Source of the DNA: Actinomycetota bacterium
GTDB taxonomy: Bacteria > Actinomycetota > Thermoleophilia > BMS3ABIN01
Direction of reading: 5' to 3'
DNA: 64,000 bases
Assembly (NCBI GenBank): GCA_016235065.1
Contig: JACRMB010000003.1
Coordinates: 345,943 to 409,942, forward strand
Position 1 is the first letter of the stretch, and each line of letters opens with the position of its first letter. The translations under genes were made by a program, and so were the position numbers. The notes below the pieces were generated by a model that was given only the letters and a program-made list of their open reading frames with translations, did no database searches and was not told where the DNA came from. This document shows, piece by piece, positions 1 through 64,000 of the stretch.

Positions 1-1
1 A

Positions 2-1912
2 GGGATCATCTTCGTCATGGACACCGATTCGAATTCGCTGACGCCGCTCGTGACCACATACGAGATTCCCGAAGAGATGCGTGGATACATCAAGTCGATG
101 AAGGTCGGCGAAGGACACTCGGGGACGATCGCGGAGACCGGCTCGCCGATCTTCATCGACGATTACCCGAACAGCCCCTACTATATCAAGGGTATGCCGA
201 ACGCCGCTCCGGTAGTGTCGCTGGGCGGTGTCCCCCTTATCTCCAAGGAAGAGGTCATGGGCGTTTTGATCGTGAGCACTTCAAGCCGCCATGAGTTCAG
301 AGTCAGCGAGCAGGCGCTGCTCGGGGCTTTGGGCAACACCATCGGTGTCGCCATAGATAACGCCAGTCTGTTCGATGATGTCACTCATGCCAAGAACGAA
401 TGGGAGACCACCTTCGATGCCATGACCAACGGCGTTTCCATCCATGGGCCGGATTTCACCATCCTGCGCGCCAACAGGGCCCTGGCACAGATGCTGGATG
501 TGACGCCTGACGAACTGATCGGAAAAAAATGTTACGAGGTCTTCCACGGCACCAGCAGCCCGCTGTCGATCTGCCCCCAGAAAAAAGCCCTGCAGGAAGG
601 GGTCAGCCACAGCATCATCGCCGAGGAGCCGTATCTCGGCCGCATTCTGGCTGTTTCCTCAGATCCTATTTTCGACGCTGAAGGCAAGGTCACCGGGGCC
701 GTACATGACGTGCGCGACATCACCGAGCAGGAGCACCTGCGCGAGCAGCTGGGCCAGTCGGAGAAGATCCGGGCGCTGGGCGAGATGGCCGGCGGCGTAG
801 CTCACGACTTCAACAATTTTTTGACTGTCATCCTGGGGAACGCCCAGCTGATGCTTGCCCAGGTGGATGCTTCCGGCATCGACTCCGATTTCCGGGAGTC
901 GCTGGAGACAGTCCAGCGCGCCGCCGCCGACGCTGCCGAGACCGTGAGACGGATCCAGGAGTTCACCCGGGTGCGGACGACCCGAAGCTTCACAACGGTT
1001 GACGTCAATCATGTGCTGCGGAACTCAGTAGAAGTAGCCAGCCCGCGCTGGCGCGATGAGGCTGTGGCCGCTGGCAGATCCATCGAGATAAAGACCGACC
1101 TTTCGGATATCCCGCCGGTTAACGGCAACGAGTCGGAGCTGAGCGAGGTCTTCGTGAACCTGATCCTCAACGCCGCTGACGCGCTCATCGAGAGCGGCGC
1201 CATCACCATCACCACCGATATGGAACCAGGCGGCCAGTGGATACGGGCCACCGTCGCCGATGATGGCAAGGGCATGGATGAGGACGAGCGCAAGCGCATC
1301 TTTGAGCCGTTCTTCACTACCAAGGGCCTGGCAGGAAGCGGTCTGGGCCTGAGCGTGGCCTACGGCATCGTCAACCGCCACGGGGGGGATATAATGGTGG
1401 AGAGCCGCAAGGGCGGCGGCACCCGCTTCACGGTGCGCCTGCCGGTTGCGACCGTAGCGGATCTTTCTGAAGCCGCCGAGCAGTCCCTGCAGGCTGACCT
1501 GGCCGCTGCTGCCGGCAAGAATGGCGCGCCCATGGTCAGGGGCAAGGTGCTGGTGATCGACGACGAGATGATGATCAGGACGCTGATCGGCGATGTGCTC
1601 GAGGGGATGGGGCACGAGGCTATGGTGGCCGCATCCGGCAGCGAAGGGATGGACATGTTCGCCGCCGCCGCCGAAAGCGGCAAACCGTTCGACCTGGTGC
1701 TGACAGATCTTGGAATGCCGGAGATGTCCGGCTGGGAAGTCGTGGACGAGGTAAAGCAGCGCTCGCCGGAGACTCCAGTGGCGCTGATAACCGGCTGGGG
1801 CGACCAGCTTGACCCGGAAAAGATGAAACAGAGCCGAGTGGACCGAGTGATCGCCAAACCATTCCGCGTGGATGATATAAAATTGTTGCTGTCGCAGGCG
1901 CTGGCGCATTAG
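2..1912 (+). CDS. Hybrid sensor histidine kinase (GAF-PAS-HisKA-HATPase-receiver), 5' end cut by the window
   Basis: Cytoplasmic two-component sensor that would autophosphorylate on His and pass phosphate to its own receiver. Numbering from the Met at 17: a GAF domain is already under way (GxxGxIAETGxPxxxDDY at about 33-50), a PAS domain spans about 128-236, the H-box (GGVAHDFNN) places the phospho-His at about 263, the N-box (NLILNAADAL) and G-boxes (GSGLGLS) follow, and a receiver domain fills about 515-631 with its acceptor Asp in LVLTDLGMPEMSG. The frame is open to base 2 and the residues before that Met (GIIFV) fit a GAF strand, so the real start is upstream of the window. No membrane segment is visible in this part. 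The input signal cannot be read from sequence. Confidence 0.9.
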   Translation, partial: GIIFVMDTDSNSLTPLVTTYEIPEEMRGYIKSMKVGEGHSGTIAETGSPIFIDDYPNSPYYIKGMPNAAPVVSLGGVPLISKEEVMGVLIVSTSSRHEFRVSEQALLGALGNTIGVAIDNASLFDDVTHAKNEWETTFDAMTNGVSIHGPDFTILRANRALAQMLDVTPDELIGKKCYEVFHGTSSPLSICPQKKALQEGVSHSIIAEEPYLGRILAVSSDPIFDAEGKVTGAVHDVRDITEQEHLREQLGQSEKIRALGEMAGGVAHDFNNFLTVILGNAQLMLAQVDASGIDSDFRESLETVQRAAADAAETVRRIQEFTRVRTTRSFTTVDVNHVLRNSVEVASPRWRDEAVAAGRSIEIKTDLSDIPPVNGNESELSEVFVNLILNAADALIESGAITITTDMEPGGQWIRATVADDGKGMDEDERKRIFEPFFTTKGLAGSGLGLSVAYGIVNRHGGDIMVESRKGGGTRFTVRLPVATVADLSEAAEQSLQADLAAAAGKNGAPMVRGKVLVIDDEMMIRTLIGDVLEGMGHEAMVAASGSEGMDMFAAAAESGKPFDLVLTDLGMPEMSGWEVVDEVKQRSPETPVALITGWGDQLDPEKMKQSRVDRVIAKPFRVDDIKLLLSQALAH

Positions 1913-1928
1913 TCCTATCGGAGGTAAT

Positions 1929-3026
1929 TTGAGAATCGGTTTCGATGCTCGTTTCATATCCTGGAAGGGAGTAGGCACCTATTCCCGTAGCCTGCTGAAG
2001 CAGTTCGCCCAGGTGCCCGACCTGGAGGTCGTCTGTTTCGTCAACGACGATACCGCCGACCGCCTCCCGCCCGGCGACAACTTCACCACGGTGGCGCTCA
2101 ACGAGGAAGTATTCTCCTCACGCAGCCTCAACAAGATCGGCGCCGCGGTCAACAAGGCCGGCTGCGAGCTGTTCCATACGCCGTATGTGGTGGCGCCGTC
2201 AGGGCTGGACTGCCCGCTGCTGGTGACCGCGCACGACATCATCCCACTGCTCTTCCCCAAATCGATTCCCGGATTCCGCGAGCGCCGCGCCTACCGCGGG
2301 CTGCTGGCGGACGCGATCCAGAAGGCCGACCACATCATCACTGTGTCGACGGTGTCGCAATCGTACCTGCTTGCCCACTTCAAGCTGCCGCTTGGGAAGG
2401 TCTCAGTAATATTGGATGGCGTAGGCCACGAGTTCGGCCCCCGCAGCGAACACGAGATCAAGGCGGTATGCGCCAAGTATAAAATAGGGCAACCAAATAT
2501 CTTGTGGCTCGGAGAATTCGTCGCCCACAAGAACGTCTCGGCGCTGGTCAGCGCCTTCGCAGCCCTGTCGCCCAAGATCCGCTCCCATTACAAGCTGGTG
2601 CTGGCGGGGGAGAAGGGCGGCGACTGGAAAGAAGTAAAGAAAGAAGCGGACCGCCGCGGCGTCGGCGGTCTCGTCATAATACCCGGATTCATCAGCGATC
2701 CCGACCTGCCGGCGCTCTACTCGGCCGCCGAGCTGTTCGTTTACCCATCGCTGTATGAGGGCTTCGGCCTGCCGCCCCTGGAAGCCATGGCCTGCGGCAC
2801 GCCGGTTGTCTGCTCGAATTCGTCCAGCCTGCCGGAAGTGGTGGGCGACGGGGGATTGCTGGTGTCGCCAAGATCGGCCGCGCTGAGCGCGGGCATCACC
2901 GAGGTGCTGAACAACGACAACCTCAAGCAGCGGCTGCGGCGGCGCGGCCGCGAGCGTGCGGCGCTGTTTTCCTGGGATACAGCGGTGGCGAAGACACTGG
3001 ATCTTTATCGGGAACTGGCGCGGTAG
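1929..3026 (+). CDS. GT4-family glycosyltransferase
   Basis: Retaining GT-B glycosyltransferase that would transfer a sugar from a nucleotide-sugar donor, probably for cell-surface glycan or glycolipid synthesis. The N-terminus (RIGFDARFISWKGVGTYSRS) is the acceptor-side loop typical of the mannosyl/glucosyltransferase group. NILWLGEFVAHKNVSALV opens the second Rossmann domain, and YEGFGLPPLEAMACGTPVV holds the EX7E donor motif. At 365 residues the length is normal. Start is TTG with GGAGG at 1920-1924, 16 bases after the kinase stop, so the two are probably co-transcribed. Donor and acceptor are unknown. Confidence 0.9.
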   Translation: MRIGFDARFISWKGVGTYSRSLLKQFAQVPDLEVVCFVNDDTADRLPPGDNFTTVALNEEVFSSRSLNKIGAAVNKAGCELFHTPYVVAPSGLDCPLLVTAHDIIPLLFPKSIPGFRERRAYRGLLADAIQKADHIITVSTVSQSYLLAHFKLPLGKVSVILDGVGHEFGPRSEHEIKAVCAKYKIGQPNILWLGEFVAHKNVSALVSAFAALSPKIRSHYKLVLAGEKGGDWKEVKKEADRRGVGGLVIIPGFISDPDLPALYSAAELFVYPSLYEGFGLPPLEAMACGTPVVCSNSSSLPEVVGDGGLLVSPRSAALSAGITEVLNNDNLKQRLRRRGRERAALFSWDTAVAKTLDLYRELAR

Positions 3027-3198
3027 GAGAAACCCCTTCTTGATGCTCCGTGTAGCCGCTGAATCTACTAAGTCGGCCGGCAGCGCTACAATTTCCCGTT
3101 TTCTTACCCGGTGCCCCTCCGCTATAATTAGAACGCTGGCGGATAACATCGCCGGCACTGCGGCGCCTCGTAAAAATCATTCACCGGCGCCACTCCAA

Positions 3199-3274
3199 GC
3201 CGACGTAGCTCAGCTGGTAGAGCAGCTCACTCGTAATGAGCAGGTCTGCGGTTCAATTCCGCACGTCGGCTCCA
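3199..3274 (+). tRNA. tRNA-Thr (anticodon CGT)
   Basis: Complete cloverleaf. Acceptor GCCGACG pairs with CGTCGGC; the D arm is GCTCAGCTGGTAGAGC; the anticodon stem GCTCA/TGAGC carries loop CTCGTAA (anticodon CGT, reads ACG); the T arm is TGCGG-TTCAATT-CCGCA. Discriminator T and CCA are encoded. Its 3' half is the left attachment site of the small island that follows. Confidence 0.95.
3231..3274. repeat. tRNA-Thr 3' half acting as left att site (attL-like)
   Basis: These 44 bases of tRNA-Thr are repeated at 4160-4203 with one difference (C3246 versus T4175). A direct repeat of a tRNA 3' end is the usual scar of site-specific integration. Confidence 0.8.
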
Positions 3275-3405
3275 GTTTATAGCCTGCTATTAGTTGGATT
3301 TAATCGAAAAAGCTTTTCACGAGGGTGTTCAGGTTAGCGGTGCCGAGAGCGGATTCTTACAGGTTGAGAAAATGTGCTTTTCAGTTAAATCTAATTGGAG
3401 AAGTT

Positions 3406-3852
3406 ATGAAGAAACCAAGTCTCATTGAACTAGAATGGCAAAGAATTGGTTTGTCCTGGATAAGCGATAAAGAGCGGAAAGAAATCGCTTTAGAATGGGG
3501 TTCGAGGCGACTGCGAAGTCAGTTCTATCGCTGCGATTTGAGCCAAATATCGGAAAAGCCTGGCGTGTATTTTTTTGCTCAGAAAAATATCAAGTCCAAG
3601 AAATATAAACCCGTATATATCGGCGAATCATTGAATTTAATGAAGAGGATTAATCAAGATTTGGCGGACAAAGCAATTATGGATCATTTGCGTGACAATA
3701 CAAAAAGAAGTGGTTTTGAACCACACCTTTTCATTGGAAGATTATTGAGAAAGCACTCCAAGGGTGTAACTCGAATGATTCAAAGGGCTTTAATAGATCA
3801 GGCTATCCAAGAAAAAAATATCCAATATGCAATGAAGCTGATACCGCTTTAA
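3406..3852 (+). CDS. GIY-YIG-like nuclease-fold protein
   Basis: 148 residues from ATG 3406, chosen because GGAG at 3397-3400 sits five bases upstream; longer in-frame starts lack a ribosome-binding site. GVYFF ... YKPVYIGESLNLMKR has the two-strand GIY...YIG signature and the following Arg of that nuclease superfamily. The usual downstream catalytic Glu is not obvious, so activity is uncertain. The gene is AT-rich, the only one in the tRNA-Thr island, and was probably acquired horizontally. A role in defence or element biology would be a guess. Confidence 0.6.
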   Translation: MKKPSLIELEWQRIGLSWISDKERKEIALEWGSRRLRSQFYRCDLSQISEKPGVYFFAQKNIKSKKYKPVYIGESLNLMKRINQDLADKAIMDHLRDNTKRSGFEPHLFIGRLLRKHSKGVTRMIQRALIDQAIQEKNIQYAMKLIPL

Positions 3853-4159
3853 TACCAAGGTTTGACATAAAATCAAAACGGCATCCTAATAATATGCCAT
3901 TCCCAAGTAATCTTATTGTGGCATCAAAAGGTAATGTAACTGTGTCTTTGCCGGACTGTTTTTCTGGCGCTTCACACCGATGCAAAAACAAAACCTAGCT
4001 CAAAGAGTTCGTGGTACAACTCGCTCAAACGCTTCACAATAGCTGACACCTATTTTGACACCTTACAGGCTCAAATCCGCAGGGATTCATTCAAAAGGAT
4101 TATCAGCAATTCTGCGTAAACACGGACTTTCCCGGACTTAGAAAACTGCCTACCTGAAT

Positions 4160-4203
4160 TCGTAATGAGCAGGTTTGCGGTTCAATTCCGCACGTCGGCT
4201 CCA
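4160..4203. repeat. Copy of tRNA-Thr 3' half (attR-like)
   Basis: 43 of 44 bases match 3231-3274, including the encoded CCA. The 5' half of the tRNA is missing, so it cannot be a functional tRNA. Confidence 0.85.
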
Positions 4204-4241
4204 CTTTTTGCCTTTAACAGGCGCTAATGAGGTTAATAATC

Positions 4242-6594
<2,353 letters not shown>

Positions 6595-6677
6595 TCTTGG
6601 CGCCGTATCTTAAAGGCGTCCGAAGCGAATTCTGAACCGCCAGTTGAATGATTGGAAGCGATCGCGATAAAAAGGGG

Positions 6678-6752
6678 TGGTGTCGGAGGGGGTCTTGAAC
6701 CCCTATGAGCCAAAGGTACACTAGGCTGTGAACCTAGCTTCCGTTTTGGCTC
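6678..6752. other. tRNA-like / nested inverted-repeat segment
   Basis: Nested stems GAGCCAAA (6707-6714)/TTTGGCTC (6745-6752) and CTAGG/CCTAG around CTGTGAA. On the minus strand the segment ends in a T-arm-like stretch (GGGGTTCAAGACCCC) and CCGACACCA, resembling the 3' end of a class II tRNA. D arm and acceptor 5' strand are absent and the 3' spacing is one base short, so it is more likely a tRNA remnant or att scar than a working tRNA. Confidence 0.35.
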
Positions 6753-6845
6753 GTTATGTTGCAAACATAGCGTTGAAATCCTAGTGTCAAGAGTCTAGGG
6801 ATTAATAAATTATCCTCAGATATGTCATTGGTTAAGACAAATATT

Positions 6846-7289
6846 CTAGGCGTTAATTGCGTCAACAGCTTTGAATGTAAAAACCGCCAAAGCAAACGAC
6901 CCGAGAAGCAGAAAGATCATTGAAGCAACGGTAATTCTCCAAGAGGTACGACCAAAGCGAGTGACCCATTTCGTATCTCGCGAAGCGGTATTCATGTGCA
7001 ATGAAGTGATTAATTCCCGAAGGTGAATTCGAACACCAATATCGAATGAGCAATAGGCGGTAAACATTCCAAGGCTGGCGAAGGAAGCGCTAATAAAGAA
7101 GAAAATCCAAGAGACCTTGAGCCATACAAAGGAAATACTTGTTGGGACCCCACCCTTCTTTAAAACAAAGTTTGTCAAGGAAAATGCAAGTAATGCTAGT
7201 GACGCTGTGACAATATACTTCGGAATGCGGCTCCATTCTTCGTACCAGCCCTTAACTGCATTAAACTCTTTTTCTTCGAATTCTGTCAT
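6846..7289 (-). CDS. Small membrane protein, unknown function
   Basis: 147 residues with three or four hydrophobic segments (about 24-44, 58-80 and 118-140) and a charged N-terminus. Not recognised. AT-rich like the whole 6.8-9.3 kb patch, which suggests acquired DNA. The ribosome-binding site before the ATG is weak. Confidence 0.5.
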   Translation of the reverse strand: MTEFEEKEFNAVKGWYEEWSRIPKYIVTASLALLAFSLTNFVLKKGGVPTSISFVWLKVSWIFFFISASFASLGMFTAYCSFDIGVRIHLRELITSLHMNTASRDTKWVTRFGRTSWRITVASMIFLLLGSFALAVFTFKAVDAINA

Positions 7290-7342
7290 GTTTTCATCTC
7301 ATCCAATTATTATGGCTATGGACATAAAGACCTTCCTTTATC

Positions 7343-7609
7343 TCATGTAGCAATACAATAGATTCCAAAAACGCCAAGCGACGTATTTTCCTCCTCGATC
7401 AGAAATTTATTGTAACGCGCTTCAAGAATATCCTGACTTGGATGATAAGCCCTCGAACAAGGCAGGAAAATGTGTTTCTCATGAAATCTGAAGGCTATGA
7501 ATGAGCAGCGAGCTATCCTCTTTGCTGAGAATATTGCGTCTCGCTTGAATGACGTAGGCAGGCCGTATTTCCCGTCATAAAAGTGTCCGAAATTGTCGGA
7601 CCAGATCAC
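7343..7609 (-). CDS. Doubtful small ORF
   Basis: 88 codons from a GTG six bases beyond the stop of the upstream membrane gene. No domain, repeat or membrane segment is apparent. The spacing would allow translational coupling, but coding is not well supported. Confidence 0.25.
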   Translation of the reverse strand: MIWSDNFGHFYDGKYGLPTSFKRDAIFSAKRIARCSFIAFRFHEKHIFLPCSRAYHPSQDILEARYNKFLIEEENTSLGVFGIYCIAT

Positions 7610-7615
7610 TTTGCT

Positions 7616-7840
7616 TTAGTTGCCTTGGATATAAAAAAAGGCGACCCCGCCAATTATCATCAGAATTACTCCGAAGAATAAATGACCAGAGCCAGCCAAA
7701 GCCAAACCGCCGATAATAAGCGCTATCGGTCCTAACCACAATAAAAGGCCACCACCTATGACAACTACGGAGCCAACAGCAATTACCAATACAATAATAC
7801 CTATGATGCCGCCCATTAAATTATTTAAAAAATTTTCCAA
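7616..7840 (-). CDS. Small membrane protein, two or three helices
   Basis: 74 residues, almost entirely hydrophobic with Gly-rich helices (GGIIGIIVLVIAVGSVVVIGG and following), typical of small bacterial membrane proteins. No specific family is recognised. AT-rich context. Confidence 0.5.
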   Translation of the reverse strand: MENFLNNLMGGIIGIIVLVIAVGSVVVIGGGLLLWLGPIALIIGGLALAGSGHLFFGVILMIIGGVAFFYIQGN

Positions 7841-8241
7841 ATTTCAACCCTTGTTACTTTTTACTAGGCTCCACGAGTTTGATGCTTTGTTTTTCAAAGG
7901 CATAATATCTAAATATTGAATGAGTCTCGGAGAGAATTACCGATTTAGTCTATCAATATTAATCATCGGAGACAAAAATGAGGGTAGACAAAATCGACTA
8001 TTTTCGCAAATATTTTATTAAAATGTATCTCTAGAGTAAATTTGTTAATAAGAGATAGATGATCTGCAGAACAAGCTAACCATAGTCGAGAGAAATGTCG
8101 TTAGGCCATGGACCTAGCGGCGTTCTTCGTTCTTCTCTCGCTAGGGTATAGGCCTAACAAACAATAGAGGTGTTTCGAAATCAGAGCACGTGGGGTATTC
8201 TCTATTCGATTTGTTATGAAACTCTGCTGAGGGCAAGTGGT
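7841..8241. other. AT-rich intergenic region with a long hairpin
   Basis: No gene seen. It holds the inverted repeat at 8100-8158 just upstream of the AbiGi-like gene. Confidence 0.5.
8100..8158. repeat. Two-tier inverted repeat
   Basis: GTTAGGCC (8100-8107) pairs with GGCCTAAC (8151-8158), and CCTAGCG (8113-8119) with CGCTAGG (8139-8145), separated by a symmetrical 5-base internal loop. It could be a regulatory hairpin in the leader of the gene at 8242. Related words (CTAGGGTATAGGCCT) recur at about 9090. Confidence 0.5.
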
Positions 8242-9006
8242 ATGGAGCGCGAGATAGAAGACATTCTTCACTTTAGGAGAGATATTTCGCCATTTTTGGT
8301 GCACCTTACACGGAGATCGAGCGGACGGTCAGCGAAGCAAGCCCTCAAGAACATCATTATCAATAGATCATTAAAACCCAAGTCAAGCGATATAAGTGAT
8401 GCGCGTTTCGGAATCTGCACTATAGGTATGGAGCAAAACCAAAAGATGCGACTATTCTCCTCTGTTTGTTTCACCGAGACGCCTCTTAGCGAAATTCATT
8501 GTTTGCTTAGTCTTGCCCATCGCAAAGTAGATTTAGCGCCTTATGGATTAGTTTTTCTAAAAGAGGATCTTGCAAAGAAGGGAGTATCGCCAGTCTTTTA
8601 TTTAAATAATATTAGGAACGATAAGGACGCAGTAGTTCAGGCTTTGTGTACGCTAGTGGAAGAAGAGTCGGTAGCAGCAGAGAAGCTTTTGCCACTAATA
8701 GCTGTATTTGGAACGAAATTAACCGCACCTGGAGCACAAAAGCAAACCGATAAGATTGATTTTCGATGGGAGAGAGAGTGGAGATATCCGTATTCCGAAG
8801 GACCACTAATTTTCGAGAAAGAGGACATCTTCATGGGCCTTTGCCCGAACAAAGAGATCGATTATTTCGAGGGTATTTTTAACGAAGGTGTTAAGCCTCA
8901 AAAACGCGTGAGTTTTATTGATCCGAGATTAAATTTGGAGTGGTACGCAAAAGAGCTGATCGAAGCTAGAAAGAGGTCAGAATTAAAATACTCGGTAATT
9001 ATGTAA
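8242..9006 (+). CDS. AbiGi-like putative abortive-infection protein
   Basis: 254 residues from ATG 8242 (GAGGG eight bases upstream). The pattern HFRRDISPFLVHLTRR ... LKP ... SVCFTETPLSEI ... YGLVFLKEDLAKKGVSPVFYL ... WEREWRYP resembles the AbiGi/DUF2743 family described as part of phage-resistance systems: a CFTe-P-L core, then YGxxF...G.xPVxYl, then a REWR motif. Assignment rests on recalled family pattern only. The gene is AT-rich, in a patch bounded by tRNA-like remnants, and stands alone; no AbiGii partner is visible. Molecular activity is unknown. Confidence 0.5.
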   Translation: MEREIEDILHFRRDISPFLVHLTRRSSGRSAKQALKNIIINRSLKPKSSDISDARFGICTIGMEQNQKMRLFSSVCFTETPLSEIHCLLSLAHRKVDLAPYGLVFLKEDLAKKGVSPVFYLNNIRNDKDAVVQALCTLVEEESVAAEKLLPLIAVFGTKLTAPGAQKQTDKIDFRWEREWRYPYSEGPLIFEKEDIFMGLCPNKEIDYFEGIFNEGVKPQKRVSFIDPRLNLEWYAKELIEARKRSELKYSVIM

Positions 9007-9409
9007 TTCAGGCTAGGACATGCTGGTCACGATATTATTCCAAGTGGCATTGATCGTTAGGGGTGGACCTATCAAAATCCCGGATCTGACTAGGGTATAG
9101 GCCTGCCGCAAATATAATCGTTGGTTCGAACCCGGTGTCGCCCACCATAAGCAGCGGTCGAACATTTTTAAGATTCTCAGTCCAGCATCGAAGTCATTAG
9201 GCCGTACACCTAATGGGCGTGAGGACGAACACTCACATCCGTGACTTGATGCATTACGACCTCACTCGTAGTGAGCAGGATTGTGGCTTGCAGCCTACCC
9301 AGCTTCAGAACCCGCTTAAATCCAGTTTCCGTCTTTCCAGACTGGTTTAGGATTTGGCTATTTGGTGAATCAGGGCAATTGCTTCTAATCACGCTACGAA
9401 AGGAGAATC
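9007..9409. other. Intergenic region with tRNA-like scars
   Basis: No gene seen. It holds a tRNA 3'-end-like segment (GGTTCGAACCC ... TCGCCCACCA, about 9122-9149, tRNA-Val-like) without the rest of the cloverleaf, and a decayed tRNA-Thr fragment at 9261-9279. The promoter of the next gene should lie near its right end. Confidence 0.5.
9261..9279. repeat. Third, decayed tRNA-Thr fragment
   Basis: CTCACTCGTAGTGAGCAGG matches the tRNA-Thr anticodon arm in 18 of 19 bases; similarity then fades. This suggests a third, older att copy closing the 4.2-9.3 kb region. Confidence 0.5.
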
Positions 9410-9763
9410 ATGAAGGCAGTAATCATTTGTATTATGGTACTTGTCGTAGCCCTTATGGTGGGAATCGCCGCTAGCCCCGCGGGCGCACAGCAGTGCGACC
9501 CTAATTATTCAGGAGCTTGCGTTCCAGTTTATCCGCCAGATGTAGACTGTGCCGATGTAGGAGTCCAGGTCACTGTAATTGGTCAAGATGTTCACAATCT
9601 TGATGCAGATGGCGATGGCATTGGCTGTGAGACTTACGCGGTCGGTCCAGATGCTTATGCTGTAAGCAGTCTACCGAGTACAGGTCTTCCTTTCTTGTTG
9701 CCAGCCGCAGGACTAATGGCTGCTGCTGGAGCAGGAGCGTTCTTCCTTAGAAGAAGGGGATAA
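9410..9763 (+). CDS. Secreted Excalibur-domain protein with LPxTG anchor
   Basis: 117 residues. A signal peptide ends near SPAGAQQ. The mature part has a Cys-paired Excalibur-type calcium-binding motif (DCADVG ... LDADGDGIGCE). The C-terminus is LPSTG, a hydrophobic segment and RRR, a classic sortase signal. The protein should therefore be covalently attached to the cell wall. AGGAG at 9401-9405 supports the ATG. It is followed by a strong terminator, so it is monocistronic. The biological role of Excalibur proteins is poorly defined; they are often seen with surface nucleases. Confidence 0.85.
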   Translation: MKAVIICIMVLVVALMVGIAASPAGAQQCDPNYSGACVPVYPPDVDCADVGVQVTVIGQDVHNLDADGDGIGCETYAVGPDAYAVSSLPSTGLPFLLPAAGLMAAAGAGAFFLRRRG

Positions 9764-9811
9764 TCACTGCCAAAAAGCAGTTACTTAACCTAGATTTAAA
9801 TCAGAATATGC

Positions 9812-9853
9812 AATAACTGAGAGGCGGCGTTCAAACGTCGTCTCTCAGTTATT
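9812..9853 (+). terminator. Strong terminator hairpin
   Basis: An 18-bp stem (two G-U pairs) with loop TTCAAA. The A/T-rich stem ends allow it to act on both strands, serving the LPxTG gene and the convergent beta-helix gene. Confidence 0.8.
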
Positions 9854-9983
9854 ATCGTTTCAAGATTAAAATTAAAGAAACTTTACAGATTATTAGCCAT
9901 CAGCCAGTTAGGTCGAGAGCCTCGTACGTGATCTGAAAAGCCAGTCCGGTCCTGTGGCTGGCGCGAAAAGCGTTGCTGCGATC

Positions 9984-11465
9984 CTATTCCAAGGCGCCGA
10001 TGCAGTAGCCGCTTCCTTGTGGCCTTGGTTTGCCGTCGAGGTCGTTCAGCGGAGCGCCCTCAGGCGTTCCCGCATCGAGCGCCGGGCTGCCATCCCTCAG
10101 ATGAAAGTCATGGCCTTCAGGGTCGATAAAGAGCGGATCTTGAACCATGTCGCCTATCCCCTGTCCGGTGTCGGCACTCCAGATTCCGCCAAGGATGTCG
10201 GACTGTGCGTAACATTCCAGCGGGGTGAAGTGGGCTTCGATCTCGCAGTCGTCACGGCTGAAGAAGAGGTTATTACTCTCGGTGATATCAACGCCCACCC
10301 CCAGGTAAATTCCGGTTGGACCTCCAACATCCGGGCCGCCATTGAAGGCGAAGATGTTATTGATCAAGGTCAGATGAGCATTCTTCAACTCCTCTTCACC
10401 GGACTCATAGTAGCCGACTGTCATCGAGTAATCCCTGCCCGCGTAGGCAGGGTCCCACATGTTGTAAGCAACCGTATTGTTCACCAGCTCCGTACTCGTA
10501 CCGGAAAATCTGGCCAACTGTAGTGGGGTGCCACCGCAGCCATAGATGACGCTGTTCTCCAGCCGCCCGCCCGCCCAGAGCTTGACACCCATGAGCTGGT
10601 TGTCGCCGATCACTGAGTTCCGGACGAGAATGCCTTCTACCGGTCTCTTGTCCCTGGAATTCAGGTCGATGCCGTCGCCCCCATTGTTGATAGACCGTAC
10701 GCCGTCCAGCAGAATCGGGGAACCCATTTCAACACCCAGGCCGTCGGCGCCGTAGCTTTCGGAACCGACGCCGTTATTCTCGATCCGGACATCCGTAAGT
10801 GTAAGGTTATCGCATGGTCCCGGAGTGCAATCGATGCCGAGCTGGTTATCGTGATAGCTCCCGCCCGCGATGGTGACGTGATCCACCGACCCGAACTCGG
10901 TGGTTCCGCCGGATTCGCCCCAGGTCATCCGCAACCCGTTTTCAGCACCGCTGCAATCAAGGTTATCCAGATCGATGTATGAATTGGACCCGTCCAGGAC
11001 GACACCTGACATTCGGAAGTCGGCAAAGTGCAATCCGTCCAGCTTCAGGTAAGAGACACCTTTCGCCAGGGTAATACCTGTTGTAAGTGTGTGGTCGGAG
11101 CCGTCCAGCACGGCTGTTTCACCCGGGTAGGCAGCTATGGTCAAACTGGCACCGGCCCTCCCACCTTTAGATATCTGTGGAGCCTGGTGATAAACACCGC
11201 CACGAATGTATATAGTGCCACCTTCTCCCGCCGCATCTGCCGCGTGTTCTATAGTCATCCAGGGTGAGTCGATTGCTCCGGTGTTGGAGTCATTACCATC
11301 CGGGGAGACGTAATAAGTTGGCCCTTCTGCTTGTACATTCGCGCCAGTCTGCACGCCTTGCTGTTGATCTTGAGGTGTCTCTTCACCGCAAGCAATCATT
11401 ATCATGGTTAGAAATAAGGAGAATATTACCGGTAGAAATAAAGAAACTGTCAGCCGCTTGAACAT
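9984..11465 (-). CDS. Lipoprotein with right-handed parallel beta-helix
   Basis: 493 residues. The N-terminus has a signal sequence ending in a lipobox (MIMIAC), so the protein is probably lipid-anchored outside the membrane. YYVSPDGNDSNTGAIDSPWMTIEHA is the DUF1565-type opening of secreted beta-helix proteins, followed by many short repeat coils (e.g. VDHVTIAGGSYHDNQLGI, LRNSVIGDNQLMGVKL) and the usual closing DPLFIDPEGHDFHLRDGSPALDAG. These folds often act as polysaccharide lyases, epimerases or adhesins; no catalytic residues can be assigned. The start is the second ATG (11465), because GGGAG is correctly spaced from it and overlaps the first. Confidence 0.85.
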   Translation of the reverse strand: MFKRLTVSLFLPVIFSLFLTMIMIACGEETPQDQQQGVQTGANVQAEGPTYYVSPDGNDSNTGAIDSPWMTIEHAADAAGEGGTIYIRGGVYHQAPQISKGGRAGASLTIAAYPGETAVLDGSDHTLTTGITLAKGVSYLKLDGLHFADFRMSGVVLDGSNSYIDLDNLDCSGAENGLRMTWGESGGTTEFGSVDHVTIAGGSYHDNQLGIDCTPGPCDNLTLTDVRIENNGVGSESYGADGLGVEMGSPILLDGVRSINNGGDGIDLNSRDKRPVEGILVRNSVIGDNQLMGVKLWAGGRLENSVIYGCGGTPLQLARFSGTSTELVNNTVAYNMWDPAYAGRDYSMTVGYYESGEEELKNAHLTLINNIFAFNGGPDVGGPTGIYLGVGVDITESNNLFFSRDDCEIEAHFTPLECYAQSDILGGIWSADTGQGIGDMVQDPLFIDPEGHDFHLRDGSPALDAGTPEGAPLNDLDGKPRPQGSGYCIGALE

Positions 11466-11484
11466 GTGCATCTCCCGCTTGGGA

Positions 11485-11751
11485 TTACATCGCCAAAGCT
11501 TTCATCGCCTCATAAACCAGAAAAGCCGGCCAGACGAATGCCTTGAGTACTCCGAGGACGCCATCCCAAAAACCATCCGCATATTTGATGTAGTAAACAA
11601 CTGCGCCAATGAATCCCAGGAACCAGACTGCTCCGGCTGAACCATTCTGAGTGGCAGTCTTTTTGCCGGATCCGCAAAATCCATCCTCAAACTTTGCCTC
11701 TATCTTTGCCTCAATCTTGTTCTCAAATTCTTTTTCCTGTTCTGTATCCAT
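11485..11751 (-). CDS. Small conserved-looking membrane protein
   Basis: 88 residues from ATG 11751 (AAGG six bases upstream). A charged repetitive N-terminus (EFENKIEAKIEAKFED) is followed by a hydrophobic half (WFLGFIGAVVYYIKYADGFWDGVLGVLKAFVWPAFLVYEAMK) with two helices. No function is recognised. It ends 20 bases before the beta-helix lipoprotein start and could share its transcript. Confidence 0.65.
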   Translation of the reverse strand: MDTEQEKEFENKIEAKIEAKFEDGFCGSGKKTATQNGSAGAVWFLGFIGAVVYYIKYADGFWDGVLGVLKAFVWPAFLVYEAMKALAM

Positions 11752-12015
11752 AACCATCCTTATGTTGATTTTTCTTATTATGCCTGGGCTGGAGAAATAG
11801 TAATCCATGAATTGGCAACTGGATTACCAGAGTCCTTCCTGCTCTTCAGCGAATACCCTTCTATATTGATGCCAACACTCATTGACATGCATATTCAAAG
11901 TTGGGATGTTTTGTCATTTGCCCCCCCGGGAAAGACGAAATGATTTCTTGACTCAAAAATTAATTGTTGTGAGTCGCCAGGCATGACGAGGTGAGAGTCA
12001 AATAGGGCAGACACA

Positions 12016-14409
12016 TTGAATCCAGAGAACAAAACTTCAGGCGCAGGCCAGCCTCCAATAGGCCAACCTCCAATAGGCCAGCCTTCTAAAGGAAAGCCTC
12101 CCGGCTCACAAGCCTCTTTATCGGTGAGGTGGGGGGTCGGGGTTGCCCGTCGCCGGTGGTGGGTGCTCTCTGTCTGGGGAGTGCTGGTAGTCGCGGCGGC
12201 GTTGGCTTATCCTCACCTGATCTCATCTCTGGTCGCCTCGGACTACAGCGTGACCGGCTCTGACTCACAGCAGGTGGCGCAGCTGATCGAGACTGATTTC
12301 GCCGCCGCCGGAGCTGAGCAGGACGTGATCGTATTCAACTCGGATACTTTGACGATTGCTGATGCCGGCTACCTCGCGGTGGTCAATCAGGTATTGGCGA
12401 GCGTAAAGGGCCAGCCTGGGGTCGCCTCGGTGCTTGGGCCGACGGACCCGGGCGCCCAAGGCCAGGTATCCGCGGATGGTCACGCAGCCCTCGCCTCTCT
12501 GGGCCTTTCGGGGAACGACAGGGAGCGCGGCGACCGGGCCAGGAGCCTGCAGGATGTGGTTGCCTCAGCCGCGGGCGACGGACCGGTCGAAGCATATCTG
12601 ACGGGTTACTCACCGGCCGCGAACGACCTGACCGACGTGGAGAACGCGGATGTCGAACGGGCCGAGTCGTTCGGCATTCCGGTGGCGTTCGTGGTGCTTC
12701 TGCTGGCGCTGGGGGCGCTCGTTGCCGCGTTCGTGCCGCTGCTGGTGGCGCTGACCAGTCTGATGGCCACGTTTGGGATTCTATCCGCTCTGACTACGGT
12801 GACGACGTTCGATGCCTTCCTGATCTCGATCGTCACGATGATCGGGGTCGGGGTCGCGATCGACTACTCCCTGTTCGTCTTGAGCCGTTTCCGCGAGGAG
12901 CTGGTACGGGCCGAGGCCGAAGGGCGGCCAGATCCGGTACCGAGTGCGGTGGGCGTCGCGATGACGACCAGCGGCCGGACCATCCTTTTCTCCGGCACGA
13001 TCGTCATGATCTCGCTGTTCTCTCTGTTCGTAGTGAACGCGCCGATCTTTCATGGCATCGCCGAGGGAGCCGTGCTGGTGGTGGCGTGCACACTCGTCAC
13101 CGCCTGGACGATGCTGCCGGCGTTGATGGCGGCGCTCGGCGATCGCGTCAACCGCTGGGCACTGCCCAAGCGTTACCAGCCGGCGGAGCTACAGGATGGC
13201 GGGTCTGAGCAGCACAGCGCCTGGGCCAGGTGGGCTCGCACTGTCCTCGCCCACCCGTGGCTGGCCATTCCGGCGGCAGCCCTTTTGCTCCTGTTCGCGA
13301 CGCCGCTGTTCGGGATCGAGCTGGGTATCGATCTGGGCCTGGCCGCGGTCTCCGACACCCCATCCGGCAAAGCCGAGATCATTCTCACTGACTCATTCAC
13401 GCCTGGCGTTTTGTCCCCCGTACAGATCCTGGCATCTCATGAGGGCGATGGAGCGCTGAGCGCGCAAGACCTCGCCACCATCGACCAGTTCACGACGTCC
13501 GTGTCACAGGATGAGCGGGTAGCGGCTGCCTACTCGATCGCGACGATGCTCAGACAGACTACGGGCGAGGTATCCCCTCAGGCGCTGGCGCTTCTGGAGC
13601 AGGATCCGGCCATGGCGACTCTCCTGGCGCAGACTATCAATACCGGCAGCGGCTCGAACCGCACCATCATCACCGTCATCACCAATGATCCCATCGATTC
13701 CACCACGGCGACAGACCTGGTGCTCGACCTTCGCAACGACACTATCCCCGCGTTTACCGCGGCCGCCGGCCCGCAGATGCTGGTAGGCGGATCGACCGCC
13801 CAGTTTGCTGACCTGTCCGAAGAGACGCTCGCCAAGCTGCCGCTGGTCATGGTGCTGGTGTTGTCGCTGACTTTCATCTACCTGCTGGTGATCTTCCGAT
13901 CCCTGCTGATCCCGCTCAAAGCCGTGCTGATGAACCTGCTCGCCACCGCCGCCTCCGTGGGGCTGGTCGTCTGGGTATTCCAGGGTGGTCACCTCGAGGG
14001 CCTCTTCGGCTTCACCAGCGTGGGATTCATCCAGACCTACCTGCCGATCATGGTCTTCGCGGTGCTTTTCGGCCTCTCGATGGACTACGAGGTGTTCCTG
14101 ATCCGTCGAATGCAGGAGGAATGGCTACTCACCCATAACAACGACGACGCGGTGGTGGCCGGCATCGAACACACCGCGCGGCCGATCATCGCTGCCGCCG
14201 CCATCATGGCAGCCGTGTTCGGCTGCTTTCTCGTCGCCGACGTGCTCGAACTGAAACAGTTCGGGTTCGCGCTGGCGATGGCGGTGGTCCTGGATGCCAC
14301 GGTAGTCCGGCTACTTCTGGTCCCCGCGGTGATGAAGTTCGCGGGTACCGCGAACTGGTGGCTGCCTAAGTTCCTGGAACGGATCCTGCCTCAGATCCGG
14401 ATCGACTGA
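12016..14409 (+). CDS. MMPL/RND-family membrane transporter
   Basis: 797 residues with the RND layout: one N-terminal helix, a large extracytoplasmic loop, a bundle of helices, a second loop and a second bundle. The motifs DYSLFVLSRFREE (about 287-299) and MDYEVFLIRRMQEEW (about 692-706) are the paired MMPL motifs after TM4 and TM10, whose Asp and Tyr relay protons. Members export lipids or other hydrophobic substrates across the actinobacterial envelope. The start is TTG 12016. The N-terminus carries an unusual repeat (GQPPIGQPPIGQPSKGKPPG) before the first helix. The substrate is unknown, and no regulator or lipid-synthesis gene is adjacent. Confidence 0.9.
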   Translation: MNPENKTSGAGQPPIGQPPIGQPSKGKPPGSQASLSVRWGVGVARRRWWVLSVWGVLVVAAALAYPHLISSLVASDYSVTGSDSQQVAQLIETDFAAAGAEQDVIVFNSDTLTIADAGYLAVVNQVLASVKGQPGVASVLGPTDPGAQGQVSADGHAALASLGLSGNDRERGDRARSLQDVVASAAGDGPVEAYLTGYSPAANDLTDVENADVERAESFGIPVAFVVLLLALGALVAAFVPLLVALTSLMATFGILSALTTVTTFDAFLISIVTMIGVGVAIDYSLFVLSRFREELVRAEAEGRPDPVPSAVGVAMTTSGRTILFSGTIVMISLFSLFVVNAPIFHGIAEGAVLVVACTLVTAWTMLPALMAALGDRVNRWALPKRYQPAELQDGGSEQHSAWARWARTVLAHPWLAIPAAALLLLFATPLFGIELGIDLGLAAVSDTPSGKAEIILTDSFTPGVLSPVQILASHEGDGALSAQDLATIDQFTTSVSQDERVAAAYSIATMLRQTTGEVSPQALALLEQDPAMATLLAQTINTGSGSNRTIITVITNDPIDSTTATDLVLDLRNDTIPAFTAAAGPQMLVGGSTAQFADLSEETLAKLPLVMVLVLSLTFIYLLVIFRSLLIPLKAVLMNLLATAASVGLVVWVFQGGHLEGLFGFTSVGFIQTYLPIMVFAVLFGLSMDYEVFLIRRMQEEWLLTHNNDDAVVAGIEHTARPIIAAAAIMAAVFGCFLVADVLELKQFGFALAMAVVLDATVVRLLLVPAVMKFAGTANWWLPKFLERILPQIRID

Positions 14410-14417
14410 TTCCAGGC

Positions 14418-14648
14418 TTATGCCGTGCTGAATGCGGTGGCGGCTTCAGCCTTCTCCTCGTCGCTCTCTTTGACCATACCAAGATGAAGCCAGTAGCTTC
14501 GGCAGACCCGGCAATAACAGCGATACAGGGTGACCGCCAGATCTCTTGAGCGGAGGAGGTCGTCATGGCCGAACTCGATCGGCGACTCGAGAATAGTGCC
14601 GCAATCGCGACAGACGTTGCTGGTTAAGTTTTTTCCTGACTTATCCAT
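14418..14648 (-). CDS. Small zinc-ribbon-like protein
   Basis: 76 residues with two CxxC knuckles (CRDCG near residue 13 and CRVC near 46) spaced as in a treble-clef or zinc-ribbon fold. Convergent with the MMPL gene, eight bases apart. Function unknown. Confidence 0.55.
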   Translation of the reverse strand: MDKSGKNLTSNVCRDCGTILESPIEFGHDDLLRSRDLAVTLYRCYCRVCRSYWLHLGMVKESDEEKAEAATAFSTA

Positions 14649-14888
14649 GTATTAACCTGCGATCATCTTTCGCTTAGCGCCGGGTAGTTCACTCACTCAG
14701 GCGCTGTTTTCCAAGTCAGAACGCTTATACATATTCTTGCTGCCGAGCCCGGCCCCTTCACAGCACTTTTTCGATCGGGCGAACCGAAGGTATCGTCATG
14801 GTCAGCCCGGATATATCGGGTGTGGCAATCCGCAATAAGGGGGAAGACTAAAAATTGGCATAAGAGCTCAATCCGGCAAGGAGCAGCC

Positions 14889-15560
14889 GTGAATAGTAAC
14901 GATACTTCATCCCAAGCTCTGGTATGCATCAACGCTGGTCCGGTGATTCTTGAGGGGAACCTGACCATCCCTGTTGGCGCTGAAGGCGTGGTACTCTTCG
15001 CCCACGGCAGTGGCAGCAGCCGCCACAGTCCCCGCAACCGTTATGTGGCGGAAGTGCTCAACCAGGCGCGGCTGGCTACCCTGCTCATCGATCTGCTCAC
15101 TGCGGATGAAGAGCAATACGATATGCGCACCGCTGAGTTGCGGTTTGACATCCCGTTGCTGGCAGGCCGGCTGACTTTCGCCACCGACTGGTTGCTGGAA
15201 AACGAATCGACCAGTTCCATGAAGATCGGCTATTTCGGAGCCAGCACCGGTGCCGCGGCGGCACTGGTTGCGTCAACCGAGCGGTCTGAAGCTGTGCACG
15301 CCATAGTCTCGCGGGGCGGGCGCCCTGACATGGCCGGTAAGGCGCTGCCTCTGGTGCAGGCGCCGACTCTGCTGATCGTGGGCGGTGACGACACCCAGGT
15401 GATCACGCTAAACGAGACGGCCTACGAGCGGCTGCAGTCGGAAAAGGAGATGAGCATCGTTCCCGGCGCAACCCACCTGTTCTCCGAGCCGGGCACTCTG
15501 GAAGAGGTTTCACGGCTGGCAGCTGAATGGTTCACGCGATATCTACTTCATATAACCTAA
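14889..15560 (+). CDS. Dienelactone-hydrolase-like alpha/beta hydrolase
   Basis: 223 residues. VVLFAHGSGSSRHSPRNRYVAEVL is the oxyanion-side strand and loop. GYFGASTGAAAAL has the nucleophile elbow (GxSxG), GGDDTQV the likely acid and GATHLF the His. This pattern matches the dienelactone-hydrolase-like enzymes often found next to or fused with phosphoribosyltransferases; no such partner is here. Start is GTG 14889 with AAGGAG at 14878-14883, rather than an upstream ATG-less extension. The natural ester substrate is unknown. A clear terminator follows. Confidence 0.8.
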   Translation: MNSNDTSSQALVCINAGPVILEGNLTIPVGAEGVVLFAHGSGSSRHSPRNRYVAEVLNQARLATLLIDLLTADEEQYDMRTAELRFDIPLLAGRLTFATDWLLENESTSSMKIGYFGASTGAAAALVASTERSEAVHAIVSRGGRPDMAGKALPLVQAPTLLIVGGDDTQVITLNETAYERLQSEKEMSIVPGATHLFSEPGTLEEVSRLAAEWFTRYLLHIT

Positions 15561-15600
15561 ACTCGAGCAGTTTAGGTCCAGAAAATGTCTACTTAATGAA

Positions 15601-15626
15601 AAGGCTCCCAATATGGGAGCCTTTTT
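15601..15626 (+). terminator. Rho-independent terminator
   Basis: AAGGCTCCCA, loop ATA, TGGGAGCCTT and a T-run. Confidence 0.9.
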
Positions 15627-15645
15627 AAAGAAATGAATATGAGTA

Positions 15646-15768
15646 TTATTTACCCTTCTTATGCTCCTGCGTTTGAGTTTCAGCAGATTTTGGCTCGTCA
15701 ATTTTAATTACCGCATTTTTCTCTGCGAATTTGATGAGCGCCTCATCCATCGAAATCAGCTGATTCAA
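15646..15768 (-). CDS. 40-residue ORF downstream of the GAF-like gene
   Basis: TTG start with GGGAGGGAG a few bases upstream. The product is short, charged and hydrophilic (MNQLISMDEALIKFAEKNAVI...KKGK). It begins 27 bases after the stop of the 15795-16790 gene and is AT-rich like it, so the two probably form one acquired operon. Function unknown. Confidence 0.45.
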   Translation of the reverse strand: MNQLISMDEALIKFAEKNAVIKIDEPKSAETQTQEHKKGK

Positions 15769-15794
15769 TTTTACTCCCTCCCAGGATTACGGTA

Positions 15795-16790
15795 CTAGTC
15801 AGCTTTTTCTGTTGCCATTTCAAGCATCTGTTCTACGTCACTATACGTTCTTGAATGGCTAGTATACGTCAATCTCTCAATTAGGTACAACGAGAGAAGG
15901 TCAGCCAAAGCATATCCCATGGAAATATCAGTATTTTTGTTGAAGTAATTCTTTTTATGGTTCGCAATGCACAAGAAACCAAATATTGCTCTTGCCCCTT
16001 CTCGGTTATTTAAGCCCCATAGATTTCTATACTCCCAACTCAATTCATTGTTACGTAAAGTCATAGGAATGATGAGTGTAGACTTGTAGCAAGTTTCAGC
16101 GGGCTGTTTATGCATTTTTTCATCAGATCCCTCCATTTCTTTCCAACAATTAACCCACTTCTTGTCTTGTCTACCCGTTATATTGAAAAAGAAGTCTTTG
16201 AGAAAAAATGACCGATATTGTGATGCCCGTTCGTGATTGAGCCTTGCGTTCCTATATCCACCCTCCTTTCGAACTTCTTTTGGAATATTATTGCATAGAT
16301 AATATGAGCCCAACTCATTGGCTTCACTAATACCCACATTGCTTTCTATTGGATGTCTGCTAACCGTAGAGCTTATCCCTTCAAAATCACGGAAAATTTC
16401 GATTATCTCATCATTAAAGCTTACTTTTATACACATGCATGGCCTGAATTTGGAATAACCTGCGAAATATTCATGAATGAATTCAAAATTCCGTTTGGCT
16501 GCACCCCATAAATCCCAGTTAATAAAATCAGTCAGTTTTTCAAAATCTTCCTGCAACTTGGCAATATCGATTTGCGAATGTTCTTGGTTTCTGAGTTGGT
16601 CTTTTATTACTCTATGTTTTTCCCCTGCAACAAATGAATATTGAGCCAAAGCTCCTTGATTAAAACACACTGTTTTTCTAACAAGTTCAAGGCGTTCTAT
16701 TAACTTCCTCTTTTTCTTGCTTGGAATAAAGGGCAGCAGGTTTATGACCGGCCCAATGGTAAATTTGAAGATTGTGGAGCCGAGTTCCAT
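15795..16790 (-). CDS. AT-rich protein with a GAF-like C-terminal half
   Basis: 331 residues, not recognised as a named family. The last 100 residues (STLIIPMTLRNN ... REGARAIFGFLCIANHKKNYFNKNTDISMGYALADLLSLYLIERL) read like the end of a GAF domain: a strand ending in IPM, a strand GFLCIAN, then a closing helix. The N-terminus has a short hydrophobic stretch, then basic and helical residues. The start is very well supported (GAAAGGAGGAG before the ATG). Much lower GC than its flanks, so probably transferred. Confidence 0.6.
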   Translation of the reverse strand: MELGSTIFKFTIGPVINLLPFIPSKKKRKLIERLELVRKTVCFNQGALAQYSFVAGEKHRVIKDQLRNQEHSQIDIAKLQEDFEKLTDFINWDLWGAAKRNFEFIHEYFAGYSKFRPCMCIKVSFNDEIIEIFRDFEGISSTVSRHPIESNVGISEANELGSYYLCNNIPKEVRKEGGYRNARLNHERASQYRSFFLKDFFFNITGRQDKKWVNCWKEMEGSDEKMHKQPAETCYKSTLIIPMTLRNNELSWEYRNLWGLNNREGARAIFGFLCIANHKKNYFNKNTDISMGYALADLLSLYLIERLTYTSHSRTYSDVEQMLEMATEKAD

Positions 16791-16973
16791 CGTCTCCTCC
16801 TTTCAAGAAATAATCACAACAATAAGGGAAAAAGAATTTGAGAAATTTAACTATTAAAGATATATAAAGTCAATACCTAAAAAAAACAGGTAGTAAATAA
16901 GATATTAACGCTTTATTAAACCTAAATCAGCCAAGACCTAGAGGATGACTGAAGTGAAAGTGTAGGTTCCCAC

Positions 16974-17010
16974 CGTAAGTTTTCGCGACCGGGCTCGTCA
17001 TATGAACATC
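16974..17010 (+). promoter_or_regulatory. Conserved upstream motif, copy 1
   Basis: CGTAAGTTTT, 13 bases, GTCATATGAACATC. The same two blocks with identical spacing occur at 19015-19051 before the intact paralogue. A promoter (GTTT...CATATG-like) or operator is likely. Confidence 0.5.
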
Positions 17011-17068
17011 AGAAAAGGAATCGGCGGCACCAAGGCACCGGTTCCAATCCCCAGGGAGGCTGGTTTCG

Positions 17069-17206
17069 ATCAAGGCATCTTTCCGGACAAGCGTTATTTT
17101 GAGGGCCAGCATCATGATGGCGGCGGTTTTCGTAATCCTGGCACTGTCGGCCGGAAGCGCCCTGGCAGCACCGGGAGATTACTATTACCCAGGCAACGGA
17201 CCGTAG
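17069..17206 (+). pseudogene. Truncated copy of the LPNTG secreted protein
   Basis: Shares upstream region, ribosome-binding site (GGGAGG) and signal peptide (SAGSALAAPGDYYYPG) with the gene at 19111, but the start codon position is ATC instead of ATG. A TAG follows soon after the signal-peptide cleavage region, leaving 45 codons and no anchor. The convergent MFS gene ends 30 bases on. It is probably a decayed duplicate; translation from ATC cannot be excluded. Confidence 0.7.
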
Positions 17207-17236
17207 ATGGACGTTGACACTTGGCGGCGCGGTGAC

Positions 17237-18919
17237 TTACAGCTCGGGCTCATCCCGCGGCTCCGCATAGGCCATCTCGGCTTCCAGCTCCACGCCGGCT
17301 TCCTGCAGCGGCGGGCGCTTCCGGGCCCGGTGCAGGTCGATGACCGGCAGGAAGAAGGTGGCGACGAGCGCGGCTACCACTACGAAGACGCCTAGCATAT
17401 ATACATTGGCGATGGATACGGCGAGCGCTTCCTTGAGCGTCTGGATGAAAACCAGATAATACTGCTGCAACTGAGTCTGCTGTGCCGCCGGCACCTGTCC
17501 GATAAGCCCAGCCATCCGCTGCTGGCCGCTCACAGACAGGAAGCCCTGCAGGGTGTTGATGTCGATTCCGGAGATCGCGGCAGCGGGGTTCATCCTGTTG
17601 ATCGTCTGCACGAACGGGTCCGAGTCCAGATCCGTGAGCCGTTCGGCCAGGGCGTTGTTCATGACGCTGCCCATGATCGCCACGCCCACGGTGCTGCCGA
17701 TGCTGCGGAACAGCTGCAGAGCGGCGGTTGCCACACCCAGACTGCTGCGGTCGACGGCACTCTGCACGACGATGGTATAGATCGGGAACGAGACACCGAT
17801 GCCGAGCCCCAGCACGACCATGTCGCGCACCAGCTCCAGCTTGGTCGTATCCACCGACAGCGTCGAGAATAGGTACATGCCGAAGACGGCGATGGCCAGG
17901 CCGATGATGGACGACACCTTGTACTTGCCGGTGCGGCTGATGATCTGGCCGACGATGGCGCTGGAGATGATGATGCCGACGCTGAGCGGCGCCAGAACCA
18001 GCCCTGAGTTCGTTGCGGAAAAGCCGACCACGCTCTGGGCGTAGAGTGGCACGAAGGCGATGGCCCCGAACATCCCGAACGAGGTCAGGAAGGTTACGAT
18101 TACCGAGACGTTGACCCCCCGGTTCCTGAACAGCTCCAGCGGCAGCACCGGATCGGCCGCCCGGCTCTCGGCCAGTGCGAAAATCGCCAGCAGCACGGCC
18201 GTGGCCGTGAACAGTCCGATTATCTCGGTCGAGCCCCAGGCATACTGGCTGCCACCCCAGACGAACGCCAGCAGCAGGGTGACCAGCGCCGCCCCCAGGG
18301 TAGCCGCTCCCAGGTAGTCGATGGGATGCCGGTCGGCTTCAGGCTTGATCTTCGGCAGGGCCAGCATCAATACCGTCAACGCCAGGATGCCGAAAGGCAC
18401 GTTTATATAGAAGATCCAGCGCCAGGTGAAACTGTCGGTCAGCCAGCCGCCGACCAGGGGGCCGATAACGCTGGCGATGCCGAAGACGCCGCCGATCAGC
18501 CCCTGCCAGCGTCCGCGCTCGGCGGGGGTGAAGAGATCGCCGATGACGGCGATGGCGTTGACCATGATCGCGCCGGCGCCGATCCCCTGGAAGGCCCGGA
18601 AGAGGATGAGCTGGGTCATCGACTGCGACTGGCCGCTCATCATCGAGCCGGCCATGAAGATGACGATGCCGATCACGAAGAATATCCGGCGACCGTAGAT
18701 ATCCGAAAGCTTGCCGTAGATGGGGATGGTGACCGTCGAGGCCAGCATGTAGGCGGAGAAGACCCAGCTTAGATGCTCCAGCCCCTGGAATTCCTGCACG
18801 ATCTGGGGCATGGCCGTGGCGACGATGGTCTGGTCGAGAGCCGCCAGGAAGATCGCCAGCATCACGCCGATCATGGCGATGACCTTTGATTTATGGTGTG
18901 TGTCGGGTCCCGTATCCAT
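17237..18919 (-). CDS. DHA2-family multidrug efflux MFS transporter (EmrB/QacA-like)
   Basis: 560 residues with about 14 hydrophobic segments. LDQTIVATAMPQIVQEF is the motif D1 hallmark of 14-helix drug:H+ antiporters. YGKLSDIYGRRIFFVIGI is motif A between TM2 and TM3, and IGPLVGGWLTD is motif C of antiporters. The start is ATG 18919; the frame continues 67 codons upstream without fitting the family. The ribosome-binding site is weak. It is sandwiched between the two copies of the secreted-protein gene, pointing to insertion into, or duplication around, that locus. Substrate unknown. Confidence 0.9.
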   Translation of the reverse strand: MDTGPDTHHKSKVIAMIGVMLAIFLAALDQTIVATAMPQIVQEFQGLEHLSWVFSAYMLASTVTIPIYGKLSDIYGRRIFFVIGIVIFMAGSMMSGQSQSMTQLILFRAFQGIGAGAIMVNAIAVIGDLFTPAERGRWQGLIGGVFGIASVIGPLVGGWLTDSFTWRWIFYINVPFGILALTVLMLALPKIKPEADRHPIDYLGAATLGAALVTLLLAFVWGGSQYAWGSTEIIGLFTATAVLLAIFALAESRAADPVLPLELFRNRGVNVSVIVTFLTSFGMFGAIAFVPLYAQSVVGFSATNSGLVLAPLSVGIIISSAIVGQIISRTGKYKVSSIIGLAIAVFGMYLFSTLSVDTTKLELVRDMVVLGLGIGVSFPIYTIVVQSAVDRSSLGVATAALQLFRSIGSTVGVAIMGSVMNNALAERLTDLDSDPFVQTINRMNPAAAISGIDINTLQGFLSVSGQQRMAGLIGQVPAAQQTQLQQYYLVFIQTLKEALAVSIANVYMLGVFVVVAALVATFFLPVIDLHRARKRPPLQEAGVELEAEMAYAEPRDEPEL

Positions 18920-19014
18920 GTTTGTCACGTCTTGTATCAAACTCCGATCGATCTTAAGTAAAGCAATCTGAGCAGTATACTTTTTAGGCTGGTATTTCGC
19001 CAGATTCATAGCAG

Positions 19015-19051
19015 CGTAAGTTTTATGGCCCGCCGCCGTCATATGAACATC
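19015..19051 (+). promoter_or_regulatory. Conserved upstream motif, copy 2
   Basis: CGTAAGTTTT, 13 bases, GTCATATGAACATC, upstream of the intact LPNTG gene. The intervening 13 bases differ from copy 1, so the two blocks themselves appear to be conserved. Confidence 0.5.
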
Positions 19052-19110
19052 CAGAAAACGGAGCCGGCTAAGTCGATTCCCCGGTTCCATCCCCAAGGAG
19101 GCTGATCTCG

Positions 19111-19656
19111 ATGACGGCACTATTCAAAAACAGCATCATGATGGTATTGGCGGCAGGAATCCTTTTGATCTCGGCTGGTAGTGCGCTGGCAGCCCCGGGA
19201 GACGCTTACTATCCCGGACAGAATCTGCAGATAGATCCGGAGACTGCTGCGCAGCTCCAGGATATGATCGAGAGTGGGCAGCTCCAGCTGGCAGCTCCGG
19301 ATGAAGACGAAGACTATATAGTACCGCCGGATGAGCCGGCTGATGATGGCCAGGTGCCGGAAGATGAGGATGAGGGTGTCGAGCCCGGCGAGCCCGGCGA
19401 CGAGCCAGTTCCCGGCGATGATGAGCCTGGCTTCGACAATCCTGGTGATTCGGACAATCCGGATAATCCAGACAATCCTGGTAATCCTGATGTGTCCGGG
19501 ACCCCTCCAGTAACCGACCAGCCGCCAGCGACTACTGGGACCCCCGGGGCTTCTTCGAAGCTGCCCAATACCGGCTCGCATCTGCTAATCCTCGCAGGCC
19601 TGGGGCTGGCCCTGGCAGGTGCGGCTGTGCTGGCTCGCAGGGTCGTGGCGCGGTGA
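19111..19656 (+). CDS. Secreted acidic repeat protein with LPNTG anchor
   Basis: 181 residues. The signal peptide ends near SALA-APG. The mature part is strongly acidic (DEDEDYIVPPDEPADDG ...) and then a low-complexity D/N-P repeat (DNPGDSDNPDNPDNPGNP), probably an extended wall-spanning stalk. The C-terminus is LPNTG, a hydrophobic helix and RR, so sortase should anchor it to peptidoglycan. AAGGAGG precedes the ATG. A decapitated paralogue lies at 17069. No binding or catalytic domain is seen. Confidence 0.85.
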   Translation: MTALFKNSIMMVLAAGILLISAGSALAAPGDAYYPGQNLQIDPETAAQLQDMIESGQLQLAAPDEDEDYIVPPDEPADDGQVPEDEDEGVEPGEPGDEPVPGDDEPGFDNPGDSDNPDNPDNPGNPDVSGTPPVTDQPPATTGTPGASSKLPNTGSHLLILAGLGLALAGAAVLARRVVAR

Positions 19657-19720
19657 ACTACTGGCGATGCGGAAAAGACCGGCATGGTTTGCCGCTCCGC
19701 GCCGCCGTTTGAGAGGTTAT

Positions 19721-19792
19721 CAATGCCCCTTGAAGAAGTTGTCCTTATCCATCACCCGCAAGGATTCTAGCAACTTCCATAAAGGGGCATTG
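19721..19792 (+). promoter_or_regulatory. 72-base leader hairpin sequestering the ribosome-binding site
   Basis: CAATGCCCCTT (19721-19731) pairs perfectly with AAGGGGCATTG (19782-19792). Inside, GAAGTTG (19735-19741) pairs with CAACTTC (19771-19777), and TCCTT (19742-19746) with AAGGA (19760-19764). The right arm contains the AAGGGG ribosome-binding site and ends on the base before the ATG of the DUF6790 gene, so folding would block translation. Confidence 0.7.
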
Positions 19793-20302
19793 ATGCTATA
19801 TTTCGTTCTCGGTTTTCAGATCTTTGTTATCGTCGCCGGAGTCGGCATCCACCTGATCGGCAACCCGGATGACCGCACCGGCGCCGGAGTCTTCAAGGAT
19901 TTTGTCCCCTGGTTCATCGCCGCCGTGGTCGGCCTCGGGGGCGTCTGGGCTTTTATAGGGCATGCGTTTTTCGCTGACGAGACCGCTGAAATGATCGGCT
20001 GGCCGGCCGGCAATCCTTTCCAGTTCGAGGTAGCGGTGACGAATCTCTCCTATGGCGTGCTCGGCCTCCTGTGCCTGCATTACCATGGTAAGTTCTGGTG
20101 GGCGACCGTGATCGGTTACACAGTCTTCATGTGGGGCGCCGCCTATGGCCACATCTACGAGATCGCCGTCAATAACAACCATGAGCCGGGGAATGCCGGC
20201 TTTGTCCTCTACGCGGATATCATCACGCCCATTATCCTGTTCGCACTGCTGATCACCTACGGAAGAATGGCCGGCAAAGAGCCGGCCGTTGCGGTGACGT
20301 AA
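19793..20302 (+). CDS. DUF6790-like membrane protein
   Basis: 169 residues with about five hydrophobic segments. GHAFFADETAEMIGWPAGNPFQFEVAVTNLSYGVLG matches the conserved core of the DUF6790 family. The conserved His and Asp/Glu in the membrane region could bind a metal or carry protons, but no function is known. ATG 19793 is used because AAGGGG lies seven bases upstream; a longer frame from 19619 has no ribosome-binding site. The long leader hairpin suggests tight translational control. Confidence 0.75.
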   Translation: MLYFVLGFQIFVIVAGVGIHLIGNPDDRTGAGVFKDFVPWFIAAVVGLGGVWAFIGHAFFADETAEMIGWPAGNPFQFEVAVTNLSYGVLGLLCLHYHGKFWWATVIGYTVFMWGAAYGHIYEIAVNNNHEPGNAGFVLYADIITPIILFALLITYGRMAGKEPAVAVT

Positions 20303-20366
20303 GGACTCAGCCATCCGCGAGGCGGGATGCAATTCGGTCGCCGCTTGAGAATGCTCGATCCCGGCT

Positions 20367-20453
20367 GCCTGAAAAGGATTGCTGAAGCCGGAATCCGGCA
20401 ATAACAATCCATGGACGCGCGAATCTTTCTCAGGACCTCGTACCTTTTCAGGC
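20367..20453 (+). promoter_or_regulatory. Structured leader of the suf operon
   Basis: GCCTGAAAAGG (20367-20377) pairs with CCTTTTCAGGC (20443-20453). Inside, GGATTG (20376-20381) can pair with CAATCC (20405-20410), enclosing GCCGG-AAT-CCGGC (20387-20399). The fold ends 20 bases before the sufC start. It is a candidate cis-regulatory RNA; it does not match a riboswitch class I can recall. Confidence 0.5.
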
Positions 20454-20472
20454 GGATCTCTGGAGCAGCGAC

Positions 20473-21261
20473 ATGCTGATCGTCGACAACATCAACCTGA
20501 AAAAGGGCGGCCGGCAGATCATCAACGACGTCTCCTTCCAGGTTGCCGATGGCGAGATCTTTGGCATCCTCGGAGCCAACGGCGCCGGCAAGAGTTCGCT
20601 GGCCTTCGCTCTCATGGGCAGCCCCGATTACCAGCCGGACCGCGGCTCAATCAGCTTCGACGGCGTCGATATCACCCACATGCCCATGGATGAGCGCGCC
20701 CGGATGGGCATAACCCTCGCCTGGCAGGAGCCGGCCCGGTTCGAGGGGATACCGGTCCCGGATTTCGTGCTGCTGGGCAGCGGCGGGCAGCGCGATTCGG
20801 CGAATGGAGGCGGTGGGCAACGCGACTCAGCGAAAGGCGGCGGCGGTCCTGATTCAGCGCTGGCAGGCAGATGCCTGGAGCAGCTCCGCCTTACCCCATC
20901 CGAGTACAACCATCGCTTCGTCGACAGGACCCTCAGCGGCGGCGAGCGCAAGAAGGTCGAGCTGGCCTCGGTGCTGGCGATGAAGCCGCGGCTGGCTATC
21001 CTCGATGAGCCCGATTCGGGCATCGACATGGTCTCCCAGGAGGCGGTTATCAGCATGATCTATGAGATCCGTGATAATGGCGGCTCGGTCATCCTGATCA
21101 CCCATGAGGAAGAGGTCGTGAAGATCGCCGACCGCGCCGCGCTCATGTGTAGCGGCCTCGCGTTCAAGACAGGCGCCACCCAGGAGATAGTCGATTATTA
21201 CCGCGGGCGTTGCGCGCCGTGTATAAGCAAGGAATATCCGTCGGTTGAGGATGAAAAATGA
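20473..21261 (+). CDS. sufC: Fe-S cluster assembly ATPase SufC (SmsC-type)
   Basis: ABC ATPase that powers the SufB scaffold in Fe-S cluster assembly. Walker A is GANGAGKS (34-41), the signature LSGGERKK, Walker B LAILDEPDSGID, and the switch His is in LITHEEE. At 262 residues it is slightly long because residues 103-128 are a Gly-rich tandem repeat (GGQRDSANGG, GGQRDSAKGG, then GGPDSALAG) not expected in the helical domain of SufC. Overlaps sufB by ATGA. GGAG is seven bases before ATG 20473. No sufD, sufS, sufU or sufE is nearby, matching the minimal SMS layout. Confidence 0.93.
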   Translation: MLIVDNINLKKGGRQIINDVSFQVADGEIFGILGANGAGKSSLAFALMGSPDYQPDRGSISFDGVDITHMPMDERARMGITLAWQEPARFEGIPVPDFVLLGSGGQRDSANGGGGQRDSAKGGGGPDSALAGRCLEQLRLTPSEYNHRFVDRTLSGGERKKVELASVLAMKPRLAILDEPDSGIDMVSQEAVISMIYEIRDNGGSVILITHEEEVVKIADRAALMCSGLAFKTGATQEIVDYYRGRCAPCISKEYPSVEDEK

Positions 21262-22211
21262 ATCCCCATACCGCCGACTACAACCGGATGCTCGAAGCTT
21301 ATGGCCAGGCCCACGGAAATCCGGCGGCCTTCGACGACAGCCGCGTCGCCCACCTGGTGGTCCACAAGAACCGGGTGATCGGCGCTCATCTTGTGCCCGG
21401 ACTCGAGATCGAACCGGAAGAGACGGCGAGCGGTATCGACCTTCGGTTCATGGTCCAGCCGGGCGCGAAGATCGAGTTTCCCGTGCATCTCTGCTTCGGG
21501 GTGCTGCCGGCCGAGGGTGAGCAGATCATCAACATCTCCGGCGAGGTCGGCGACGGCGGTTGCGTCGATCTGCTGGCGCACTGCATCTTTCCCAACGCAG
21601 TCAGGGTCCAGCACCACATGCAGGCTGACATCGCAATCGGCCGCGACGCTTCCTATGGCTACGACGAGGTCCATTTTCACGGGGATGCCGGCGGCACCAG
21701 CGTCATCCCCCATGCGAGGATAACTCTCGACGAGGGCGCCAGGCTGCGCACCGCATTCCAGCTTACCGATGGCCGGGTGGGGGAGCTTGATATCGACTAT
21801 GAGGTCGAGGCGGCCGCCGGCGCGGTCGTCGAGATGCTCGCCCGGGTCTACGGCTACGGCAGTGACAGCATCAGGATCCGGGAGAAGTGCCTGCTGAAAG
21901 GCGACGACGCCCGGGGTGTCATCAAGAGCCGGGTGGCGGTCACCGGCGAGGCGCGCAGCGAGGTGTTCTCCGAGATGGAAGCGTCCGGCCGGCGCTCACG
22001 CGGCCACGTCGACTGCATCGAGATCGTCCAGGACCAGGCCAGCGCCCGGGCGGTGCCGGTCGTCAACGTCCTCGATCATACCGCCAAAGTCACCCACGAG
22101 GCGGCTATCGGCAGCGTCGACAGCAAGCAGCTGGAGACGCTGATGTCGCGGGGGCTCGACCAGGCAAAGGCCGTGGATGTGATCGTCAGGGGAATGCTGC
22201 GGCCGGAGTAA
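21258..22211 (+). CDS. sufB: Minimal SufB/SufD-family scaffold (SmsB-type)
   Basis: 317-residue SufBD-fold protein, about two thirds the size of proteobacterial SufB, as in the two-gene SMS systems of anaerobic bacteria and archaea. The beta-helix core and the C-terminal helix that binds SufC are present. Candidate cluster ligands are C253 (GHVDCIEIV), H280 and E281 (KVTHEAAIG). The Cys that E. coli SufB has just before AHTVP is Ala/Ser here (ASARAVP). Translationally coupled to sufC. Sulfur must come from sulfide or a desulfurase encoded elsewhere. Confidence 0.88.
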   Translation: MNPHTADYNRMLEAYGQAHGNPAAFDDSRVAHLVVHKNRVIGAHLVPGLEIEPEETASGIDLRFMVQPGAKIEFPVHLCFGVLPAEGEQIINISGEVGDGGCVDLLAHCIFPNAVRVQHHMQADIAIGRDASYGYDEVHFHGDAGGTSVIPHARITLDEGARLRTAFQLTDGRVGELDIDYEVEAAAGAVVEMLARVYGYGSDSIRIREKCLLKGDDARGVIKSRVAVTGEARSEVFSEMEASGRRSRGHVDCIEIVQDQASARAVPVVNVLDHTAKVTHEAAIGSVDSKQLETLMSRGLDQAKAVDVIVRGMLRPE

Positions 22212-22254
22212 GACGGTTTTGAGCACCGAAATGAATTTCCAGAGCCCGTTCTGC

Positions 22255-22282
22255 TTGAAATAGCTGACAATTGTGGTATTAT
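22255..22282 (+). promoter_or_regulatory. Sigma-70-like promoter for the RiPP precursor
   Basis: TTGAAA (22255-22260), 16 bases, TATTAT (22277-22282). Transcription would start near 22289, downstream of the in-frame GTG at 22273, which therefore should not be the start codon. Confidence 0.6.
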
Positions 22283-22356
22283 TTCAGAACCGCCCGATAT
22301 GCAGCAAAAAACTGTTTCTCCGCGGCAAAATCTTCGATTGGCAAGGGGGCAGCACC

Positions 22357-22524
22357 ATAGGAACGAAAGCACACAAGTGCGGTTATGAACGTCCGCGGCT
22401 GGTCAGGCTGGGAAATATCCGGGAGATCACCCGTAGTTCCCCCGGCTGGCAGTGCAGCTTTGGCGGCGAGCGCGACGATGACCATGAAGATGGCGGTCAT
22501 CGCGGCGGCGGCCGTCACCACTGA
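22357..22524 (+). CDS. Orphan RiPP precursor with lasso-type leader
   Basis: 55 residues if read from ATA 22357, which stands seven bases after AAGGGGG (22343-22349). There is no ATG, GTG or TTG between the promoter and the motif. Residues 10-25 fit the lasso-peptide leader pattern YxxPxLx3Gx5T exactly (Y10, P13, L15, G19, T25), which is bound by the RRE/B1 protein. The downstream part is SSPGWQCSFGG followed by an Asp/His/Gly/Arg-rich tail (ERDDDHEDGGHRGGGRHH). A lasso ring needs Asp/Glu at core position 7-9; cutting two residues after T25 does not give one, so the product may be a different RiPP or use another cleavage point. No cyclase, protease or RRE gene is in the window. Confidence 0.6.
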   Translation: MGTKAHKCGYERPRLVRLGNIREITRSSPGWQCSFGGERDDDHEDGGHRGGGRHH

Positions 22525-22950
22525 GCCTTATTTACCAATAGAGGTGCTTCCAGGTCGTAGTGCCTGAAACCGCTTCTGGCACGATTCCGGCATCCTGAAT
22601 TGTTGATGCTGTTTGCACGCTGCCTGACCGGCGGGAAGTCGCCAGGTGCCAGGCAGCCGCATGACACCCCTATTTTCCCGAACGTCCCCTCATGCTTGAC
22701 GAATCTTCGAGCACTACTTCCAGAACTTCCTCAAAAACCTGATATTTGAGCAACCCTGCTCCTCAGACGATATTAGCTTTAGGAATGCGTTGAGCGTTCC
22801 TGCTGAGTGAAGATAGAAACCCGGTCAACCACTTGCGAATCGTGGAAAGCCGGGGCAGGTTTGGTCCAGGCTCCACACGCTCCGATCTTCCGGCAACATT
22901 TCTTCCCCCAGGTTTACAGAGTCCCAATACTGCCGAGGAGCCAAAGTCCC
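22525..22950. other. Intergenic region between RiPP precursor and GH26-like gene
   Basis: No gene seen. It contains the hairpin at 22619-22657 and the leader of the secreted hydrolase gene. An in-frame extension of that gene to 22807 is open but lacks a signal peptide and ribosome-binding site. Confidence 0.5.
22619..22657 (+). terminator. Possible terminator hairpin
   Basis: GCTGCCTG (22619-22626) pairs with CAGGCAGC (22650-22657), with an inner GGCG/CGCC. Only a weak T-rich stretch follows, so termination is uncertain. Confidence 0.35.
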
Positions 22951-24726
22951 ATGAGAATCCTGAAGCCATCGCTTGCCGCCGCCCTGCTTGGAATCGTAAT
23001 CATCTTCACTCTGACCATCGGTACTATCTCCAGCGCCAGCGCTACCGTGCCCGCCGATTTCAAGCTTGGCGTCGCCCTGGAGTATCCTTCCACCCTGGCG
23101 AACTTCGAAAGCTCCGTCGGCCACAAGGCTGACATGTTCCTCTGGTACCAGTCCATCAGCGAGGACCTCGATACCGCGACTCTCGGGCCCATCGCCCAGG
23201 GCGGACGCTCCATCGAGCTCGCCTGGGAGTACTGGGACTTCGGCGCTCCTGACTTGGTGAATCAGCCGGCTTATCAGCTGCGCGACATCACCGCCGGCAA
23301 CTGGGACGCAGATATCCACCGGTGGGCGCGTCAGATCAAGGCGTTCGGTTATCCGGTCATCTTCAGGCCGATGAACGAGATGAATGGCAACTGGACCAGC
23401 TGGAGCGGCACCGTCAACGGCAACGTTCCTGCCGATTACATCCCGGCCTGGCGGCACATACACGATATCTTCGTGGCGGAGGGCGCCACCAACGCCGCGT
23501 TCCTCTGGTCGCCGAACCGGGATGGTTACAGCACTGACGCGGTCAACACCTTCAACACCTATTACCCCGGCGACGCCTATGTGGATTATGTGGGAATAGA
23601 TGGATACAACTGGGGCAGGATGTATACCTCTCCGGACTGGACATCCTCCTGGCAGTCGTTCACCGAAGTCTTCCGCTACAGCTACGATGCCTTCACAGCC
23701 AGGACAGCCAAGCCGGTGATCATCGCCGAGACCGCCAGCACCGAGATCGGCGGCGACAAGGCGGCGTGGATCACCGACGCCTTCGCCCAGCTGCCGGTGA
23801 GGTTCCCCAGGGTAGTCGGCCTGACCTGGTTCAACTACAACAAGGAGACTGACTGGCGGGTCAACAGCTCCGCCGCCAGTCTGGAAGCGTTCAGGACCGC
23901 GGTGACCGTGGCGCCGGCACCAGTGCCAGAGCCGGTGCCGACACCAGCACCGGAACCCGCGCCAACGCCCGAACCAGCACCGACGCCTGCACCAGAGCCG
24001 GTGCCGACACCAGAACCGACTCCGACGCCCACACCAGAACCGACTCCGACGCCAGCGCCTGAGCCGACGCCAGCACCGGCTCCCGAACCAACCCCGACTC
24101 CAACTCCTGAGCCGGCCCCAGCTCCTGACACAACCGCCCCAGTAGTCAGCATCATATCCCCGGTTTCGGGAACTATCCTTACCCGGGGAACGGTCAACGT
24201 GAGCGTTGCTGCCAGCGATGACACGGGGGTAGCCAGGGTCAAGCTGTTCCTCGGAGGCAAGCTGCTCGGTACCGACCGGACGGCTCCTTACGACTTCTCG
24301 TTCAATACGAAGGGGTTGGCCCGGGGCACTTATACGCTGACGGCCAAGGCCTTCGACGCAGCCGGCAACATGTCCTCGACGCAGGTGCAGGTGACTGTGC
24401 CGAGAAGCACCAAACCGAGCCTGAGCCTGGCTGGCGGATCTGTCTTCTGGGCGGATTACGCCGACTTCACCGCCCGGAAGCTGTCGGTCACCTATTCCGT
24501 GCAGAACGGTATGGGCGAACCGGCGGACAGCGTCCAGGTCATCGACGCATCGGGCACGGATGGCACAGCCAACATGACGCCGCTGGCGATGGATCTTGGC
24601 AGCATCGCGCCGGGCACTTCGACCGGTTTCACCCTGAAGTACAGAGTGCCTTCGGGAGTATCCCGGTTCACGACCGATATCCAGGTCGGCGCCCGGGACG
24701 AAGAAGGCAATTCTTATATATATTGA
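22951..24726 (+). CDS. Secreted GH26-like glycoside hydrolase with Pro-rich linker and Ig-like domain
   Basis: 591 residues from ATG 22951 (GAGGAG ten bases upstream). A signal peptide (about 1-32) is followed by a TIM-barrel of the GH26/beta-mannanase type: acid/base Glu in [16 protein letters not shown], likely nucleophile Glu in [11 protein letters not shown], and the closing strand [18 protein letters not shown]. Residues about 320-395 are a Pro/Thr/Glu/Ala linker. Next comes a Big_9-like Ig domain ([11 protein letters not shown] ... [23 protein letters not shown]), then a C-terminal beta domain with a CARDB/DUF11-like look. It probably acts outside the cell on a mannan-like or other beta-glycan; exact substrate is unknown. 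A paralogue lies at 38919. Confidence 0.82.
23911..24127 (+). repeat. Tandem Pro-rich linker repeat
   Basis: Degenerate short repeats encoding PTPEP/PAPEP units within the GH26-like gene. The DNA is repetitive enough to vary in length between strains. Confidence 0.8.
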
Positions 24727-24795
24727 CCGGCGGCCTTGATGGCAGCATCTCCATCTCGCATCCGGGGAGCCGCTGAGCCGGCGGCTTCGGCTTAA

Positions 24796-27069
24796 TCAAT
24801 GGCGCTCATCCGCAGGATCTGCGCCTATCCGCAGGATCTCGCTGATCTCGCCGAGCAGCAGGTCCAGGTCATACGGCTTCTGCAGGAAGCGGTAGCCTTT
24901 CGCTTCGATTCCCTGTTTGTCGATGTAGTCGGCGGCGTAGCCGCTGGAAAGCAGGACCGCGACGCCAGGCTTTCGCAAGGTCAGCTCCTCCACCAGCTGG
25001 ACTCCATTGACGTCGGGCAGGACGATATCGCTCATGATCAGCCTGATACCGTCTTCATCCTCACTGAACACCACGTGCGCGTCGCCCGCGGTCGCGGCCG
25101 AAACGACCGTGTAGCCATTGGCGCGGAGGACTTTCTCCACCAGCGTTCGCACTGACTCCTCGTCTTCGACCACCAGGATCTTCTCGCCCCGTCCCCGTGA
25201 CTCGCCGGACGCCGGCTTGCTGGCGGCGATTCCGTCCCTGGCCTGCTTGAGCAGCGGGAAACAGATGTTGAAGCGCGAGCCTGAGCCGGGAACGCTGTCG
25301 ACTTCAACCTTGCCATCATGCTGCTCGACGATGCTGTAGATCACCGAGAGCCCGAGGCCGGTTCCCTGGCCGGCCGGCTTGGTGGTGAAAAACGGCTCGA
25401 AGATATGTGAGATGGTAGCCTCGTCCATGCCATGGCCAGAGTCCTCCACGGACAGGCAGGCGCGGCCACCAGGTACCATCCTTGTGGTGCTTATGGTTAT
25501 CCTGCCGCCGTCCGGCATAGCGTCCCTGGCGTTCACAACCAGGTTCATAACTGCCTGCTCGATCAGGCCGGGGTCGCAGTTTATGACCAGAGCGCCGTCC
25601 GCCAGTTCGGTGATCAGCTGGTAGCGCTCGCCGACCAGGTGGGGCAGCATGCCAGTCAGGCCGGAGACCACGCTGTTGATGTCCGTCGGCCGCAGGTCGA
25701 CCTCGGAGCGGCGGCCGAACAGCAGCAGCTGGCGCGTCAGTTCGGTGACGCGTTCCATCGATCTGCGCGCCTCGGCGAGATTCTGGTATTCCTCGCTATC
25801 CGGGGCCACCATCCCCATCGTCAGGTCGGTATAACCCTGGATCGCCATCATGTAGTTGTTCAGGTCGTGGGCCACTCCGCCGGCGAGCTGGCCTATGCTC
25901 TCCATCTTCTGGGACTGCAGCAGTTTTTCTTCCACCAGGCGCCGTTCAGTAACGTCAGAAAAGATGCCGTCGTAGCGCACAAGCTCGCCTTCGCTGTCAT
26001 GGATTGGGATACCATGGTTGCTCACGTGGCGCAGTTTGCCGGTTATCCCGTGGATCACCCTGAACTCGTAGGAACATTCCCGGCCTTCGGCTATCGCCTG
26101 CTCACATCGGGCCTTCGCGGATTCCCGGTCGTCAGGATGGATCGGCCTGAACCAGACATCGGGGCTGTCCTCAACAGGATAGCCGGTCAGCTCGGTCCAC
26201 TTGGGTGAGATGAACAGAGGCTGCCCGGAACCGTCCGCTGCTATCGAATAGACGACGTCGGGGATATTGCCGACCAGGGTCTCGTACTGCTTTCTGGTCT
26301 CATTGATCTCACCGATCTTGGCTTTCAGCTCTCGCGCCATCTCGTTGAACGAGCTCGAAAGGGTCCCGATCTCGTCGCTCGTGCTGACTGGCACCTGGAC
26401 GTCCAGCTCGCCCGACCCGAACCGGCGGGCTCCGTCGGCAAGCACTTTGAGCGGCCTCATGGCCACATTCCCAAGCAGCATGACGGCGCCGGCCCCGAGG
26501 GCTGAAAGCACGAGCACAAGGAGGAGCATCCTGTTCCTGGTCTGGGCGATCTGTTGGTAGAGGAGGTCCTCCTGGATGCCGATGTGAACGACGCCGATCC
26601 GGCCTTCCTGGATAGGCACCGCGATATCCCTGACAATTCCCGACTCCGTCTCCAGTAGCTGCAGGCTCCTGTCCTCGCCGGCGGCAAGATAGTTGACTGC
26701 AAGCAGATCGGTGGGGAAACCCTCGGAAAAGGTGTCGGCTACAACGTCGCCATTCGAGTCTGTGATGTAGGCGTAGCTGACGTCGCCGTAGGTATTGATG
26801 GTAGTCTCGAGGAGATGATGGGTTTCCATCACGTCGTCGGTCAGCAGCGGCTCGACAGTTGTATCGGCCAGGTTGACGGCGACGGAGGTGCCCCATTCAT
26901 CCAGTTCCCGGGAAACATATCCGGTGACAAGGGTCTCGATGATCACAGTCATCAGGATGCCGACCAGCAGCACGATTCCGACTGTGAGAATCAGCAGTTT
27001 GGTCCTGAGCCCCATGCGCGAGGCTATCGACGTCAGGCGGGAAATCGACAGCTTCATGCCGGCAGCCAT
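24796..27069 (-). CDS. Membrane hybrid sensor histidine kinase
   Basis: 757 residues: TM1 about 23-46, an extracytoplasmic sensor segment, TM2 about 180-205, a HAMP domain, a PAS domain (about 265-375), HisKA with H-box [13 protein letters not shown], HATPase ([17 protein letters not shown]) and a C-terminal receiver (ILVVEDEES ... [13 protein letters not shown]). It sits 33 bases downstream of a PhnD-like lipoprotein gene on the same strand, so that lipoprotein probably delivers the ligand signal. The start could be ATG 27069 or the Met four codons in; neither has a clear ribosome-binding site. No separate output regulator is adjacent. Confidence 0.9.
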
Positions 27070-27102
27070 CTGATCGGAGCGAGAAGTTGCTTTCCCCCGG
27101 GA

Positions 27103-28050
27103 TCAGCCACCGACACTGTTTTCCATTTCTCTGACGGAATCATAGAGGCCGTCCTCGGCTTCGACAAAGCGGTCGATGCGGATCTCCGCAAGGATCTTCC
27201 TGCCTTGCTCATCCTCATGCATGTGCAGCAGCACACTCTTGAGTTTTTCCTTCAGCGCCGGGTCCAGGCCGGGCGGGACCACAACCGGGGGCATACCGTA
27301 CGGCGGCGACTTGAGGATGATCCTGGTCTTCGAGGTCAACTCCGGATTCTTCGCGTTGAAATAATTCCAGATGAGGCTGTCGACGGCGGCGCCGTCGACG
27401 ACTTTCTCGCTGACCGCCTCGATCGAGCGGTCATGGCTGTAGGTGAAAGTGTAGTTCGAAAAGAAGCTGTCGGGGGTCTCGTTCATCTGCGCCAGCATGT
27501 AGGTCGGCGCCAGCTTGCCAGTATTTGAAAGGGGGTCGGTGAAAGCGAACTTCTTCCCCTGCAGGTCCTCTAAGGTCATGGCTTTGCTGTCGGTGGGAAC
27601 GATGATGTACGAGTAATAGTAGGTCTCGCCATACATCTGGGGGACGACCAGCAGTTCCATGCCGAAGTTCCGTTTGCCTTCCGTATAGGCGCCGGTGCAG
27701 ACGAAGGCCATCTCTACGTCTTCCTGCTGCACGAGGTTGTTTATCTCCGAGTAGGTATCCCGCTGCACCAGGTTGAGGGGGCGGCCCATCTTGGCGGAGA
27801 TATAGTCCAGCATGTCCCGATAGGACACTAGTGTCTCCTTGGGGGAGATCATGCCGGCGACAGCTATGTCCAGGGGAGGCAGGGTGCTTGCGGGCGTAGT
27901 GGCTGCGGCCTGTAGAGGCTCGGTACTGGAGAGGGAGACCGGTTCGGCGTCCTCGCCGATGCCGATGCATCCTGTCGCCGTCGTCAGGATAATCAGCGCG
28001 GTCAATATTGCAAAAGCGGCAGCGCTCGCCCTCAGGAATTTCACGGCCAT
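27103..28050 (-). CDS. PhnD/SsuA-like substrate-binding lipoprotein
   Basis: 315 residues with a signal peptide and a probable lipobox Cys (TTATGCIG), so membrane-anchored outside the cell. The body (DIAVAGMISPKETLVSYRDMLDYISAKMGRPLNLV ... GKKFAFTDPLSNTGKLAPTYML ... AAVDSLIWNYF) is the PhnD-type periplasmic binding fold for phosphonate, phosphate or similar oxyanions. No ABC permease or ATPase accompanies it, and the next gene is a sensor kinase, so a sensing rather than uptake role is the better guess. Confidence 0.85.
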   Translation of the reverse strand: MAVKFLRASAAAFAILTALIILTTATGCIGIGEDAEPVSLSSTEPLQAAATTPASTLPPLDIAVAGMISPKETLVSYRDMLDYISAKMGRPLNLVQRDTYSEINNLVQQEDVEMAFVCTGAYTEGKRNFGMELLVVPQMYGETYYYSYIIVPTDSKAMTLEDLQGKKFAFTDPLSNTGKLAPTYMLAQMNETPDSFFSNYTFTYSHDRSIEAVSEKVVDGAAVDSLIWNYFNAKNPELTSKTRIILKSPPYGMPPVVVPPGLDPALKEKLKSVLLHMHEDEQGRKILAEIRIDRFVEAEDGLYDSVREMENSVGG

Positions 28051-28322
28051 ACGCTCCCCCCGGAGATTTGATTGTTCGGAAGATATATTTCTACATTTTG
28101 GCGATTATCTAAACCAGCAATGCCAGAGCCGGCGACGCTCCGTGGGGCGGCAGGCAGCGGCTTGTATAAGCGCAGATGGTTGCCACTTGCCCACTATTAC
28201 CCTATAGTTACTGTAGCCCGCTAGAACGCGGGTGTTAATTTGGTTTGAAGTGCTTGGCTGATCGTTCTTTTGGCAGTTGATCGAGTACTCCTACCACGGG
28301 AATGGTGAGAGGAGGAATTAAC

Positions 28323-28526
28323 TTGCCAGAAGGAACAGTCAAATGGTTCTCCGATCAGAAAGGCTTCGGCTTTATCGAGCGTGAGAACGGGACGGATCTG
28401 TTTGTGCACTTCTCTGAGATCAAAGGCGACGGCTTCAAAACCCTCGCCGAGGGCCAGAAAGTGAGCTTCGAAGCTACGGAAGGCCCCAAGGGCCCCCAGG
28501 CCACGAACGTGAATCCCATCGCTTAG
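28323..28526 (+). CDS. Cold-shock domain protein (CspA family)
   Basis: 67 residues. [16 protein letters not shown] is RNP1 and LFVHFSEI is RNP2 of the OB-fold that binds single-stranded RNA and DNA, acting as an RNA chaperone. TTG 28323 is the start, with AGAGGAGG at 28308-28314; the frame extends upstream to 28302 without support. The leader of about 200 bases without genes is usual for these genes, and a strong terminator follows. Confidence 0.95.
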
Positions 28527-28548
28527 TATTCCAATGAGGAATCCAGGG

Positions 28549-28575
28549 GGGCCCTCCGCAAGGGGGGCCCTTTTT
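28549..28575 (+). terminator. Rho-independent terminator with GCAA tetraloop
   Basis: GGGCCCTCC, GCAA, GGGGGGCCC (one G-U pair), TTTTT. It ends the cold-shock transcript. Confidence 0.9.
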
Positions 28576-28626
28576 GTTTTATAATAGTCGCTGGAATTAT
28601 TGCCCTGACCAAGGACACTTTTATTC

Positions 28627-29742
28627 ATGCTTCCCGAACTGAAGATAGGTAACTTCACCGCGCGGCTTCCCATCATCCAGGGAGGTATGGCTATCGGCAT
28701 CTCCCTTTCGGGCCTGGCAGCCGCGGTCGCCAACGAGGGCGGTATCGGCATCATAGCTACCGCCGGCGTAGGCATGAACGAGCCCGACCTCTACAAGAAT
28801 TTTGTTCACGCGAACATCGAGGGTCTGAAGAAGGAGATCAGGAAGGCTCGCGAGCTCACTAAGGGCGTCATCGGTGTCAACATAATGGTCGCGCTCACCA
28901 ATTACGCCGACATGGTGAAGACCTCGGTCTCCGAAGGCATCGACATTATCTTTTCCGGCGGCGGGCTACCGCTGGACCTGCCTCTGCTGGTGGGCGACAA
29001 TTTCAAGACCAAACTGGTGCCCATCGTCTCCTCGGGCAGAGCGGCCAAGCTGCTGTGCAAGCGCTGGTACGAGCGGGCCGACCGGCTTCCCGACGCCGTG
29101 GTCGTGGAAGGCCCGAAGGCGGGAGGACACCTTGGGTTCAAACCGGAGGATCTGGATGACCCGAACCATGCCCTGGAGAAGCTGATCCCGGAGGTCATCG
29201 CAGCGGTCAAGGTCTTCGAGGACATGCATGGCGTGTCTATCCCGGTCATAGCCGCCGGAGGCATATTCACCGGCGAGGATATCTACCGGTTCCTTCAGCT
29301 CGGTGCCGCCGGGGTGCAGATGGGCACGCGCTTTGTCACCACCGACGAGTGTGACGCCTCCCTGGAGTTCAAGCAGTCATACCTCGCCGCCGCTGAAGAT
29401 GACATAGTCGTCATCAAGAGTCCTGTCGGCATGCCCGGCCGGGCGATCCGCAACCAGTTTATCGAGGACATCGGCGAAGGGAAACGGACTCCCTACCGCT
29501 GTCCGTGGCACTGCATCAAGACCTGCGACTACAAGCAGAGCCCCTACTGTATCTTCTCTGCATTGCTCCAGGCCCAGAAGGGCAACTTCAAACACGGCTT
29601 CGCCTTCGCCGGCTCCAACGCCTGGCGCGCCACCGAGATCGTTTCGGTTCACGAGCTGATGGCTTCGCTGGTGAGCGAGTATGAAGAAGCTGAGGCAAGG
29701 CTGGGCGTGGGCTCAGAAGCAGGGGCTCAGGGTCAGGCTTGA
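28627..29742 (+). CDS. Nitronate monooxygenase family FMN oxidoreductase
   Basis: 371-residue TIM-barrel flavoprotein. PIIQGGMAIGISLSGLAAAVANEGGIGII is the N-terminal FMN-contact strand and helix. VVEGPKAGGHLG and IPVIAAGGIFTGEDIYRFLQLGAAGVQMGTRFVTT are the phosphate-binding strands shared by 2-nitropropane dioxygenase and FabK-like enzymes. The insertion with four Cys (YRCPWHCIKTCDYKQSPYC, about 298-316) is typical of a bacterial subgroup of unknown substrate. It may detoxify alkyl nitronates; FabK-type enoyl reduction cannot be excluded. Confidence 0.88.
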   Translation: MLPELKIGNFTARLPIIQGGMAIGISLSGLAAAVANEGGIGIIATAGVGMNEPDLYKNFVHANIEGLKKEIRKARELTKGVIGVNIMVALTNYADMVKTSVSEGIDIIFSGGGLPLDLPLLVGDNFKTKLVPIVSSGRAAKLLCKRWYERADRLPDAVVVEGPKAGGHLGFKPEDLDDPNHALEKLIPEVIAAVKVFEDMHGVSIPVIAAGGIFTGEDIYRFLQLGAAGVQMGTRFVTTDECDASLEFKQSYLAAAEDDIVVIKSPVGMPGRAIRNQFIEDIGEGKRTPYRCPWHCIKTCDYKQSPYCIFSALLQAQKGNFKHGFAFAGSNAWRATEIVSVHELMASLVSEYEEAEARLGVGSEAGAQGQA

Positions 29743-29750
29743 ATCGTGGA

Positions 29751-29936
29751 TCACGGCAGGACCAGCGGTAAGGTACGTTCCAGCGTAACACCCCCGGTCG
29801 AGACGGCCGCACTGTAGGCCAGCACTTCAACTCCCGCCTCCATCACCTGGCGTGACTTCTTCCCGAATTCGGGATCGATCTCATGCGCAGGCTTCATTTC
29901 ACAAATGTCGTTCCACCAGTTTTGAGGAACCTGCAT
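29751..29936 (-). pseudogene. sfsA: C-terminal fragment of SfsA
   Basis: 61 codons matching only the last quarter of the SfsA nuclease-like family: EIDPEFGKKSRQVMEAGVEVLAY and the closing strand TLERTLPLVL. The N-terminal 170 or so residues are missing and no matching frame was seen upstream, so it is a deletion remnant. The fragment's ATG is internal to the family. Confidence 0.6.
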
Positions 29937-30092
29937 TTGCAGGCTTTCTTCAGGGTTTAGACAACTATATATGACAGAAATGGTGCCTGGGCTGCTTATT
30001 CGGGTGCTGCCTGTGGGCTTCGTGCCGGCCCTGGAAGTTTAAAATCCCGCCGCAGGCGACATAAAAAAGGCACACTTCTTCAGGGAGGAAGC

Positions 30093-30266
30093 ATGGAATG
30101 CTATCTGTGCAAGCACTGCAAGGCCGTTACCAACATCCCCATCACCGGCTCATGTGAAGAGTCGCCGACGGAGGAGCACGAGTGGGTATCGGGCGACATG
30201 GTCGAGGACCAGGTGCAGATGCTCTGGGAGCGGGAACCTGACTCGCTGACCTCGGCTTCCAACTGA
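30093..30266 (+). CDS. 57-residue Cys-rich acidic protein
   Basis: ATG 30093 follows a good ribosome-binding site (GGGAGGAA). The product starts MECYLCKHCKAVTN with C3, C6, C9 and C21, suggesting a small metal knuckle, and has an acidic tail (EESPTEEHEWV ... EREPDS). Its TGA is in the same frame as the next gene, whose start codon is unclear. Not recognised. Confidence 0.55.
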   Translation: MECYLCKHCKAVTNIPITGSCEESPTEEHEWVSGDMVEDQVQMLWEREPDSLTSASN

Positions 30267-30308
30267 CGGAGCGGCAACAAGCCGCTACTACTACCGTTTG
30301 AAACCGCA

Positions 30309-31538
30309 ATAGCCGCTGAATCCAACAAGGGCCGGTGGGGCAAACCAACCTCAGTCTGGCTGGACACTACCCCTGCGACAGATTATCCGGAGCTAGCCGA
30401 TGGTCTCACAGTCGACGCTGCCGTAGTCGGCGGCGGCATCGCCGGGCTGACCATAGCTTATATGCTCGCGCAGGAAGGGCTCTCTGTGGCGCTGGTAGAG
30501 GCCATGCGGGTGGTCATGGACGTGACCGGATATACCACGGGAAAGCTGACTACTCAACACGGCCAGTTGTACGGCATCATCGCGGAAAGGTACGGCCTCG
30601 AACAGGCACAGATCTACGCCGAGGCTAATCAGGCGGCCCTGGCTCGGATCTACTCGATCATCGCTGACAACAATATCGATTGTGATTTCAGGCTGACCGA
30701 ATCCTGGCTCTTCACGGAAGAAGCCAAAGGCATCGAGTCGATTCAGGCTGAAGTAGAGCTCGCCCTCAAGCTCGGCCTTCCCGCTGTATACTCGGAGACC
30801 ATGCCGATGCCCTTCGGCAGAGGGGCCATGCGTTTCGACGGGCAGGCGCAGTTCCATCCGCGCAAATATCTGATGTTCCTTGCCGGTCGGATAGTCGCGG
30901 GGGGTGGCGGCATCTTCGAGAACACCCGCGCGGTCGATATTATCGACGGCGATTCTGGTGCGGTGCTTAATACGAGCAACGGCGACATCAGTGCCGGCAG
31001 CGTGATCGTTGCCACCAACACGCCGTTCTATCAACGCGACCTGTATGCGCCGCGGTTCTCCCCGACCAGGTCTTATGTCCTCGGTGTCAGGCTGGAGACT
31101 CGGGTGCCCGAAGGGATGTACTATTGCATCGACAGGGGCAGCGCCTCGATGCGCAACCAGCCGTTGCCGGGCATCGCATCGGACGGGACCAGCAGTGAAA
31201 TGACTGATGACAAATTGCTGATGGTGGGCTGTTGGGATCATAGCCTGGGTATAAGCGAGACCGAAGCCCAGTACGAGGGAGTGGAAGCATACGCGCGGGA
31301 GCGGCTGCCGGTCGCGTCCATCGATTATCACTGGTTCACCCAGGACCAGAAGACGCCGGACCGGATACCCTGGATAGGCCGCGCGAAGGATGCGCGTCAT
31401 GTCTATGTGGCAACCGGCTTCGGCGGTTGGGGGATGACCACCAGCGGGGTTGCCGGCATGCTGCTGACGGATCTGATCGCCGGCCGGGACAATCCCTGGT
31501 CCGGGTTATACGATCCAGCGCGGATAATCAGAGAATAA
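30309..31538 (+). CDS. FAD-dependent oxidoreductase (DAO fold), start codon unclear
   Basis: DAO-type flavoprotein of the group in which a Rieske domain usually follows. The GxGxxG motif (VDAAVVGGGIAGLTIAY), the TTGKLTTQHGQLY segment and the closing FAD loop (IPWIGRAKDARHVYVATGFGGWGMTTSGVAG ... NPWSGLYDPAR) are all present, but the frame ends without a Rieske domain. The first ATG in frame (30462) would remove the FAD motif. Upstream to the in-frame stop at 30264 there is no ATG, GTG or TTG; ATA 30309 and CTG 30360 are the only near-cognates. Either it starts unusually or the start has been lost. Substrate unknown. Confidence 0.7.
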   Translation: MAAESNKGRWGKPTSVWLDTTPATDYPELADGLTVDAAVVGGGIAGLTIAYMLAQEGLSVALVEAMRVVMDVTGYTTGKLTTQHGQLYGIIAERYGLEQAQIYAEANQAALARIYSIIADNNIDCDFRLTESWLFTEEAKGIESIQAEVELALKLGLPAVYSETMPMPFGRGAMRFDGQAQFHPRKYLMFLAGRIVAGGGGIFENTRAVDIIDGDSGAVLNTSNGDISAGSVIVATNTPFYQRDLYAPRFSPTRSYVLGVRLETRVPEGMYYCIDRGSASMRNQPLPGIASDGTSSEMTDDKLLMVGCWDHSLGISETEAQYEGVEAYARERLPVASIDYHWFTQDQKTPDRIPWIGRAKDARHVYVATGFGGWGMTTSGVAGMLLTDLIAGRDNPWSGLYDPARIIRE

Positions 31539-31603
31539 GGCAACTCTGGTTCCACCGGCGCTGTACGGCCGGCTGATATCGCAAAACAGGCAGCTGGGAA
31601 GAG

Positions 31604-32566
31604 CTAACAATAATCCGCCGATAGCGCTTCCGATCCAGCGACGATATCCAGCAACTCCGCCGTGATCTCGCCCTGGCGGCGGTTGTTGAAATCGTGTTTC
31701 AGATCCTCCAGGTACTCCCCGATGTTCTTTTCGGCCACCTGCATGGCAAGCAGCCTGCTGGTGTTCTCACTCAGCAGCGATTCCACATAGCAGCGCTCAA
31801 CCATGATACGGATATGCTGATTTATCAAAGACCGGAACAGCGTCCATGGGTCCATAGCGAATGCCGGGATCGACTTCGCGGGCCAAGGGCGGATAGCCAG
31901 CTCCCTGAGAAGATCCATGTCTACCGGCAGCAGCTGGGTCATGTGCGGCTCGTAGTGGGCTCCGGATAGGGGTTTGTTGTGGAAGATCAGGACAGGCGCT
32001 CCGGTGTCTGGCCGCCGCTCTCCGAGGTAGCCGAAGATCTCCCGGACGCAGCTGGTCATGCCGGCGACTGAGCCCTGGATGGGAAAGGTCTGCTCGACCG
32101 CCAGGTTCATCGCCCTCAATCGGAAGGCTGCATGGTCGCCCAGAGTCACCAGCCGCCGCGATTCAGTGGTGAGGCCGAGACGTTCCATGATCTCAAGAGC
32201 AAAGGTGACGATCTGTTCGTTGAACTGTCCGGAAAGGCCCTGCTCGGAGCCGAGTATCATTGCGATCGTGCGCGGCCCGGCGACGGAGCCTCGCTGAGCT
32301 CCGGCTTTCCTGCGCGATGCCGGCATTGCTGCAGGGCTGCCCTTCATGGTTCCCGCCGCAGCCACGGATTTTCTTATCTCCGGCGGCCCGTGCTGCAGGA
32401 CTGTCTGCAGTCCCAGTTCCACAGCCCGGCAGTAATCGGTCAGCGATGACAGGGATCTCTCGAACTGGCGGATGCTGACGACAGCCAGCACCTTCATCCA
32501 GGATACGACCGACTGCATGTCGCCGGCGTTATCTATCCGGCGGCGGAGTTCCTCAAGCGTCTGCAT
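31604..32566 (-). CDS. atpG: N-ATPase gamma subunit
   Basis: 320 residues from ATG 32566 ([25 protein letters not shown]). The N-terminal helix and the C-terminal helix ([41 protein letters not shown]) form the rotor shaft that turns inside the alpha3beta3 head. It overlaps the end of atpA by 14 bases. The long divergent middle, with a basic loop ([23 protein letters not shown]), is typical of N-ATPase gammas. Last gene of the operon, as in other N-ATPase clusters. Confidence 0.9.
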
Positions 32567-34187
32567 CCGGACCTGTTTCCGATATCGCTGCGGCTCCCGC
32601 GCTTGAACCAGCACTAGCGCCAGCACCAGCGTCAGACGGTTGTCCGGTAGCCCCGAGCTCAAGGGCGTTGCCGATCCTCTCGGTTATCGCTGTGATATCC
32701 GCGTCTGTGAGCTCGCCACCGTCGAGTATCGACCGGCATAGTTCTGGCAGATGGTTCTCGATCTCCTTCTCAACACGGCGTTTGGCATCGGTTATATCAG
32801 CCAGCCGCAGGCCGTCGAACAGTCCCCTGGTGACGCCAAGCAGTACCGCTATCTGCTCAGGTGCGGTACGGGTGCGATACTGGGCCTGTTTGAGGGTCTC
32901 ACGCACCCGCCGGCCGCGCTCGAGAGTCTGGCGGGTCTCTTCTTCCAGGTTAGTGCCGAAGCGCGAGAATGTCTCAAGTTCCTCGAACTGGGAATAGGAA
33001 AGCCTCAGTGCTCCCGCTACTGCCTTGTATGCGGGAAGCTGGGCCTTGCCGCCGACGCGAGATACCGAGCGGCCGACGTCAACTGGCGGCAGCACCCCTT
33101 CCTGGAAGAGTTTGGGGGACAGGTAAACCTGGCCGTCGGTGATGGAGATCAGATTCGTCGGGATGTACGCCGACAGGTTCTGGGCTTCGGTCTCTACGAT
33201 GGGCAGTGCTGTAAGCGAGCCACCGCCCAGCTCCTCGCTCAGGCGGGTGGACCGTTCGAGCAGCCGTGAATGGATGTAAAAGATGTCGCCCGGGTATGCC
33301 TCGCGGGCCGGGGGGCGCCTGAGCAGCAGCGACAGTTCGCGGTAGGCGCGGGCGTGGCGAGTGAGGTCGTCGTAGACGATCAGCACATCGCGGCCGCGCT
33401 CCATGAAATATTCGGCGATGGCGGTCGCTGCGTAGGGCGCCGAGTACCTGAGGCCCAGCGGGTCTTCACCGGAGGCGACGACGACCACGCTCTTCTCCAT
33501 GGCGCCGTGGCGGCGCAGGTCGTCGATGACGCCGGCCACCGCCGAGCCGCGCTGCTCCATGGCGCAATAGACCGAGATGACATCCTTGTCGACCTGGTTG
33601 ATGATCGTGTCGACGGCGATTGCGGTTTTGCCGGTATGACGGTCGCCGATGATCAGCTCCCTCTGGCCGCGGCCGATGGGGATCAACGCGTCGATAACCT
33701 GAATGCCGGTCTGTAGTGGCACGCTCACAGGCGCGCGGTCCATGATTGATGGTGCCGGGCTCTCGATCGGGCGCCGGCTGGTCTCAGAGATGGCGCCGCC
33801 GCCGTCAAGCGGCATACCCTTGGCGTCGACTACCCGGCCCAGGAGGCCATCACCTACAGGGACGTCGACCACGCGTCCGGTGCGGCTGACCGTCTGGCCC
33901 GCTTCGATGCCCGACTGCTTGTCCAGCAGGATGACCGCGACTTCGTCCGGCTCCAGGTTGAGCGCGATCCCCAGTTTGCCTCCGGGGAAACGCACCAGCT
34001 CTTCGGATTTGACATTAGGCAGACCCGTGATACGAGCGATGCCTTTTCCCACAAAGCAGACAGTGCCAGATTCCTCGAAGCCAAGCCCGGTTTCCTGCTT
34101 CGACAGGACGTCGCCGATGGCGCCTACCGTCTCGTCGATCACTCTCCTGAGTTCCTCAGAAGTTTTTTTGTCGTTCAGGTCACTCAT
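32553..34187 (-). CDS. atpA: N-ATPase alpha subunit
   Basis: 544 residues. P-loop [22 protein letters not shown] and [36 protein letters not shown] are diagnostic of the alpha subunit. It is the non-catalytic nucleotide-binding partner of beta, with the Arg finger in SVSRVGG. The C-terminus is extended by a low-complexity Ala/Gly/Ser tail ([21 protein letters not shown]). Lies between atpF and atpG. Confidence 0.95.
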
Positions 34188-34220
34188 GATTCAGGCTCCG
34201 GTTTTTCGAATGAGTCGCGA

Positions 34221-34275
34221 ATCATTCCTGCCCTGGCTTCATGTGAACCTTCATGCATCATTCCTGCCCTGGCTT
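34221..34275. repeat. 19-bp direct repeat at the atpF stop
   Basis: ATCATTCCTGCCCTGGCTT occurs at 34221-34239 and 34257-34275. The second copy is the 3' end of atpF, so the first is probably a small duplication in the atpF-atpA gap. Confidence 0.8.
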
Positions 34276-35061
34276 TCGGGCGAATGCCCGCGACAGGCTC
34301 TCGTCCAGGGTCTCGAGGTAATGCTGGAGGCTCCAGGCTGCAGTCTGACCGCCAGCGCGGAGCTCGATACCGCTGATCAGGTCTGGAGACACCTCAAAAC
34401 GCAGGTCGAAGTCGCCGGCAAGGCGCTGACGAACGGCGGTTTCCACGCGCTCGCGCGTCTTCTCGTCGATCTCGAATGCGGTACAGATCACAGCCTCGGG
34501 CCGCCATCCAGCCTCGGGCTCGTCGCTGGTGGGTGTCGACTCAGCCGCTGGCGCCGCGAAAGCCTCGAAACCGGGTTCAGCCGCTTCGGGGAGCCGGGTG
34601 ATAAAAGTCTCGATGATATGCCGTTCCAGCTCGATACCGGCCAGGTCTTCGAGCGCCCGGCGCGATATCTCATAGACCTGCTCGCCAGCGCGCTGCCTGA
34701 GATCGCGCAGGAAGGTCTCTTTCTCTCGCTCGACTGACTGGCGCCAGCGCTCCTGGCGCATCTCGATATCGACACGGGCCTCCTTGATCAGGTCGCGCCG
34801 CCAGGCAGCCGCTTCCTCCTGGGCGGCGGAGAGCATCTCGCCGCGCTTGTCCTCGATCTCCTGGCGCTCGGCATGGCAGACCGCTGCTTCCCGGGTGGCC
34901 TCGTCAAGCTTTTGCTCCGCGTTTTCGAGATCGGCGCCGATACGGCGTTCCCGCTCGTCCATGGTCCTGACGATGGGCTTGTACAAAAATCGCTTCAGCA
35001 GCAGCATCAGGATCACGAAATTGAAGATCTGCGCGAATAATGTGAAAAGGTCGATCTCCAA
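34258..35061 (-). CDS. atpF: N-ATPase b subunit with delta-like C-terminus
   Basis: 267 residues. One N-terminal membrane helix (LFAQIFNFVILMLLLKRFLY) is followed by a long charged coiled coil (about 36-150), the peripheral stalk. The C-terminal 80 residues (RERVETAVRQRLAGDFDLRFEVSPDLISGIELRAGG) resemble the end of the delta subunit. No atpH gene is present, and the N-ATPase family is known to replace delta with this fused form. Confidence 0.9.
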   Translation of the reverse strand: MEIDLFTLFAQIFNFVILMLLLKRFLYKPIVRTMDERERRIGADLENAEQKLDEATREAAVCHAERQEIEDKRGEMLSAAQEEAAAWRRDLIKEARVDIEMRQERWRQSVEREKETFLRDLRQRAGEQVYEISRRALEDLAGIELERHIIETFITRLPEAAEPGFEAFAAPAAESTPTSDEPEAGWRPEAVICTAFEIDEKTRERVETAVRQRLAGDFDLRFEVSPDLISGIELRAGGQTAAWSLQHYLETLDESLSRAFARKPGQE

Positions 35062-35065
35062 CTCG

Positions 35066-35338
35066 TTATCCCCCCGCCGCCATCTTGTCCCAGAACGGAT
35101 TGACGAAGATCAGGATGATGGAGATGACGAAGCAGTAGATGGCGATGGATTCGATCATCGCCAGGCCGACGAACAGGATGCGTGAAAGGATGTCCGCCTC
35201 GTCAGGCTGCTGGGCGATCGATTGCAGTGCCCGAGACACTGCCCGCCCCTCGGCGAGCGCGGGCGCTATCGAGCCGATCGCCATAGTCAGGCCGGCCATC
35301 GCCATCGATCCCAGGCCGATTATGGTGGTACTGTCCAT
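35066..35338 (-). CDS. atpE: N-ATPase c subunit (rotor ring)
   Basis: 90-residue two-helix hairpin. Helix 1 carries E30 (PALAEGRAV), helix 2 E63-S64 and Y68 (GLAMIESIAIYCF). The 33-residue spacing E30 to E63 and the ES...Y set match the ligand positions of Na+-binding c rings, with a second carboxylate where Ilyobacter has Gln32. This suggests Na+ binding, but a Burkholderia N-ATPase ring with a similar type of sequence was found to be proton-specific, so the ion is open. Loop QQPD contacts the stalk. Confidence 0.95.
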   Translation of the reverse strand: MDSTTIIGLGSMAMAGLTMAIGSIAPALAEGRAVSRALQSIAQQPDEADILSRILFVGLAMIESIAIYCFVISIILIFVNPFWDKMAAGG

Positions 35339-35352
35339 GGTTCCCTCCCAGG

Positions 35353-36060
35353 TTAGCTTGTCAGGGTTTTTTCATGCGTCCGGTGCGTGCCTGCCGCGGA
35401 CGCGATATAGATCGCCGCCAGGACCGCGAATATATACGCCTGGATCTGGCCGATGAGCAGCCCGAACAGCTTCATCACCACGGGCAGGAAGAAGGGGATG
35501 ATGGCCAGCAGCGCTCCGGCGATCATCGACTCGCTCATGATGCTGCCGAAAAGCCGGACAGCCAGGGTCAGGGTGCGGGTGAAATCCCCGAGTATGTGCA
35601 TGGGCAGCATCAGCGGTGACGGCTCGATGTAATGGCGCAGGAAGCCTCCGACTCCCTGGGCGGCGATGCTGTAGATCGGCACCGCGAAGAAGACACAGAG
35701 GGCCAGCGCCGCCGTCGTCGACAGAGAACCGGTCGGTGGCCGGTATTCGGGGATGACGATCAGCAGGTTCGAGAACGAGATGAACAGGAACAGGGTTCCC
35801 AGGAACGGCAGGTAGCGGCTGATGTCGGGGCCGATGATCTCACGGATGTGGTTTCGCATCAAAGTCACCACAGCTTCGAAAATGTTCTGCCAGCGGCTGA
35901 GCGGCGGGTGCATCTTCAGGTTGCGCGTGGCCAGCCAGGCGCAGAACACGATAAGGGCCATGACGCCCCAGGTGAAGATGAGGGTGAGGTTGATGTTGAC
36001 GAACCCCCAGGTCCAGATTACTTTTGTATCAGGGCTGATCTCCATGTCAGCAGCTTTCAT
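35353..36060 (-). CDS. atpB: N-ATPase a subunit
   Basis: 235 residues with five or six helices. The essential stator Arg is in TLTLAVRLFGSIMSE, and GLLIGQIQAYIFAVLAAIYI is the conserved last helix. It forms the two ion half-channels against the c ring. ATG 36060 overlaps the atpR stop; an alternative Met five codons in is possible. Confidence 0.93.
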   Translation of the reverse strand: MKAADMEISPDTKVIWTWGFVNINLTLIFTWGVMALIVFCAWLATRNLKMHPPLSRWQNIFEAVVTLMRNHIREIIGPDISRYLPFLGTLFLFISFSNLLIVIPEYRPPTGSLSTTAALALCVFFAVPIYSIAAQGVGGFLRHYIEPSPLMLPMHILGDFTRTLTLAVRLFGSIMSESMIAGALLAIIPFFLPVVMKLFGLLIGQIQAYIFAVLAAIYIASAAGTHRTHEKTLTS

Positions 36061-36352
36061 CCGTCCGGGTGAGCGTCAGCTCCTGCCTGCCCCAGCGGCG
36101 GACCATGACTATGCGGGCGGCGATGAATGCGGCTGTACAGATCAGGATGCCCTGCAGCCCGGCAGTGACGGCTATCAATATGAAGCCGGCGAGGCATAGT
36201 CCGAGACGTCCCAGGTAACTGCCGAGCACCAGAAAGGCAGGTTGTTTCGCGGCAGGCAGTCTCCGCAGCGTCAGCCACAGGCCGCCGAAATAAATGATCC
36301 CCAGCGCGAGTCCGGCAGAGAGTGGCAGGACGATGTTTACCAGGAGAGTCAT
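36047..36352 (-). CDS. atpR: N-ATPase accessory membrane protein AtpR
   Basis: 101 residues from ATG 36352, coupled by an ATGA overlap to atpQ. Three hydrophobic helices with an Arg-containing motif (GLWLTLRRLPAAKQPAFLVLGSYLGRLGLCLAGFIL). AtpR is specific to N-ATPase operons and is proposed to help assemble the c ring; that role is family knowledge, not proven here. A longer frame to 36445 is not supported. Confidence 0.85.
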   Translation of the reverse strand: MTLLVNIVLPLSAGLALGIIYFGGLWLTLRRLPAAKQPAFLVLGSYLGRLGLCLAGFILIAVTAGLQGILICTAAFIAARIVMVRRWGRQELTLTRTDESC

Positions 36353-36765
36353 TTGCCCCTGCCGTTGTTGTCCTGGTGCCGGATCCAGTACCAGGCGTTC
36401 AGGCAGCCGAGGAACAGGCCGACCGCCATAAGCACCAGCGCCCACGAAAAGCTCGTCGGATAGCGGTTGTCGATCCAGTTGCCGATCGCCAGGCCTGCCA
36501 GGGTAGGGACGACCACCGACCAGCCAGTCAGGTTGAAGCGCATGAAATCGTACCAGAAGCGGCTGCGCTCGCGTTCGCGGGCTTCAGCATCGGCCTGCGC
36601 CTTCCGCCCATAAGGGCCCGCAGTCGTGTCCACCGGCCGGCGGCGATCCGCGACACGCCGCTCGCCGACGCGACGCTCGCTTACACGCCGGTCGCCCTGG
36701 CGGCGTTCCACGCCGCGATAACCCTGCTCCTGCTCAGGCTTCCCTTCAGTCGGCGAGTCGCTCAT
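36349..36765 (-). CDS. atpQ: N-ATPase accessory protein AtpQ (AtpZ/AtpI-related) with basic repeat
   Basis: 138 residues. The C-terminal half has two helices (GWSVVVPTLAGLAIGNWIDNRYP and WALVLMAVGLFLGCLNAWYWI), the AtpZ/AtpI core. The N-terminal third holds repeats of RR-V-x-E (GDRRVSERRVGERRVADRRR), about four units, much longer and more basic than usual. The stretch could bind acidic lipid or nucleic acid. It overlaps atpC by 20 bases. Confidence 0.85.
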   Translation of the reverse strand: MSDSPTEGKPEQEQGYRGVERRQGDRRVSERRVGERRVADRRRPVDTTAGPYGRKAQADAEARERERSRFWYDFMRFNLTGWSVVVPTLAGLAIGNWIDNRYPTSFSWALVLMAVGLFLGCLNAWYWIRHQDNNGRGK

Positions 36766-37144
36766 CGATTTCCTCTCCCATGAATTGCTTCATGAACTCA
36801 TTTTCCAGTTCAGCGATGATGCTTCGGCACCTGCTTTCCGCTTCGTCCTGTGGCAACGATGGTGTCCGCCGGGACAGCTTCTCGTCCGTTCCGGGCCGGC
36901 CGATTGCGAAGCGGGTGGCGACCAGCACTTCGCCGGAACATTTGGCCAGCGTCCCCTCGTCGATTGCGAGGGATACTTCACGGCCTCCTTCGTCCTCATA
37001 GGTGAGGATGCCGGGAGCCAGCGCCGAGACGAAATCCACATGGTGGGGCAACAGGCAGAAATAGCCGTCGGGACTCTTCGCCACGATCTTTTCGACCTCC
37101 AGGTCGACGATCACCTTTGCCGGTACCAGGACTTTGAGCCTCAT
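36746..37144 (-). CDS. atpC: N-ATPase epsilon subunit
   Basis: 132 residues: an N-terminal beta-sandwich (VIVDLEVEKIVAKSPDGYFCLLPHHVDFVSALAPG) and a C-terminal helical part. It connects gamma to the c ring. Starts 33 bases after atpD. Confidence 0.9.
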   Translation of the reverse strand: MRLKVLVPAKVIVDLEVEKIVAKSPDGYFCLLPHHVDFVSALAPGILTYEDEGGREVSLAIDEGTLAKCSGEVLVATRFAIGRPGTDEKLSRRTPSLPQDEAESRCRSIIAELENEFMKQFMGEEIDERLAD

Positions 37145-37177
37145 GTGCTCATCGCTCCTTCCAGGTGCGTATCCGGG

Positions 37178-38918
<1,741 letters not shown>

Positions 38919-40331
38919 ATGCCCGTCTTTGCCAGGAAAGCCAGTCTCATTTCCATGATCCTGCTGGTACTTGTCGCAGTAGCCATGGGTCTGCCTGCCC
39001 TGGACCCGGCTCAATCCGCCGCCACTCAGCCAGCTGTCGCCCAGCCCGCTGTCGTCGAGCCCGCCGCAGCTCAGCCCGCGGGCGTCGCGAGCACGTTCGC
39101 CGAGGGAACTGCTCCGTTCAACCTGGGCGTGGTTTTACAGGACCCGGGGGAGATCGGCAGTTTCGAGTCTGACATCGGGCGCCACGTGGACATCTTCCTC
39201 TGGTATCAATCCATGGACGAGACCCTGGACACGACGCCGCTCACCCAGGTGGCAGCCGGCGGGCGCTCCATCCAGATCTCCTGGGAGCCCATCCCACACC
39301 ACAGCCCGGTGCCGGTCGATCCTGCCCGCTACCGGCTCAAGAATTTCACCCGCGGTGATTACGACAGTGAGATCCGCCGCTGGGCCCGGGAGCTGCGCGA
39401 TTTCGGCTATCCGGTGCTGTTTCGTCCCATGTGTGAGATGAATGGCGACTGGAGCAGTTGGTCGGGGACTGCTAACGGCAACTCGCCAGCGGATTTCATC
39501 CCTGCCTGGCGGCACATGCACGATATCTTCGTCGAGGAGGGCGCCTACAATGTCGACTGGCTCTGGTCACCCAATCGCGATGGGTCCACAGCCAACGCCA
39601 TCAACACTTTCGATAGCTATTATCCCGGCGACGCCTATGTCGACTACATCGGCTTCAGTGGTTACAACTGGGGCACCATGTACAACACTCCGTCCTGGAT
39701 CTCTTCCTGGCAGGGATTCGAGGAGGTCTTCGGTTACAGCTACGACGTCATGGCTTCGCGGACTAACAAGCCGATCGTCGTCGCGGAGATGGCGAGCACC
39801 GAACTGGGAGGAAACAAGGCTCAGTGGATAACCGACGCCTTTGCCATGATCCCCAGTCGCTTTCCGCGGATTGTGGGCATCACCTGGTTCAATCTGAACA
39901 AGGAGTGCGACTGGCGGGTGCAGAGCAGCCCCGGCAGCCTGCAGGCTTTCAGGGCGGCGATAAGCAGCCTGGATTCCACCCCGCGCCAGTGCGGCATGCC
40001 CAGCTTGAACATGCAGGCGAACAGGAGTTACTGGGCCAGTTACGCCGATTACGGCCACCGGTTCCTGACGGTGGATTTCACACTGGCCAACGCCGGCCCC
40101 TGGGATGCATATAACGTCAACCTCTATAACAGCTGGAGTACGAGCGGGGTGTCCATGGAAACGGGGCTGCCGCTATTTGTGGGCAACATTCCGGTGGGGC
40201 TCAGTTCCCTCATCACCCTGAAGTACAGCATCCCGGCCGGGGTCAATTCCTACTACACGTCGGTCCATGCGACCGTGAACGACTATTGCGGTTCCATCTA
40301 CCGGTTCCCGCGGATGAATAACAGGATCTGA
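38919..40331 (+). CDS. Secreted GH26-like glycoside hydrolase, second copy
   Basis: About 470 residues, paralogous to the gene at 22951 over barrel and C-terminal beta domain (SYWASYADYGHRFLTVDFTL), but without the Pro linker and Ig domain. The signal peptide is followed by an Ala/Pro/Gln repeat (ATQPAVAQPAVVEPAAAQPAG). The acid/base Glu motif is FRPMCEMNGDWSSWSG, with Cys where the first copy has Asn. The nucleophile Glu is in KPIVVAEMAST. The catalytic Glu pair is present, so activity is plausible; substrate unknown. TTG 38916 just before the ATG is an equal candidate start (GGGAG upstream). Confidence 0.82.
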   Translation: MPVFARKASLISMILLVLVAVAMGLPALDPAQSAATQPAVAQPAVVEPAAAQPAGVASTFAEGTAPFNLGVVLQDPGEIGSFESDIGRHVDIFLWYQSMDETLDTTPLTQVAAGGRSIQISWEPIPHHSPVPVDPARYRLKNFTRGDYDSEIRRWARELRDFGYPVLFRPMCEMNGDWSSWSGTANGNSPADFIPAWRHMHDIFVEEGAYNVDWLWSPNRDGSTANAINTFDSYYPGDAYVDYIGFSGYNWGTMYNTPSWISSWQGFEEVFGYSYDVMASRTNKPIVVAEMASTELGGNKAQWITDAFAMIPSRFPRIVGITWFNLNKECDWRVQSSPGSLQAFRAAISSLDSTPRQCGMPSLNMQANRSYWASYADYGHRFLTVDFTLANAGPWDAYNVNLYNSWSTSGVSMETGLPLFVGNIPVGLSSLITLKYSIPAGVNSYYTSVHATVNDYCGSIYRFPRMNNRI

Positions 40332-40412
40332 GCCAGACAGGAGCCAGACCGGATCACCGCTCCAGTATTTCCGCATCCCGCGCTCCTTGCTGACCGCTGC
40401 TTGCGCCGCAGG

Positions 40413-43400
40413 CTATTCGTACCTTAACGCCTCCGCCGGGTATACCTTTGAAGCCTGATGCGCCGGCAGGTAGGTTGTCAGCAATGAGGCCGCGTAGGCC
40501 ATGACCCCGATGAATATCACGTTGAACCAGGGGATCGTGTAGGTCAGGCCAGCCATGTCCTCGGCGATGAAAGTTATCACCGAGTAACACATGGTCAGGC
40601 CAAGGATCGAGCCGATGGTTATGCCCAGGATGGCCACGAAAGATGATTCCAGCAGGAAGGCTTTCTGTACCATGCCCCGGCGGAACCCGATCGCCCTCAA
40701 CATGCCGATCTGCTGGCGCCGCTCGACCACAGCCCGGGCGGCGATGACGCCCAGCGCTGCGATGCCCACCACAAGCCCCAGACCCATGAAGCCGGTCAGC
40801 AGGTTGTTGATCATCGACATGGCCCGCATGGAGGAGCGGATGTTCTCCTCGATGACGATCGTGTTCATGCCGCTCTCGTAGAAGGTCCGCTGCAGGGCTT
40901 TCGACGCGTCACTTGCGTTCACGCCCGGACTTGTCCGGAACCAGAACGACGTTGGCGGCACCGGCCTCGATGACATCTGCGCGATGGTCTCCTGCGAGGT
41001 GAAGATACCAAAGTTGGCATAGAAGGCCAGCGGCTCGATGACGCCGATGACCTTGAGCTTCGTAAGCTTGCCAGTCGCCGGGTCCTTCGCCTCGATGAAC
41101 AGGTTCTCAGGCAGTTCTTCGTCTTCCTGGTAGACGCCGCTCATCTGGAATGTTACCGGCGGCCCTCCCTGGTTGAAGTCACTGTGGGTGGGAAGCAGCG
41201 TCGTATGGACGACAGCCAGTCCCGGCTGGTCCTTGATAGCCTGCCAGACCTCGGCGTCGCTTTTATATGCAGCGTCCTTCATCTTGAAGGTGTAATTGAT
41301 GTTGTCCAGGTATCCGGCGTCGGCGCCCTGGATGGCGAACTGGGAGAATTCCTGGTTTTCGGCGCCCACCTGCCGCAGTTCGGCGCCGGCGGTCGCCAGG
41401 CTGCCGATGGCCGTGAAGTCATCCGGTCCGATGCCGTCACCCTGTGTGGCAAGCGTTCCCGCGACATCCGTCACCGGATTGGCATAGCCGGTAAGACCCT
41501 GCACGTCGAAGCCTCCCGAGACCCTGGGAATATCGTCGTAGAGCGCCGAGAACGAGTTCATCATCGCTGCCATGAAGGTCATGGTGAAGATGATCAGTGA
41601 GAACATCGCCAGGGCCATTCCGGTGCGAAAACGGGTGCGCATGGGATAGTTGACCGAGATCTTGAGGATCGGCGGCAATCCCTTCAGCCGGCCGAAGATG
41701 CCCACGACCGCCGCCAGGAGGATGTCCGAGTTATACATCACAGCCCAGATCGAGCCCGCGACCACGGCAATGCCTGAGAGGATGAACATCTCCATCCCCG
41801 CGTTCATGTCGTCCGGCAGGAAGGGCAGAACTGTATTCCAGACAGACTCTGGAGGCAACCACCAGGCAAGCAGCCCGAGGCCGGCAATAGTGAAGACGAT
41901 GCGGTCCGGCAGGCGGAAATACCTCAGCAGGAACGGAACTCCCACGATCAGGAAGGAGGTTCCCAGCATGAACCAGCCGGATTGCTTCGAGCTGAGCCCG
42001 ACCGCGGTCAGCAGCACCCCGAAAACCAGCATGCCGATGCTCGCCAGCAGCCAGCGCCGCCGCCGGCCGCCTTTTTCCGGTTCGGGGATGTCGCGGATGG
42101 CGCGGACGATGTTCAGGTGGCCGGTCCGCCAGGCGGAGATGATCACGATGACAAATGTAGCGATCATGCCCATCGAGTAGGCGATCACCAGACTCTTGGG
42201 ATTGAAGCTGAAGGAGAAGCTGAACTCTTCGAAGCTGCCGAAAGCGCTGGCGAGTATCTGCACCATGCCCCAGCCGACGACGATACCGAGCACCGCTCCG
42301 ATCGCAGCCGCCAGGGCTGAGTAGACAACCCCTTCGAAGGCGAACACCTTGAGGATATCGCGGCGCTTGGAGCCCATGGCCCGCATGACCCCGAGTTCAG
42401 TCTTGCGTTCGGCAGCCAGCATCACAAAAATGAGGAAGATCAACAGCACGCCGGCGATCATGGAGAACTCGCCGAAGAGCAGGAAGATGCTGGTGAAGCT
42501 GCTCGCTGCCTGCTCGGCCTCATCGAGGGCGTCCTGCTTCACGGGCTGGATCTCCAGGTTGGCTGATTCGATGACCGGCTGCACCGCTGAGATAACCGTG
42601 TCGGTCCTGTCGACTCCGTCGAAAGCGCCGCCTGTGTTGGAGATCAGCACTGTATTGAACTTGTCTGGCATACCCGCAAGCTCACGGGCAGCTTTTATCG
42701 GGACGACCATCGAAGGTGATATTGACCCGGACTTGCCACCGCTGTCGTAGATTCCGGCAATATTGAACGCATAGGCGCCGTTCACGGAAAAGACCTGCAC
42801 CTGGTCGCCCACGCTGGCATCGAGCTTGTCCGCGGCTTTCGTGCTCAGATAGGCATCGCCTTCCGATAACGAGCTGACCTCGAGTACCTGGCCGGAAGCT
42901 GTCTCCAGCGGTTCGGTCTGATCGGCGAAGTCGTCCTCCACGCCCAGGACTCTCAGTTCGGGCAGATTCTGCCTGCTTGCCGGCGATACCGCCGGGAAGG
43001 AGTCGGCCACGACGGGAGCGATGCCGTCGGTCGATCCGGATGTGGCCAGCGCTCCCCTGATACTGTCCAGCTCACCGTAGCCGAAATACTGGCCGTTAGT
43101 CTGGGCCTTGCCAGTCTGGTTTCCCATATGGTTTTCCTGGTCGTCGACACTTTTTGCCTTGACGATCTCGTCTACCGGGCCCAACTGGTCCAGGGCGCTC
43201 TTTTTAATCGAATAGTTCATGGTGTCGCCGGTGGAGAGAGCCGCGGAGAACAGCAGGGTGGTCAGCATGAGGCCCATGACGATCAGGCTGGTCTGAGCCG
43301 GCCGCCGGGTGATGTTGCGCACACCCATCTTGAAAAGCACCGGGTTACGCAGGGATGCCATCAGTATGATCAGGGCGCCGATTCCCAGTGCGACCAGCAG

Positions 43401-43445
43401 GCCGTACATCATGCTGTCGATGGGTAATCCGAAAAGTTTTTCCAC
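40413..43445 (-). CDS. ABC transporter permease with two FtsX domains
   Basis: 1010 residues. Two FtsX-type three-helix modules (about 325-445 and 885-1005), extra helices in the middle and two large extracytoplasmic domains fit the MacB/LolE-like Gram-positive permeases. The closing HQASKVYPAEALRYE is the conserved cytoplasmic end. Start is GTG 43445, four bases before the ATPase stop, so it is coupled to that gene. Such systems act as mechanotransmission or extraction machines for lipids, lipoproteins or peptides rather than simple importers. Cargo unknown. Confidence 0.9.
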   Translation of the reverse strand: MEKLFGLPIDSMMYGLLVALGIGALIILMASLRNPVLFKMGVRNITRRPAQTSLIVMGLMLTTLLFSAALSTGDTMNYSIKKSALDQLGPVDEIVKAKSVDDQENHMGNQTGKAQTNGQYFGYGELDSIRGALATSGSTDGIAPVVADSFPAVSPASRQNLPELRVLGVEDDFADQTEPLETASGQVLEVSSLSEGDAYLSTKAADKLDASVGDQVQVFSVNGAYAFNIAGIYDSGGKSGSISPSMVVPIKAARELAGMPDKFNTVLISNTGGAFDGVDRTDTVISAVQPVIESANLEIQPVKQDALDEAEQAASSFTSIFLLFGEFSMIAGVLLIFLIFVMLAAERKTELGVMRAMGSKRRDILKVFAFEGVVYSALAAAIGAVLGIVVGWGMVQILASAFGSFEEFSFSFSFNPKSLVIAYSMGMIATFVIVIISAWRTGHLNIVRAIRDIPEPEKGGRRRRWLLASIGMLVFGVLLTAVGLSSKQSGWFMLGTSFLIVGVPFLLRYFRLPDRIVFTIAGLGLLAWWLPPESVWNTVLPFLPDDMNAGMEMFILSGIAVVAGSIWAVMYNSDILLAAVVGIFGRLKGLPPILKISVNYPMRTRFRTGMALAMFSLIIFTMTFMAAMMNSFSALYDDIPRVSGGFDVQGLTGYANPVTDVAGTLATQGDGIGPDDFTAIGSLATAGAELRQVGAENQEFSQFAIQGADAGYLDNINYTFKMKDAAYKSDAEVWQAIKDQPGLAVVHTTLLPTHSDFNQGGPPVTFQMSGVYQEDEELPENLFIEAKDPATGKLTKLKVIGVIEPLAFYANFGIFTSQETIAQMSSRPVPPTSFWFRTSPGVNASDASKALQRTFYESGMNTIVIEENIRSSMRAMSMINNLLTGFMGLGLVVGIAALGVIAARAVVERRQQIGMLRAIGFRRGMVQKAFLLESSFVAILGITIGSILGLTMCYSVITFIAEDMAGLTYTIPWFNVIFIGVMAYAASLLTTYLPAHQASKVYPAEALRYE

Positions 43446-43448
43446 TGC

Positions 43449-44267
43449 CTACCGCCCGTCCTCAGGGCCGGACGGTGCCGGCTGCGCCTCGTCGTCACAA
43501 TCAAGTTCGACATCGCCACTGTCACTCTTGGTGACGCCGCATTCCTCCGCGATGAGTCCGTCGCGCATCCGCACGATACGGTGAGCGCGCTCACCGACCT
43601 CTTCGCTGTGGGTCACGAGCACGAACGTCTGCCCCCGATCCTCGTTGAGGCCGCAAAGGACATCCATGACCTGGTTCTGGTTCTCGCTATCCAGGTTGCC
43701 GGTCGGCTCGTCGCACCAGATGATAGCCGGATCGTTGACCAGCGAGCGGGCGATAGCGACACGCTGTTGCTGTCCGCCTGAGATCTCAGCGGGGCGTTTA
43801 CCGGTCTGGTCGGCAAGCCCGAGCGCCTCCACCCAGTGGAGCGCTCTTTTGCGCGCATCGCCGGGTTTGACGCCGGCTACCAGCGCCGGCAGCTCCACAT
43901 TCTCGACCACGGTCAGCACTGGCAGGAGGTTGAAGGTCTGGAAGATGAATCCCATGTTCTGGGCGCGAAAGTCGGTGCGGGAGTTGTCGCGCATATTGTA
44001 GAGCGCATTCCCGCGGATAATGACCTCGCCCTCGGTCGGCTCATCGATGCCGGAAAGGCAGTTGAGCAGGGTGGTCTTGCCGGATCCGCTTGGACCCATT
44101 ACCGCCACCATCTCGCCGCTGGAGACCTGGAAATCGATTCCCCTCAGGGCATGAACCTGGACTTCACCGGTGTCATAAGTCTTGTGGAGGTTGGTCGTGC
44201 TGATGATGAGGCTGTCGGCTGACGCCGCTGCGCCCGGGCTGCCTTCCATATTCTTGTCTTCGGCCAT
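43449..44267 (-). CDS. ABC transporter ATPase (MacB/LolD type)
   Basis: 272 residues. Walker A GPSGSGKT, Q-loop FIFQTFNLLPVLTV, signature SGGQQQR, Walker B IIWCDEPTGNLD and H-loop VLVTHSEE. The MacB-type tyrosine and Asn in TFNLLP place it with the FtsX-permease partner just downstream. An acidic C-terminal tail (GDVELDCDDEAQ) is unusual. Confidence 0.95.
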   Translation of the reverse strand: MAEDKNMEGSPGAAASADSLIISTTNLHKTYDTGEVQVHALRGIDFQVSSGEMVAVMGPSGSGKTTLLNCLSGIDEPTEGEVIIRGNALYNMRDNSRTDFRAQNMGFIFQTFNLLPVLTVVENVELPALVAGVKPGDARKRALHWVEALGLADQTGKRPAEISGGQQQRVAIARSLVNDPAIIWCDEPTGNLDSENQNQVMDVLCGLNEDRGQTFVLVTHSEEVGERAHRIVRMRDGLIAEECGVTKSDSGDVELDCDDEAQPAPSGPEDGR

Positions 44268-44345
44268 TGCCAGCTCCAGAATCGGCTTGATATTCCAACC
44301 AGAATTATATCCGATTCAGGGGGGAGCTGCGTCTATGGAGCTGGG

Positions 44346-44912
44346 TCACATGAAGCGCTCGAAGCGCTCCTTTTTGGCCTTGCAGATGGGGCAGACCTCA
44401 GGCGGCTCATCCCGTCCGCAGAGGTAACCGCAGACCCGGCAACGCCAGACCGGCTTGCTGAGGGCTGTTTCGCCAGTAGATGCGGCGCCGCCCGCCCTCG
44501 ACGAGTCAACCGATTCTGAAGCTTCGGAGGATATCGGTGCTTTCAGGTTCTGGGCCCGCTCGTCTCTCGACGGCCGCCGCTCAGGAATCGGTCTTACCTC
44601 TTTTGTGCCTTCGAGGATCTCTCCGGTAACATACAGCGCGCAGTAGCACATGCCGTAGTCGCCCAGGTCGGGATCGCGATAGTCACAGGGACAGATGATG
44701 TCCAGGTCTTCCTGTTTGTCATCCGCCGAAAGCCGGCAGGGGCAGCCGGGATAACCGTGGCGCTTCTGGTTCACGATGAGGCCACGCACAAGGTCACGGG
44801 TCATCTCGTCATCGGGGTTAAGGTGATAACCGGAACTCTCGGCGTCCTCGTTCAGGCGCTCCTTGAGTCTGGAGATCTCCTCCTCGCTGACATTTCCGGT
44901 CTGGTCTTCCAT
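44346..44912 (-). CDS. Ferredoxin:thioredoxin reductase catalytic subunit fused to a rubredoxin-like domain
   Basis: 188 residues. The N-terminal domain has C57-P-C59, C74-P-C76 and C89-Y-C91, the 4Fe-4S and redox-active disulfide set of FTR beta; the middle residue of the last motif is Tyr where plant and cyanobacterial enzymes have His. A flexible Ser/Glu/Ala linker (about 110-153) joins a C-terminal rubredoxin-like knuckle pair ([11 protein letters not shown] ... [12 protein letters not shown]). Electrons could enter through the rubredoxin domain and leave to the glutaredoxin-like protein encoded eight bases upstream. No FTR alpha subunit is seen. Confidence 0.88.
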
Positions 44913-44920
44913 CGCCAGTG

Positions 44921-45217
44921 TCAGACTTTCACGTCGAGCTCAGCCTGCAACTGTTCCGGGTTGTATCCGACGATGCACTTGTCGTCGTTGATGACAACGG
45001 TCGGGAAGGTCGAAGCCGGATTCCATTTCTTGACTTCCTCAGTGACGCCTGGCTGGTCCGCCTTGTCCACCAGGTCTACATCTACCCAGTCGTAGGAGAC
45101 GCCGAGGCTGTCCAGCAGCTGCTTGGTCTTGCGGCACCACATGCAGGTGCTCAACGCAAAAAGCACGATCTTGCCGCGGTCCTCACCCTCCATATGCTGC
45201 AGCTTGCTCTGGTCCAT
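44921..45217 (-). CDS. Glutaredoxin/NrdH-like redoxin
   Basis: 98 residues from ATG 45217 (AAAGGA six bases upstream). CMWC active site ([21 protein letters not shown]) and cis-Pro in [17 protein letters not shown]. Directly upstream of the FTR fusion, so it is the likely electron acceptor of that reductase. It would reduce protein disulfides in the cytoplasm. Confidence 0.9.
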
Positions 45218-45319
45218 GTGAATTCCTTTGCCGGAGGTTTCGGTCAGGCCGGCCTGCTCCAGGCAGGCAGCCGCATGCATCCTAATCTGAAGGTTACCTT
45301 CCCTCCAGGGAATCTAAAC

Positions 45320-45661
45320 TCAATCGTCCTGGGAGGGTGAACCCCCCGGGCCTGGCTCCCTGGTTTCCGGCAGTCCCTCGATATCGCGCCTCGTCATGTA
45401 GCGGCTGTAGTTCTCCTGCAGCGCTTCAAGCAGGTGCGGCATGAACTCATGGCTTACCATGATGCGCGCCACGACGACCGCCGGGATGTTACCCGCCGGG
45501 TCCTGGCCGGCAAAATCGGCATTGGCGAAATCGATGGAGAACTCGAACTCCGAGTGGTTCACGCGGGCCATATTGGCATAGACGCCACGCTGGATATCTG
45601 AAGGCACTGTCACCTTGACCTGAGGTCCCTGGCTGCCGTTGTTCCCGCCATCGTCTGGCAT
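45320..45661 (-). CDS. DUF3467 protein
   Basis: 113 residues with the DUF3467 core: GVYANMARVNHSEFEFSIDFANADF and ARIMVSHEFMPHLLEALQENYSRY. The family is widespread and of unknown function. Same strand as the redoxin, 102 bases upstream, possibly first gene of that operon. Confidence 0.85.
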   Translation of the reverse strand: MPDDGGNNGSQGPQVKVTVPSDIQRGVYANMARVNHSEFEFSIDFANADFAGQDPAGNIPAVVVARIMVSHEFMPHLLEALQENYSRYMTRRDIEGLPETREPGPGGSPSQDD

Positions 45662-45837
45662 ATCTGTCTCCTTTTCCTGGTCTCGCTTTGCTTCACGCCG
45701 TTATCTGACGCTTATACATTATCAGTTAGGCATCCGGGAATGGCGGCTAACAGTACTTACGGAAGCGGATTTATCGGATTTCTAAAGGATAGGCTCTGGG
45801 AGTCGATAATTATTTTGAATCACCCACTAACAGGACA

Positions 45838-45917
45838 GGAGGCAAACGCCTCCGCCCTAAAAGGGAGCCCGTAGGTTGTGAGTTTAGCCTCCCCCCACCT
45901 ACGGGCTCATCTTTTTT
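45838..45917 (+). promoter_or_regulatory. Three consecutive hairpins ending in a terminator-like stem
   Basis: GGAGGC-AAAC-GCCTCC (45838-45853), CCCT-AAA-AGGG (45855-45865), then a 12-bp stem GAGCCCGTAGGT/ACCTACGGGCTC (45865-45876 with 45897-45908) followed by ATCTTTTTT. The big loop ends in CCTCCCCCC, which could pair with the GGAGG of hairpin 1. It lies between divergent genes, about 230 bases before the flavoprotein start, so it is either a transcription attenuator or the end of a small RNA. Confidence 0.55.
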
Positions 45918-46143
45918 CCCTTTTTCTCCATGTGACAAACCCGTTAATGGCCTTTGCCTGCCGCTTTTACCGTGGTCCTTGCCTGTCGCTTTCACCGCCA
46001 CGAACGGCTGCTGCTTGTTGCTTTTACCCCGGAAAGTTATAATTGACCGACATTGGCGCGATGCTGTGAGTCTTCCCCTGTCAGTTCGATTTTCCCTGAT
46101 TAATGTGAAGTAACGGGGTTCTTGCGGCCATAACGGAGATACT

Positions 46144-47574
46144 GTGACCAGGAATATTACTGACGTGGCGGTTATCGGTGCGGGTCCGGCCGGATTGAGC
46201 GCCGCGTTTATCTTAAGCGAAAACCAGAAGAATACCGTCGTCCTGGAGATGAGCAGCCAGGTGGGTGGCATATCGCGTACCATCGAACGCGATGGCTTTC
46301 GTTTCGACATCGGTGGCCACCGGTTTTTCACCAAGGATGACGAGATCGACCAGTTCTTCAGGGATATCCTTGGCGATGAGGCTATCTGGGTTAACCGCTC
46401 AAGCAAGATCTTCTATCTGGGCAAATACTTCGACTATCCCCTGAAACCCGCCAACGCGCTTCTCGGGATGGGTGTCATCACCACTGCCAAATGCCTCGGC
46501 GATTACGGCTATGTCAAGGTCCGCAACATCTTCAGCAAGCCCGAGATCGTCTCTCTGGAAGACTGGGTCAGCAACGAGTTCGGCAACCAGCTCTTCAAGC
46601 TTTTCTTCAAGAACTACACCGAGAAGGTCTGGGGGATCGACTGCAGCCAGATCGAGGCTGAGTGGGCCGCCCAGCGTATCAAGGGGCTATCACTCAGGGT
46701 GGCGGTCAAGGATGCCATTTTCCCCCAGAAGAACCGCAAGGTGGCTACCCTGATCGACAAGTTCCTGTATCCGCGGCTGGGAATCGGGCGCATCAGCGAA
46801 CGGCTGGCTGAGGATGTCGAGAAACATGGCAACGAGGTGCGGCTGCACTCCCGGGTCAAGGCCATAAACCATGACGGCGCCCATGTCACCTCGCTTGAGG
46901 TGGAGTCAGATGAAGGCCCATATACTCTCGAGCTGGAGTATCTCTGCTCGAGCATGCCGCTCACAGAACTGGTTACGTCCATGCGGCCGGAAGCGCCGGC
47001 TGATGTGGTCGAGGCGGCGCTGAGCCTGCGTTACCGCGACCTGGTGACCGTGAACCTGATGATCGACAAGGCCGAGGTCACCGACCAGACCTGGATATAT
47101 ATCCACGAGCCGACGATCAAGCTCGGGCGCATCCACGAGCCGAAGAACTGGAGCCCGGCCATGGCGCCGGAGGGCAAGAGCTCGATCGTGGCCGAGTACT
47201 TCTGCTTCGAGGGCGACGACATCTGGAACATGGACGACCAGGACCTGATCGATCTCACAATCAGCGACCTGGACAAGCGGCTTGGCTTCCTCAAGAAGGA
47301 AGAGGTGATCGACGCTTTCGTGGTGCGGGTCCCCAAGGCTTATCCCAGTTACGAGCTGGGCTACGAGGGGCCGCTCAACAAGATCCGCGATTACGTGGAC
47401 AGCTTCGACAACCTGGAGATCGTCGGCCGCTACGGTACCTATAAGTACAACAACATGGACCACTCCATGAAGACCGGGATCCTCGCCGCCCGCAACATCC
47501 TCGGAGAAACACATGACGTCTGGGATGTCAACGCAGTGAAGGAATACCACGAAGAGAAGCTGCTGGATAAATAA
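46144..47574 (+). CDS. FAD-dependent amine-oxidase-like / UDP-galactopyranose-mutase-like protein
   Basis: 476 residues. GxGxxG in VAVIGAGPAGLSAAFIL, then VGGISRT and FDIGGHRFFTK, the second FAD contact typical of the amine oxidase, protoporphyrinogen oxidase and UGM superfamily. The C-terminus (LEIVGRYGTYKYNNMDHSMKTGILAARNIL) is the FAD-closing segment. This subgroup usually sits near sugar and cell-surface genes, as here (GT-C enzymes downstream), so a sugar-mutase or lipid-sugar redox role is plausible. GTG start with GGAG five bases upstream. Confidence 0.85.
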   Translation: MTRNITDVAVIGAGPAGLSAAFILSENQKNTVVLEMSSQVGGISRTIERDGFRFDIGGHRFFTKDDEIDQFFRDILGDEAIWVNRSSKIFYLGKYFDYPLKPANALLGMGVITTAKCLGDYGYVKVRNIFSKPEIVSLEDWVSNEFGNQLFKLFFKNYTEKVWGIDCSQIEAEWAAQRIKGLSLRVAVKDAIFPQKNRKVATLIDKFLYPRLGIGRISERLAEDVEKHGNEVRLHSRVKAINHDGAHVTSLEVESDEGPYTLELEYLCSSMPLTELVTSMRPEAPADVVEAALSLRYRDLVTVNLMIDKAEVTDQTWIYIHEPTIKLGRIHEPKNWSPAMAPEGKSSIVAEYFCFEGDDIWNMDDQDLIDLTISDLDKRLGFLKKEEVIDAFVVRVPKAYPSYELGYEGPLNKIRDYVDSFDNLEIVGRYGTYKYNNMDHSMKTGILAARNILGETHDVWDVNAVKEYHEEKLLDK

Positions 47575-47623
47575 GCGGAGTCGCTGACCTTTGGAAACCA
47601 GTATGAGCAGCGGCGATCGAATC

Positions 47624-47644
47624 CCGGCGGAAGCCGGTTTTTTT
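47624..47644 (+). terminator. Short terminator with GGAA tetraloop
   Basis: CCGGC-GGAA-GCCGG then TTTTTTT, 50 bases after the flavoprotein stop and overlapping the end of the convergent methyltransferase. Confidence 0.8.
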
Positions 47645-48392
47645 ATTTCAGGGGTTTGCGCGCCAGCGTGATTATGGTGAGGCCGTAGGGCAGGTCGACC
47701 TTCCTGATCATTCCCTTTTCTGCCTCGAGCACTGAACGCAACAGATAATTCGCCGGCCCTGGAAGTGGCTTGAGGTCGGACCGCGATTCCTCCGGCTGGA
47801 CCTTCGAAGGCGGATGCAGCGCCTTGCTGGCCAGCCTCACGGCGGCCATCAGCGGGAAGAGCACCGTATTGGCGCTGGTCATCCTGTCTATCTCGAACCC
47901 CGCCGCTGACAACAGTGAACGAAGCCGGCCGCGGGTATAGCGTCGCACTGCTCCCTGGGATATGTCGTGCTGGCTGCGAAGGACAGGGTATGCCTGCTCG
48001 GAGATGTAATAGTAGCCGCCCGGTTTCAGCACCCGGAAGGCTTCGCGGATGCCGGCGGCGTCGTCTGGCAGGTTCTGCAGCACTTCGCAGCAGATCGCGT
48101 GGGTGAAGGTGTTGTCCTCGAACGGCAGCGCCGTGGCGTCGCCGGTCTGTACGTTGTCCAGGCCCCGCTCGCGGCAGAGTTCGATCGCCCGAGGGTGCAT
48201 GTCGATGCCCCAGACCTCGCTGTAACGGCTCAGCATCTGCATCTTGGCGCCGGTGCCGCAGCCCACATCGAGCAGTTTTGCGCCGGGTCTGAAGGTCGGC
48301 TCGAGTATCTGCTCCATGATCGCCATCATTCCTGTGTGCCACCAGTAGGTGGTCTCCAGGTTGTACATGATGTCGTATTCGCGTGGCTGCAT
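47643..48392 (-). CDS. Class I SAM-dependent methyltransferase
   Basis: 249 residues from ATG 48392. LLDVGCGTGAKM is motif I, GIDMHPRAIELC motif II, and FTHAICCEVLQNLPDD with ALRVLKPGG-type EAFRVLKPGGYYYISE motif IV/post. MYNLETTYWWHTGM at the start is the YWWH...R-like opening seen in methyltransferases of polysaccharide or lipid clusters. The longer frame to 48602 is Pro/Arg-rich and has no support. Substrate unknown. Confidence 0.88.
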   Translation of the reverse strand: MQPREYDIMYNLETTYWWHTGMMAIMEQILEPTFRPGAKLLDVGCGTGAKMQMLSRYSEVWGIDMHPRAIELCRERGLDNVQTGDATALPFEDNTFTHAICCEVLQNLPDDAAGIREAFRVLKPGGYYYISEQAYPVLRSQHDISQGAVRRYTRGRLRSLLSAAGFEIDRMTSANTVLFPLMAAVRLASKALHPPSKVQPEESRSDLKPLPGPANYLLRSVLEAEKGMIRKVDLPYGLTIITLARKPLK

Positions 48393-48649
48393 CAGTCGAA
48401 TCGTAGCGGGCGGCGCCGGGGAAGGCAAGGAGGCGGGAGGCTGGCGTTCAGGGCCGACAGCCGGTGGAGGATGCGGGGATCCAGTCTTCCGGGAGCATCG
48501 CCGAGTGCCTGGGGGCAGGAATTTTGACGGCGGTGGGCAAAATGAAATAACATAGTCAGCCGAATGGCGCTTCTGAACGTGCCATGCAGGATGTGAAGTC
48601 ATGAACGGGACTATCCTGAATATTCAACCTGATCGACGGAGGAATGATA

Positions 48650-49132
48650 ATGAAACTGAAGTTAGCGCTTATAATGATGATCGGTGTGATACTCGCTCTC
48701 GGATTCGCTGGAGCAGCCATGGGCCAGTCGTGGTGTGACACAGTCGCCCTGTCTGGAGAAACCGGCCAGCCCGGCGCCACGATCGGTGTCAGTGGCACTG
48801 CATACTGGGGCGATGATGTGACTGTCACTTTTGACGGCACCGTAGTAGCTGCGGCCGTCGCCGACGAATACAATGAGTTCAGCACCAGCTTCGTGGTGCC
48901 CGCTGATGCGACCGTCGGCGATCACGAAGTGATTGTCACGGAGTCGGGCGAAGGCCAAAGGAGCTGCACCTATCCGTTTGCGGTCCTTGCGGCCACGGCT
49001 CCCGCAGCCGAGGTTCCGGTAGCAGCAGCCCTTCCGGCTACACTGCCCGCGACGGGCTTCATGCTGGTTCCCGCTGGAGGCCTGCTTGCGAGCGGTCTCG
49101 GGATACTGCTGTTCAGGAAGCGCCGCCGGTAA
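48650..49132 (+). CDS. Secreted beta-domain protein with LPATG anchor
   Basis: 160 residues. A signal peptide ends near AAMGQ; an Ig-like or DUF-type beta-sandwich follows (WCDTVALSGETGQPGATIGVSGTAYWGDDVTVTFDG ... GDHEVIVTESGEG) with a Cys pair (WC ... SC). It ends LPATG, a hydrophobic segment and RKRRR, a sortase signal. ATG 48650 is chosen over 48644 because GGAGG is correctly spaced from it. Monocistronic with a strong terminator. Confidence 0.85.
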   Translation: MKLKLALIMMIGVILALGFAGAAMGQSWCDTVALSGETGQPGATIGVSGTAYWGDDVTVTFDGTVVAAAVADEYNEFSTSFVVPADATVGDHEVIVTESGEGQRSCTYPFAVLAATAPAAEVPVAAALPATLPATGFMLVPAGGLLASGLGILLFRKRRR

Positions 49133-49196
49133 ACGGCCTGTTTAAGCCGATTAGCGGCTTGATAGAATGGCGTATTTCCGCTGAGATGTAACGATC

Positions 49197-49223
49197 GGGG
49201 CGGCCCGCAGGGCCGCCCCTTCT
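49197..49223 (+). terminator. GC-rich terminator hairpin
   Basis: GGGGCGGCCC, GCA, GGGCCGCCCC, TTCT. Follows the LPATG gene. Confidence 0.8.
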
Positions 49224-49313
49224 GATATCCACAATCGACCTGGCACATGCGATTGGCGACAACGAATCACTGGCTTGTCCATTATGTCTATGAATCACTC
49301 AGGCAGGTAATCA

Positions 49314-50417
49314 ATGTTGAAGTCCGTACTCGGGTCCTTTGCCATCAGCCGGGCACTGGTTGTCATCTTTGCCGTCCTCGGGTACTCCCTGCTCGATTCA
49401 GTTCACGAAGGCATCTCCGTACCCCTGGCCTCAGGGACTCCGTGGTTTTTATCAATGTGGTATCAGTGGGACGCGAACTGGTACATGTCCATCATCGTCG
49501 ACGGTTACCAGTGGATCCCCGGCGACCAGTCCAACGTCGCCTTCTTCCCACTGTATCCCATGGCAACGAGGGGTGCGGGCCGGTTGCTCGGCAACGAATA
49601 CCTGCTGGGCGGACTGCTGCTCTCGTCGGCTTTCATGGTCGGCGGTATGGTCTTCCTCTACCGGCTGGTCCGGGACGAATACGGCGACGACATGGCCCGC
49701 CGTTCCGTGTGGCTGCTGGCGATCTTTCCCACCTCCATGTTTTTCACGACCCTCTATACTGAGTCCCTTTTTCTTATGACCAGCGTTGCCGCTTTCTACT
49801 ATGCACGCCGGGGCAGCTGGGCGCTGTGCGGGGTCTGGGGTCTGCTGGCGGCCCTGACCAGGGTGACCGGGATGCTCCTGCTGCTGCCACTGGCGTTGGA
49901 ATACCTGTCGCAGAGAGGTTTTTCCCTGAAGAAGGTGAGGCCGGCAGTGCTCTGGCTGGCTCTGGTGCCCGCTGGTTTGTTCCTCTACATGGGTTACCTC
50001 TACATGGATTTCAGCGAGCCACTGGCTTTTGCCGAGACCCAGGCTGCCGGCTGGGGGCACGAGTTCAAGCTCCCCTGGGGAAGCTTCGGACACGATCTCT
50101 CCTTCCTGCTCGACCAGTCCGAACTCTGGGTCATCTATGAACTGGCGGCGACCGCCTTTCTGATAGCGTTGATCGTCGCCGGCGTCAGGAAGCTGCCGGG
50201 TTCATATATTTTCTATATGATCATGAGCCTGCTGCTGCCCCTGACGGGCGGCACCACCAAATCCATGAGCCGTTATCTGCTGGTGGTTTTTCCATTGTTC
50301 ATCATGATGGCCCTGTACACGAAGAAGCGGGTGGCGCTGATTGCGGTATCAGCCGTGTCGGTCGCTTTGCTCGGCATGTCGACGGTTGCTTTCGTGACCG
50401 GGCGGTGGGTGGCGTGA
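49314..50417 (+). CDS. PIG-V/GT-C family mannosyltransferase-like membrane protein
   Basis: 367 residues with about nine hydrophobic helices. WDANWYMSIIVDGYQWIPGDQSNVAFFPLYPM matches the luminal WDxxWY...FFPLYP loop of PIG-V-like mannosyltransferases, which use polyprenyl-phosphate sugars outside the membrane. Bacterial members are probably involved in cell-envelope glycan or glycolipid synthesis. Coupled to the next gene by TGATG overlap. Confidence 0.85.
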   Translation: MLKSVLGSFAISRALVVIFAVLGYSLLDSVHEGISVPLASGTPWFLSMWYQWDANWYMSIIVDGYQWIPGDQSNVAFFPLYPMATRGAGRLLGNEYLLGGLLLSSAFMVGGMVFLYRLVRDEYGDDMARRSVWLLAIFPTSMFFTTLYTESLFLMTSVAAFYYARRGSWALCGVWGLLAALTRVTGMLLLLPLALEYLSQRGFSLKKVRPAVLWLALVPAGLFLYMGYLYMDFSEPLAFAETQAAGWGHEFKLPWGSFGHDLSFLLDQSELWVIYELAATAFLIALIVAGVRKLPGSYIFYMIMSLLLPLTGGTTKSMSRYLLVVFPLFIMMALYTKKRVALIAVSAVSVALLGMSTVAFVTGRWVA

Positions 50418-51922
50418 TGGCCAAGGTGCTCAAATCGGCAGGCGCATCAAAAGCGATGACAGCTGGATCCGGACAGCCTCGAGGCCACGAGCGGCGGATT
50501 ATCCTGGCGCTGTGGCTCGTCCTGCTGGCGCAGGGGATAGTCTTTGCACTCATCCAGCCGGTGTGGAGCCGCGTTGATGAAGCCCAGCATTATCATTACA
50601 TCCAGTATCTGGTGGAAAACCAGGCGTTGCCGGTAGAGGGCGAGACCTTCATCTCCCGTGAGGTAATCGATATCTCGGTCGAGGCTAACCAGTGGGGATG
50701 GCGGCCGGTAGGCGTCCTTTCGACTCCCACCCGGCTTGACCCGGCGGAATGGCAGCCGGTCCCGGAGGAACTCGACGAGCAGGAGAGGGAAAAATGGGTG
50801 CGGCGAAACCTCTGGCGTTTCAGCTACGAGGCGATGCAGCCGCCGCTCTATTACGCGCTCAACACGCCGGTTTACGCGGCAATGCCCGAGGATCCATTCA
50901 TCAAGCTTTACGGCATGAGGATACTGGCAGCCCTGCTGGCCTCGGCCACGCTGCCGCTGACCTGGCTGACTGCCAGGGAGGCCTGCCCCGGCGACCGGCT
51001 GGTTGTCTATGGCGCCCCGGTAGTCATGCTGCTCACACAGGGCTACGCGCTCAACATGTCCCAGGTCACCAACGACGCCCTGATAGTGCCGCTTGCGGCC
51101 GGATCGGTGCTGCTGCTCCTGAGAATGGTCGTCAGAGGGCTCAGCTGGAAACGGAGCCTGGTAGCTGGAGCGGCCATCGGCGCCAGCCTGCTCGCCAAGA
51201 TGACCGCTATCTTCCTGCTGCCGGTGGCTGTGACGGCGCTGGCCCTGATGGTCTATTACCGGCGCGAGCGCCTCGGGAATGCCGTTGCTCACGCAGCTGT
51301 GATTTTCGCGACCGCTTTCGCGCTGATCGCGCCATTGATCGCCCATAACTTCGCGGTCTATGGCGACGCTACCGGCGCCAGCGCGGCGCGGCCTCTGATG
51401 TCTTCTTTCTTCATGTCGCCCCTGGTGAGTGTAAGCACGCTGCGCCTGGACGAGCTGCTGCCCACCTACTGGTTCGGGGAGCCTATCTTCCCGTTCGCAT
51501 TCTGGACCTTCGCCTGGATAGCAGTGGGAGCGGCGATGGTGATGGCGATCCTTGGTCTGACCTGGTATTTTTACCGGCCGGAGGAAGGTGATGCCGGAGC
51601 CAGCGCCGGTTCTCCGGATGCCACTGTCAGCCGTCAGGATCCCGCTGGTGCTGGACAGTCATCCTCGCGCCTGCCCATGAACTTCGTTGTGGCGGCCTTC
51701 GTCATCGGCGTCGCCGTGACCCTCCTCATCCCCTTCGGCTCCGGGATCGGCGGGGTGCCAGGCCGTTATCTCTATCCGCTGCTGCCGCTCGGTTCGGTGC
51801 TGCTCATCTTCGGCCTCGAGCGGCTCCTGGGCCGCCGGGCGTACTTCGTTTGTGAACTGTTGCTTGTCTGGATGGTAGTGTGGGAATCCTTTAACTTCCT
51901 GGCTTACATCCAGAACCGGTGA
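50417..51922 (+). CDS. GT-C / DUF2142-like membrane glycosyltransferase
   Basis: 501 residues. VWSRVDEAQHYHYIQYLVENQALP is the first extracytoplasmic loop with the DE...H signature of GT-C and DUF2142 enzymes, followed by about ten helices. A Gly/Ala/Ser-rich hydrophilic stretch (about 393-415) interrupts the last helices. ATG 50417 is used; the GTG at 50405 is an alternative. It overlaps hyuA by GTGA. Substrate unknown; probably works with the PIG-V-like enzyme. Confidence 0.8.
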   Translation: MAKVLKSAGASKAMTAGSGQPRGHERRIILALWLVLLAQGIVFALIQPVWSRVDEAQHYHYIQYLVENQALPVEGETFISREVIDISVEANQWGWRPVGVLSTPTRLDPAEWQPVPEELDEQEREKWVRRNLWRFSYEAMQPPLYYALNTPVYAAMPEDPFIKLYGMRILAALLASATLPLTWLTAREACPGDRLVVYGAPVVMLLTQGYALNMSQVTNDALIVPLAAGSVLLLLRMVVRGLSWKRSLVAGAAIGASLLAKMTAIFLLPVAVTALALMVYYRRERLGNAVAHAAVIFATAFALIAPLIAHNFAVYGDATGASAARPLMSSFFMSPLVSVSTLRLDELLPTYWFGEPIFPFAFWTFAWIAVGAAMVMAILGLTWYFYRPEEGDAGASAGSPDATVSRQDPAGAGQSSSRLPMNFVVAAFVIGVAVTLLIPFGSGIGGVPGRYLYPLLPLGSVLLIFGLERLLGRRAYFVCELLLVWMVVWESFNFLAYIQNR

Positions 51923-54105
51923 GCACGGTGGACCGGCATTACGAAGATAGTCTGGCGGGCGCTGATCCTGCGCCAGGCGATGCAAGTGCCGTCCTGCTCG
52001 GCGTCGACGTGGGCGGCACCTTCACCGACGCGGTACTGGTCTCCGGTGGCAGGCTGTTCCGGACCAAGATGCCGACCACGGCCGACCAGTCCGTGGCTGT
52101 GCTGGCCGCCGCGACGAGGCTGCTGGAAAAAGCGGGCCTGTCCGCGGCCGATGTCACCGGTTTCTCCCACGGGATGACCACTGCCACAAACGCCCTGCTG
52201 GAGCGAAAGGGAGCGCTTACAGCTTCTGTTACCACGGCGGGTTTCCGCGACATCCTCGAGATCGGCCGGCAGAACCGGCCCCGGCTTTATGACCTCTGCC
52301 CCCGGCGCCCGGAGTCACTGGTGCCGAGGGAGCTGCGGTTCGTGGTCGACGAACGGGTGGCCCCTGAAGGGGAAGTGAAACCGCTGCCGGCAGCCGAGAT
52401 GGACAGGCTGGTCGCGGAGTTGCAGGACTTCACTGACTCGGATGAGGATGAGATCACCCTCGAAGCCATCGCCGTCTGCCTGCTTTTTTCCTTCCGTGAT
52501 CCCACCCACGAGAGGATGCTGGCGGAACTGTTGCGCCGTGAGTTTCCCGGAGTGCACGTTTCCGTTTCTTCAGAGGTACTGCCACAGTTCCGTGAGTATG
52601 AACGTTTCAGCACCACGGCGGTGGATGCCTATCTGACGCCTGTCGTCGCCCGCTACCTTGAGCTCCTGGGAGCAGGGACGGCCGCGGCCGGGCTGCCCTC
52701 GCCGGCGATCATGCAGTCGAGCGGCGGCGTGCTGCCGCTGGAGCAGGCGGCAGCGAGCGCGGCGCCACTGCTGCTTTCAGGGCCGGCTGCGGGAGTCGTC
52801 GGCGCGATTTACGCGGGCGCCCGCAGCGAGGTTGACAATTTGATAGCTTTTGATATGGGCGGAACCAGCACCGACGTTACCCTGGTGCGCGATGGTTCCG
52901 CCGAGACTACCACCGGCCGCGAGATCGGGGGTTCACCGGTGGCGCTGCCGATGGTCGACATCCATACGATCGGGGCCGGCGGCGGTTCCATCGCCTGGAT
53001 CGATGCAGGCGGCGCCTTGCGTGTTGGGCCAGCGAGCGCGGGCGCCGAACCGGGTCCCGCCTGTTATGGCAAAGGCGGCGACCAGGCCACAGTCACGGAC
53101 GCCAATCTGTTTCTCGGCTATCTCGGGGAAAGGCTGGGCGACGAGGGTCTTGTGCTTGACCGCGACCTGGCTGAGGAAGCGCTGGCAAACCTTGCCGGCA
53201 AGCTGCGGCTGACCCTGGAGGAGACCGCGCTGGGGATCCGCCGGGTGGCTAACTCGCAGATGGTGAAGGCGCTCAGGGTCATCAGTGTCGAGCGCGGCCA
53301 TGACCCCAGGGGCTTCGTGCTGATGGCATTTGGCGGCGCGGGACCGATGCACAGTGCCGACCTGGCATCCGAGCTGGATATCAGCCGGGTGCTGTTGCCG
53401 GAGAGTTGCGGTGTGCTCTCGGCGCTGGGAATGGTTGTGGGCGATCAGCGCCGTGACTGGGTGAAGACGGTCTTCACCGCGGGTGAGTGGGACGAGGATT
53501 TTCTGGCGCAGGCGTTCGCAGAGCTGGAGCGGGAAGCAGGCGTTGCCGGGGAAGCCTCCGCCGGAAGTGGAGCGGCTGCCAGCGCCAGGGTAACAGGCGG
53601 GGCTTCCGCGGACCATGTTGCTACCAGGCTGATCCGCAACGCGGACCTTCGCTACCACGGTCAGTCCCACGAGCTGACTGTCGAACTCGGAGAAGATTTT
53701 TCGGCTGTGGGGCTGGCCGAGCGTTTTGAGCTTGAGCACGAGCGAGCCTACGGATACCGGGCTGCAGATGAATCCGTGGAGCTGGTGAACATCAGGCTGA
53801 CAGCGCTGACGCCGCTGGAGCGCCCGGAGCTGGGAGCGGGAACAGGCGGCGGCGGCATCCCAGTAGTGAGGACGGCTTTCTTCGGCGGCAACTGGACTGA
53901 AGCCCAGGTCTGGCAGCGGAACGCCATGGGAACGGCTGCGGTCACAGGACCGGCGGTCATCGAGGAAGAAGAAGCGACCACGGTCGTGCCACCCGGCTGG
54001 ACCGCGCGGCTCGACGAGGTGGGTAACCTGTGGCTGGAAACGGCGCTGGAATCAGCAGTCTCGGAATCCGCGGAATCACCCCCGGAAGGGAGGGCAGGTC
54101 CATGA
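51919..54105 (+). CDS. hyuA: Hydantoinase/oxoprolinase subunit A
   Basis: 728 residues with the ASKHA fold. LLGVDVGGTFTDAVLV is phosphate loop 1, FSHGMTTATNALLERKG the hydantoinase A hallmark, AFDMGGTSTDVTLV phosphate loop 2, and HTIGAGGGSIAWIDAGGALRVGPASAGAEPGPACYG the metal and nucleotide site. With HyuB it catalyses ATP-dependent opening of hydantoin-like or 5-oxoproline rings, or carboxylation in related enzymes. An Ala/Ser-rich insertion lies near 535-560 (GEASAGSGAAASARVTGGAS). The exact substrate cannot be told. Confidence 0.93.
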   Translation: MSTVDRHYEDSLAGADPAPGDASAVLLGVDVGGTFTDAVLVSGGRLFRTKMPTTADQSVAVLAAATRLLEKAGLSAADVTGFSHGMTTATNALLERKGALTASVTTAGFRDILEIGRQNRPRLYDLCPRRPESLVPRELRFVVDERVAPEGEVKPLPAAEMDRLVAELQDFTDSDEDEITLEAIAVCLLFSFRDPTHERMLAELLRREFPGVHVSVSSEVLPQFREYERFSTTAVDAYLTPVVARYLELLGAGTAAAGLPSPAIMQSSGGVLPLEQAAASAAPLLLSGPAAGVVGAIYAGARSEVDNLIAFDMGGTSTDVTLVRDGSAETTTGREIGGSPVALPMVDIHTIGAGGGSIAWIDAGGALRVGPASAGAEPGPACYGKGGDQATVTDANLFLGYLGERLGDEGLVLDRDLAEEALANLAGKLRLTLEETALGIRRVANSQMVKALRVISVERGHDPRGFVLMAFGGAGPMHSADLASELDISRVLLPESCGVLSALGMVVGDQRRDWVKTVFTAGEWDEDFLAQAFAELEREAGVAGEASAGSGAAASARVTGGASADHVATRLIRNADLRYHGQSHELTVELGEDFSAVGLAERFELEHERAYGYRAADESVELVNIRLTALTPLERPELGAGTGGGGIPVVRTAFFGGNWTEAQVWQRNAMGTAAVTGPAVIEEEEATTVVPPGWTARLDEVGNLWLETALESAVSESAESPPEGRAGP

Positions 54106-55703
54106 GCTCACCACTGGATCCCATAGCCATTCAGGTGATCGAATCGTCGCTGCGTTCCATCTGTGAGGAGATGGGCGCCTCGCTGATCCGCGCCGCTTAT
54201 TCCACCAATATCAAGGAACGGCGCGACTGCAGCACGGCCTTGTTCGACGCGAACGGCCGGATGGTCGCCCAGGCCGAGCACATCCCCGTGCACCTCGGGG
54301 CCATGCCTGACGCCGTGCGCGCGGTCATGGCCGAGGATCCCCTGCCAGGAGATATCTTCATCCTCAACGACCCGTTCCGCGGGGGCACCCATCTGCCGGA
54401 TATCACGGTCGTGAGCGCTATCTCGGTTCCGGTTGAGGTTTCGGGCGCTGTGGCGCCGGGCGATGACAACAGGCCAACTGAAGTGACGCCTGGCGGTTCA
54501 CAAAAAATAATCGCTTACGCAGCCAGCCGCGCCCATCATGCCGACGTAGGCGGCGCCGAGCCGGGCAGCATGCCCGCGGCCTCGACCACCCTGGCGGAGG
54601 AAGGCGTGGTCATCCCGCCATCGCGTCTGGTATCAGCCGGCGAGCCCCAGGATGGATTCCTCAAGGAGCTGCTCTCACAGATGCGCCGGCCTGGCGAGCG
54701 GCTGGGAGACCTTCGGGCTCAGATGGGCGCGGGGCGCATTGCCGAGCGCAGGCTGCTGGAACTGGTGGAGCGCCAGGGGCTCGCGGAAGTCACGGCGGCC
54801 ATGGACGCGGCGGTCTCATACGCCGAGCGCCGCATGCGCCGGGCGATCTCCGGACTGCCAGAGGGCGTCTACCGCGCCGAGGACTACCTCGAGCGCGACG
54901 GCGACGACCTGACCATCGCGGTCACGGTCACGATCGAGGACGAAGAGCTTCATATCGATTTCGAGGGGACCTCACCACAGGAGAGTGGCAACCTCAACTG
55001 CCCGATGCCGGTCACCCGCTCCGCCTGCTATTACGTGTTACGGGCGGTCACCGATCCGGACATTCCCGCTAATGCGGGGGCTCTGGCACCGGTGCACATT
55101 TCCGCGCCGGAAGGGTTGCTGGTGAACGCCCGGCCGCCGGCCGCGGTCGCCGCCGGTAACGTGGAGACATCCCAGCGCATCGTCGACACACTGCTGCTGG
55201 CGCTCTCGAAGGCGATGCCGCTGCCGGCCCAGGGTCAGGGCACGATGAACAACCTGACCTTAGGCAGCGAGGAACCCGGCGGCGAATACAATTATTACGA
55301 GACGATCGGCGGCGGTGCCGGAGCCTGCCCGGGAGTCGACGGCGCTAGCGGCATCCATCAGGGGATGACCAACACACTGAACACGCCGGTCGAGGCGCTG
55401 GAGATGGCCTTCCCGCTGAGGATCGAGAGCTACGAGTTCCGTAAGGGCTCTGGTGGCAACGGGGTCTGGCGCGGCGGTGAAGGGGTGGTGCGCTCGATGA
55501 GGCTGCTGGCCCCGGCGCGGCTCTCGCTGCTGGCGGACCGCAGGCGGCATGCGCCGAGGGGCGCTGGCGGTGGCGCTGCCGGGCTTCCCGGAAAGAACCT
55601 GATCAACGGCGAGGAAGTCGCCGGAAAACTGACGGTCTCCCTTGAGACCGGCGATGTGGTGACGGTCGCGACACCCGGCGGCGGCGGTTACGGCAGCCGC
55701 TAG
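54102..55703 (+). CDS. hyuB: Hydantoinase/oxoprolinase subunit B
   Basis: 533 residues from ATG 54102 (ATGA overlap with hyuA, GGGAGG upstream); the frame open to 54030 is the hyuA end in another phase. Typical start (DPIAIQVIESSLRSICEEMGASLIRAAYSTNIKERRDCSTALFD), LNDPFRGGTHLPDI, HHADVGG and the C-terminal GGNGVWRGGEGVVR. Forms the heteromer with HyuA. Confidence 0.95.
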   Translation: MSSPLDPIAIQVIESSLRSICEEMGASLIRAAYSTNIKERRDCSTALFDANGRMVAQAEHIPVHLGAMPDAVRAVMAEDPLPGDIFILNDPFRGGTHLPDITVVSAISVPVEVSGAVAPGDDNRPTEVTPGGSQKIIAYAASRAHHADVGGAEPGSMPAASTTLAEEGVVIPPSRLVSAGEPQDGFLKELLSQMRRPGERLGDLRAQMGAGRIAERRLLELVERQGLAEVTAAMDAAVSYAERRMRRAISGLPEGVYRAEDYLERDGDDLTIAVTVTIEDEELHIDFEGTSPQESGNLNCPMPVTRSACYYVLRAVTDPDIPANAGALAPVHISAPEGLLVNARPPAAVAAGNVETSQRIVDTLLLALSKAMPLPAQGQGTMNNLTLGSEEPGGEYNYYETIGGGAGACPGVDGASGIHQGMTNTLNTPVEALEMAFPLRIESYEFRKGSGGNGVWRGGEGVVRSMRLLAPARLSLLADRRRHAPRGAGGGAAGLPGKNLINGEEVAGKLTVSLETGDVVTVATPGGGGYGSR

Positions 55704-55852
55704 TACCGCTTCTGGTACTCGTCACACTCGGTGACTTTCGGCCGCTCCAGGTTGCGGCAGGCGGAACGCCAGTCGTACTTGCAGGAGGGGCAGAGCGGGA
55801 TCGGCTTGCCGCCGAAGAGTTTTCTTAACTTGTTCGTGAGCTTAACGTTCAT
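55700..55852 (-). CDS. 50-residue Cys-rich protein coupled to a membrane protein
   Basis: Starts inside the last 11 bases of the 55842-56168 gene, in another frame, with GGAAGAAG before its ATG. The sequence KPIPLCPSCKYDWRSACRN ... KVTECDEYQKRY has Cys as CxxC-x6-C-x9-C, suiting a small zinc or Fe-S site. The stop overlaps the hyuB stop. The Cys spacing and tight coupling favour a real gene; function unknown. Confidence 0.6.
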   Translation of the reverse strand: MNVKLTNKLRKLFGGKPIPLCPSCKYDWRSACRNLERPKVTECDEYQKRY

Positions 55853-56168
55853 CTTCTTCCAGTCTTTCTTCAGTGACCTTCAGTGGCAATTCCGTGGCAC
55901 CTGCCTTGATCTTCACCTCTGCCACCCTGACCGGCGGCCGCAGCATGCCGCCAAGGAGCTGCCCGGCGATGTCGCAGGCGAAGACGAACGGTATCGCCCG
56001 CCAGCTGACGCCGCTCACCAGCCGGGCCACGATGACCAGCAGGACCGGGAAGTGGATGGCCACGAACCATTGCCAGGAAAGCTTGCGGGTGCCGGCACGG
56101 TAGTAACCAAAGGGAAGATTCAGGAGGAATGCCCCGAGGCAGAGAATAATAATAGGTTGCAGTTCCAA
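55842..56168 (-). CDS. Small three-helix membrane protein
   Basis: 108 residues: three hydrophobic helices (about 5-22, 33-52 and 57-76), then a charged cytoplasmic tail (KVTEERLEEDER). TTG start with GGAG five bases upstream. Probably works with the Cys-rich protein it overlaps. No family name recalled. Confidence 0.7.
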   Translation of the reverse strand: MELQPIIILCLGAFLLNLPFGYYRAGTRKLSWQWFVAIHFPVLLVIVARLVSGVSWRAIPFVFACDIAGQLLGGMLRPPVRVAEVKIKAGATELPLKVTEERLEEDER

Positions 56169-56238
56169 AATAACTCCAGGTGGAAAACGCTCTATATAGA
56201 ACGATAGCAGCCGCCCCGCCAGGGTTCAAGGAGGCAAG

Positions 56239-56685
56239 ATCGACAGCTCACTGACATTCTGGTCGCGCTGGCTGTTCATCGCCGGACTGTTCATCTCCGC
56301 CTTCGGGCTGCTGTTCGCATTGTTCAACGGAACCGCCCTGTTCGGCTGGATGGATGCCGGCGTCAATCCGTCGTTCTGGGACGGCGGGTCCCTGCCGGAA
56401 GGCGCTGTCACCAGCTTCAAACAGTGGATCTACGGCGTCCTGGGTGCGACGATCCTCGGCTGGGGCATCTTTGTCACTTTCATCGCCAGGTATCCCTTCA
56501 GGAATGGCGAAAGATGGGCCTGGACCTGTGTAGCGGCTGGCGTTTCGGCATGGTATGTCACTGACACCGCTCTTTCGCTTTATTACGGAGTGGTTTTCAA
56601 TGCCGCTTTCAACACTTTATTCCTGGCTATAGTGGCGCTGCCGCTGCTCTTGACCAGGGGTCGATTCTTCCCAGGGAAGGGATAA
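56239..56685 (+). CDS. Four-helix membrane protein, apparent ATC start
   Basis: 148 residues when read from ATC 56239, four bases after AAGGAGG (56229-56235). From the in-frame stop at 56197 to the middle of the first helix there is no ATG, GTG or TTG; the first is TTG 56320, which would cut TM1 and has no ribosome-binding site. TM1 (WLFIAGLFISAFGLLFALF) and three more helices are intact. The conserved-looking GWMDAGVNPSFWDGG loop lies between TM1 and TM2. Function unknown. Confidence 0.65.
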   Translation: MDSSLTFWSRWLFIAGLFISAFGLLFALFNGTALFGWMDAGVNPSFWDGGSLPEGAVTSFKQWIYGVLGATILGWGIFVTFIARYPFRNGERWAWTCVAAGVSAWYVTDTALSLYYGVVFNAAFNTLFLAIVALPLLLTRGRFFPGKG

Positions 56686-56843
56686 CCGGGCAAAAAATTC
56701 CGGCGAGGTGGCGCCGGACAGCAATCCAGGCAGCCTGTGGTATAATTTTTCACGATGCGGGAAGCTTGAAAACGGTCCCGGCATTCCCTAATATTTGCTG
56801 TCGCCTTTATGCGCGCGGAAAGCCCGGCGCGCATGTTTTGTCT

Positions 56844-56928
56844 GGAGGAGTGCCCGAGTGGTTAAAGGGGGCGGACTGTAAATCCGTTGGCGACGCCTAC
56901 GCTGGTTCGAATCCAGCCTCCTCCACCA
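56844..56928 (+). tRNA. tRNA-Tyr (anticodon GTA)
   Basis: Class II tRNA: acceptor GGAGGAG/CTCCTCC, anticodon loop CTGTAAA, long variable arm, encoded ACCA. First of a three-tRNA cluster. Confidence 0.95.
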
Positions 56929-56938
56929 CTTAGAACGA

Positions 56939-57014
56939 GCCCGGTTAGCTCAGTTGGTAGAGCACCTCCATGGTAAGGAGGGGGTCTACGGTTCAAGTCC
57001 GTAACCGGGCTCCA
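56939..57014 (+). tRNA. tRNA-Thr (anticodon GGT)
   Basis: Acceptor GCCCGGT/ACCGGGC, anticodon stem CCTCC/GGAGG with loop ATGGTAA, T arm and CCA present. Ten bases after tRNA-Tyr. Confidence 0.95.
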
Positions 57015-57082
57015 TCTTTAATATTCGCACTGCCGGCCGCGTGGGCTCCCAGGCGGCGGCGTTACTCCGGATTCATCCATAT

Positions 57083-57159
57083 GGCGGTGTAGCTCAGCTG
57101 GTCAGAGCAGCGGAATCATAATCCGCGTGTCGTAGGTTCGAGTCCTACCACCGCTACCA
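57083..57159 (+). tRNA. tRNA-Met (anticodon CAT)
   Basis: Acceptor GGCGGTG/CACCGCT (G1-U72), anticodon stem GCGGA/TCCGC with loop ATCATAA, T arm GTAGG-TTCGAGT-CCTAC, ACCA encoded. No C1-A72 mismatch, so elongator type; tRNA-Ile2 with lysidine is an alternative. Its 3' half overlaps the recombinase gene end. Confidence 0.9.
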
Positions 57160-58675
57160 AATCATCCGTACTCGAACTGCGGTCCGGATCACACAGCAGG
57201 CCAATGATGTTAGTAGTAATCGCATCTTCGACCTTTTTGTTTTTTATAAGGACTTTCTTGAAGAAAGCATGATTGAACTGCCTGCGAACTTCCGGCCCTG
57301 CCTTCCTGTAAGCCACACCGCATTTTGATGCCAATTCCAAGGCCATGTTCAGCGCATTCCGGATCTCTTCATCGCCGGTTTTCAATATTTCCAACCTGTC
57401 CCGGCTGTCGTCCATCTCCCCGGAAATTCTGTCCTGCTCCTTCTTTAAAACCTCAAGCGGAACAGCACCCGCATAATAAGCGTCCATTAGCTTGAGTCTC
57501 TGCTCGGCCAGTTTTGCCATTCTCCGGGTAATGAATTGCTGTTCATTAATTGTGTTCGTCTGGCGTTCGAGGAAGCGCTTCTCAAATTTATCCGCCAGCT
57601 TCGCCCGCACTTTTTCGGTAAGCTCTATTTCCTCGTAACTACTCTCAATCAGGTTTTCGAGATCGCCTGAAGCGATGTATTTCTGCTTGCAACCGTTGCG
57701 CCTCTTCTGCCCAAGGCAATAGAAGTACAGATACTCCTTACCGTTCTTGGTTTTGATGTCTGAGGACATCCGGGAGCCACATTCACCGCAGTAAACGGTT
57801 CCCCGCAGATAATGAGGATGTTTTCTCCTGCGCTCACCCGCCAGGTTCCTGACTTTCATTACTTCCTGGACACGGTCCCACTGGTCCTTGTTGATCAAGG
57901 GTGTATGAACTCCCTGAGTTTCTATTCCGTTCCAGCGGATGGTGCCTTTGTAAAACGGATTTTTCAGCATCGTTGCCAACCGCGATTTATAAACCCGGCA
58001 TGGTGGCTGCTTTGAAGTCCCCTTGCTTCTGAAGCCGAGCTTGTAAAGCTCTTCTTCAAGTTCATTGAGGCCATGATCGCCCGTGGCATACATGGCAAAG
58101 AGCTTCTTGACGAACGGAGCCCGCTCTTCATCGACCTCGATGGAACGAAGCAGGCGACCATTCATCGGCGTCTGCACATTCAGGTATCCGAGTGGGGCCA
58201 TCGCCGCCCAGCCCCCCTGTTTAGTCTTCTGGACCATGCCTTTCTTGGTCTCAGCGCCTAGATTGGCGGAATAGAACTCAGCCATGAGAGCGTGTATGCC
58301 CTCTACGAGCCGCCCTGAGGCGTTGTCCTCAAAATGCTCGACGACAGAGACCAGCGAGCAGTCAGCCTTCGTCAGAATCGCTCTGATGGCTACATGGTCT
58401 TCCATGTTCCGCGCCAGCCGGTCGATTTTGTGGACCACTACGACCTGGATGTCTTTCTGCTTGGCGATCCGTCCGAGCATTTCCTGTAGTTGTGGCCGGT
58501 GGGCGCTTCGGGCCGACTCTCCTCGGTCCAAATATTCATCCACGAGCTTCCAGCCCTTTTCCTTGATGTATTTGACGCAGGCATCCCGCTGGGCAGGAAT
58601 GGAATAGCCCTCTTTGCTGTCTGCTTTTTGGGCCTGCTCTTTTGTGGATACACGAAGATAGACTACGCAGTTCAT
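57116..58675 (-). CDS. Large serine recombinase/integrase
   Basis: 519 residues. The catalytic Ser is S10 (YLRVSTKEQ), with the resolvase core Arg residues (VVVHKIDRLARN). Next come a recombinase domain (GYLNVQTP ... KNPFYKGTIRWNG), a zinc ribbon (CGECGSRM ... YFYCLGQKRRNGC) and a coiled coil (about 350-420). It would integrate the element by site-specific recombination. The last residues (VAVVGLEPTTRGL) are translated from the reverse complement of tRNA-Met, showing that integration created the gene end. Its ATG overlaps the HEPN stop (ATGA). Confidence 0.95.
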   Translation of the reverse strand: MNCVVYLRVSTKEQAQKADSKEGYSIPAQRDACVKYIKEKGWKLVDEYLDRGESARSAHRPQLQEMLGRIAKQKDIQVVVVHKIDRLARNMEDHVAIRAILTKADCSLVSVVEHFEDNASGRLVEGIHALMAEFYSANLGAETKKGMVQKTKQGGWAAMAPLGYLNVQTPMNGRLLRSIEVDEERAPFVKKLFAMYATGDHGLNELEEELYKLGFRSKGTSKQPPCRVYKSRLATMLKNPFYKGTIRWNGIETQGVHTPLINKDQWDRVQEVMKVRNLAGERRRKHPHYLRGTVYCGECGSRMSSDIKTKNGKEYLYFYCLGQKRRNGCKQKYIASGDLENLIESSYEEIELTEKVRAKLADKFEKRFLERQTNTINEQQFITRRMAKLAEQRLKLMDAYYAGAVPLEVLKKEQDRISGEMDDSRDRLEILKTGDEEIRNALNMALELASKCGVAYRKAGPEVRRQFNHAFFKKVLIKNKKVEDAITTNIIGLLCDPDRSSSTDDLVAVVGLEPTTRGL

Positions 58676-59124
58676 GACTTCTTGCTCATTTCAACAATAT
58701 TGTCGGGTAGTAGATCACTGATCTCGTCCAGGAACCGCTTGGAAAACGAGACGATGTTCTTGGCTTCAGTTTCCGAAATCAGGCCCCGCTCTCCATAAAC
58801 CGACCGGTTCCTCTTCTTTCGGAGCTTCTGACAGAGGCTTATGTCTTTTTGAAACTCCTTGGGCAGAGCCGCTTTCAGGAATTCGAAGGTGTTGTAGTGC
58901 TTGCCCTCACCTCGCGGCCTGTATCCCTGCCAGTACATGTAAGCAAGGGCCGCTTGGAGGATGCTGTTATAGGCAATGTTAAAAGCCCAGTCAAGATCCA
59001 TGCCTGCCATGTACTCGGCAGTCTGCCGGTCTTGCCCGGCGGCGCGAAGATGCCCCGCGATCTCCTCGTCAACAACTTCGCACGGCTCGATTATTCGCCT
59101 CTTAATTAAGCTTTCGTAACTCAT
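58672..59124 (-). CDS. HEPN-domain protein
   Basis: 150-residue all-helical protein with the HEPN layout; LCQKLRKKRNRSVYGERG takes the place of the usual R-x4-6-H RNase motif, with Tyr at the His position. It overlaps the nucleotidyltransferase gene by 23 bases, as toxin-antitoxin HEPN/MNT pairs do. In such pairs the transferase modifies HEPN. Lacking the His, it may be a non-RNase member; a toxin role is not certain. Confidence 0.7.
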   Translation of the reverse strand: MSYESLIKRRIIEPCEVVDEEIAGHLRAAGQDRQTAEYMAGMDLDWAFNIAYNSILQAALAYMYWQGYRPRGEGKHYNTFEFLKAALPKEFQKDISLCQKLRKKRNRSVYGERGLISETEAKNIVSFSKRFLDEISDLLPDNIVEMSKKS

Positions 59125-59683
59125 CTTCTGTCCCGATTAAAAATATTTTCTTGTCCTTGGCAACGTTAGCAACGAAAGCCTTTTTCGCCTTCATCTGTTT
59201 CTTCCAGTCGCTGGGGCTAAATATTGAATAGTTCACTTCGCGCCCCAAGTGCTCTTCAGCTTTCAAAATAGCTTTATTAACTGCATCTTCTGAGACATCG
59301 CCAACGATCATTACGTCGATGTCAGACCGCGCGTCTTCCAGGTTTTTAGCTACTGAACCATAGATAAATGCTGATTTAACGTCACCAATTTTGGCCAGAG
59401 ACTTTTTGAGCTCGTCCCCGACTCCAACGGTCTTGAAAATTATGCTCTTGATTTCCGGATAAAGGATGAAATCCTGATTCGCCCAGTAGAAGCGGATATT
59501 GCCTTCTTTCTGGCTAGAAAGCAGCCCAGCCTCTTCGAGCCGTTTTAGCTCATTCTGAACAGAGGGCGCACTGGCATTAAGCAGTTTAAGTAACTGCATG
59601 TAATGAAAGCGCTCACCTGGGTGCGAGACAAACCAAGTAATAAGTTCAACGCGCGTTTTGGATGTAATTAGTGTGGAAAGCAT
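59102..59683 (-). CDS. Winged-helix plus MNT-type nucleotidyltransferase
   Basis: 193 residues: an N-terminal winged helix (TSKTRVELITWFVSHPGERFHYMQLLKLLNASAPSVQNELKRLEEAGLL) and a minimal nucleotidyltransferase (SAFIYGSVAKNLEDARSDIDVMIVGD) with the GS and DxD metal motifs intact. It likely represses its own operon through the palindrome at 59708 and modifies the HEPN partner. AT-rich. Confidence 0.8.
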   Translation of the reverse strand: MLSTLITSKTRVELITWFVSHPGERFHYMQLLKLLNASAPSVQNELKRLEEAGLLSSQKEGNIRFYWANQDFILYPEIKSIIFKTVGVGDELKKSLAKIGDVKSAFIYGSVAKNLEDARSDIDVMIVGDVSEDAVNKAILKAEEHLGREVNYSIFSPSDWKKQMKAKKAFVANVAKDKKIFLIGTEDELRKLN

Positions 59684-59707
59684 AAGATTTATCTATTCAT
59701 ACATTAT

Positions 59708-59723
59708 TGTACGGTTCCGTACA
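59708..59723. promoter_or_regulatory. Palindromic operator of the nucleotidyltransferase/HEPN operon
   Basis: TGTACGG-TT-CCGTACA, a perfect palindrome 25 bases before the start, in AT-rich promoter-like DNA. Confidence 0.6.
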
Positions 59724-59738
59724 TTTTTATATTAACAG

Positions 59739-60209
59739 TTATTCGGCACGAGTCAATCGTTTTTTAGTTATTCCCTGCTCGTAATTCTTCCAAATCTTTA
59801 TTCTCAAACTTGCCAACTCTTCCATTACCTGGAAGTGATTGGCGATCTCATCAATCCTGGGCTTGTTCTTCACAAAGGCTTCAAACTCAATGCTTGGCAC
59901 TAGCAGGCAGGCGGCAAAGATATTGGCCTGCTTCTCATGATAGTTGCCGAACGAGTAAATCCGTTTCTGCATGGCCATGTGGTTCCCGGCGTGAAGCAGA
60001 TCATGGGCGATAGCGTGAGCGACCAGTTCCCGCTTTTCCCTTTGGGGAAGATCCTCGCGGATAACAATCAGGCCACGGAAATAGACCTCCTTCATCCGGC
60101 CCTCCATTTTTTCATACAAGACAGTAAGACCTAGACTTTCCGTGATTCTGTCTAGGTCATTTCCGAACTGCTCGTATATCCGGTTTGCTCTCTCAATTAC
60201 TTTCTTCAT
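59739..60209 (-). CDS. ImmA/IrrE-family protein with altered zinc motif
   Basis: 156 residues. The family HExxH is HAIAH here (LVAHAIAHDLLHAGNH), so the catalytic Glu is Ala, while the third ligand region (NYHEKQANIFAACLLVP) is kept. ImmA-type proteases normally cleave the XRE repressor of the same element to induce transfer. This one is encoded four bases after the repressor gene but may be inactive or use another base. Confidence 0.85.
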   Translation of the reverse strand: MKKVIERANRIYEQFGNDLDRITESLGLTVLYEKMEGRMKEVYFRGLIVIREDLPQREKRELVAHAIAHDLLHAGNHMAMQKRIYSFGNYHEKQANIFAACLLVPSIEFEAFVKNKPRIDEIANHFQVMEELASLRIKIWKNYEQGITKKRLTRAE

Positions 60210-60213
60210 GCTT

Positions 60214-60576
60214 TTATCCCTTGGCTGCCCTGGCTTTCATCATGGCCTGGAAAGCCCTTAAGACTGATTGCTTTTCTTCGCGGGTCATATTCGGGACTTC
60301 CTTGAACATCATGGTGAAGCCGGGATCATCGATACCTAGTCTCTCAATCTCGGCTTCGAGCTTTAAGTCTTCGATATCCTGCATGGAAACTCCGATGACC
60401 TTGGCCCAGAGTTGCAGCTTATCGTCAGCGGGGAGGAAGCGCCCCCGCTCGGCGTCAGAGATATAGCTGTTAGAGCCGACGCCAAGCTTTTCAGCCAGGT
60501 CTTCCTGGCTGATGCCCTTCTCCAGCCGGAGCTGCTTCAGCTTCTTCCCGAAATGTATGTGTTTCTTCTCACTCAT
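60214..60576 (-). CDS. XRE-family repressor
   Basis: 120 residues. HTH at about 10-62 (GKKLKQLRLEKGISQEDLAEKLGVGSNSYISDAERGR) and a C-terminal helical region that may be the ImmA target. First gene of the minus-strand operon. An operator overlaps its start codon, and two more lie in the divergent promoter region, so it very likely represses itself and the plus-strand genes. Confidence 0.92.
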   Translation of the reverse strand: MSEKKHIHFGKKLKQLRLEKGISQEDLAEKLGVGSNSYISDAERGRFLPADDKLQLWAKVIGVSMQDIEDLKLEAEIERLGIDDPGFTMMFKEVPNMTREEKQSVLRAFQAMMKARAAKG

Positions 60577-60591
60577 CGATATTCCGACGAT
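60575..60591. promoter_or_regulatory. Operator 1, ATCG-N9-CGAT
   Basis: ATCG, nine bases, CGAT; overlaps the XRE start codon. Same geometry as operators 2 and 3. Confidence 0.6.
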
Positions 60592-60672
60592 ACAATATCA
60601 TCAAATACTAGTCAATACTTTTATTAATCATAGTATTTATCCACAATAAGCGTTATTTTGTATACTTGTTTT

Positions 60673-60689
60673 ATCGTTATACTACCGAT
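60673..60689. promoter_or_regulatory. Operator 2, ATCG-N9-CGAT
   Basis: TATCG, nine bases, CGATA, in the middle of the AT-rich divergent promoter region. Confidence 0.6.
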
Positions 60690-60739
60690 ATTATAGAGAC
60701 ACCTTCGGCGCTTGCCACTTATTTTTTTTGGCTTAGCAT

Positions 60740-60756
60740 ATCGAAAATATAGCGAT
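60740..60756. promoter_or_regulatory. Operator 3, ATCG-N9-CGAT
   Basis: ATATCG, nine bases, CGATAT; 22 bases before the ATG of the first plus-strand gene. Confidence 0.6.
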
Positions 60757-60777
60757 ATTTAACTGGCGAGAAAGACA

Positions 60778-60969
60778 ATGAGACTGGTATTTCCCAAGAA
60801 AATAGACATGAAGGCTGCACAGTACGAACTGCAGAACCTGATCGATGCCTTCCTGGACCTGGCTGACCAGCTCATTGAAGAAGAACAGCAAACCGGCAAA
60901 ATGGATGCTGTACACACCAATCTAAGAACAGGAGGATTTCATGACCAAGAATCACGATTGGCTCGATGA
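60778..60969 (+). CDS. 63-residue helical protein of the mobile element
   Basis: First plus-strand gene after the operators. The sequence AAQYELQNLIDAFLDLADQLIEEEQQ predicts an amphipathic helix. Weak ribosome-binding site; overlaps the next gene by 29 bases. Function unknown; by position an early gene under repressor control. Confidence 0.5.
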   Translation: MRLVFPKKIDMKAAQYELQNLIDAFLDLADQLIEEEQQTGKMDAVHTNLRTGGFHDQESRLAR

Positions 60970-61135
60970 CCTGCCCGAAGGTGTTGACCGCAAAAAAGTG
61001 GAGTTCCAGTTCGATTTGCTTGTTCGGGCGATTTGGGAATCAGCGGAAGAGCAAGTGATGGCAGAGGTCGAAGCTGCCAAGAAAAAAGAATCTGAACCTT
61101 CCGACAAGAAACCCACCACCGATCCACAGGGCTGA
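60941..61135 (+). CDS. 64-residue charged protein of the mobile element
   Basis: ATG with AGGAGG upstream. Helical middle (KKVEFQFDLLVRAIWESAEEQVMAEVEAAKKKE) and a Lys/Pro tail. Not recognised. It precedes the folded origin-like region. Confidence 0.6.
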   Translation: MTKNHDWLDDLPEGVDRKKVEFQFDLLVRAIWESAEEQVMAEVEAAKKKESEPSDKKPTTDPQG

Positions 61136-61433
61136 ACCCCTTGCATTGCCCCTTGCAATCCGATGCAAGACCCGATTACAAGACCCAAAACCTTGAAAAC
61201 ATTAAACCCACCAGGGGGAAATTAACTGGATTTACGGGGCATTTAGCCCACTTCAATCCAGCGCCGTCTGTCTTCGTTTGGAGGTCGAAACGAAGCCCGA
61301 CTTCCCGCCCCTCGACTTGCAGTTTCCCTCAATCCTGCGTCATTCGGCGAGGCGCGGGAAGTCTGGCTTATCAGCCAGACGGCGCTCCCTTCGGTCGCTT
61401 AATTTCCCCTGGTGAAAACCTGATAGACAAAAG
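61136..61433. other. Iteron-like and strongly folded region, candidate origin or structured RNA
   Basis: CTTGCAT/CTTGCAA/ATGCAAG words at 61140-61169, then nested inverted repeats: 61209-61225 with 61399-61414 (about 16 bp, one bulge), AGCGCCGTCTG (61260-61270) with CAGACGGCGCT (61376-61386), and GACTTCCCGC plus CCTCG (61299-61314) with CGAGG plus GCGGGAAGTC (61348-61363). Two local hairpins compete: CTTCGTTT/AAACGAAG (61272-61295) and GTCTGGCT-TATC-AGCCAGAC (61361-61380). Confidence 0.65.
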
Positions 61434-62273
61434 ATGAAAACAGAAAGACAAAACAATCGAATAGCGCCAATGATTCTGACGGCCAGGGATATATCCATCA
61501 TCCTGTGTGTTTACGAGAACCGGTTTTTGAGACGCGATCAGATTCAGCGACTTCATTTTCCGAACTCATCGGTTTCAGCATGCAACATGAGAATGAAGAA
61601 ACTCGAAGAGCATCATTTCCTGGACAGGCTCGTTAAACCTGTGGCTTCGGGCTCCGCCCAGGCCGCCTATGCCCTCGATAAGCGAGGGGCTGACGTTGTG
61701 GCTGCGACCCTGGAAATTGACCGACGCAAGGTCAGATGGAATCGCTCTAACAACCGCGTGGAATGGCTGTTCATGGATCACACGCTCGGGATATCCGAAT
61801 TCAAAGTTTGCCTCGATGTCGCGCTCGCCATCCGAAGAGAGGAATTGCTGTTTTACCAGCGCGGTGACAAATCGCATCTCAGAAGAATTTCGATGACCGG
61901 AGCAAAGAAGAAATATTTTGTTGTCGCGCCTGACGCTTTCTTTGGAATCCAGACCGGCCGCGGTAAATGCATCTTCTTCCTGGAAGTCGATTTGGGAACG
62001 GAAACGCTGTCGAGATTTGCCGAGAAAGTGACGGCTTACAAGAGATATTGGAAATCACATCAGTACACAGAGGAATACGGTTTTAATAACTTTCGCGTCC
62101 TGACGGTCTGCGAAAGTGATAGACGCCTGGCCAATCTAAGGCAGGCAACAGGGAAAGTGGGGGGAAGGCAGATGTTTCTGTTCACAACCTTCTCGGCAAT
62201 TCAGAAAAACAGCCCCCTCGGAAGCGTTTGGCTTTCTCCCTTCATAGATTTACCAACATCAGTGTTGGAATAG
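61434..62273 (+). CDS. Replication-relaxation family protein
   Basis: 279 residues. An N-terminal winged-helix part (DISIILCVYENRFLRRDQIQRLHFPNSS ... MRMKKLEEHHFLDRL) is followed by the family core: MDHTLGISEFKVCLD ... VAPDAFFGIQ ... FFLEVDLGTETLSRFAEKVTAYKRY. Members are encoded on plasmids and conjugative elements and are thought to relax DNA for replication or transfer; the Glu/Asp cluster may be a nuclease-like site. Lies between the two folded intergenic regions, its probable targets. Confidence 0.85.
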   Translation: MKTERQNNRIAPMILTARDISIILCVYENRFLRRDQIQRLHFPNSSVSACNMRMKKLEEHHFLDRLVKPVASGSAQAAYALDKRGADVVAATLEIDRRKVRWNRSNNRVEWLFMDHTLGISEFKVCLDVALAIRREELLFYQRGDKSHLRRISMTGAKKKYFVVAPDAFFGIQTGRGKCIFFLEVDLGTETLSRFAEKVTAYKRYWKSHQYTEEYGFNNFRVLTVCESDRRLANLRQATGKVGGRQMFLFTTFSAIQKNSPLGSVWLSPFIDLPTSVLE

Positions 62274-62542
62274 CCCGTTTTAGGGCAAGAGCTTTCAGAG
62301 TTCGATCCCCAAAGGACAAAGCTCTTTTCCGCAAACTTGCCACGCACCTTGAACATCATCATTAGTAGGTTCCGCCCTTAACCGGCTGCGGAAGGTCCGG
62401 CTCGGGCTGCGGGTAAGCGTCCCCGAGCCGGACTGAAAGCTCAAAGTTTTCACTCATCCCCATGATGCAATTCCCTTGGTTTACATGCCCATCAATTGTG
62501 CGTGGCATGTAGGCCGCGCACCCAGAAACAGGAGGTAAGGAA
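62274..62542. other. Second folded intergenic region
   Basis: GAGCTTTCAG (62289-62298) pairs with CTGAAAGCTC (62433-62442), enclosing TTCCGC/GCGGAA (about 62370-62393) and TCCGGCTCGGG (62396-62406)/CCCGAGCCGGA (62422-62432). A separate hairpin TACATGCC (62482-62489)/GGCATGTA (62504-62511) stands before the next ribosome-binding site. No gene seen. Confidence 0.6.
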
Positions 62543-62950
62543 ATGGCACCTACAATCAACGAAAGGATCTTCAAGAAGCTAGAGGGAGTCATCGGTGACC
62601 TGTCAGACATCCCGGCTTACATGAAGTTCGAGGCTCACGGCTTCATGGATCTAGGCGTAGACAGGCTCTACGCGGACGAGGAATCGGTAACCATCGCCCT
62701 GAGCCACTACTTCAAACAGAACGGCGACATGGTACCGGACCCGGATATGGAGGTAAGGATTTATCCGGAAATGAAGATGGCTGAGGCGCTGACCTTTCAG
62801 GACAGCTTCGGCTTCCGCCAAGTCTATCCATCACCCGACAAGGTCAATTTGAAAGCCAAGAAGGACTTAAACGTCTTTCTGAACCAATGGCTTTCAAACA
62901 TCATCGAGCAGGGCTTTGAAAGAAGTGGAGGCAACGACGATGAGCTTTGA
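62543..62950 (+). CDS. DUF6908-like protein
   Basis: 135 residues with AGGAGG upstream. YMKFEAHGFMDLGVDRL ... IALSHYFKQNGDMVPDPDMEVRIYPEMKMAEALTFQD fits a small family found on mobile elements and phages (DUF6908 as I recall it). Function unknown. Overlaps the RadC-like gene by 11 bases. Confidence 0.6.
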   Translation: MAPTINERIFKKLEGVIGDLSDIPAYMKFEAHGFMDLGVDRLYADEESVTIALSHYFKQNGDMVPDPDMEVRIYPEMKMAEALTFQDSFGFRQVYPSPDKVNLKAKKDLNVFLNQWLSNIIEQGFERSGGNDDEL

Positions 62951-63356
62951 ACTATTGAAGGTCAAGGAGATCGCCACGGGCGAACCGATCCGGTCTCCGC
63001 AAGACGTGGCAGACTTCGTCTGCAAAAACATGGAAGAAGAAGCGCTAGTTGATCGGGAGTGCTTCTGGATTCTGCACCTTAACGCTAGAAATCAGGTGAT
63101 TGAAAAAGAGCTTACGGCTATCGGATGTGTGAACGCCTGCCTTGTACGTCCTGCGGACGTCATGAGGAAGGCTGTCATCAACGGAACGGTTGCCATATTA
63201 GCGGTTCACAATCACCCGAGTGGCAATGCTGAGCCTAGCCAGGAAGACTGCCAGTTAACTGAACGGCTCAAGAACTCGTGTGAGATTTTGGGCATACAGC
63301 TTCTGGATTCAGTCGTCATAGCGGCTGGTGGCAAAGTTCAAAGCATAATGCGCTGA
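62940..63356 (+). CDS. RadC-like JAB/MPN-domain protein
   Basis: 138 residues from ATG 62940 (GGAGG upstream). VHNHPSGNAEPSQED is the JAMM zinc motif of RadC-family proteins, which are common on plasmids, ICEs and prophages as possible anti-restriction or DNA-processing factors. It lacks the N-terminal helix-hairpin-helix of chromosomal RadC, as mobile-element versions do. Confidence 0.9.
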   Translation: MSFELLKVKEIATGEPIRSPQDVADFVCKNMEEEALVDRECFWILHLNARNQVIEKELTAIGCVNACLVRPADVMRKAVINGTVAILAVHNHPSGNAEPSQEDCQLTERLKNSCEILGIQLLDSVVIAAGGKVQSIMR

Positions 63357-63368
63357 ATAAGCGCAGTT

Positions 63369-63400
63369 CGGCACAGATTCAAGGAATCTGTGCCGTTTTC
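63369..63400 (+). terminator. Rho-independent terminator
   Basis: CGGCACAGATTC, AAG, GAATCTGTGCCG, TTTTC. Ends the DUF6908/RadC transcript. Confidence 0.9.
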
Positions 63401-63642
63401 TTTGCTTAAGATAGATTAAAGATGCTAGAAAATTCGAGAATAGTTCATTCTCTCCTGAAAAATGTTTGCATAACTTGTTTAATCTGTAATAAGGTACGGC
63501 AGGATTACGGGGTACCTTGTGGAACCATTGGGGTATAGTAAGGGTAGCATTCGGTATTGACAGGGTTCATGTTGAGGTACTATCATGAAAATAGGTATTA
63601 TCAATTTTATGCTCTTTGACAACCTTTAACGCGAGGCATTCC

Positions 63643-63975
63643 ATGAGCGTTGATCGTATTTCCCGCAAAATTGCTCTTAATCAATATCAGGATGTCTTTA
63701 TGCATCTTTATGCCAGCTTTAATGATTGGCGAGGGAACGATATCTCCCCTGGTTATCGCGAAGCAATTGACATGTTTTTGGAATCTGACAAATTCAATTT
63801 TGTTGGGATAACCACTGAGGACATATTTAAGGCCTTCAAAGGCGAACCTGATCGGTATGAGGCAATTCCTCCAGCAATTAAAAAAAATTTCTCTCTTCCG
63901 GAGAGACTCCCAGTGAATTATGGGGGTCACCCGAGACCAAGGATAAAAGCAAGAGCCGTGCGGAAAAGACCATAA
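63643..63975 (+). CDS. Hypothetical protein of the mobile element
   Basis: 110 residues from ATG 63643 (GAGG seven bases upstream). Mixed helical protein with a basic Pro/Arg-rich tail (GGHPRPRIKARAVRKRP). No family recognised. Confidence 0.5.
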   Translation: MSVDRISRKIALNQYQDVFMHLYASFNDWRGNDISPGYREAIDMFLESDKFNFVGITTEDIFKAFKGEPDRYEAIPPAIKKNFSLPERLPVNYGGHPRPRIKARAVRKRP

Positions 63976-64000
63976 TGTCGTTTTTCATTTTTTCTCCGAC

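Follow-up and report, generated by a model that had tools for sequence, protein, structure and literature searches.

A peptide gene with a lasso-type leader

The stretch of DNA analysed here, a window of 64,000 nucleotides from a Thermoleophilia genome (G000 in the numbering used below), harbours a short peptide gene that ends with the TGA at 22522-22524 and lies just upstream, and not downstream, of the gene for a secreted GH26-like protein with a C-terminal domain termed YADYT, an arrangement kept in genome G005 (locus L074; Table 1). An earlier note made from the sequence had described this reading frame and an exact YxxPxLx3Gx5T leader, and both are borne out: the Y is encoded at 22384 and the T at 22429-22431, and the peptide scores 23.3 bits against the NCBIfam model NF033521 (lasso_leader_L3; cut-off 19), a cut-off exceeded by two copies of the precursor family. 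The lack of a ring acid after the usual cut was equally read correctly, as with the Thr at -2 the core positions 7-9 are C7, S8 and F9 and include neither Asp nor Glu. The frame closes with ...GYERPRLVRLGNIREITRSSPGWQCSFGGERDDDHEDGGHRGGGRHH*, and its WQCS core and Asp/His/Gly tail mark the window peptide as a divergent member within the family described below.

The start codon of the window gene is uncertain because the nearest in-frame canonical start, and the only one, is the GTG at 22273, and because ACG (22363) replaces the ATG of the G005 orthologue. The previously reported length of 55 codons requires an ATA start. A Shine-Dalgarno-like AAGGGGG is common to the window gene and the G005 orthologue. 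The window copy may rely on a weak start codon or be in the early stages of decay; an error in the sequencing is conceivable too. A non-canonical ATA or ACG start is possible at 22357-22365, and several relatives are likewise without an ATG.

Table 1. Coordinates of the precursor gene, YADYT-domain features and remote processing genes (window positions unless a contig is named)
Feature	Position	Strand	Remarks
Precursor peptide gene	22357..22524	+	55 codons from ATA, or 83 aa from GTG 22273
Lasso-type leader motif YERPRLVRLGNIREIT	22384..22431	+	Exact YxxPxLx3Gx5T; NF033521 match
WQCS core signature	22447..22458	+	Alignment A2: W, C, S each at least 90% conserved; present in nearly all members
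Asp/His/Gly/Arg-rich tail FGGERDDDHEDGGHRGGGRHH	22459..22521	+	Typical of subfamily II
Secreted GH26-like protein	22951..24726	+	PF02156, PF17957 over cut-off; Pro-rich linker, Ig-like domain, YADYT C-terminus
YADYT domain of first GH26-like protein	24400..24723	+	Alignments A1, A3
Second window YADYT domain	39984..40319	+	At the C-terminus of a further GH26-like secreted protein (38916-40331); not followed by a precursor
B1, PqqD-type RRE	C5:294051-294248		PF05402 (PqqD) over cut-off
B2, Transglut_core3 leader protease	C5:294331-294672		NF033537 and PF13471 over cut-offs

A dispersed family of precursors

The window gene is not the orphan it had been taken for but belongs to a set of some ten paralogues scattered over the genome. 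A tblastn-type search retrieved 11 such loci on several contigs of G000 and 4-12 loci in each of 19 genomes of one Thermoleophilia family, and a profile search through 249 genomes of the class found precursors in all 19 family genomes but not in any of the other 230, so that an orphan or chance open reading frame can be ruled out. The relatives that carry a name are Thermoleophilia metagenome-assembled genomes including DeMMO3_11, BMS3Abin01, SURF_19 and DBS2-1, several of which are identical to assemblies already numbered here and therefore not independent evidence. A mobile repeat was rejected because the paralogues are alike in protein and not in DNA, with saturated synonymous sites, and because plasmid matches are absent. 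The contigs of loci L096, L099, L103, L105, L120, L129, L131 and L132 have a precursor gene at or close to their first base; assemblies may break at these nearly identical repeats, and copy numbers in fragmented genomes may therefore be too low.

Homologues keep the leader motif, and two subfamilies can be distinguished by their cores. Subfamily I, to which eight of the 11 genes in G000 belong, has the near-identical end (F/Y)ECPxWQCSVxVPPxP with C7, S8 and V9 when the Thr is at -2, and a leader in which the motif Gly is mostly another residue (Asp/Glu-Asn or similar); the single member scanned against NCBIfam matched no family. Subfamily II, which includes the window copy, combines W-x-C-S with a tail in which Asp, His, Gly or Ser abound. 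The metal-binding-looking tail noticed earlier is present as described but confined to this minority of the family. Three short-spaced members of this subfamily (TAEWQCSFADD, TASWQCSLGGDD and TAEWQCSVDV) have Asp or Glu at 7-9 even with the Thr at -2. The subfamily II loci L010, L076, L084, L085, L088, L089 and L090 recur near Rieske-like, small Cys-rich (DUF2769-like), pyridine-nucleotide reductase-like and UspA-like genes, all named by eye.

A remote enzyme operon without a cyclase

The earlier note was right that no biosynthetic genes surround the window precursor, as the enzymes sit on another contig. A single PqqD-type gene (B1) and a single Transglut_core3 gene (B2) of G000 lie side by side on contig C5, in an operon with the order HprK-like kinase, B1, B2 and DUF2079 membrane protein, which has no lasso cyclase gene. 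The order kinase-B1-B2 recurs in most of the 16 B1/B2 loci, as a rule accompanied by the DUF2079 gene, and the operon adjoins hemW/hrcA-like and glycosyltransferase genes. Nearly all genomes of the family carry the B1/B2 pair, an RRE and a protease with conserved motifs that reside in the same genomes as the precursors. B1 matches PqqD families of lasso type but, with 57.6 of 80 bits, falls short of their strict cut-offs. The Cys and GHSW motifs of B2 are present in at least 90% of the sequences (15-16 genomes), and the same holds for the kinase motifs HAAGL, GxSGSGKS and DD. Proven lasso kinases carry the motif H, GxxGxGKS, DD, and one of them, BsfK, phosphorylates an internal core Ser (Ser3) aided by its B1 (PMC10368454). 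The operon contains neither a transporter or exporter gene nor a receptor; a radical SAM/SPASM-like gene follows 3' of it in six loci and an NTP_transf_5 nucleotidyltransferase in some. A further gene for an HprK-like kinase is found on contig C3 of G000 (L011, 15135-16181), flanked by two precursor genes. The earlier reading as a whole is supported in part; its suggestion of a RiPP class with a borrowed lasso leader and a remote RRE agrees well with the data, in that homologues keep the leader and that a single remote RRE (B1)/B2/kinase operon is present, with the cyclase missing.

How far this inventory resembles that of a lasso peptide can be read from its parts. Present are the YxxPxLx3Gx5T leader in the window copy and B1 and B2 in the genome; absent are the cyclase C in the cluster, as none of the 16 B1/B2 loci contains a lasso cyclase or Asn-synthetase-like gene, and Asp or Glu at core positions 7-9 outside the three short-spaced members. 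Judged from their cores, which have no acid at the ring-forming positions, subfamily I peptides cannot form a lasso macrolactam and are not lasso peptides in the defined sense, while for the three short-spaced members of subfamily II, whose sequences fit the ring rule, a lasso product may be formed.

True lasso peptides would require that a remote Asn-synthetase-like protein, for example the pair on contig C9, closes the macrolactam and that Trp is residue 1 in the acidic subfamily. Leader, B1 and B2 of lasso type would agree with this, as would the three full-length Asn synthetases encoded in G000, the Asp or Glu at 7-9 from the Trp in many acidic-subfamily members and the three short-spaced sequences. 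However, the G000 Asn synthetases fit general asparagine synthase or amidotransferase models best and fall far short of the lasso cyclase cut-off of 525 bits, an acidic tail yields Asp or Glu at 7-9 easily by chance, and the main subfamily has no ring acid. Moreover, G008, a genome 98% complete, holds B1, B2 and about ten precursors, yet an Asn_synthase search found two weak fragments only and no full-length Asn synthetase. With the B1/B2 loci themselves devoid of such a gene, we consider true lasso peptides rather unlikely.

Selection for a genome-private core

Among the eight subfamily I paralogues of G000, pN/pS is 0.056 in the core (pS 0.57) and 0.29 in the leader; the core is under strong purifying selection, and synonymous sites are saturated. 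A comparison of 81 peptides from 12 genomes gives a core identity of 0.873 for peptides of the same genome and 0.770 for those of different genomes, a difference that none of 300 permutations equalled, whereas the corresponding leader identities, 0.637 and 0.628, do not differ. The nearest neighbour by core resides in the same genome for 46 of the 81 peptides (6 expected) and the nearest by leader for 9 of 81. Cores are private to genomes, with ECPQW in G000, ECPNW in G001, ECPAW in G002 and G005, ECPDW in G007 and ECSGW in G016. Gene conversion or recent duplication does not account for the like cores, given a synonymous codon divergence that is equal within and between genomes. Dispersed old paralogues hence share one genome-private core without homogenisation of their DNA, and since cores are alike within a genome while leaders and synonymous divergence do not differ, the pattern points to a single common partner per genome that constrains all cores.

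A core that is private to the genome and common to its paralogues would also be expected of a species-private, pheromone-like signal peptide, secreted or displayed on the surface and carried along with surface protein operons. The operon, however, has no dedicated exporter or receptor, and ten redundant copies behind different surface proteins would be unusual for a signal, which makes this reading improbable.

Linkage to YADYT surface proteins

YADYT is an Ig-like C-terminal domain of about 110 residues found on varied secreted proteins (alignments A1, A3). G000 holds 38 copies, located at the very C-terminus in 31 of the 34 examined, and seven of its 11 precursors begin shortly 3' of a gene for a secreted protein that ends in this domain. 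In 12 genomes, upstream sequence was sufficient for 77 subfamily I genes, of which 58 start at most 400 bp after a YADYT open reading frame and 19 have no YADYT neighbour; conversely, no precursor stands behind 27 of the 34 YADYT proteins examined in G000. By simple arithmetic (about 120 bp, right strand, 38 domains in 2.37 Mb), adjacency by chance is about 0.001 per precursor. The partner proteins are diverse and comprise beta-propeller-like repeats (by eye), ethylbenzene dehydrogenase-like and rhodanese proteins or the YADYT domain alone. A GH39-like (by eye) secreted glycosidase-like protein with a YADYT domain (L035, 8198-9706) is encoded in the polysaccharide region beside the B1/B2 operon.

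No Pfam family exceeded its cut-off for the YADYT member tabulated. The commonest weak match is CARDB (best E 0.014, two of ten members; 13.9 bits for the first member, cut-off 22.7), and DUF7507 matches one member with an E of 2.7e-5. The predicted fold is an Ig-like sandwich (pLDDT 96), and a PDB search gave no match at E < 0.001; a known fold relative was rejected, all matches being weak and Ig-like. In a phylum-wide sample, three family members were positive for the domain and none of the 195 others. A single clade of precursor-linked YADYT domains was likewise rejected (6 changes in the tree versus 6.5 in shuffles), and the link between precursor and domain is positional only, since the linked copies form no group in the domain tree. 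Readthrough or a frameshift fusing the peptide to the upstream protein was also discarded, as the spacing phases are 25/19/15 and none is fixed. Two small secreted proteins of the window (19111-19656 and 48644-49132) end in LPxTG-like sorting signals (LPNTG, LPATG), from which ordinary sortase anchoring probably exists too.

The tight coupling to YADYT genes could also mean that the peptide is an unprocessed small partner, a chaperone or subunit of the domain, with an incidental likeness to a leader. This is very improbable given the exact lasso leader of the window copy, the two copies above the NF033521 cut-off, the B1/B2 pair in nearly every family genome and cores that follow a genome-wide and not a partner-specific constraint. 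A cofactor or crosslinked peptide derived from a RiPP, comparable to PQQ and mycofactocin, in which C..W.CS would be joined and used by neighbouring secreted or redox proteins, might explain the invariant C, W, C and S, the redox-looking neighbours (ethylbenzene dehydrogenase-like, rhodanese and C_GCAxxG_C_C proteins, Rieske-like near subfamily II) and the radical SAM/SPASM-like gene 3' of the operon in six loci. On the other hand, core positions 4, 5, 11 and 14 vary by genome, which would be odd in a small cofactor, the radical SAM gene lies outside the operon and is missing from some loci, and many partners are glycosidases or proteins without a known family; we regard a cofactor as unlikely.

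A proposed peptide system for surface proteins

Building on the observed family, the presence of the enzymes, the linkage to surface genes and the selection pattern, we favour, with moderate confidence, a cyclase-less RiPP system with a lasso leader that serves surface proteins. B1, as the RRE, would bind the YxxPxLx3(G/N)x5T leader, the HprK-like kinase would phosphorylate a core residue, with the conserved Ser of WxCS as the best candidate, and B2 would cut the leader near the Thr to release a short peptide that is no lasso, ECPxWQCSVxVPPxP, in which the Cys residues may be linked. The mature peptide would then act together with the surface proteins encoded alongside it, serving all of them as a ligand, tag or anchor. 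The WQCS-Asp/His form of the window would be processed by the same enzymes and have a specialised tail. RRE binding, phosphorylation, cleavage and action with surface proteins we infer, and the model is least secure where it moves from linkage to a physical association. Against it stand the 19 unlinked genes, the YADYT proteins without a precursor, the scatter of precursor-linked domains over the domain tree, the lack of an exporter in the operon and, for the window copy, its position upstream of its YADYT gene and the want of a canonical start where the orthologue has one. Held more tentatively, and with somewhat less than an even chance, is a new RiPP class that belongs to cell-surface biogenesis and not to natural-product synthesis, in which one cyclase-less enzyme set of lasso type and ten dispersed precursors yield the same species-private peptide, produced along with the YADYT proteins and bound or attached to their new domain.

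If true, lasso-type leaders would be recognised here without a lasso being made, in the service of a housekeeping role at the cell surface. With precursors and enzymes far apart, systems of this kind would escape RiPP mining based on gene clusters. Equally, genome-private cores under a common constraint would imply a single partner, which can be sought directly.

Relation to known systems

No description of such a system was found in the open-access literature, and it is filed here as a variant under RRE-dependent RiPP systems and not as a lasso peptide. With the split B1/B2 lasso systems of paeninodin and the Bradymonas bsf cluster it shares the leader motif, the PqqD-type B1, the transglutaminase-like B2 and an HprK-like kinase with its catalytic motif, and the NTP_transf_5 gene of some loci recalls the predicted nucleotidyltransferase of the bsf cluster (PMC10368454). 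Unlike these, it lacks cyclase and transporter genes, its precursors are apart from the enzymes, its main core has no ring acid and each genome has about ten precursor genes.

In prochlorosin-type systems, one enzyme acts on many dispersed precursors with a hypervariable core. One remote enzyme set and many scattered precursor genes are common to both, whereas in the present family it is the core that is better conserved within a genome and the leader that varies more. XrtA/PEP-CTERM is a C-terminal sorting system tied to glycan loci, with a short motif and a transmembrane helix as its signal. Varied secreted proteins with a common C-terminal domain and enzymes beside polysaccharide genes recall that system; here, however, the domain is a folded Ig-like one, and what is linked to it is a peptide with a gene of its own.
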